From a virus: a DNA stretch of 22,292 nucleotides. The translations under genes and the position numbers were made by a program. Position 1 is the stretch's first letter. Every line of letters starts with the position of its first letter. The stretch covers positions 1 through 22,292 of the IMG/VR virus record IMGVR_UViG_3300028392_000316; one strand, 5' to 3'. Shown one piece after another: positions 1 to 22,292 of the stretch. The notes beneath the pieces were generated by a model that was given only the letters and a program-made list of their open reading frames with translations, had not been told where the DNA came from and ran no database searches.

Positions 1-322
1 TTTTAGACCTACGTTTGCGAGCCTCAATGGCGAACTTGGTTTGAGTCATCATCGCTTCGGTCGTGTATTGGGTGTGAATCTTTATGGCTTTGATGCCTAA
101 ATCTCGGCGCAACTTTTGACGGGTGACAACTCCTGTGCCAGCCCAGATGCCTTCTACCTCAACGTGCAAAGCGTACTCGAGGCAAGCTTTGGCGACCGGA
201 CAGTTGGCACACATCTTCTTGATTGTCGCAGAGGCATTCACGCCAGTTTCAGGGAAGAACAGTTCGGTGCTTAGACCGACACATGAACCTTCGCTAAGAT
301 CTGGGAACTCGTAGGGGTTCAT
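1..322 (-). CDS. WhiB-family iron-sulfur transcriptional regulator, partial (C-terminus beyond window)
   Basis: WhiB-like (Wbl) proteins hold a [4Fe-4S] cluster on four cysteines and usually bind the sigma-A region 4 of actinobacterial RNA polymerase to alter promoter choice. The ATG at 322 opens a frame of at least 107 residues that runs off the left edge without a stop. The cysteines are C14, C38, C41 and C47, giving the family signature C-x2-C-x5-C with a distant first cysteine. They are followed by the G-I-W-A-G-T turn (residues 58-63), the counterpart of the family GVWGG motif. The C-terminal part is basic (A-R-K-R-R-S-K at 101-107), as expected for DNA contact. The start overlaps the stop of the preceding 38-residue gene by ATGA. 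In phages, Wbl proteins can repress host whiB genes or redirect host transcription; which applies here cannot be read from sequence. Wbl proteins are essentially confined to actinobacteria and their phages, so this gene is the best host indicator. Confidence 0.93.
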   Translation of the reverse strand, partial: MNPYEFPDLSEGSCVGLSTELFFPETGVNASATIKKMCANCPVAKACLEYALHVEVEGIWAGTGVVTRQKLRRDLGIKAIKIHTQYTTEAMMTQTKFAIEARKRRSK

Positions 323-435
323 GCGACACCGCCAGAAGGTAGGTGGCGCTCAACCTCGTAGGACAAGTGCAAGGGAGCGCCACCAGTGTGAGCGTTCGAA
401 CTCTCATGTCCAATCATAGTGAAATAAATAGACAT
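319..435 (-). CDS. Small protein of 38 residues, function unknown
   Basis: This short frame starts at ATG 435 and ends at the TGA overlapping the WhiB start (ATGA). Its start lies inside the TAATG junction with the preceding gene. A good ribosome-binding site, GGAGG, sits 10 bases upstream inside the end of that gene. The product begins M-S-I-Y-F-T-M-I-G-H and has no motif I recognise. Its reading frame contains a perfect 10-bp inverted repeat (342-351 with 375-384) that would fold in the mRNA just before the WhiB start. It could therefore be a leader peptide controlling WhiB translation rather than a protein with its own job. The start and stop overlaps support translation; a function is not supported. 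Confidence 0.55.
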   Translation of the reverse strand: MSIYFTMIGHESSNAHTGGAPLHLSYEVERHLPSGGVA

Positions 436-590
436 TACTTGTTGCCCTCCAATGCACGTTCTAGGCGCTCGGTGATGTAGTCAAGTGCAACAGCGCCATC
501 GGGCGACACGTTCAGATTGTGCTTGAGTTCACGAAGCACGTCATTGACCTGTAGCAACTTCTCCAGCATGGTGACTGTTTCGGATGCCAT
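435..590 (-). CDS. Small helical protein of 51 residues, function unknown
   Basis: ATG 590 overlaps the stop of the preceding gene (TGATG) and the TAA at 437-435 overlaps the next start (TAATG). The product is strongly helical with heptad-like spacing of leucines, for example M-L-E-K-L-L near residue 8 and I-T-E-R-L-E-R-A-L near residue 39, separated by an S-P-D-G turn. This would suit a small antiparallel helical hairpin or coiled coil, perhaps an oligomer or a protein-binding peptide. No family is recognised. Tight coupling on both sides makes it a convincing gene despite its length. Confidence 0.68.
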   Translation of the reverse strand: MASETVTMLEKLLQVNDVLRELKHNLNVSPDGAVALDYITERLERALEGNK

Positions 591-715
591 CACTTCCACC
601 AACTTGGTTCAGACATGAGAAGGATTGTCGCCACGAGCATCAGCACAGCCTCAACTGCGTTCTTAAACTTGCGACCTCGAGGAGTCCAAGGGGCATTGTT
701 CCAAGCGTTAAACAT
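590..715 (-). CDS. Small single-pass membrane protein of 41 residues
   Basis: ATG 715 overlaps the stop of the preceding gene (TAATG) and its TGA overlaps the next start (TGATG). The N-terminal half carries tryptophans and a basic patch (P-R-G-R-K-F-K at 12-18). A hydrophobic stretch follows at about residues 21-34 (V-E-A-V-L-M-L-V-A-T-I-L-L-M), and the end is S-W-W-K. The pattern is that of a small inner-membrane protein with its positive N-terminus inside. It could be a host-membrane effector, such as a superinfection-exclusion protein, or an accessory lysis peptide. Both are guesses. Confidence 0.65.
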   Translation of the reverse strand: MFNAWNNAPWTPRGRKFKNAVEAVLMLVATILLMSEPSWWK

Positions 716-945
716 TAGGCACCAACCTTAAGTTCAATGCGCTTGCTGTGTGCTAAATAAACAGGCAGTTGAATACCAGACGGCATCTGCACAAGTAAAC
801 GTGACGTGCGGCGAATACGCGTTATTTCAATTACTTCACCCCAATAAAGTTCTGGATAAAGCATTTCGTGAATCGTATTTGTTGTGCAAGGCTTAACAAT
901 GTCACCAGCTTTGACGTTTTTCGGGCTTATCAACTTAGTTGTCAT
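715..945 (-). CDS. Small beta-rich protein of 76 residues, function unknown
   Basis: The frame is open from 1029, but ATG 945 (M-T-T-K-L-I-S) is preferred. It has an AAAGGA-type ribosome-binding site, while the bases between 946 and 1029 look like a promoter and leader. The product begins N-V-K-A-G-D-I-V-K-P and continues with Y-W-G-E-V-I-E-I-T. That is the look of a small SH3-like or KOW-like beta barrel, which often binds nucleic acid or protein. It ends in I-E-L-K-V-G-A and its TAA overlaps the next start (TAATG). It is the first gene of a coupled run that ends in WhiB. Fold assignment is inference from the alternating hydrophobic strands. Confidence 0.72.
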   Translation of the reverse strand: MTTKLISPKNVKAGDIVKPCTTNTIHEMLYPELYWGEVIEITRIRRTSRLLVQMPSGIQLPVYLAHSKRIELKVGA

Positions 946-950
946 GTTTT

Positions 951-982
951 TTGTCCTTTGTCCTTTGTCGTTGTCGGTTGTC
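951..982 (-). repeat. Five GACAA direct repeats in the leader of the small-gene operon
   Basis: Read on the minus strand, GACAA occurs five times, with 7, 6, 7 and 7 bases between starts (on the plus strand TTGTC at 951, 958, 965, 971 and 978). The array ends 6 bases before ATG 945 and includes its ribosome-binding site. Such an unstructured A-rich leader could help ribosome loading, or could be an operator for an RNA-binding or DNA-binding regulator. Confidence 0.6.
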
Positions 983-997
983 CTTCCGACACTTATT

Positions 998-1025
998 AGC
1001 GTACGCCGTTCAGATTTGAAGTCAA
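998..1025 (-). promoter_or_regulatory. Sigma-A-like promoter for the left-end small-gene operon
   Basis: On the minus strand TTGACT (1025-1020) and TACGCT (1003-998) are separated by 16 bases. This fits a -35 TTGACn and the actinobacterial -10 TAnnnT. A second possible -10 is TAATAA, a few bases downstream. The element lies between a structured intergenic region and the first small gene, where the gene run would need a new promoter. The start site would fall near 991. Confidence 0.5.
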
Positions 1026-1069
1026 GCATTTTCGCAAACTATTTTCAGAAAGTTTTCGGGCATAAAGAA

Positions 1070-1140
1070 ACGACCCCTGTCCAGGCTCAAAGGGTGTGAA
1101 ATCGAGCGCCGCAACAAGGGTCGTCTTGAGCCGTAGGCTC
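1070..1140 (-). other. Structured intergenic region with interleaved inverted repeats; possible terminator or attenuator
   Basis: No gene is seen between 1030 and 1154. On the minus-strand transcript GGCUCAA (1132-1126) can pair with UUGAGCC (1090-1084), and ACGACCC (1124-1118) with GGGUCGU (1076-1070). The two helices are interleaved, so they form a pseudoknot or exclude each other. A third small hairpin, GAGCC-UAC-GGCUC (1140-1128), competes with the first helix. The last arm is followed by UUCUUUAU, a weak U-rich tail. The position, after the DUF6378-like gene and before the promoter at 1025-998, suits a transcription terminator. Confidence 0.4.
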
Positions 1141-1154
1141 TATTCAGTTATGTG

Positions 1155-1436
1155 TCACAGTCGGTCTGCGTTGACCAGTTCCCCTGCAATGGCCAAGTAC
1201 GCTGCACCGTCAATGTATGAATCCATGTTATCGGGATTACCTGACAGACGTGCAAGTTTCAGCCCTGCCATGCACAGCGCCACCTGAAAGGGTTCAACCC
1301 TGCGCCCGAGAATGACCGACCAGATTCGGGCGATGTTGTCATGGTTCTCGTACGGATTGCCATGCTGGGCATTACGGTCGCCAACTGTCAGCGCTGTTGC
1401 CTGGTCGAGGATGTCTTTGCGGTTGAGGTCTTTCAT
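1155..1436 (-). CDS. DUF6378-like small helical phage protein
   Basis: This 93-residue protein has the pattern G-D-R-N-A-Q-H-G-N-P (residues 19-28), then N-H-D-N-I-A-R-I-W (31-39), then L-K-L-A-R-L-S-G-N-P and D-S-Y-I-D-G-A-A-Y (around 59-79). It matches the conserved layout I know from phage and bacterial proteins grouped as DUF6378: GDR/YG, an N-x-x-x-I-A-x-x-W helix and a DS-x-I-D-x-A-x-Y helix. The family has no proven function. Its all-helical acidic/histidine pattern resembles small nucleotide pyrophosphatases of the MazG type, but I would not claim that. The start overlaps the stop of the metallophosphoesterase by ATGA, so the two are translationally coupled. Confidence 0.72.
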   Translation of the reverse strand: MKDLNRKDILDQATALTVGDRNAQHGNPYENHDNIARIWSVILGRRVEPFQVALCMAGLKLARLSGNPDNMDSYIDGAAYLAIAGELVNADRL

Positions 1437-2629
1437 CTTTGCTCTCCTGCTAGAACTGACAAATCTCGGCGTGGGTCGTAACCCTCACCCATAACAAATG
1501 ACACGATGCCGGTCGGTGATTCCAAACCTGCACGATCACGCCACCAAGGCGAGCCGCCATCCATTGCTGGAATCTGTACCCAGAGGCGTGGGCCGACTTG
1601 GCTGACCTTGTAATGATGATAGTGGGCAGTTAGTAGAACGTCAGCGTCACCCACTGGCGTTCGCCCTGTCGCCTGTCCTTGCCACCACTTGACTGCATCT
1701 CGGGACTGATGACCATGCGCCAGCCCAAGGATTGACTCCGACACTTTCAGCGCCAAGGTTTGGTGGTCACGGTCGGGATAACGGAACTGGACATGGGCAA
1801 GGGCAGGGTTTTCAGCGCAAGCATCCTGCACAGCTGAGGCAACCTCAACCTGCCACGAGTCGATGGCATCACCAATGACATAGCGCTGGGATTCGTCATG
1901 GTTGCCAGGGACAACTGGCACGATAAGTTCTTCGGTCAATGGTGCAAATGCCTTGATCCATGCCAGAAGCATTCGACGGCCAACCCGAACCTGTTGGGTG
2001 ACCGATAGGTCTGAGCGACCCAACACCTTGCCATTCTGGCTGACGTTGCCTTCAATGCAATCTCCCATCTGAGGCAAGACAACAGTTCCAACTGGTCGAC
2101 CGATGCGAATAAGGTCTTTGTGACGCTGGACAGATTCCTCGATACCTGTCAGCACACGCCTCACTGTGCCTTCTGTACCGTCGCCAGCATCCTTACCCCA
2201 CTGAGTATCGCCGATGGCGTAGACAGCGCTCAGATTGCCTGTGTGTGCCTTTATTCGGGCGTGTGGTCGCCACCTTTCCACATGGTCAATCAGTGCCTGA
2301 AGGTCGGTGTCGTCAGCTGACGAATGAACCTGCTCGGCAGGGACAATGCTGACCTTGGCAGATTCCAGCCACTCGCCGTCATACTTTTGCCACATTGAGC
2401 GCCGAACGCCAGTGACACGCCACACAGATGGGTCAAGGTCAAAGTCTGACAGCAAGTCAACGGCATCTGGCAGGTCACCGGCGGTTCTAGGTGTGGACAC
2501 AAAGAAACCGCCCGAAGCAGGGTCAACCTCAAGTCGAGGTCGCCATGCTTCGGGCGTATTGGTGGTGCGAGTATCAGAGCCAGATTGACCGGCGCTGGCA
2601 AGTTTCGTGAGATCGTCAGACAACGTCAT
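1433..2629 (-). CDS. Calcineurin-like metallophosphoesterase
   Basis: The superfamily uses two metal ions to cleave phosphomono- or diesters, including DNA ends. From ATG 2629 the protein has 398 residues. The motifs come in the expected order: G-D-T-Q (140-143, replacing the usual D-x-H), G-D-C-I-E-G-N (189-195), G-N-H-D-E-S (242-247), A-H-G-H (304-307) and T-A-H-Y-H-H (334-339). The first 115 residues are polar and without motif. The frame is open back to TTG 2644, but ATG 2629 overlaps the stop of the preceding HTH gene as ATGA, which fixes the start better. The gene lies among non-structural genes after the lysis genes. A role in DNA end processing or nucleotide turnover is plausible, but the substrate is unknown. 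Confidence 0.88.
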   Translation of the reverse strand: MTLSDDLTKLASAGQSGSDTRTTNTPEAWRPRLEVDPASGGFFVSTPRTAGDLPDAVDLLSDFDLDPSVWRVTGVRRSMWQKYDGEWLESAKVSIVPAEQVHSSADDTDLQALIDHVERWRPHARIKAHTGNLSAVYAIGDTQWGKDAGDGTEGTVRRVLTGIEESVQRHKDLIRIGRPVGTVVLPQMGDCIEGNVSQNGKVLGRSDLSVTQQVRVGRRMLLAWIKAFAPLTEELIVPVVPGNHDESQRYVIGDAIDSWQVEVASAVQDACAENPALAHVQFRYPDRDHQTLALKVSESILGLAHGHQSRDAVKWWQGQATGRTPVGDADVLLTAHYHHYKVSQVGPRLWVQIPAMDGGSPWWRDRAGLESPTGIVSFVMGEGYDPRRDLSVLAGEQR

Positions 2630-2880
2630 CGAGGACACCGACAACCGTTCGACTCGCCACGATTGCGGTGACGGCTCACAGTGACAGCGCTCACCTTGAA
2701 ACCCTTGTTCGTCAGAACAGTGGCAAGGTCAGTGTGGCGGATAAGAGGATTGTCAAGCGCTGCCTGTAAGGCTTCACGCTCATCATCGTTCAGACTGCCA
2801 AGAATGGTGTTCATTGAACACAAAGGTCGAGCAATACTCTTAGCGACGTGCAGGTCGTTCAGTTCGGCTATGAAGTCCAT
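2626..2880 (-). CDS. Small helix-turn-helix DNA-binding protein
   Basis: This 84-residue protein has an acidic helical first half (N-D-D-E-R-E-A-L at 31-38). A segment resembling a helix-turn-helix follows at about 45-72: L-I-R-H-T-D-L-A-T-V-L, then K-G-F-K-V-S-A-V-T-V-S-R-H. A basic, cysteine-containing tail (C-R-C-P-R) closes it. Small phage proteins of this design bind DNA, and some are annotated as terminase-like or regulatory. The stop overlaps the metallophosphoesterase start (ATGA). No good ribosome-binding site precedes ATG 2880. An in-frame ATG at 2814 (M-N-T-I-L-G) also lacks one, so the start is uncertain. Confidence 0.66.
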   Translation of the reverse strand: MDFIAELNDLHVAKSIARPLCSMNTILGSLNDDEREALQAALDNPLIRHTDLATVLTNKGFKVSAVTVSRHRNRGESNGCRCPR

Positions 2881-2899
2881 GAAGTCAGACTAAAGGCAA

Positions 2900-3115
2900 C
2901 TATCTTTTCGTGCCAATCCCGAACGCTGAATCTTTCGGGTTCAAAGCTTTGACAATGACAGGCAGGAATGAGGCCCACACTGCGTTGCCAATCTTTACAA
3001 GGTCAGCCTTAGTCATGGTGAAAGGTGTCACGTTCAATGACACCATCGCTGTAATGACACAGGCAAGGAAAGCCTGAGCATAGGTGGCAAGGATTGCTTG
3101 AAGTTTCGGGTTCAT
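2900..3115 (-). CDS. Holin with two transmembrane helices
   Basis: Holins make lethal holes in the inner membrane and time the release of endolysin. This 71-residue protein has a hydrophobic helix at about 8-28 (A-I-L-A-T-Y-A-Q-A-F-L-A-C-V-I-T) and a second at about 43-57 (V-W-A-S-F-L-P-V-I-V-K-A-L). The ending N-P-K-D-S-A-F-G-I-G is typical of a common small actinophage holin family. It starts two bases after the endolysin stop, the usual lysis-cassette layout. Size, topology and position all agree. Confidence 0.82.
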   Translation of the reverse strand: MNPKLQAILATYAQAFLACVITAMVSLNVTPFTMTKADLVKIGNAVWASFLPVIVKALNPKDSAFGIGTKR

Positions 3116-3117
3116 GA

Positions 3118-3540
3118 TTACGCCTTCGAAGGTAGTTTGCCGAGTTGTAGGTCTACATCGTTGTATTGGGAAGCCCAGCCAAGAAGTTCCTTGCCCCAGA
3201 CTCGCGTGAAATACTCGACACGTTCTTCGCCAATGAAGCCAGCACTTGGAGCGTCAGTTGAAATGACCACGCCTACACGATCAGACTGAAGTGCCACATG
3301 ACCATACAACCCTCCAGAAAAAAACACGGGGCTGCCAATAGGAGCCTTGCTCATGTCAGTATGGCGGTGCTTCTTAGGGATGTGATTCCATGCGTCAATA
3401 GCGCTGGCATACTTGACAGGAAGTCCCCAGGCATTCTGACAAGTGGCATGGCAATGACCCACTGGAATACTCTTGTGCTGAAGTAGCCACTGGTGCATAT
3501 GGGCGAAAGCCTGAGAACCTGTGATTTTGGAAATGGCCAT
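3118..3540 (-). CDS. Endolysin-like cysteine peptidase/amidase (CHAP or NlpC/P60 type fold)
   Basis: The predicted role is cleavage of host peptidoglycan at the end of infection. The 140-residue protein has the pattern of a minimal catalytic domain. Likely nucleophile C30 (G-H-C-H-A-T-C) starts a helix ending A-W-G-L. An S-A-I-D-A-W helix follows at 46-51, then G-S-P-V-F-F at 69-74 and the catalytic histidine H81 in Y-G-H-V-A-L. S-T-D at 94-96 and G-W-A-S at 121-124 follow. C34 is an alternative nucleophile. No separate wall-binding domain is present, so the protein is short for an endolysin. The ribosome-binding site AGGGAG lies close upstream and the holin follows directly. A virion-associated lysin is less likely given this position. 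Confidence 0.78.
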   Translation of the reverse strand: MAISKITGSQAFAHMHQWLLQHKSIPVGHCHATCQNAWGLPVKYASAIDAWNHIPKKHRHTDMSKAPIGSPVFFSGGLYGHVALQSDRVGVVISTDAPSAGFIGEERVEYFTRVWGKELLGWASQYNDVDLQLGKLPSKA

Positions 3541-3549
3541 GATTACTCC

Positions 3550-3858
3550 CTAGTTATCTTCAATGTGTTGGTCGAACTCGCCCTGAAGGTGGGCAACCTT
3601 GTCACCAATAACAATCTGGCGTTCTTCAATCTTGTCTATCTTTCGTGCCATTTCATTGACTGCCTGACGTAGACCGCCACCGTTAGGCCCGAACTGCACA
3701 ACGATTGCATCCAACTTGTCGGAGATGCGGTGTTGGTAAAGCTCGAAGTCATTCTGGCGCTTTTCAATGTGTCGCCAAATACCAGCGCCACCTGCAAGAA
3801 CAGCAAGGACGAAACTGGCAAGGGTAGCGAAGTTGGCGGCGTCAGGACTAATCTGCAT
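3550..3858 (-). CDS. Single-pass membrane protein with coiled coil, probable lysis accessory protein
   Basis: From ATG 3858 the product has 102 residues. One hydrophobic helix at about 8-28 (A-N-F-A-T-L-A-S-F-V-L-A-V-L-A-G-G-A-G-I) is followed by a long charged helix. The end has heptad spacing (residues 66-98: A-V-N-E-M-A-R-K-I-D-K-I-E-E-R and onward), consistent with a coiled coil. The frame is open to ATG 3885, but that start overlaps the preceding gene by 23 bases and has no ribosome-binding site, so 3858 is preferred. Directly upstream of the endolysin, it may be a second holin, an antiholin or a spanin-like partner. Its architecture recalls XhlA-type proteins, but with the membrane helix at the N-terminus. 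Confidence 0.72.
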   Translation of the reverse strand: MQISPDAANFATLASFVLAVLAGGAGIWRHIEKRQNDFELYQHRISDKLDAIVVQFGPNGGGLRQAVNEMARKIDKIEERQIVIGDKVAHLQGEFDQHIEDN

Positions 3859-3862
3859 GGAA

Positions 3863-4117
3863 TTACTTCTGACTAATCCCGACATAAAGCGTCAATGTGC
3901 CGGTATTGGTCACTGCATAAAGTGGGCCACTATGGGTGCTGAATGTAATCTTGTCACCATTGTCTAGGCGTAGACCATTGGAAGTTGTCACAGTTGCATC
4001 GCCAACGTAACAGATGCCACCGTTGACATGAAGGTGAACTTCCTCGGCGTAAATGTCGTCAGGAACAATAACTTGAGCAGATGTGGTGATTGTGTATTGA
4101 GCAGAAGTGAAAGCCAT
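3863..4117 (-). CDS. Small beta-rich virion-type protein, function unknown
   Basis: This 84-residue protein is almost entirely alternating beta strands (I-T-T-S-A-Q-V-I-V-P, V-H-L-H-V-N-G-G, L-T-L-Y-V-G-I). It carries a D-N-G-D-K-I turn near residues 52-56. It looks like a small jelly-roll or tail-tip accessory protein and sits between tail genes and the lysis cassette. AAGGAG lies 5 bases before ATG 4117, and the start overlaps the zinc-ribbon gene stop (TAATG). I do not recognise a named family. Confidence 0.72.
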   Translation of the reverse strand: MAFTSAQYTITTSAQVIVPDDIYAEEVHLHVNGGICYVGDATVTTSNGLRLDNGDKITFSTHSGPLYAVTNTGTLTLYVGISQK

Positions 4118-4263
4118 TAGGACTCCTTAGTTTCGGTTGGTGTCTTGTCGGTGATTTCCTGATGGCAACCGCCACAGATAACTAAATCTGCTGGGTCAGG
4201 AAACTGAACGGTGAAGTTGTCGTTCGAGCATTCAGGCGTGTGGCAAGTAAGATTCCAAAGCAT
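4117..4263 (-). CDS. Small zinc-ribbon-like protein of 48 residues
   Basis: ATG 4263 gives M-L-W-N-L-T-C-H-T-P-E-C. The product has two cysteine pairs: C7 and C12 (C-x4-C), then C30 and C33 (C-G-G-C). Between them is a strand-rich loop, and the end is a polar tail (T-E-T-K-E-S). This is the layout of a short zinc ribbon that would be stabilised by one zinc ion. GGGGA precedes the start and the TAA overlaps the next ATG (TAATG). Small zinc-ribbon proteins are frequent in the tail-to-lysis region of actinophages, without known function. The first pair has unusual C-x4-C spacing. Confidence 0.75.
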   Translation of the reverse strand: MLWNLTCHTPECSNDNFTVQFPDPADLVICGGCHQEITDKTPTETKES

Positions 4264-4271
4264 AATTTCCC

Positions 4272-4721
4272 CTAGTTGTTGTCAGCTGCCGCTGAGGTCA
4301 TTTGGATGGCGTGGTAGTGGATGTAGTAACTGGTGATAGTTACAGAACCCACGTTGAAGATTTTCCAAGTGAAACCTGTGGTGCTGACCGCTGAAGCGTT
4401 GGTCGAAGCGTAGGCAGTAGATGGCAAAGTTTCAGCAGTAACGGTCACAATCGGTACTTGGGTGAATCGTGTGGATTTTGCGAAGGTAACCGTTGCACTT
4501 GTTCCAGCACCAGCGTTGACGTTAGTTGCAAAGGACAACTTGTCGGTCGAGGTGGCAAAGGGGACAGGTCGAAGCACCGAGTCAGTCATGGACACGAACG
4601 ACAACTGGTTTGGATAGGTTGTCGAATAGGTCTGGTTGATGCCGGTTTTTAAACTATTTAGATCAGCATCTGAAAGCGCATTGCCATTGGTAAATACTGT
4701 GCTGACTGGAAGATTAGCCAT
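4272..4721 (-). CDS. Tail-tip adsorption protein with H-type lectin-like C-terminal domain
   Basis: The 149-residue protein begins with a virion-attachment-like segment (T-V-F-T-N-G-N-A-L-S-D-A-D-L-N-S-L at 8-24), similar to the start of many phage fibre proteins. Its C-terminal part, about 74-140, has the strand pattern of H-type lectin-like domains: A-T-V-T-F, F-T-Q-V-P-I-V-T-V-T, then T-T-G-F-T-W-K-I-F-N and a final Y-Y-I-H-Y-H-A-I. Such domains bind sugars and occur in phage receptor-binding proteins. The gene follows the minor tail protein with a stop-overlapping ribosome-binding site (TAGGAG). Host surface carbohydrate recognition is inferred, not shown. Confidence 0.72.
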   Translation of the reverse strand: MANLPVSTVFTNGNALSDADLNSLKTGINQTYSTTYPNQLSFVSMTDSVLRPVPFATSTDKLSFATNVNAGAGTSATVTFAKSTRFTQVPIVTVTAETLPSTAYASTNASAVSTTGFTWKIFNVGSVTITSYYIHYHAIQMTSAAADNN

Positions 4722-4730
4722 GTGATACTC

Positions 4731-6188
4731 CTACAAACTGGATGGACTTAGATTCATGCTGCAACGCCAATCCGTTGGACTGATGTCATGGTTGATAGAT
4801 TCAACACAACAAGTATAGGTGGATTCGTCACGATAAGGAATTGTGCGCTTCACTGTTACTCGATCACCAAGTTCAGTCTGTAATAGCGAAGTCCACTCGG
4901 TTGAACCTAGACCGTAAGGATTGAACCCGATGGATTCGATTCGATAAGACGGGGTGGCCCAATGAGTTGCCATGTTGGTGGCAATAGTTTTCATGTCGGT
5001 AGCACTGTAATTGTAGCTAGTGAATGTTTTACTGATTGAGCCATAACGACTAGCGCTTGCACCATTGGTGACGGTGACAGATTTTGGGTCGCTTCCATCC
5101 TGATACTTGTCAACCGTCAGGGTGATGGTGTTGATGACATACTTGTCGCCACCAGTAACCGCTATTTCATCGTATTCGATAGTGCCTGAAGTTTGTTGAT
5201 CACTGAAAGTGTTGCGAGCAGTTCGGTTGTAAAGTTGTCCGAACGCATGAAACGTAGGCTTGCCAGAACGGTCAACAAAGAACCGACCCATCTCAGATAG
5301 GGCAATAGTGTTGCAAGCATCCCAAGCACTCATCACACTCTTGATGTTGCTGTTGTTGTAAGTGCTTGCCAGAATCAGGCGATAGGAAGAGTTCCACCCA
5401 GCACCGTTCAAGATTTGCCCGATTTGAGTATCAGCTGCAATCGGGGTGTCAGGGGTCGAAATGTAGGCAACACGCTTAGACAGCAAAGTGATTGCATCAG
5501 CGCAAGTCAACGTCACACTTGGCGAGAATCCCTGCTCAATCTGAACATCCTCGATGTAACCAGAATAGATAGGGTACTCAGTGCCAGAACTGTATTGAGC
5601 AGTAATCTGAACGCCAGTTCCACCAGCAAGAAGGGCGCTGAGGTCTGTGCCTGTGTAGCCTTTGAAAGCCGCACCAGTTCCCGATGACACGCCAACCTGC
5701 GCCCAGGCAACAGTGAAAGTTCTAGACCCCATTGACACAATCGGCAAGTTGTAAAAGTTTAGTGAACCACCAGAGGCGATACCTAAGCCCTGAACCGACA
5801 CGATGTCACCAACGTGGAACGGTTGCCAACTGCCCGAATAAGTGTAGGTGTAGGTCGAGGTTGTTCCATTGCCGGTGGCGGCCGTTACTGAACCGAAGCC
5901 ACCGCCAGGAAACTGTGGGTCATAGTTGCCTGACAAGTTGTCAAAAGTAACCGTCGCCTGTCCAGCTTGAAAGGACTGATCCTCACGAGTGCGACCTCGA
6001 CGAATACTGATTGACCTCATGTCAGTGCTAGGCAACTGAATCTTTGTGGTGAAAGGTGCATCTGGCACACCAAGAACGTCAGAGCCACCGAGCAAGGAAT
6101 ACGACAAGATGAACTTGCCCGAAGTACGGTTCGAGGTGTCGAGGTAGATGCGAACCACTGGCGCATTTGTGCCGTCAAGTAACGCCAT
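4731..6188 (-). CDS. Minor tail (tail-tip) protein with an inserted beta module
   Basis: This 485-residue protein follows the tape measure, where siphoviruses encode the tail-tip proteins. The N-terminal region has I-S-I-R-R-G-R-T-R (60-68) and A-T-V-T-F-D-N-L-S-G-N-Y-D-P (78-91). Then come T-G-V-Q-I-T-A (191-197), Y-P-I-Y-S-G-Y-I-E-D (205-214) and V-T-L-T-C-A-D-A (225-232). This order is typical of actinophage minor tail proteins with a baseplate-hub-like fold. Residues 99-176 interrupt the usual continuation after N-Y-D-P with a separate module containing G-D-I-V-S-V. A related module occurs in the 737-residue fibre. The remaining 250 residues carry strand-rich repeats with T-L-T-V-D and a final W-R-C-S-M-N-L-S-P-S. 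Confidence 0.85.
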   Translation of the reverse strand: MALLDGTNAPVVRIYLDTSNRTSGKFILSYSLLGGSDVLGVPDAPFTTKIQLPSTDMRSISIRRGRTREDQSFQAGQATVTFDNLSGNYDPQFPGGGFGSVTAATGNGTTSTYTYTYSGSWQPFHVGDIVSVQGLGIASGGSLNFYNLPIVSMGSRTFTVAWAQVGVSSGTGAAFKGYTGTDLSALLAGGTGVQITAQYSSGTEYPIYSGYIEDVQIEQGFSPSVTLTCADAITLLSKRVAYISTPDTPIAADTQIGQILNGAGWNSSYRLILASTYNNSNIKSVMSAWDACNTIALSEMGRFFVDRSGKPTFHAFGQLYNRTARNTFSDQQTSGTIEYDEIAVTGGDKYVINTITLTVDKYQDGSDPKSVTVTNGASASRYGSISKTFTSYNYSATDMKTIATNMATHWATPSYRIESIGFNPYGLGSTEWTSLLQTELGDRVTVKRTIPYRDESTYTCCVESINHDISPTDWRCSMNLSPSSL

Positions 6189-6191
6189 AAT

Positions 6192-8105
6192 CTAGACCCC
6201 CAGAATGCTTGGATTCAAACCTTGACGACGCATCAGAACACCAATGTTGTCACGAATCGTGACCGCCAAGTCTTTTTCTTGAACTACCGATCCATGCACA
6301 TGAACCGTCACATGAAGACCCCCACCAAGTCCTCGACCTCGTGACAAAGGCACAACCGCTTCAGGGCCAGCCTCACCAATAAGGGCGATAGTTGGGCGAG
6401 AAACAATGCCACCATCAGCAAGTTTTGGAATCTCGGGAATGTGCGGGATGTTGACGCCAACATTTCCCATGCCAGGAATGTGAATCTTGACTTTGTTTGC
6501 TTTGTCAATGACACCGTTCAACTTCACAATGATGAAGTCAACAATGCCAATCCAAATGTTGAAATAGCCCTTGATGATGTTGCCGACAGAACTAAACGCA
6601 TTGTGGACAAGGTCTGACAAACTGTTAAATACGTTGCTGAACGCATCCTTGATTGACTGAACTTTGTCATGAATCCAATCAGCCGCTTTGTGAATTGCGT
6701 CCTTGATTTTCTCCATGATTTCTTTCCAGTGATTCTTGAGATAAACACCGGCAGCAACTAGCAAACCAATAGGGCCAAGGATGACAAGCAAAGCAATCTT
6801 GATGATCTTGGAATGTTCCTTAATCCAGTCAGAAACCTTGGCGAAAGCCTCTTTGACCTTGTCAGTGATTTCTTTCCAATGGTTCTTCAGGTAGAACCCA
6901 GCGGCAATCAACAAACCAATAGCCAGAATGATGCCACCAGTTGCAAGAATCATGGCAGCATTGGCGGCAATCCATGCAGCAGCCGTTGTCGCAGCTGAAG
7001 CGATGGCAGCGCCGCCTACCACTGCATAGTATTCAATACGAAACGCAACCCAAGAAGCAGCCCTAGCAAGGTCGGCAGCAAAACTTGCAGCAGATGCAAT
7101 CGTTGATTTCACAAGCGTGGAAATGTAAGCACCAATAGCGCCCACAAGTACAGTTCCAATTGCAATAGCCAAAGCCTCAAAAGGCTTCTTATTGTGTGAA
7201 ATGAAAGTGCCAAGCGCTCTCATCTTGTCAATCATTGTGATTAGTTTTGGCACAAGCTTTATGCCAATGTTTTTGAAAATGTCCTCGGTCTGAGCCTTAA
7301 GGACACCCATCTTGCCGCCAAGAGTGTCACTAGCAGCCGAAGCCTGACCACCCATTTTTTTGCTCAAAGCATCCATAATTTTTGTGCCAGCACTAGCAGT
7401 CGTATTGACCTTATGTTGCGCCTCTTGAACTTTGACGTATGCGGTGTGAAGTTTGTCGCTTGAAATCTTGCCTTTGTTGGCAGGATCCTGGCTGGCTTCA
7501 AGTAAAGCCTTGTAAGTAGCCTGAGCCTTGGACAAACCTTCATGCGCTTTAGCCAATTTCGCAGCTCCACCGGCAGCGATAGGAAGGTCAATACCCATAG
7601 CCTTCAATGGTCGAAGTTGACCCTCGGAAGCCTTTGCCACCAAAATTGCAGCAGAAGCCAAGTCGATGTGCTTGTAGCGAGCAAGGTCGGCAGCGATACC
7701 CATGTCGGCCAGAGCCTTCTTTGGGCTACCTAGGGCAGTAGTTAAGTTAGCAAGAGCATCTTCAGTTTGAGCATTGGTAAAGCCAAGGTTTTCCATGCGC
7801 TTGGAAACAGCGTCGATGTGCGGTGACAACTCGTCAAAATTAGCGCCAGCGTTCTTGATGGCTTGCTCAAGTTTGACATGAGAGGTTTCAAACTCATCAG
7901 CCATTTTGACGCTCATGATGCCTACGCCAATAGCAACAGCGCCAAGACCTAGCAACGCACCCTTACCAATGGCAGCAGTTTTGGCAAAGGCTGAACTTGC
8001 CTTGGTTTCAACGGAAGTTAACTCAGCACGAGCCTCACCCATTTTGGCTGAAAACTCACCAATGGACGCACGAAGCTCAACGAATACAGGTGGCAACATT
8101 CCCAC
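6192..8105 (-). CDS. Tape measure protein
   Basis: The tape measure spans the tail lumen and sets tail length. This one has 637 residues, suggesting a tail near 95 nm at about 0.15 nm per residue. The N-terminus (about 5-45) is a helical TP901-type segment. Hydrophobic helices lie near 44-66, 310-332 and 360-403. A 50-residue unit is duplicated at 403-452 and 453-480, with L-K-N-H-W-K-E-I repeated. The ending A-D-G-G-I-V-S-R-P-T-I-A-L-I-G-E-A-G (563-580) followed by P-E-A-V-V-P-L-S-R is a hallmark of tape measure C-termini. GTG 8105 is 10 bases after AAGGAGG; ATG 8099 is the alternative. It directly follows the tail chaperone and gp10-like genes. Confidence 0.95.
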   Translation of the reverse strand: MGMLPPVFVELRASIGEFSAKMGEARAELTSVETKASSAFAKTAAIGKGALLGLGAVAIGVGIMSVKMADEFETSHVKLEQAIKNAGANFDELSPHIDAVSKRMENLGFTNAQTEDALANLTTALGSPKKALADMGIAADLARYKHIDLASAAILVAKASEGQLRPLKAMGIDLPIAAGGAAKLAKAHEGLSKAQATYKALLEASQDPANKGKISSDKLHTAYVKVQEAQHKVNTTASAGTKIMDALSKKMGGQASAASDTLGGKMGVLKAQTEDIFKNIGIKLVPKLITMIDKMRALGTFISHNKKPFEALAIAIGTVLVGAIGAYISTLVKSTIASAASFAADLARAASWVAFRIEYYAVVGGAAIASAATTAAAWIAANAAMILATGGIILAIGLLIAAGFYLKNHWKEITDKVKEAFAKVSDWIKEHSKIIKIALLVILGPIGLLVAAGVYLKNHWKEIMEKIKDAIHKAADWIHDKVQSIKDAFSNVFNSLSDLVHNAFSSVGNIIKGYFNIWIGIVDFIIVKLNGVIDKANKVKIHIPGMGNVGVNIPHIPEIPKLADGGIVSRPTIALIGEAGPEAVVPLSRGRGLGGGLHVTVHVHGSVVQEKDLAVTIRDNIGVLMRRQGLNPSILGV

Positions 8106-8612
8106 TTAAATCAAGCCTCCTTGTTTGTTTACCGCTTTAGCCCAGCCCTTTTCGTAAGCTGCTGGCATCTTTGGCTCTGTGGCCTTCACTGCTGGAGCAA
8201 AGTATGGATACTTGGCTTCTAGCGTGTTTTTCTTAAAGTTGTTTTCTTTCATGTGTTTACCGCCAGCAACACCCACGCCACCAACCCAAACGCCAACGAT
8301 TTTCTTGGGACGACGCACTCCACCCACACCCCGATACAACAAGCCACTAAAACGCCCAGGTGGGCCAGAACGAGGTTCGTTGTGCATCATGTTCATGATT
8401 TTGACTGCGTTTGGGTAGACCTTTGATGTGCCACGTTGATTCCATCGAGGTGCGCCACGAAGGTTTCGACGAACTGCCAATTTCAAAATGCGCTGATTCT
8501 CTTTCAATGCACCAATGGTTGCCTTATCAACTCGCAACTCAGTTTCATGCGTTGCATCCTTGAAGGCTTTCACACCATGAAATACCGCAGAAACTAACTC
8601 AGGCACGATCAC
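8106..8612 (-). CDS. HK97 gp10-like tail completion/minor tail protein
   Basis: This 168-residue basic protein has an N-terminal helical region (L-V-S-A-V-F-H-G-V-K-A-F). It continues with R-G-A-P-R-W-N-Q-R-G (52-61), G-L-L-Y-R-G-V-G-G-V-R-R-P-K and a closing P-Y-F-A-P-A-V-K-A-T-E-P-K. The last pattern recalls the C-terminal helix of gp10-like head-tail joining proteins, in which a P-F-L-x-P-A-x-x-x segment precedes it. The start is GTG 8612 overlapping the stop of the frameshifted chaperone product (GTGA). That overlap is indirect support that the -1 frame is translated. Lying between chaperone and tape measure is unusual for a gp10-type protein, so a tail-specific role is possible. Confidence 0.66.
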   Translation of the reverse strand: MIVPELVSAVFHGVKAFKDATHETELRVDKATIGALKENQRILKLAVRRNLRGAPRWNQRGTSKVYPNAVKIMNMMHNEPRSGPPGRFSGLLYRGVGGVRRPKKIVGVWVGGVGVAGGKHMKENNFKKNTLEAKYPYFAPAVKATEPKMPAAYEKGWAKAVNKQGGLI

Positions 8613-9219
8613 TCACTTTCTTGTTGCTTGTTGTGAACTTTCGTGTAGGTGTCATCTATCGCCAGAAGCCAGTCAAGAGTGGCAGCAGACTCATCTTCAA
8701 GTTGGCTAGGAGTGCAGGACATCAACTTGCAAAGGCGGTAGGTGCGTAGTTGTTCAGGCAGAGAGCCTCTTACGCTTCCGCCCTCAAGCGCTCGCTCTAA
8801 ACGTCTGAGGGCTTGGTGGGGGAATCTTGCTCAGTGCTAAGCGCAAAGGACGGCAACATCTCTGTCACATCTTGCGCAGCAGCAGTCTGAAGGATTTCAT
8901 AATCCGCAGCTGACAAATCAAGAACCCCGTCAAGGGTGACAGTGTCGCTCAATGACCAAGACTCCACGCGAGCCACAATCATCAAATCGTTCAAATTATT
9001 GAAAGTGTCATAGACCGAAACGTCTAGGTTTGCAGCAACCTCGGCAGCCTTAGCTTCATCTGACAAGTCAGAAGGTGCAGACTTCAAAGCATCGCCAGCA
9101 GAACCCTGGCTGATTTCAATCATGACCTTTTCAACAGGTCGACGAAGACGGACTGGAACGGTGGCTGGATCTCGAAGGATGGCCCAGCCACCGTTGCTCA
9201 GTTCAATTTTGTTACTCAT
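8609..9219 (-). CDS. Tail assembly chaperone, long form by -1 frameshift (gpGT-like)
   Basis: Most siphoviruses make a minor elongated chaperone by programmed frameshifting. Here the zero frame (codons GAT TCC CCC ACC) ends at TAG 8799-8797. The -1 frame is open from this point to TGA 8611-8609. The slip site is TTCCCCCA at 8824-8817, where the proline tRNA on CCC can re-pair with CCC one base back. The joined product would have 134 zero-frame residues plus 69 from the -1 frame, 203 in all. The extension starts H-Q-A-L-R-R-L-E-R-A and ends H-N-K-Q-Q-E-S-E, with Y-R-L-C-K-L and L-D-W-L-L-A-I-D inside. The +1 frame stops within 14 codons. The next gene overlaps the -1 stop by GTGA. Confidence 0.78.
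8797..9219 (-). CDS. Tail assembly chaperone, short form (gpG-like)
   Basis: Tail assembly chaperones coat the tape measure before tail tube polymerisation. The zero-frame product has 140 residues, starting M-S-N-K-I-E-L-S-N-G-G. It holds R-P-V-E-K (27-31) and a V-Y-D-T-F-N-N-L-N-D-L segment. Its ending S-T-E-Q-D-S-P-T-K-P-S-D-V is proline-rich, and the codons there include the slippery C run. It lies between the tail tube and tape measure, the invariable place for this gene. A ribosome-binding site (AGGGG) precedes ATG 9219. A longer frameshift product is described separately. Confidence 0.85.
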   Translation of the reverse strand: MSNKIELSNGGWAILRDPATVPVRLRRPVEKVMIEISQGSAGDALKSAPSDLSDEAKAAEVAANLDVSVYDTFNNLNDLMIVARVESWSLSDTVTLDGVLDLSAADYEILQTAAAQDVTEMLPSFALSTEQDSPTKPSDV

Positions 9220-9245
9220 GAATTACCCCTGTAGTTGTGTTGTGA

Positions 9246-10238
9246 TTAGAGAGTGGAATCGGCTGTGATGTAAGTGATAGTCAAAGGCTCGCTCGAACCG
9301 TTGTCGTAAGCGGTAAAACTTACTGCAAGGTCAATCGGGCCAGCACCTGACACGTTTGGAGTATCAGCATCAAACTTGCAAGCAGGAAGCGAGATGTTCA
9401 GGTTCTGGTAGTTCGAGCCTGAAATCAGGTCACCCTTGAGATTCAGTTCAAGCGATGTAGTGGTGTCGGCCATGAATGCAGCCAATGCAACAGTGTCAGA
9501 GAACTCCAGCGTCATCTTGCCTGAAACCTTGCGGAAGCCATTGACAACTTGTTCAGACTTAACGCCAGTACCAACCATGTTGTAGCGGTCGGTCTTGAGT
9601 GCGTTATCCACATTGAGTGTGAAGTCGCGCACGTTAGTGACAGTGTTGCCAGCAATCTTGAACGAAGCGCCAGCAAAGGTGAACAACGACGAAGCCGATG
9701 AAGGAGTGTAAGAAGCAGCCTGTGTTGCCTGAGTTGTATTGAACCCAGCAGCGTCAATGGTGAACTTACCCTTGGCAATGTCACCATTAGCGACACTTAA
9801 TTCAAAGCTAGAAACCTTGCAACCGGTCAGAGTCTTAGTGGTGACAGTGCCACCGTATTGAGGAATCTGAACCTGAGTTGAGAACATGTCACCAGCAGGA
9901 TCACCGAAAGTGAACTGGTACTGATACACGCCACTCGTGACAGTGGTCGGGCTTACCTGATTGCTCATTCCGTAAGCAAGCATCAGGCCAATGCCACGAG
10001 TTGCCAAGTCAATTTCAAAATCGCCAGAAGCATCAGAAGTGACAAGAAGGCGACGCTGTGAACGGGTAACTGTACCGCCACCACGAAGACCCATGCCTTC
10101 TTTTGTGTTCTTGTTATATTTCAAGTTCTCTGAGTTGAACTCGTAAAACTTTGAAGTGGTAATTGAGCCAGGGAACGTGTTGAACGTCGCCTCGGTAAAT
10201 ACGCCTAGACTCGCGCCTACGCCAGCACCAACAGTCAT
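9246..10238 (-). CDS. Major tail (tail tube) protein
   Basis: This subunit polymerises into the tail tube around the tape measure. The 330-residue protein begins G-A-G-V-G-A-S-L-G-V-F-T-E-A-T-F (4-19), followed by K-Y-N-K-N-T-K-E-G-M-G-L and R-R-L-L-V-T-S-D-A-S-G-D-F (62-74), a pattern of phage tail tube proteins. Repeated beta strands fill the rest, for example F-E-L-S-V-A-N-G-D and F-T-L-N-V-D-N. The end I-D-L-A-V-S-F-T-A-Y closes a beta sandwich. AAGGAG lies just before ATG 10238, and it precedes the chaperone gene. A strong ribosome-binding site and its position agree with an abundant virion protein. Confidence 0.9.
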   Translation of the reverse strand: MTVGAGVGASLGVFTEATFNTFPGSITTSKFYEFNSENLKYNKNTKEGMGLRGGGTVTRSQRRLLVTSDASGDFEIDLATRGIGLMLAYGMSNQVSPTTVTSGVYQYQFTFGDPAGDMFSTQVQIPQYGGTVTTKTLTGCKVSSFELSVANGDIAKGKFTIDAAGFNTTQATQAASYTPSSASSLFTFAGASFKIAGNTVTNVRDFTLNVDNALKTDRYNMVGTGVKSEQVVNGFRKVSGKMTLEFSDTVALAAFMADTTTSLELNLKGDLISGSNYQNLNISLPACKFDADTPNVSGAGPIDLAVSFTAYDNGSSEPLTITYITADSTL

Positions 10239-10241
10239 CGC

Positions 10242-10448
10242 TTATTCTCCTTGAGTTTCTGCCGGCGCTGCCGACTCTGGGGTGGATTTCTTGGACGTAG
10301 GGACAGTAACTTCCCACGTCGAAGTTTGGTCTTTGAAACCGTCAACCAATGCGTCAGCGATTTCTACGGTTTCACCTGCTGCGACAACCCGACCCAGAAC
10401 AGGGACATCTAGGTCACCAAGTGGTGAAATGTTTTTCAGTTGTGCCAT
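10242..10448 (-). CDS. Small conserved phage protein near the tail tube gene, function unknown
   Basis: The 68-residue protein reads K-N-I-S-P-L-G-D-L-D-V-P-V-L-G-R-V-V-A-A-G-E (5-26), then a W-E-V-T-V-P strand and a disordered, proline/alanine/serine-rich acidic tail. The same compact layout is common beside the tail tube gene in actinophages: N-x-S-P-x-G-D-L-D-V-P, then V-x-A-G-E, then W. No function is established that I know of. A small beta-rich connector or tail accessory protein is likely. AGGAG precedes the ATG. Confidence 0.75.
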   Translation of the reverse strand: MAQLKNISPLGDLDVPVLGRVVAAGETVEIADALVDGFKDQTSTWEVTVPTSKKSTPESAAPAETQGE

Positions 10449-10459
10449 GAGAGTTGCTC

Positions 10460-10924
10460 CTATGTTCTGGCTTTGTAGGTGATTGAAAAGGTGATAACTA
10501 CTGCTGCACCTGCATTGGTTTGGCGGTAATTCGTAGTGTGCTGGTCAATGCCCGAAAATAGGCACGAGCCACCAAGTGAAAGGTCTGTGCGGATAGCGGT
10601 ATCAACAGCCGACATCAACTCAAATGCTCGAGTGCGTCGAGCTGCGACATTGTCCGAACCATCCCAACAGGCAAGGAAGCAGTCGATTGACCCTTCCTCA
10701 AACATGTGCTTACCGCCAAGGGATTCATACGTCTGGCGAATACTGACAGCAGACACATCGCCATCGTCTGAACCGTCATGGCCCACAGCAATGAAGTCGC
10801 TTGGATACGACTCATCCACTTCGATACCGTCAAAGATGCGAACAGCAGACAAGTCAGATGAAGCCTTCAACTGTGAAATGATGCCAGCAACTACGGCTGG
10901 AAAGGCAGTAGTAGCCATCAGCAT
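10460..10924 (-). CDS. Tail terminator / tail-completion protein candidate
   Basis: The 154-residue protein starts helical (A-F-P-A-V-V-A-G-I-I-S-Q-L). It continues V-R-I-F-D-G-I-E-V-D-E-S-Y-P-S-D-F-I-A-V-G (28-48), typical of phage tail terminators of the gpU/gp17 type, in which a short helix and a strand sheet form a ring at the tail top. The later part has strands and a helix with A-R-R-T-R-A-F-E-L-M-S-A-V and a final V-V-I-T-F-S-I-T-Y-K-A-R. ATG 10918 overlaps the preceding stop as TGATG; ATG 10924 is also in frame. It lies between the adaptor and tail tube genes, where the terminator belongs. Confidence 0.75.
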   Translation of the reverse strand: MLMATTAFPAVVAGIISQLKASSDLSAVRIFDGIEVDESYPSDFIAVGHDGSDDGDVSAVSIRQTYESLGGKHMFEEGSIDCFLACWDGSDNVAARRTRAFELMSAVDTAIRTDLSLGGSCLFSGIDQHTTNYRQTNAGAAVVITFSITYKART

Positions 10925-11766
10925 ACGCCCGGAAGGCTGGCAGGATCGAGCAACTCCATCGCACGACGTGGCAAGGAATAGGTCGGCGTGGAATAGAACT
11001 CATCGCCACCAACACCACGACCCATGACATTGACAGCGCCACGTTGAGTCGACCAGAGATGGCGAAGGATTTCCAACACACCTTGCTGGACGGCTGGCGG
11101 TGTCACTGTGAATCCAGCAACATAGGTCACCGTGACAGCATTCACGCCAGATGCCCAGAATCCATAAGCACCGAAAGACGACGAAGCCGAGATGGTTGAG
11201 GTGGTCAGGCGGTAAAGTCGCTGACCGGTATCATCCAACTTGTACTGGCTAGAATCCAACGTCGTGCCAGATTCGACAACTGTCGTGATGCTGATAGCGC
11301 GAGGTGAACGAAGACGAAGAACGTCAGTCTGCCCGTCATAAGTTTCAGTGATAGTGCGACGGCCAAGGACAGCGCCAACGTAATTCTCGGCAAGGTCTTG
11401 GGCAGCGTCAATGAATCGGCGAATCTCATCCTCGTCAGCTGACGCGGCAGGGATGTTGAGGTGGCTTAGTGCCATGTCATAAGACACGACCGGCAAAGTT
11501 GTCAGATCACGAACAGTGAACTCATCAGTGAACGCTGAAGCATTCGTGCCAGTAGCCACCCAACGGATTGTGTGACGGCCTGAGATCGTCGGTGTGTAGG
11601 CGATGTCATAAAGACCAGCACCGCTATTAGTAACGCTAGGCGTGACCGTAGAGCCGTCAGGAAGTGTGACCGTACAGACAACAGCGGTGGCGTTCTGCGG
11701 TGTTCCTGCGGTGTTAGTGATAGTCACACCAAGGGCAGCAACATCACCCAAGTCATAGGATGCCAT
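10918..11766 (-). CDS. Head-tail adaptor (gp6-like connector) with N-terminal Ig-like domain
   Basis: Adaptors form a ring under the portal and join it to the neck. Residues about 92-282 are the adaptor: V-S-Y-D-M-A-L-S-H-L-N-I (93-104), D-E-D-E-I-R-R-F-I-D-A-A-Q-D-L-A-E-N-Y-V-G (about 111-131), R-R-T-I-T-E-T-Y-D-G, then L-E-I-L-R-H-L-W. This helical-bundle layout is that of gp6/YqbG adaptors. Residues 1-90 are an added beta sandwich: G-V-T-I-T-N-T-A-G-T, A-G-L-Y-D-I-A-Y-T-P, H-T-I-R-W-V-A. They look like an Ig or filamin-like domain. The total of 282 residues exceeds the usual 100-190. The added domain may sit outside the neck, like the Ig-like decorations of other virion proteins. Confidence 0.82.
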   Translation of the reverse strand: MASYDLGDVAALGVTITNTAGTPQNATAVVCTVTLPDGSTVTPSVTNSGAGLYDIAYTPTISGRHTIRWVATGTNASAFTDEFTVRDLTTLPVVSYDMALSHLNIPAASADEDEIRRFIDAAQDLAENYVGAVLGRRTITETYDGQTDVLRLRSPRAISITTVVESGTTLDSSQYKLDDTGQRLYRLTTSTISASSSFGAYGFWASGVNAVTVTYVAGFTVTPPAVQQGVLEILRHLWSTQRGAVNVMGRGVGGDEFYSTPTYSLPRRAMELLDPASLPGVC

Positions 11767-11769
11767 GCG

Positions 11770-12021
11770 TTATCTCGCTTTCATCGTGGCGGTCTGGACA
11801 GTTCGAGGTTTCGTGCTTGAAGTGGCAACTGATCGTTGGGAAGTTGTAGCAGTAGCCACAGCCCGACGGTTGGTGGTTGCAACTGGTCGAGTGACAAACT
11901 CCATCGCCCCAGTAGTTGAAGCCTGGTTGTAGGTCAGCGGTGAATTGTAGGCGACAAGGCTGTTGTAGTACGTCCCAACATTTTGTGAAGTAGTCGGGAT
12001 TCTAGGCTTCATCGCAGTCAC
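11770..12021 (-). CDS. Small low-complexity basic protein, function unknown
   Basis: This 83-residue frame is rich in threonine, alanine, serine and arginine. It carries short repeats (T-R-P-V-A-T-T, R-A-V-A-T-A-T-T, R-S-V-A-T-S-S-T-K, R-T-V-Q-T-A-T) and a tyrosine/asparagine-rich N-terminal half (Y-Y-N-S-L-V-A-Y-N-S-P-L-T-Y). It has no recognised domain. The repeat period near eight suggests an extended, flexible basic chain, which could bind DNA or line the connector. GTG 12021 and ATG 12012 are both possible starts; no clear ribosome-binding site separates them. The 88 bases upstream, 12022-12110, hold only weak short hairpins. Confidence 0.6.
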   Translation of the reverse strand: MTAMKPRIPTTSQNVGTYYNSLVAYNSPLTYNQASTTGAMEFVTRPVATTNRRAVATATTSQRSVATSSTKPRTVQTATMKAR

Positions 12022-12110
12022 AAGGTCACTTCACTTTCAAGCTAGTTCTATCTATGCTGATGGACTGACAACAAGTGGCATAGTCCGGGCAATCCTGTGT
12101 CGGACATCCG

Positions 12111-12332
12111 CTACGACAGGCCATCGAGTTCAGCCTCATGTACCGTGATCGCAGTTTCTAGTGTGGCAAGTGCAGACTCGGCCTGAAGCACAGCTTGTTC
12201 ATCATTGACGGTGACAGCGATTTGTCGGTTGAGTTCGTGCTGGTATGCCTCGGTGGCGAATTGTTGGATTCGCTGGGTGAGTAGGTCACGCTTCTGATCT
12301 GCGGTGAGTAGGTTGTTGAAGTCGATTGCCAT
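12111..12332 (-). CDS. Small helical phage protein of 73 residues
   Basis: The protein begins M-A-I-D-F-N-N-L-L-T-A-D-Q-K-R-D-L-L and continues Q-R-I-Q-Q-F-A-T-E-A-Y-Q-H-E-L-N. The second half is a helix ending L-E-T-A-I-T-V-H-E-A-E-L-D-G-L. The F-A-x-E-A-Y-Q-H-E-L pattern is familiar from small proteins following fibre genes in actinophages and marine phages. The whole length looks like two helices in a coiled-coil hairpin. A trimerising or chaperone role for the preceding fibre is plausible, but that is inference from position. AAGGGG precedes ATG 12332. Confidence 0.75.
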   Translation of the reverse strand: MAIDFNNLLTADQKRDLLTQRIQQFATEAYQHELNRQIAVTVNDEQAVLQAESALATLETAITVHEAELDGLS

Positions 12333-12346
12333 GAGTTAGCCCCTTG

Positions 12347-14560
12347 CTAGGTTGTTGGAATGTTGTCAAAGATTGTTGTTTCTGCACCAGCAGTGCCAGC
12401 ACGAGCAACAAGTTTCACAGTGTTTGGAAGAGTTCCGTCACGGAAGTAAAGTCCTGCAAGGTTTGCACCTGGGTTTGTGATTGCACTTGTGCATCGTTGC
12501 AAGATTGCCCTTCCGCCACCGCTTGCCTCACCAATCGTGACCAAGCCGTTGAGGGACTGCAAGTTTCCTGCTTGCACGTTTCCTGTCTGGGTGATTCTTG
12601 CAACGGTGTTTCCTGCGCTATCTGAACATGAAAGCAGTGATGTTGCTTGACCGCTTGCACCACGAATAGCCAAGCCAACAGTGCCAGCACTACGAGCCGT
12701 GATTGAAGCCTGTGCAGGAGTGCTGACAGTACCAGCCACAGTCTGAGAACCAGTCGTAGTGTTGGCATACGAAACAGTGAATGTTGAAGTGTTAGACACA
12801 GCCGTGACCACAGCACCAGTTGTGTTGTAGCCAGTAGGTGTCACACCGGCCACCACAATGATGTCACCCACAGCAAGGTTCGTTGCCGAAGTCATTGTTA
12901 GTGTGGCAGTTGTGCCTGTGCCTGAAGCCGCCGTTGTAGCACCACCGACAGATGAGGTGATTGGTGTGGTTGATCCCGAATAGATTTGGGCAACAGCGTT
13001 GCGACCACCGAGGACAGTTGCGGCCTGTGCTTGCCACTGAGTCAAATCGGCAGTTTGGGCTGATACACCTCTAAATGCGGAAACAATAACAGTAGATTGT
13101 CCAGCACCAATAGATAAACGAGCAGGATAAATACCCGACAAGTTACTGCTAATACCACCAAATGCAGTCATCGTCAGGTAAGAAGTTCCTGATGAATCTT
13201 GTAGTTGCAACAGGTCAGCAGTCTGAGAAACAAACCCCTTCAGAATCAACGGCTTTACACCGACAGCCTCAGACGTAATCGTGTGACCGCCAACAGTGAA
13301 AGCGTTAGCCGAAGCAAGTTTGGCAACACCCGACAACTGAGCCAAAGGCAACGTGCCAGAAGTAATGTTCGAAGCATTAGTGGTGTCAGTCGTTGCAGAA
13401 GTTGCAAGACCCGTAATCGAACTGGTCGCAATGCCAGTAATGTTCGAAGCCACAGCCGACAAACTCGGAGTTACCTGCTGCCACATTGTTCCAACAAAAG
13501 TTGAGCTAGAAGTACCAGCAGAAATACGGCGATACGCCACACCAAGATAGTTGACAAGGTCACCCTTGGCGTAAGAAGTAGAGGCAGCCCAATCAGCAAT
13601 AGCCACACCATTCAGGCTTGACTGAGCCAGACCTGCCGTAGCGATCTTTGCATCAGTAACAGTGGCATCAGTTGGGGTTGCCGTCACCGTAGCAGAACCA
13701 CCAAGACTAATAGCCGAACCGTTCACCGTCACCGATGAGTTCACAAGCTTGGCATTAGTCACAGTCGAAGCAGTCAGGTTGCCACCGTCAAGGACAGTCA
13801 GGCCAGTAGTGACACCGGTACCGCCAAGAGTCGTTGACAAGGCAGCCGACAAACTCGCAGCCGTACCCGTAGTGTTCTGGTTCAACGTAGCGACACGGGC
13901 AGCAGCAAGAGTGCCAGAAGTAATGTTTGAAGCGTTAGTGGTGTCAGTGGTTGCTGAGGTGGCAAGGCCAGTCACCTGACTTGAAGCAACAGTGACAGGA
14001 TCAGAACCAGCCACACCATGAGTTGAAGCATGAGCTGTCGGTGTTCGTGCATCGGTTAGGCGTGAGTCAGAAGTGACCACAGCCGTACCGGTAATCTTCG
14101 AAGGACTCAGAGTCGTGGCAATCTTTGCATCTGTAACCGAAGCATCGGTCGGAACTCGAGTGTCTGAAAGTCTAGAGTCAGAAGTGACGACAGCCGTTCC
14201 AGTAATCTTAGAAGGACTTAGAGTCGTAGCAATCTTTGCATCTGTAACCGAAGCATCGGTCGGAACTCGAGTGTCTGAAAGTCTAGAGTCAGCGGTTACG
14301 ACAGCCGTTCCAGTGATTGCTGAAGGACTAATGCCTGACGCTGGTGCTTTGCCTGCCACCGTAGAATCAAGGGCCGTCAGACGGGCTGTAACGGTCGCAG
14401 AGCCACCTTGAGGATTCACCCCTAGTGTGGACTCAATCGCCTCAATAGCGTCGTTAGCGTTGCTGTGTTGGGCAGCATGAGGCACTGTGGCCGAGTCAAG
14501 GGTATCCGTTGCAGTTGGATTGGTGAAAGAATCCAAACCGCCAGGAAAGGCAGACGCCAT
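12347..14560 (-). CDS. Repeat-rich fibre protein, possible head fibre, with chitin-binding-like module
   Basis: The 737-residue protein is rich in Thr, Ser, Ala and Gly, as in trimeric phage fibres. Residues 1-50 (D-S-F-T-N-P-T-A-T-D-T-L and V-P-H-A-A-Q-H-S-N) form a conserved virion-attachment segment known from actinophage virion proteins. Residues 80-170 hold three tandem copies of I-T-G-T-A-V-V-T, then D-S-R-L-x-D-x-R. T-G-L-A-T-S-A-T-T-D-T-T-N-A-S-N occurs twice (197-212 and 383-398). Residues 324-361 (W-A-A-S-T-S-Y-A-K-G-D-L-V-N-Y-L-G-V-A-Y, then W) match a CBM5/12 chitin-binding pattern. Residues 540-612 are a beta module with G-D-I-I-V-V. The C-terminus A-T-I-F-D-N-I-P-like segment may be the tip. 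The gene lies between the head and connector genes. Confidence 0.82.
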   Translation of the reverse strand: MASAFPGGLDSFTNPTATDTLDSATVPHAAQHSNANDAIEAIESTLGVNPQGGSATVTARLTALDSTVAGKAPASGISPSAITGTAVVTADSRLSDTRVPTDASVTDAKIATTLSPSKITGTAVVTSDSRLSDTRVPTDASVTDAKIATTLSPSKITGTAVVTSDSRLTDARTPTAHASTHGVAGSDPVTVASSQVTGLATSATTDTTNASNITSGTLAAARVATLNQNTTGTAASLSAALSTTLGGTGVTTGLTVLDGGNLTASTVTNAKLVNSSVTVNGSAISLGGSATVTATPTDATVTDAKIATAGLAQSSLNGVAIADWAASTSYAKGDLVNYLGVAYRRISAGTSSSTFVGTMWQQVTPSLSAVASNITGIATSSITGLATSATTDTTNASNITSGTLPLAQLSGVAKLASANAFTVGGHTITSEAVGVKPLILKGFVSQTADLLQLQDSSGTSYLTMTAFGGISSNLSGIYPARLSIGAGQSTVIVSAFRGVSAQTADLTQWQAQAATVLGGRNAVAQIYSGSTTPITSSVGGATTAASGTGTTATLTMTSATNLAVGDIIVVAGVTPTGYNTTGAVVTAVSNTSTFTVSYANTTTGSQTVAGTVSTPAQASITARSAGTVGLAIRGASGQATSLLSCSDSAGNTVARITQTGNVQAGNLQSLNGLVTIGEASGGGRAILQRCTSAITNPGANLAGLYFRDGTLPNTVKLVARAGTAGAETTIFDNIPTT
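14118..14292 (-). repeat. 111-bp tandem repeat within the fibre gene
   Basis: The sequence at 14118-14181 is repeated without mismatch at 14229-14292 (64 bp identical), a period of 111 bp or 37 codons. Partial copies extend on both sides. At the protein level the unit includes S-R-L-S-D-T-R-V-P-T-D-A-S-V-T and ends A-V-V-T-S-D. The high base identity, beyond what the protein requires, indicates recent duplication. Confidence 0.9.
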
Positions 14561-14580
14561 CAGAACTCCTTGAGATAGAA

Positions 14581-14614
14581 CTCGGTGACAGCGCAGGGGT
14601 TCACTGCCACCGAG
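14581..14614 (-). terminator. Strong stem-loop after the glycosyltransferase gene
   Basis: The minus-strand transcript can form an 11-bp stem (CUCGGUGGCAG with CUGUCACCGAG, one G-U pair), extendable by two pairs. It starts 3 bases after the stop of the glycosyltransferase gene. No long U tract follows, and the fibre gene's AAGGAG lies directly downstream. It may be a leaky terminator, an RNA-processing site or a stability element rather than a full stop. Confidence 0.55.
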
Positions 14615-14617
14615 AGA

Positions 14618-15307
14618 TTAGTTGTTGTGCGCTTTCCACATTTCGTGCTGGCGTTGATCTAGCCAGAACTGCTTGTGGTGTCCAAGAATTGCGCCAGTGT
14701 GGGCAAAGATGGGGAAACCTAGAGCCGTCGCCTTACGGCAAAATAGCAAGTCCTCGCTGAACCAACGGCCGTCAATAGCGCCATCAAAGAACCAGCACCA
14801 ATCAGAGCCTTGGTTTGGATTCGCCTTTTCACGCATTGCCTCGAGGACAGAACGGTGAACCAGAAGGCAACCAGTTCCAGCACCGTCAATCTGAAAGATT
14901 TCATTCTTCGGATAGTTGTCAATCGGAATCATTGCACCGTCAGCTGACAACTGATAGATCGCAGGGACAGGGCGAAGAGCCTCATTCTCAAAGAATGCTG
15001 CGAAGACTAGACCGGCAACAATCGGACGGTCATCCTTGTGGGCAGTTTCAACTAGAAGGTCGAAAGCCGACAAAGGCAACGACTGGTCAGAGTCAATCAT
15101 CAACAACCAGTCAGCGTGAGAATCGTCCAGAAAGTTCTTCACGATCAAGTTGCGAGTTCGAGCTAGAAGTCCAAGACCCTGCACAGTTTGCAAAGAGTCA
15201 ATCCTTGGTCGACGCTCACGCATCAAACCCACAAGGTCAATAGTCAGTTGAGTGTCAATCGAGCCATCGTGCGGAATAGCGATGCAAACAGTTTCCCGTG
15301 ACCTCAT
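14618..15307 (-). CDS. GT-A fold glycosyltransferase (family 2-like)
   Basis: The enzyme transfers a sugar from a nucleotide-sugar donor. Its 229 residues show V-C-I-A-I-P-H-D-G (7-15), a nucleotide-binding start, then A-R-T-R-N-L-I-V (49-56). The metal-binding D-S-D is at 72-74 in L-M-I-D-S-D-Q. A G-A-G-T-G-C-L-L-V-H-R motif is at 142-152, and S-E-D-L-L-F-C-R-K-A (184-193) supplies the likely catalytic acid pair. H210 and H211 in I-L-G-H-H could be a third metal ligand. Genes of this type lie next to capsid or fibre genes in many actinophages, where some glycosylate virion proteins. Here the neighbours are the major capsid protein and the fibre, the two likely targets. ATG 15307 overlaps the preceding gene (ATGA). 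Confidence 0.88.
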   Translation of the reverse strand: MRSRETVCIAIPHDGSIDTQLTIDLVGLMRERRPRIDSLQTVQGLGLLARTRNLIVKNFLDDSHADWLLMIDSDQSLPLSAFDLLVETAHKDDRPIVAGLVFAAFFENEALRPVPAIYQLSADGAMIPIDNYPKNEIFQIDGAGTGCLLVHRSVLEAMREKANPNQGSDWCWFFDGAIDGRWFSEDLLFCRKATALGFPIFAHTGAILGHHKQFWLDQRQHEMWKAHNN

Positions 15308-15450
15308 CGAGTTTCACGATCCGTAGTGGTCACCCGAATGTCCGAAATCTGGTCGACAGTTTCCAACACTTGCTCAATCGTGCCGTCAGCTTCAAGCACC
15401 TTCTCGATGGCGATTGCAGCCTCAAGAAGTAAAGTCTTAACTTTCCCCAT
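15304..15450 (-). CDS. Small helical protein of 48 residues between capsid and glycosyltransferase genes
   Basis: ATG 15450 gives M-G-K-V-K-T-L-L-L-E-A-A-I-A-I-E-K-V-L-E, an amphipathic helix. It is followed by D-G-T-I-E-Q-V-L-E-T-V-D-Q and an end T-T-D-R-E-T-R. AGGGG lies about 7 bases upstream. The TGA overlaps the glycosyltransferase start (ATGA), so the two are probably co-translated. Such a tiny coupled partner could bind the glycosyltransferase or the capsid, but I do not recognise a family. Confidence 0.68.
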   Translation of the reverse strand: MGKVKTLLLEAAIAIEKVLEADGTIEQVLETVDQISDIRVTTTDRETR

Positions 15451-15480
15451 TGTCCATCCCCTGATGTAGTGAAGTGCCAA

Positions 15481-15514
15481 GTGGCGACCCTAGACCTAAG
15501 CCTAGAGCCGCCAC
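15481..15514 (-). terminator. 15-bp uninterrupted stem-loop after the major capsid gene
   Basis: In the minus-strand RNA GUGGCGGCUCUAGGC pairs with GUCUAGGGUCGCCAC around the loop UUAG. All 15 positions pair, three of them G-U. It begins 14 bases after the capsid stop (TAA 15531-15529). No U tract follows, so it is better seen as a partial terminator or 3' stabiliser for abundant capsid mRNA. Confidence 0.65.
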
Positions 15515-15528
15515 CCGACGGGTTCAGA

Positions 15529-16875
15529 TTAGTAACCTGAAGGAGTGATTGCGCCAGTTCCGCTGATGCCAGAAACGGCCTTTGCGAAGCGGTGAATCAG
15601 TGCAGCGTAACCGTAGACCTGGAAACGAACGGTCAGGTTTGCAGACAGAACGTCTGGAAGAACGCGAGTCTTCACGCCTGATTCGAACAGGTAGGAGTCG
15701 CTGAACTTGCCAACCAAGATTGGTGACTGGTTCGTGCCAACAGTGTTCTTCAGTGTTGCGTCAACGTAGACAGGAACACCGTAGATAGAACCAACAAGAC
15801 CAGCAGCAGCGCCAGGAGCGGTTGTAACACCACCGGCGTTGAATGGGCCGTTGCCAGTTGGAACGATAAGCGGACGGCTCTGGCCATCAACTGCACTGGC
15901 TAGCCAGTACCAAGTTGAAGGAGCCATAACGATGGCTTCTACATCCTTGTAACGGTTTGTTACGACGTTGCTGATTGCCTTCGTGATAGCAGTCAGACCG
16001 CCAGTTGCTGAAGGAGTGGTTTCAGTCCAAGTGGTTGGAATACCGTTTGTGGTATCCGTACCAAGTGTGACGAAGCCCTTCAGTGAGCCAGCAGTTCCAG
16101 CGCCGTTACCTGCAACAGCAGTGTTCAACTGCAATGCGTAGTCAGCCATCAAGTCGCCGAAGATTAGCTTGTCAAGACCACCAGCGATAGGGCTTTGCTC
16201 GATTAGCTGAATGCTCACGTTTTCGAAGCCACTAATAGTTTCTACACGACCAGTAACGGTTGAGGTTACAAGGTCGCGAGGTGACGTTGGAGCGTAGGTG
16301 CTTGAGTTGTCAGCAGCCTGGAAACCAGTGCGTGAACCTGTGGTGATAGCAGGAATGTTGATGCTATCAGTGCCAGCAGGAAGCGCCATGTTGGTTGTTA
16401 GGTTTGCAGTAACACGAGCCGCACGAGCGAACTCTGCGTATTCGTTGATTAGGTACAAAGGTGGAACAAAGTCGCCACCGCTTGTGTCGGTGCGGTTGAT
16501 GTCACGAAGTTCAACAGCCATTTCAGCCTGGTGGCGGTTAAGGCGGTCGAATGAATCGCGGTCACCACGAAGCTGTGAGTTGATCATGTCGCGAACGAAA
16601 GAGTTGTCTGAACCCTTGTCGTAAGTCATGGCCTCACGAGTAACAACGGCAGAACCGAAGGTTGGAACATTCGCAGCAGCGCGAACTTCCTTGAGTTCAG
16701 CAGTACGAGCCTCAAGAGCCTCTGCTGCTTCAATCTTGCTGTCGAGATCCTTGATCTCTGCGTGACGTGCTTCTGCTGCATCTAGTGCCTCAGTAGTCAC
16801 TTCACCAGCAAGGAGTGCCTCAGCATCAGCTGCGGCGGTAGCGCGAGATTCGCGCAAAGAGTCCAACATGGACAT
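15529..16875 (-). CDS. HK97-fold major capsid protein
   Basis: The 448-residue protein forms the icosahedral shell. Residues 1-70 are a charged helical region (L-L-A-G-E-V-T-T-E-A-L-D-A-A-E-A-R, then E-A-L-E-A-R-T-A-E-L-K-E-V), equivalent to the delta or scaffolding domain that the neighbouring protease removes. The mature fold follows: F-V-P-P-L-Y-L-I-N-E (136-145), I-N-I-P-A-I-T-T-G (172-180), then G-F-E-N-V-S-I-Q-L-I-E-Q-S-P (215-228), I-M-A-P-S-T-W-Y-W-L (315-324), S-I-Y-G-V-P-V-Y-V and a final F-R-V/Q-V-Y-G-Y-A-A-L-like strand. AAGGAG lies 5 bases before ATG 16875; a second ATG two codons later is weaker. It is flanked by RNA stem-loops on both sides, fitting high expression. Confidence 0.96.
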   Translation of the reverse strand: MSMLDSLRESRATAAADAEALLAGEVTTEALDAAEARHAEIKDLDSKIEAAEALEARTAELKEVRAAANVPTFGSAVVTREAMTYDKGSDNSFVRDMINSQLRGDRDSFDRLNRHQAEMAVELRDINRTDTSGGDFVPPLYLINEYAEFARAARVTANLTTNMALPAGTDSINIPAITTGSRTGFQAADNSSTYAPTSPRDLVTSTVTGRVETISGFENVSIQLIEQSPIAGGLDKLIFGDLMADYALQLNTAVAGNGAGTAGSLKGFVTLGTDTTNGIPTTWTETTPSATGGLTAITKAISNVVTNRYKDVEAIVMAPSTWYWLASAVDGQSRPLIVPTGNGPFNAGGVTTAPGAAAGLVGSIYGVPVYVDATLKNTVGTNQSPILVGKFSDSYLFESGVKTRVLPDVLSANLTVRFQVYGYAALIHRFAKAVSGISGTGAITPSGY

Positions 16876-16910
16876 GGCTACTCCTTAAAAGTAGGTTAGT
16901 GGGTTATTGA

Positions 16911-16961
16911 GTCGCCGAGGCAGAAGCGTCGGGGACATCTCTAAGGGATTGCCCCTAGAGA
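16911..16961 (-). terminator. Two stem-loops between the capsid protease and major capsid genes
   Basis: The first (16961-16938) has ten pairs, UCUCUAGGGG with CCCUUAGAGA, loop CAAU, one G-U. It contains the protease stop codon TAG. The second (16936-16911) pairs GUCCCCGA with UCGGCGAC around the loop with one mismatch. Together they may reduce read-through or cut the transcript so that capsid mRNA is made or kept separately. No U tract is seen. Confidence 0.5.
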
Positions 16962-18865
16962 GAATCAAGTTTGAACTTCAGCGCAACTTTACGCTTGCGA
17001 AGTTCGAGGTCATCTTCGACAGAATCTTCAGAACGCATTCCGACAGATGAAGCGTCATAGGCTGGCCACGTCACAACCGAAACCTCAAACAGGTTCAAGT
17101 CGGTTAGTGTGCGAAGACCTTCCTCGCGAGTGTCACCTCCAGGAGCAACACTGAAAGCGAATGACATCTTGTCAACGTCGCCACGAGTAAGAGCCGAAGC
17201 CAACTCGGCAGCGCGAGGATTCGAAGGGTCAAGCGTTGCTTCCATGCGAAGACCGACATTGTCCTCAGATAGAACCAACGTGCCACCCTGAGTCGAAGCC
17301 AACGGCAACTGGTCGGTGTCATGGTTGACAAGTAGGAACACTGGGTCGCCAGACTTCAATGATCGAGTGAAAGCGCCAGGCGCAATCATCTCGCGGAAGT
17401 TTAGACCGGTTGCTTCCTTGTTGAACTGTGCAGCATAACCACCAATTCGAAGTGAACCATCATCGGTAGCAACAGCACGAACCTCAGCCTCAAAGGTTAG
17501 ACGTTCAGCGGAAGCAATAGCAGACTTGCGTTCTTCAATCATTAGACCCTCACTAAGTTCAGCGGAGCGAGGCTCGAAAGGCACAACCAAGGTTGGATCT
17601 TCGAACTGAGTCGCCATCTTGTCGTAATAGTCAGAAACCTTCGTCTTGATAGTGGCAATGTCCTCTTCAGGAATGTCCACGCCACCACGAGCGCCATTCA
17701 AGACACCAGCCACAGCAAAGATTCCACGAGGAATAGCAGTCAAAGTTCCGCCAATAATGTCAGCGAACTGCAACTTGTAGCCGCCAAACTGACCCTTCTT
17801 GTCAGGGTTGACATAGAAGAAGGCTTGAGCGTACTTGTTCCAATCGCCATTAGCCCAATCACGAACACGACCCTCAGCAGCTGAAGATTCCCACTTGTAG
17901 TCGCGAGAGCCAATCGGCAAATCTGTTGAGCCTGAAGCAGAGCGCATACCGTCGATTGACTGCATCATGTGGTCAGCAATAGTAGGCTCATCGCCCATGT
18001 CATCCTCATCCACACCCTGAGCATCCAATGGGTCAGGTGAAGGCTGAGTAACTTCCTCGCCAAGCGAAGCGGTCAGTTGCCACTTGTAGAACTGCTGGTC
18101 GTCAATAGCGCCAGCAATGAAATTGGCGATTCCCTGCTGGTTGAAAGCGACAGCGCAATCAAACACATCAGCAAGTTCATCCAAGAACACATCGTTGGCA
18201 GTCAGAAGGTCACGAGCAAGGCTCATAGGATCTTGACCGGGCTTTGCATCCTGCAAGTATCCAAGCATTGCGAACTCTGCAAGGTGGAACGGAGCAACTG
18301 AACCAATCTTGCGAAGGTTCTCAGCAATCGGGTCAATGAGTTCGTAGGCGGTTTCATAAATCTTCTGGAACAGCTTGTGGTATTCGCTGAAGTCAGCGCC
18401 CTTCACGTTCCAATGTGCGCCATGAGCGCGGAAGTAAAACTGAACCGCAGTTCCAAGCAACTCGCTCAACTCTTCGACTAGGTCGGGAGTTGACTCCGAA
18501 TCTCTTTTCTCCATTGTTTCTCCAATGATAAGTGCTGAACGTGCAGCCATTTTGTCGCGAATAGAACGTGACCATGCGAACCCTGCATCCCCACCCCAAG
18601 CAGACCAAGCCACGCGGCCAGCACTTGGGAAACCATCTTCGCCAGAATTGAAGCCAGTTGCCTTCTTGTCGACCTCATGACGTGCAAAGAATGAATACAT
18701 TCTCAGCACAGTTTCGAGCGACATACGCCTTCCAGCCGCCAAATCGCTCGCACGCTTGCGACCGGTGTCAGTGAAGCCTGAGCCAGCCTTGCCGTCAGCA
18801 ATCCAGCCAAGAGCCTTCTGAGCCTCGTCACGAACAGTCTGTGGTGGTCGGAAAGTATCAGCCAT
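16955..18865 (-). CDS. Multidomain prohead protease with internal Dps/ferritin-like domain
   Basis: The C-terminal part (about 455-612) is an HK97-type prohead serine protease that cuts the capsid delta domain. The likely catalytic triad is H515 (L-V-N-H-D), S568 (K-M-S-F-A-F) and E594 (L-F-E-V-S), with M-I-A-P-G-A-F (493-499) and W-P-A-Y (600-603). Residues 320-420 are a conserved phage region (R-V-R-D-W-A, then G-Y-K-L-Q-F-A-D-I, A-I-P-R-G-I-F-A, A-R-G-G-V-D-I-P-E). Residues 1-108 carry another (R-H-E-V-D-K, P-S-A-G-R-V-A-W, W-G-G-D-A-G). Residues about 128-268 look like a Dps subunit, with H151 (A-H-W-N-V-K-G), H163, D178 and E182 spaced as the ferroxidase ligands of that family. The total of 636 residues is about three times a usual protease. 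ATG 18865 overlaps the portal stop (TAATG). Confidence 0.88.
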   Translation of the reverse strand: MADTFRPPQTVRDEAQKALGWIADGKAGSGFTDTGRKRASDLAAGRRMSLETVLRMYSFFARHEVDKKATGFNSGEDGFPSAGRVAWSAWGGDAGFAWSRSIRDKMAARSALIIGETMEKRDSESTPDLVEELSELLGTAVQFYFRAHGAHWNVKGADFSEYHKLFQKIYETAYELIDPIAENLRKIGSVAPFHLAEFAMLGYLQDAKPGQDPMSLARDLLTANDVFLDELADVFDCAVAFNQQGIANFIAGAIDDQQFYKWQLTASLGEEVTQPSPDPLDAQGVDEDDMGDEPTIADHMMQSIDGMRSASGSTDLPIGSRDYKWESSAAEGRVRDWANGDWNKYAQAFFYVNPDKKGQFGGYKLQFADIIGGTLTAIPRGIFAVAGVLNGARGGVDIPEEDIATIKTKVSDYYDKMATQFEDPTLVVPFEPRSAELSEGLMIEERKSAIASAERLTFEAEVRAVATDDGSLRIGGYAAQFNKEATGLNFREMIAPGAFTRSLKSGDPVFLLVNHDTDQLPLASTQGGTLVLSEDNVGLRMEATLDPSNPRAAELASALTRGDVDKMSFAFSVAPGGDTREEGLRTLTDLNLFEVSVVTWPAYDASSVGMRSEDSVEDDLELRKRKVALKFKLDSL

Positions 18866-20088
18866 TAGTCAAGCACTCCCATAACAGGTGCGCTCGGATC
18901 AGCATCCTCACCCAAAGAGGCAAGGTCACCGCCAGCAACCACGTTACCCATGAGAGCCTGATTGAATGAATCGCCACCTTCGTAAGGTTCGCGACCAATA
19001 ATCTGGCGAGCCTCATTCGGGCTAGAAACACCCTTGTCGATGTAGACACCAGCAACTTTCGCCTGAGTCAAAGAATCAGTGCGAAGAAGTGAAGCAAAGT
19101 CGAATACAACATCCTGACCAATAGGCAGAAGTTCGGAAAGGGCAGTTTCAAGACGGCGAACCCAAGGAGTAAGTGTGTGCGTCAAGAAGTTCAGGTTTGC
19201 CTGTTCCACGTTTTGGTAAGTCTGATTATCGCCAGTAACACCCATAAGGTGACCGGGGATTCGATAGACACGAGCAATGTCACGAATCAACTGCTCGCGA
19301 GTGGCAATCATTTCCATGTCAGCTGCGCTGGTTGTGATAGGCGTGAACTTCAGGCCATCAGACAAGACCGCTGGACGGCGACGACGACGGTGAGTTGCTT
19401 CCCACGTTCCCTGAATTGTGCGAGCCTGATCGAGCGTCAACTTCTGGTCAGTGCTAAGAACGCCAGAAGGAGTTGCACCTTCGCCGTAGAACTGTGACAG
19501 GTGACGATCCATTGCTAAGGACAGACCGACAAGGGTTCGTGACTGAATCAAAGGTGACACACCAACCAGCGACTGCGGTGGAGTGAACCAACGAATGTGC
19601 ATCAAAGACTCGTTCGCCATCTCATTACCGAGATGCAAATACACTCGACCAATCTGGTCACCAGTAGGCAACACCTGCATCTGGTACGGATGTAACGGCA
19701 CAAGACCAATGAGGTTGCCACGAGTGTCAACATCCTTGTGAATGTAAGCGTTTCCATGAAGGACAAGCGAAGCCATCACCTGATGAATAAACTCGAACGT
19801 GTTTGTGCCTGAGATGATGTCAGGCTGCGCCAGAGATGAAGGCAACGGAACATTCTTACGCTGACCGTCAATCACTTCATAACAACGAAGCGGAAGTGAA
19901 GCCACCGAGTCACACAACAACGTGACAGCCGACATGACGCTCGAAACACCAAGCGCAGTCCACTCATCGACACGTTCGCCAGCGCTCGAGGTTACTTGAG
20001 TCTGGCCATACAGCTGGGACAGTGGTGCGACATAGTTGTTGAACTGTGGGTAACGCCCAACTACCGAAGACCGGCGGAGAATACTCAT
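18865..20088 (-). CDS. HK97-family portal protein
   Basis: The portal is the dodecameric ring at the unique vertex through which DNA enters and leaves. This 407-residue protein has the family pattern: V-S-S-V-M-S-A-V-T-L-L-C-D-S-V-A-S-L-P-L (48-67), L-V-L-H-G-N-A-Y-I (108-116) and L-V-P-L-H-P-Y-Q-M. Next come S-P-L-I-Q-S-R near 180, F-Y-G-E-G-A-T-P-S-G-V-L and R-V-Y-R-I-P-G-H-L-M-G. The end holds V-S-S-P-N-E-A-R-Q-I-I-G-R-E-P, the conserved end-of-portal segment. Its ATG overlaps the stop of the small membrane gene (ATGA) and its stop overlaps the protease start (TAATG). No truncation is seen. Confidence 0.96.
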   Translation of the reverse strand: MSILRRSSVVGRYPQFNNYVAPLSQLYGQTQVTSSAGERVDEWTALGVSSVMSAVTLLCDSVASLPLRCYEVIDGQRKNVPLPSSLAQPDIISGTNTFEFIHQVMASLVLHGNAYIHKDVDTRGNLIGLVPLHPYQMQVLPTGDQIGRVYLHLGNEMANESLMHIRWFTPPQSLVGVSPLIQSRTLVGLSLAMDRHLSQFYGEGATPSGVLSTDQKLTLDQARTIQGTWEATHRRRRRPAVLSDGLKFTPITTSAADMEMIATREQLIRDIARVYRIPGHLMGVTGDNQTYQNVEQANLNFLTHTLTPWVRRLETALSELLPIGQDVVFDFASLLRTDSLTQAKVAGVYIDKGVSSPNEARQIIGREPYEGGDSFNQALMGNVVAGGDLASLGEDADPSAPVMGVLD

Positions 20089-20234
20089 TCGTTACCTGCT
20101 AAATAAGAGAAGACAAGGGCAAAGATGCCGCCGACAATAAGACCAAAATCGATACCGAAGTGAAGGCTAATTCCTGCACAGACTGAGCCAGCGCCCACAA
20201 TTTCAGTTGCGGTTGTGATGTGGTCACGATTCAT
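20085..20234 (-). CDS. Small membrane protein of 49 residues between terminase and portal
   Basis: ATG 20234 lies inside the last codons of the large terminase gene (11-bp overlap) and the TGA overlaps the portal start (ATGA). The product has a polar start (M-N-R-D-H-I-T-T-A-T-E) and is then hydrophobic. One or two helices fit, at about 12-24 (I-V-G-A-G-S-V-C-A-G-I-S-L) and 28-46 (I-D-F-G-L-I-V-G-G-I-F-A-L-V-F-S-Y-L-A). It resembles a tiny holin-like or membrane-anchoring peptide. A small membrane gene at the terminase-portal junction could place head assembly at the membrane, but that is speculative. Confidence 0.78.
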   Translation of the reverse strand: MNRDHITTATEIVGAGSVCAGISLHFGIDFGLIVGGIFALVFSYLAGNE

Positions 20235-21786
20235 CAAACTCACCCATTCCGTCTAGGTCATCAAGGTCAAAGATCATTGGCAAGCCGCCACCCTGCCCAT
20301 TCCACCAGGCAGCACGTTCAAGGCCCATAACAGCGGCAACCGCCAAGTCGATACGTCGAGCCGAATGTCGGCTTTCCTTCGACAAGCGAGAACCACGAGC
20401 ATCAGTTCGCAAAGTTGCATTCGACACATGACGAGCAAACATCGGGTCACCGTCATGCGTCATCGACTTGTTCATCACAGCCTCATAGAAGCGAGTGGTC
20501 GCTGGAGTCATGCGACTTGCGCTCTGAGGGAACAAGACAACAGGAAGATTCTCATCCTCAAGCACCTGAAAAGTTCTCGCCCAACGGTAAGGATCGCAAG
20601 CAATCTCCTCAACCTGCCACTTCAGGCAAGCATTACGAATCGACTGCTCAACATCTGCCACTGGAACTTGCCAGTCAGCAGCCTCATTGTCAGGCTTCTC
20701 CCACGCCTCAACTACGAAAGCATGAGGCACATCCTCGACCGTCACGCCAACAATGGCAGTACAGTCACCGTTGTAAGACCCATCAAAGGCAAGCACAACG
20801 GCAGTGCCATCCTCAACAATGCGCTCAGAGGCAATGCCATCCCACGCGCCAGCAGGAAGCCAAGTGTCCGAGGTCGACATCCACTGATTGCAGCGCTTTG
20901 TTCGGAACTCAGACTCAGGCGTTCGGTTAATAACCGACTCAAAATCTGAGGCGGCAACAATGTCATCAAAGCCAGGATTGGCATCAAGCCAAGTCTTCGG
21001 GTCACGATGGTCAGACTCAGCTGAGGCTTCCCACCATGCGAAGAAGAATGACGGGTCAGTGACCTCGCCAGTAGCAACCTTCTGGCCGTACTGGTAAAGC
21101 CCATAACACAAAGAATCCCGACCGCTGGAATCAGTCTTGACCCCTGCGGTAGTGATGCCCACCATCATTGGTTCTTTGCGAGCGCCCTGAGCGAGGCTCA
21201 TAACATCCCACAGTTCACGGTTCGGTTGTGCGTGAACCTCATCGAAGATGGTCAGCGTTGGGCTGAGGCCTTCCTTGGTGAAACTTTCACTCGAGAGTGC
21301 GCGGTAAGTCGTGCCACTCTTCGGGTTGTAAATCGTATCTCGGAACACCTGCAAGAAGTCCGACAGTTCAGGCTGAAGGCGAATCATTTCCTTCACAGTG
21401 CCAAACACAATCTTTGCCTGGTCGCGGTCAGCGGCACAAGAATAAATCTCACCGCCAGAAGGGCCGAGCACTAAATGCTCAAGGGCAAGAGATGCAGCCC
21501 AAGCCGACTTGCCATTCTTACGGGGTAATCCGATAAGGGCAGTTCTGTGGCGCAAAGTTCCATCAGCCTTCTGAGCAAACAGTTGGCGAGTCAGTTCGCG
21601 TTGCCAAGGTCTGAAGGTCATCGGTGAGCCAGCATCGCCAGCGATAGATTCCTTCGTGATCTTGCACAAAGCCTCAGCGAAGTCGACAACTTCCTCGCCA
21701 CGACTACGCTTCAAATCGGCAGGTGGCACAGTGGTCACCCATCGTGGTGGCCACGCCTGAATCTTGCTTCGCCCCTGAGTTGCCAT
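20224..21786 (-). CDS. terL: Terminase large subunit
   Basis: The large terminase is the ATP-driven motor and nuclease that packages phage DNA. The ATPase half has Walker A at 86-94 (G-L-P-R-K-N-G-K-S) and Walker B at 178-186 (L-T-I-F-D-E-V-H-A), with D182 and catalytic E183. The RNase H-like nuclease half has acidic D335 (L-A-F-D-G-S), D398 (A-C-D-P-Y) and D480 (R-R-I-D-L-A-V-A). The length of 520 residues is usual for this actinophage-type family. ATG 21786 overlaps the small-subunit stop (TAATG). The acidic tail (F-D-L-D-D-L-D) may contact the portal. The packaging strategy, cos or headful, is not decidable from this window. Confidence 0.97.
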   Translation of the reverse strand: MATQGRSKIQAWPPRWVTTVPPADLKRSRGEEVVDFAEALCKITKESIAGDAGSPMTFRPWQRELTRQLFAQKADGTLRHRTALIGLPRKNGKSAWAASLALEHLVLGPSGGEIYSCAADRDQAKIVFGTVKEMIRLQPELSDFLQVFRDTIYNPKSGTTYRALSSESFTKEGLSPTLTIFDEVHAQPNRELWDVMSLAQGARKEPMMVGITTAGVKTDSSGRDSLCYGLYQYGQKVATGEVTDPSFFFAWWEASAESDHRDPKTWLDANPGFDDIVAASDFESVINRTPESEFRTKRCNQWMSTSDTWLPAGAWDGIASERIVEDGTAVVLAFDGSYNGDCTAIVGVTVEDVPHAFVVEAWEKPDNEAADWQVPVADVEQSIRNACLKWQVEEIACDPYRWARTFQVLEDENLPVVLFPQSASRMTPATTRFYEAVMNKSMTHDGDPMFARHVSNATLRTDARGSRLSKESRHSARRIDLAVAAVMGLERAAWWNGQGGGLPMIFDLDDLDGMGEFDES

Positions 21787-22235
21787 TACTTTGCCTGACG
21801 TTTAGCGATGAGGTTATCCAAAGCGCTGGCACGTTTAACCTCGGCAACACCAAGACGAGAACGAGCAGTCGGGTCAAACCCAAGGCTTGAAAGGGCATCA
21901 GTGAAAGTCTTAGACAACGCAACAACAGCACGAGCATCAGCAGGTTCAGTAGTTGCCCGATACCTAGCACGAGCAGAAGCAAGATCGTCAGCTGCACGAC
22001 AAGCATTCTCAATAGTGCTTAGGTCAGAATCAGGTGAAAGCCAAGTGATAGCCATCGACCAGGCACGACCCCACAACTCCAAGCCATCCTTACCAAGGTC
22101 GGCAGGTGCGTCTGGAATCTTGGTGGCCATCGGAAGAGTTTGGACAACAGCCAACTCTGGAAGGGCGCGTCTGCCGGGATTTCCCTGAGCGCGTTTCAGT
22201 TCGGCTGGCTTAGGCGGTCGACCGTTAGTTGCCAT
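21786..22235 (-). CDS. terS: Terminase small subunit, P27 family
   Basis: The small subunit recognises phage DNA and loads the large terminase. The 149-residue protein starts N-G-R-P-P-K-P-A-E-L-K-R-A-Q-G-N-P-G (4-21), the hallmark of the P27 family. It ends with S-S-L-G-F-D-P-T-A-R-S-R-L-G-V-A (116-131), also characteristic. The helical middle (A-W-S-M-A-I-T-W-L, then E-N-A-C-R-A-A-D-D-L) should oligomerise. It is the first structural gene of the block, 57 bases from the window edge, with AGGAC before ATG 22235. The overlap with terL indicates coupled translation. Confidence 0.94.
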   Translation of the reverse strand: MATNGRPPKPAELKRAQGNPGRRALPELAVVQTLPMATKIPDAPADLGKDGLELWGRAWSMAITWLSPDSDLSTIENACRAADDLASARARYRATTEPADARAVVALSKTFTDALSSLGFDPTARSRLGVAEVKRASALDNLIAKRQAK

Positions 22236-22292
22236 GAGCGAAAGTCCTGACTAATTTTGGGATTCAAAGTTTCGCGAACGCATGCGAAAAGG
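22236..22292 (-). promoter_or_regulatory. Upstream region of terS with two adjacent palindromes
   Basis: TTCGCGAA (22271-22278) and CGCATGCG (22279-22286) are perfect 8-bp palindromes that abut with no spacer, 36 bases upstream of the terS start. The sites could be an operator, a terminase recognition site or chance. No clear -35/-10 pair is visible, and the sequence beyond 22292 is missing. Confidence 0.35.

Follow-up and report, generated by a model that had tools for sequence, protein, structure and literature searches.

The virus analysed here, whose 22,292 nucleotides of DNA are referred to as the window, very probably produces a helper protein for tail building in two versions. Judging from its sequence, a programmed −1 ribosomal frameshift signal is highly likely to be present in its tail assembly chaperone gene, which is of the lambda G/GT type. 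The two reading frames, the slip site, the spacer, and the hairpin of this signal are all present, and they are conserved. The first frame, G (8797-9219, on the minus strand, as are all features below), encodes the 140-aa short form of the chaperone and ends at the zero-frame stop TAG (8799-8797). In the −1 frame, an ORF runs from after a TGA at 8833-8831, which lies 9 nt 5′ of the site and is the upstream limit of the possible slip region, across TTCCCCCAC (8824-8816), to a second TGA at 8611-8609. It counts 71 codons from 8824 and 69 following a slip on CCC, and this latter part, the T segment (8609-8818), would be read only after the slip. The slip site T_TCC_CCC (8818-8824) has a core tetramer C_CCC (8821-8818) and a −1 codon CCC (8821-8819), and belongs to GAT TCC CCC ACC (8826-8815), the sole slippery stretch seen by eye in the allowed interval. 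Slipping by −1 on CCC makes the following codons CAC CAA GCC, the 69 residues being counted from the histidine, and translation of both frames predicts a 203-aa GT fusion (8609-9219) with D-S-P-H-Q at the junction. The T stop and the GTG with which the downstream gene begins (from 8612) overlap in the sequence GTGA. An earlier, sequence-only reading had reported the zero-frame stop at 8797, the 69 codons of the −1 frame, and the GTGA overlap, and all three are confirmed on the minus strand. Because the earliest start codon of the −1 ORF is codon 33 (numbering from 0), with ATG and TTG codons from there on, T cannot be produced whole from a start of its own.

The surrounding genes follow a lambda-type layout, in which a short ORF is followed by a −1 ORF, with the tail tube gene on one side and the tape measure gene on the other. 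Upstream of G is the tail tube protein gene (9246-10238; PF18906 Phage_tube_2, E 2.9e-31), while T is followed by a 168-aa gene with no Pfam or PHROG match (8106-8612), whose GTG start overlaps the T stop, and then by the tape measure protein gene (6192-8105; phrog_991, E 4.4e-32). A conserved frameshift of tail assembly chaperones, gpG/gpGT in phage lambda, was reportedly described by Xu and co-workers in 2004. As in lambda, the window has a pair of overlapping ORFs in the interval from tail tube to tape measure, the second in the −1 frame and startless, with the slip site near the end of the first. It differs in the use of a C_CCC tetramer and hairpin in place of an XXXYYYZ heptamer, and in the one extra gene that separates T from the tape measure. 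Other genes of the window have features of their own. The prohead protease gene (636 aa, 16955-18865) encodes, at residues 131-269, a ferritin/Dps-like domain (PF00210, E 1.9e-11; phrog_3636) with Peptidase_S78 C-terminal to it at residues 460-612. A probable tail fibre (737 aa, 12347-14560) carries repeats of the form S-P-S-K-I-T-G-T-A-V-V and a CBM_5_12 match just under the cut-off, and a possible glycosyltransferase-like gene (14618-15307; weak Anp1 match, below the cut-off) lies amid the capsid and tail genes.

The identity of the gene product is seen most directly in T, which on its own matches PHROG 9001 (phrog_9001), annotated as tail assembly chaperone (E 1.2e-6). G matched neither Pfam nor PHROG, and the G proteins of five relatives gave weak matches only. 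When the AlphaFold model of G (pLDDT 80.5) was compared with a viral structure library, the first functionally named match was a Mycobacterium phage tail assembly chaperone, weak and at rank 4 (E 8e-3). The 50 viral matches listed include 11 annotated as tail assembly chaperones (all with E >0.001) and 2 as baseplate proteins, and most carry no functional name. A fold search of the same model against the PDB gave nothing significant, with the HK97 chaperone third at E 2.2. G is thus called a chaperone mainly from its position and from T. Among named phages, the relatives of the window's fusion are seven Bacillus/Geobacillus records, the best at E 2e-4 and 36% identity; the T domains of two relatives found none at E 0.01.

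A first protein search returned 38 IMG/VR loci, in 36 of which the close-relative junction was read. The site is TTCCCCC in 31 of these, TTCCCCT in 3, ATCCCCC in 1, and GTCCCCG in 1. Across the window and these 36 loci (37/37 junctions) the zero-frame stop lies exactly 25 nt past the first T of the site, and the T frame contains no start codon earlier than T codon 17. The other two of the 38 loci, the distant L041 and L042, have A_AAA_AAC at the junction. Among 25 distinct close sequences, from which the incomplete L020 was left out for codon counts, the serine codon is TCC in 25/25 and the proline codon is CCC in 23, CCT in 1, and CCG in 1, while the four other proline columns (122, 130, 154, and 170, taken from alignment position 110 onward) use CCC in just 3/94 cases. 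The codon after CCC differs among relatives (ACC, ATC, ACG, GGT, TCC, or TTC), and His134 and Arg142, inside the signal region, vary freely. In fixed windows, synonymous variation amounts to 0.45, 0.34, and 0.40 of the expected value between positions 126 and 146 and to 0.92 directly afterwards; the constraint stops at the 3′ arm of the hairpin described below. Low values (0.50 and 0.51) also occur in two windows at the beginning of G, so low synonymous variation is not unique to the signal. Within the 3′ arm, GCG and CTT occur in 25/25 sequences and GAG in all 23 glutamate codons (A-L-E); since these codons lie past the zero-frame stop, double coding does not account for their fixation. T_TCC_CCC does not fit the X_XXZ_ZZN pattern, and inspection by eye of the interval between TGA 8833 and TAG 8797 found no other such heptamer.

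A wider set was assembled by protein searches that used no DNA motif. With the window included and same-contig repeats removed, it comprises at least 184 loci and at least 132 distinct junctions. One of these searches supplied 80 of 103 relatives, and the A3 and A4 samples are not fully motif-independent, because the query proteins came from motif-bearing loci. The 132 leave out L093-L096 and L041-L042, which are distant and were read by eye only; L002-L004 and other loci that repeat contigs present under different numbers are also outside the counts. C_CCY without an upstream CCCAAA is found at 98 of the 132 junctions, C_CCG at 1, C_CCA_AAA upstream at 31, and neither at 1 (L404). Some members carry both motifs: 8 of the 31 C_CCA_AAA junctions also retain C_CCY, and C_CCY occurs, beyond the 98, in 9 junctions with an upstream CCCAAA. 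L034, which combines CCCAAAT, C_CCC, and a hairpin, was counted with the C_CCN class, making 100, and L404 was placed in no class. The base preceding the site is T in 65 of the 98 C_CCY junctions, G in 26, C in 4, and A in 3; the preceding codon is TCC in 94, AGC in 3, and ACC in 1; and the proline codon is CCT in 75 and CCC in 23. Two members stand out individually. L039 (slip at 2646) has G_TCC_CCG with an intact hairpin and is the sole C_CCR member of the C_CCN class, its C_CCG being a poor tetramer under the E. coli ranking. In L081 (slip at 2001), T_TCC_CCT is followed by TCC TAG, which puts the zero-frame stop just 10 nt past the start of the site.

By comparison of these sequences, the conserved element is C_CCY, that is, a proline codon CCC or CCU after C, usually following UCC, and not a run of five C. 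The five-C run, which the sequence-only reading had taken as the slip element, was rejected as the conserved element, given that many relatives have four C and some, namely L295, L306, and L307, have a run of three only, all with the split frames kept. The frames thus remain split in C4, C3, and C_CCA_AAA relatives alike, an outcome that the same reading had set against its own proposal. Because the slip site is kept where the C run is not, this outcome strengthens the frameshift reading.

Downstream of the slip site is a stem-loop that the sequence-only reading had overlooked. It is predicted to begin after a 6-nt spacer, ACCAAG (8812-8817), and spans 8781-8811, with a 5′ arm at 8811-8800, a loop at 8799-8793 that includes the stop TAG, and a 3′ arm at 8792-8781; the stem contains one internal mismatch. 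The folding z of the window's hairpin is −2.4, and in the relatives the zero-frame stop usually falls within the loop region. In the close clade, the stem pairs in 86.5% of cells, compared with at most 58.7% when it is slid, and position 21-37 is unpaired in 15/21. Covariation within this clade gave no signal, with 0 pairs altered on both sides and at least 475 of 500 shuffles as good on every measure. Farther afield, the predicted stem starts within 2 nt of +13 in 60/60 distinct cassettes, including one from a Kitasatospora genome, and for 95% of the 98 C_CCY junctions the predicted fold has the first stem base (+6 nt) paired.

Among 39 cluster representatives, 0/5000 shuffles of the 3′ arms performed as well as the real stems. 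Pair 19-39 is A-U in 14 of these representatives, C-G in 7, U-A in 6, G-U in 1, and unpaired in 11, and again 0/5000 shuffles were as good. It is the only one of the 12 pairs to signal pairing alone; the variable pairs 21-37, 24-34, and 25-33 gave p values of 0.31-0.50. Changes at pair 19-39 are largely silent, because column 39 mostly falls on the third position of leucine codons, and a phylogeny-aware test counted 4.9 independent pairs changing in the same sense and 0.2 in the opposite sense, which is borderline (p 0.03-0.375). The position of the stem is kept where its sequence varies in 20 rows whose stems start with GCCT at the same position, 18 of which are closed by CGGAGGC or CGGGGGC. 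L329 has a wholly different stem, formed by GTCTAAAGC with GCTTTGGAC. Taken on sequence and predicted folding, the stem 6 nt downstream is a candidate stimulatory structure for the C_CCY signal.

The two junction classes differ in what follows the slip site. In the C_CCN class (100 junctions), the 37 nt from +13 have a mean MFE of −16.9 and a median z of −2.66, with 73% at or below −2, whereas in the C_CCA_AAA class (31 junctions) the mean MFE is −6.4 and the median z −0.12, with 3% at or below −2. The GC contents are 0.65 and 0.48, respectively, and z was computed against shuffles of the same sequence. About 27% of the C_CCN junctions miss a z of −2, and three of the 100 exceed −1 (L292, L317, and L351). 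The same holds within the A4 family, where z ranges from −5.8 to −2.4 across 13 C_CCY junctions (median −4.03) and from −2.0 to 1.7 across 29 heptamer junctions (median −0.04; Mann-Whitney p 3e-7). Also, the zero-frame stop of this family lies at +25 in 13/13 C_CCY junctions, while in the 29 heptamer junctions it lies at +16 (17), +25 (8), +34 (2), or +37 (2). The C_CCA_AAA loci are L377-L411, except L384 and L404, together with L087-L092. A rapidly built tree of the G and T proteins, which has long branches, support values from a short search, and no inferred root, and from which the short L338 was left out, requires two switches between junction types, both forced by starred branches. L087 and L088 fall inside a C_CCY clade and therefore suggest a change from C_CCY to the heptamer at that point.

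A DNA pattern for the cassette was also run against viral contigs and against bacterial and archaeal genomes. In viral contigs it hit 87 stretches; of the 80 loci examined, a regex identified 63 as chaperone junctions and inspection by eye another 15 (78 in all), and the T domains of many of these differ greatly. Since the pattern fixes the 5′ arm and the sample is hence biased, class counts were taken from the protein-based loci. The bacterial and archaeal genomes yielded 93 stretches, of which 80 loci were examined; 2 are chaperone junctions, from two Kitasatospora genomes, and 16 others meet the length filters and appear unrelated by eye. A first protein scan of genomes had found no relative. 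The nearest relative of the window's terminase is that of Pontimonas phage phiPsal1 (49.7%), and this, together with the cassette in two Kitasatospora genomes, makes actinobacterial hosts likely for the phages that carry the cassette. The junction of phiPsal1 itself is A_AAA_AAA, and that of GBK1 is A_AAA_AAG.

A −1 frameshift in the tail chaperone, as the sequence-only reading had proposed, is supported by the phrog_9001 match, by gene position, and by the conservation of the split frames, the site, and the hairpin. From these we infer the slippage itself, its rate, which tRNAs would move, and the role of GT. Most ribosomes would translate G as far as the TAG, and a minority, delayed by the stem-loop 6 nt ahead, would slip back one base, the tRNA-Pro shifting from CCC (8820-8818) to CCC (8821-8819). 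The slipped ribosomes would then continue with CAC CAA and yield the GT fusion. If lambda is a guide, this fusion would link the tape measure and tail tube proteins. On the C_CCY tetramer, the A site is proposed to hold Pro at the moment of the slip, and the P site Ser-UCC; Pro is placed in the A site because the 6-nt spacer then results. UCC and CCC are most likely the P- and A-site codons at the slip. The sequence-only reading had paired perfect re-pairing of the proline tRNA on CCC, which fits the wider set, with ACC to CAC as the second slip codon, which does not stand: ACC is the next codon, is variable among relatives, and would be read as CAC with no need of re-pairing. Where the preceding base is U, as in the window, the Ser tRNA could partly re-pair on UUC, and the G_TCC, AGC, and ACC relatives suggest that such P-site re-pairing would not be required.

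Two of the alternatives are variants within this same reading, and their odds overlap. In one, two tRNAs would slip together on the heptamer T_TCC_CCC, with tRNA-Ser moving from UCC to UUC (G-U at the mid-position) along with tRNA-Pro, and the T would be essential. T does precede TCC in 23 of the 25 distinct close sequences, window included, where it is the third base of a varying codon, and by eye T_TCC_CCC is the sole plausible heptamer from the −1 TGA to the stop. The wider set tells against it, however, given that a third of the C_CCY junctions have G, C, or A in this position and that AGC and ACC re-pair poorly. Because such members exist, the P-site partner is helpful at most, and T_TCC_CCC as an obligatory heptamer is weakened; it is retained as a rival that we hold to be doubtful. 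In the other variant, which is near the wording of the sequence-only reading, the Pro tRNA alone would slip once translocation has brought it into the P site, with the A site empty or awaiting the next codon. This agrees with the perfect re-pairing of CCC on CCC and with the variable following codon, but it would leave just 3 nt from the A-site codon to the stem, compared with 6 nt with Pro in the A site, and the rule given for E. coli in the consulted part of PMC4066793 favours A-site re-pairing. We consider it unlikely.

The remaining alternatives dispense with ribosomal slippage. The five-C run of the window would allow transcriptional slippage, producing mRNAs one base longer or shorter, but most runs in the wider set have four C (CCT in 75/98), and those of the three loci mentioned above have just three. 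Furthermore, the slippage runs named in the available text of PMC5009743 are longer (9 T) or context-dependent (T5C5), and a hairpin at fixed spacing and a switch to C_CCA_AAA better suit a ribosomal slip, which leaves the transcriptional explanation highly improbable. That no frameshift occurs, T being an independent gene that starts at a codon of its own or the split reflecting a sequencing error or a decayed gene, is hardly credible. The ATG and TTG codons within T, from codon 33 onward in the window, could serve such a gene, but a start earlier than codon 17 was found in 0/37 junctions, the codons at the site are constrained, and the same split recurs across the relatives' junctions.

The preferred reading, a ribosomal slip of Pro on C_CCY ahead of a hairpin, has parallels in several known systems. 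In E. coli, Z_ZZN tetramers rank in the order A_AAG, U_UUY, C_CCY, A_AAA, with C_CCY one of six that are active, and they require a strong stimulator (Sharma et al., 2014, PMC4066793). The C_CCY rate there is low (PMC4066793), and it may not hold for the window's host. The excerpted text reports five tetramers in IS elements, including A_AAG, U_UUY, and A_AAA (PMC4066793). The IS motifs resemble the window in that C_CCY is active, needs a downstream stimulator, and would involve cognate re-pairing of the A-site tRNA; they differ in that C_CCY was tested there artificially, with the IS3 pseudoknot (PMC4066793). V_VVA_AAR heptamers are among the most efficient, C_CCA_AAG reaching 54% with the IS3 pseudoknot (PMC4066793), a figure that offers a comparison of class and not of measured value, because the relatives have C_CCA_AAA and the 54% includes the stimulator. 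The pattern of a weak tetramer with a hairpin and a strong heptamer without one fits this E. coli ranking. It is conceivable, and close to an even matter in our judgement, that the tail chaperones of a broad and largely uncultured phage group alternate between two balanced modes of frameshifting, weak C_CCY with a hairpin and strong C_CCA_AAA without.

Among cultured phages, the phiC31-like Streptomyces phages come close at the slip site. Sixteen records were listed, some of them duplicates, and in 9/9 inspected C_CCT is followed by ACCG (GGA CCC TAC CG), the −1 frame reading P-Y-R as it does in soil relatives. Unlike in the window's group, the preceding codon is GAC rather than UCC, the CCCTC stem 6 nt downstream is absent, and the local folds differ; tblastn with the window and two relatives gave no match to the phiC31-like T domains. 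The gene is annotated as joined in phiC31, whose gp42 is labelled 'ribosomal slippage', and likewise in Lilbooboo and Vash. A joined gene is unannotated in 6/9, with the two parts separate in Sebastisaurus, Euratis, Shawty, TG1, and Heather and gp41 only in phi-BT1. The motifs 'twofive' and 'twofour' of PRFect, which as judged by name are XXYYYYY and XXYYYY, would accommodate TTCCCCC and TTCCCCT, and came from inspection of annotated actinophage frameshifts, according to the sections seen (PMC10885494). They differ from the present signal in that the wider set suggests the two T's to be dispensable and a hairpin to accompany the site. A literature search of open-licence papers turned up no paper in which a tail chaperone cassette of the C_CCY kind was recognisably described.

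The usual marker of a tail chaperone frameshift is an XXXYYYZ heptamer. The lambda-type G/GT frameshift is a known system, and what sets the present group apart is its unusual signal, C_CCY with a hairpin, together with the replacement of one by the other between this signal and a strong heptamer. A search for XXXYYYZ alone would miss a group of phages that seem to rely on a proline tetramer and a hairpin for their GT fusion. Also, this set of relatives allows slip strength to be compared with stimulator strength while the protein product stays roughly constant. If the ratio of GT to G proved equal in both junction types, they would provide natural evidence that selection holds this ratio, trading the strength of the slip site against that of the stimulator.

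Follow-up and report, generated by a model that had tools for sequence, protein, structure and literature searches.

The genome of an uncultured phage encodes a prohead protease of 636 aa which, by sequence, carries a genuine Dps (mini-ferritin) domain with an intact predicted set of ferroxidase ligands. The window, i.e. the whole stretch of DNA analysed, is a 22.3-kb metagenomic virus record (22,292 nucleotides). The explanation that best fits the data, to which a probability of about one half is assigned, is that an S78 protease bears a Dps-type ferroxidase as cargo, and that both are taken into the procapsid. Phage Dps proteins and S78 proteases are each already known. Literature text searches found no paper describing a fusion of Dps to a prohead protease, although such fusions are present among database entries from uncultured phages.

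The source virus is an HK97-like tailed phage of ordinary layout with an unusual protease. Genes follow one another on the minus strand in the order small terminase, large terminase (20224–21786), portal (18865–20088), 636-aa protein (16955–18865), and HK97-type major capsid protein (15529–16875), so that portal and capsid genes are the upstream and downstream neighbours of the protease gene; glycosyltransferase, head-tail adaptor, tail proteins and tape measure come next. ORF analysis, Pfam and PHROG profiles divide the protein into an N-terminal domain, Dps, a middle domain and the protease. The N-terminal domain (residues 1–107, 18545–18865, minus strand) matches PHROG 2859 at residues 6–103 (E=9.6e-40), a family annotated as of 'unknown function' which recurs in other phage head proteins; in the full-length AlphaFold model it is predicted as a separate helical domain. 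The middle domain (residues about 300–436, 17558–17968, minus strand) occupies a swappable slot: some relatives lack it, and others have it together with a TUDOR module. The Peptidase_S78 domain PF04586 spans residues 460–612 (17030–17488, minus strand; E=3.5e-39, 135 bits against a curated cut-off of 21), and phrog_80, a head maturation protease family, matches the protein with E=6e-48. H515 and S568, which we take to be the catalytic His and Ser of S78 proteases, are invariant in 26 relatives. The match to S78 and the location between portal and capsid genes bear out the initial annotation, which had placed a Dps domain within a capsid maturation protease. Dps and protease domains lie in one continuous ORF, and no stop codon separates them in the close family.

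The Dps domain corresponds to residues 128–268 (18062–18484, minus strand). Pfam Ferritin (PF00210) is found at residues 131–269 (E=1.9e-11, 44.5 bits against a cut-off of 24.5), and PHROG 3636, a Dps-type 'DNA binding protein', at residues 127–269 (E=1.7e-17). Top matches in a phmmer search of PDB chains are all Dps or Dps-like (best E=3.4e-12). The domain modelled by AlphaFold from a 12-member alignment (pLDDT 93.3, pTM 0.88) is predicted to contain, besides four long helices, the short BC helix typical of Dps. Top matches of the model in Foldseek and VIA-align are all Dps proteins; Listeria innocua Dps (1qgh) aligns over 147 residues with Z 22.1 and rmsd 1.4 Å, well above the Z of about 13 below which, as the aligner warns, helical bundles may share their arrangement only. 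The high confidence of the model and the Dps-only structural matches exclude a chance resemblance. Significant ferritin/Dps profile matches and a predicted four-helix bundle thus uphold the identity that the initial annotation had read from the letters, with exact boundaries. The HWNVKG motif is literally present (residues 151–156), and the putative ligands H151 (18413–18415, within the motif), H163 (18377–18379), D178 (18332–18334) and E182 (18320–18322), all read on the minus strand, have the claimed spacings of 12, 15 and 4. Fold, BC helix, HWN motif and the four inter-subunit ferroxidase ligands, the latter by sequence and with identical spacing, are shared with members of the Dps family such as L. 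innocua Dps, HP-NAP and H. cinaedi CAIP. Unlike these, which are free subunits of about 18 kDa, the domain is very acidic and forms part of a 636-aa viral protein, in which other domains precede and follow it. The protein is therefore regarded as one containing a Dps domain, rather than filed as a Dps protein.

The H/H/D/E ligand set is invariant in 170/170 distinct Dps domains from all architectures. H151 and H163 are partly ascertained, because H151/W152 and H163 formed part of some search patterns; D178 and E182 were absent from all patterns, and one search used the S78 part alone. Within the close family, too, an alignment of 75 domains with 52–100% identity to that in the window shows no variation at the four positions. 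Median dN/dS values (24–25 pairs) measure 0.081 for Dps, the lowest within the protein, 0.098 for S78, 0.099 for the N-terminal domain and 0.183 for the linkers. The Dps domain is under strong purifying selection. Invariance of the ligand set rules out a decayed domain.

The fusion is frequent among phages of lakes (freshwater), as judged from sequence searches. The whole protein matched 403 stretches in IMG/VR, of which the best 79 loci were kept, and the Dps domain alone matched 276. The same uninterrupted fusion ORF was found in more than 100 distinct relatives from many metagenomes. A query made of S78 only, and thus blind to Dps, retrieved 67 complete ORFs from close relatives, 56 with Dps fused and 11 without. 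A tblastn search of a phage isolate collection found no isolate with a Dps-protease fusion, and a plasmid search returned, among the matches listed, only ordinary bacterial Dps proteins, about 30% identical. Comparison of relatives indicates that Dps is a swappable module of the protease. Loci L140, with Dps, and L226, without, have N-terminal domain, a four-cysteine (Cys4) module and S78 in common, share up to 96% identity over their best-matching segment, and differ mainly by Dps at one linker. The interval between Dps and S78 holds, in relatives, the middle domain, a TUDOR module, both, or neither.

Other ARRANGEMENTS include a second phage group, in which the order is reversed to S78-(TUDOR)-Dps. 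Pfam Ferritin was detected in 19/19 of these proteins, S78 in 17/19. Giant ORFs in L160 (645–5942, 1766 aa) and L159 (3–6737, at least 2245 aa) unite PHROG 2859, portal/head-protease-like sequence and a Dps domain. Free Dps genes directly follow the major capsid gene in L139 (4375–4965) and L147 (4848–5435), and in L158 (4995–5423) the free gene lies between the capsid gene and that of a protein with a head-protease-like C-terminus. In form, then, the link between Dps and head proteins is recurrent. In the Dps tree, which samples three bacterial Dps and one Dps of a gut phage, a branch with support 100/99 sets the domains from phage contigs apart from these four. The tree hints at more than one fusion event, and the opposite domain orders suggest, short of proof, an independent origin of Dps-first and S78-first fusions. 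Single-clade tests for the two types were not rejected (p-AU 0.27–0.40), and independent origins are therefore not claimed.

Two candidate internal translation starts were identified within the protease gene. The first, ahead of Dps (18512–18523, minus strand), combines the Shine-Dalgarno (SD) sequence GGAG at 18520–18523 with the ATG of M118 at 18512–18514 (duplex -6.4 kcal/mol), the second, ahead of S78 (17540–17551, minus strand), GAGG at 17548–17551 with the ATG of M442 at 17540–17542 (-6.9 kcal/mol). Most relatives feature an in-frame ATG with a strong SD site just before Dps and before S78 (examples are GAGGAGGGTGACATG and CGGAGGATTTATCTATG), and the encoded residues vary while the position of the site is kept. 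Sites were scored as the best ATG per 26-codon window by the anti-SD duplex in 40 representatives. A duplex of -5 kcal/mol or lower was found before Dps in 37/40 and before S78 in 31/40; the same threshold is passed by 120/1507 control windows and 29/30 true starts. Controls were synonymous shuffles, other internal ATGs and sliding windows. The signal is strong relative to the last two and modest relative to the shuffles, for which the combined p is about 1e-4 (pre-Dps) and 1e-5 (pre-S78) over non-independent genes, per-gene support being modest. Part of the signal survives shuffling because the Glu-rich acidic linkers favour GAG-rich codons. In S78-first proteins no such start was found ahead of Dps, except possibly in L161 and L174. 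Nested translation is likely, and the three predicted products, initiated at M1, M118 and M442, would measure 636, 519 and 195 aa, the shortest corresponding to the bare S78 protease. Conserved internal starts may point, more generally, to a way in which phages adjust accessory modules attached to morphogenesis proteins.

In HK97-like phages, the S78 protease enters the prohead and cleaves capsid proteins as well as itself. From this HK97 paradigm we infer that the proteases described here are likewise taken up into the procapsid, and we also infer the iron oxidation, oligomeric state, cleavage and benefit set out below. The protease would carry the covalently attached Dps inside during assembly. 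Dps subunits would pair in the procapsid, or in the assembling complex, H151 and H163 of one subunit forming a diiron site with D178 and E182 of the partner. Such sites would consume Fe(II) plus peroxide or oxygen, keeping Fenton chemistry off the capsid interior and the DNA awaiting packaging. Maturation cleavage in the flexible linkers may then release or remove the domain, and the nested starts probably set the number of protease copies provided with Dps. In favour of Dps as a ferroxidase cargo count the profile and structure matches, the invariant ligands, the low dN/dS, the portal-capsid context, the proportion of fusions retrieved by S78 only, the reversed order, the giant proteins, the free Dps genes near capsid genes, the internal SD and ATG signals, the low-confidence linkers predicted on both sides of Dps in the full-length AlphaFold model, and the precedent of ferritin-fused encapsulins discussed below. 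Against it count the 11/67 close relatives in which Dps is dispensable, the modest shuffle support, and the poor S78 part of the full-length model (pTM 0.31, S78 mostly at pLDDT below 50), from which inter-domain conclusions are not drawn. The proposal of the initial annotation that the procapsid takes up Dps by way of the protease is thus kept as the best explanation available, uptake itself being argued by analogy; another of its proposals, a 12-mer assembling at the portal, is unsupported.

The protein resembles prohead proteases of the HK97 gp4 type in its S78 domain, the invariant H515 and S568, and the position of the gene between those of portal and major capsid protein; it differs from them by some 440 extra N-terminal residues, including Dps, and by the probable nested starts. 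Stand-alone phage Dps proteins (Lactobacillus phage Semele, 'Gratiaviridae', freshwater phages) match PHROG 3636, have the same ligands, and form with the window domain a phage clade apart from the bacterial Dps sampled. They are free and have been read as a defence against reactive oxygen species (ROS), whereas the Dps of the window is joined to a protein of head morphogenesis. The Dps fold within long phage proteins is found also in BFVD entries from uncultured Caudovirales, some named prohead protease (A0A6J7XDU5 and A0A6J7WPK9, 'Prohead protease'; A0A6J5RFH1, 'DNA-binding protein Dps', 622 aa); the entries provide names only.

Encapsulins, considered to derive from viruses, are characterised by ferritin-like enzymes enclosed in HK97-fold shells. 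In Flp-fusion encapsulins (P. furiosus, S. solfataricus) a ferritin-like domain is fused to the HK97-fold shell protein and internalised (PMC8346489), and the idea of covalent delivery into such a shell makes them, by analogy, the nearest working counterpart of the protease-Dps fusion. There the shell protein carries Flp, a decamer; here the protease of a DNA phage carries Dps, and the major capsid protein is encoded by a separate gene. The sequence data suggest that, in many freshwater phages, a ferritin-like enzyme enters the nascent shell along with the protease. An intact ferroxidase on an enzyme entering the procapsid, in a widespread phage lineage, would give viruses their own form of the encapsulin arrangement, and, if so, oxidative or iron damage during assembly would exert genuine selection on lake phages. 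A bolder version is unlikely as a whole: a working mini-ferritin, loaded on the protease in a dose set by the starts, would be kept in the virion past protease autodigestion, and the shell would become a ferritin-loaded HK97 compartment detoxifying iron and peroxide around the genome, or passing ferroxidase or iron on to the host infected next. Such a shell, if real, would be the DNA-virus counterpart of ferritin-carrying encapsulins.

The main rival of Dps as a procapsid cargo is a role in cytoplasmic iron or ROS defence, in which Dps acts in the infected cell, and fusion to the protease, an abundant late protein, merely secures late expression. Free phage Dps proteins are known and read as host ROS defence (PMC8008677, PMC6669764), ROS-defence genes, ferritin included, are common in freshwater phages (PMC6802176), free Dps genes close to the fused domain exist, and the ligands are invariant in fused and free forms alike. 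The repeated association with head proteases, the two domain orders, the portal-region proteins, and free Dps genes beside capsid genes (L139, L158) are nevertheless left unexplained, and this explanation is considered doubtful, if still the most serious of those competing with cargo delivery. Another function may be structural. Dps proteins self-assemble, and the fold could serve as a dimer or dodecamer former clustering protease subunits in the prohead, iron chemistry being secondary or vestigial. Dps is located where scaffold-like extensions occur, and other helical modules fill the same slot in Dps-less relatives; yet invariance of all four ferroxidase ligands across divergent domains and contexts is not expected of an assembly module, which is thus rather improbable.

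The initial annotation had considered an iron-oxidising or a DNA-protecting subunit. The former, as a putative activity, agrees with the intact, invariant ligands and with purifying selection. That the domain binds and coats packaged DNA is suggested by the family name, and by the PHROG label, but its net charge of -14 (-16 to -10 in the fused family) argues against coating, the linker which follows is also acidic (-10), a Lys-rich tail is absent, and some Dps proteins protect without DNA binding (title of PDB 1o9r), which makes DNA binding a very improbable function. A chimeric contig or chance fusion, conceivable for a metagenomic virus record, has next to no probability and is refuted by the more than 100 distinct homologous ORFs, and by dN/dS far below 1 (about 0.08).

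Additional modules were noticed in the same genes. In five Dps-less proteases (L350, L246, L245, L346, L079) another helical stretch of about 70 aa, with the pattern '..DAAQ.LL....V.QAYYL..AADAAL..', occupies the Dps slot. The match to Pfam Hva1_TUDOR narrowly misses the curated cut-off in the Dps-first protein taken as example, and exceeds it in S78-first proteins; inserts of this type occur in protease linkers of L178, L196, L045 and others, either adjoining Dps or between the middle domain and S78. Free Dps genes adjoin, in L188, L195, L199, L207 and L217, long proteins with cytidyltransferase-like sequence ('CAFG.FQPPTAGHELLV'). The Cys4 module, with four invariant Cys residues and the pattern YRP..SEDVP...CxxC...C...YC.AW, gave no significant match in Pfam and none among PDB sequences, the resemblance to HiPIP iron-sulfur proteins being not significant (E=0.45). 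It is found in the proteases of L140 (3620–5257), L226, L231, L237 and L223, as in that of Pontimonas phage phiPsal1 (L145, 3320–4771).
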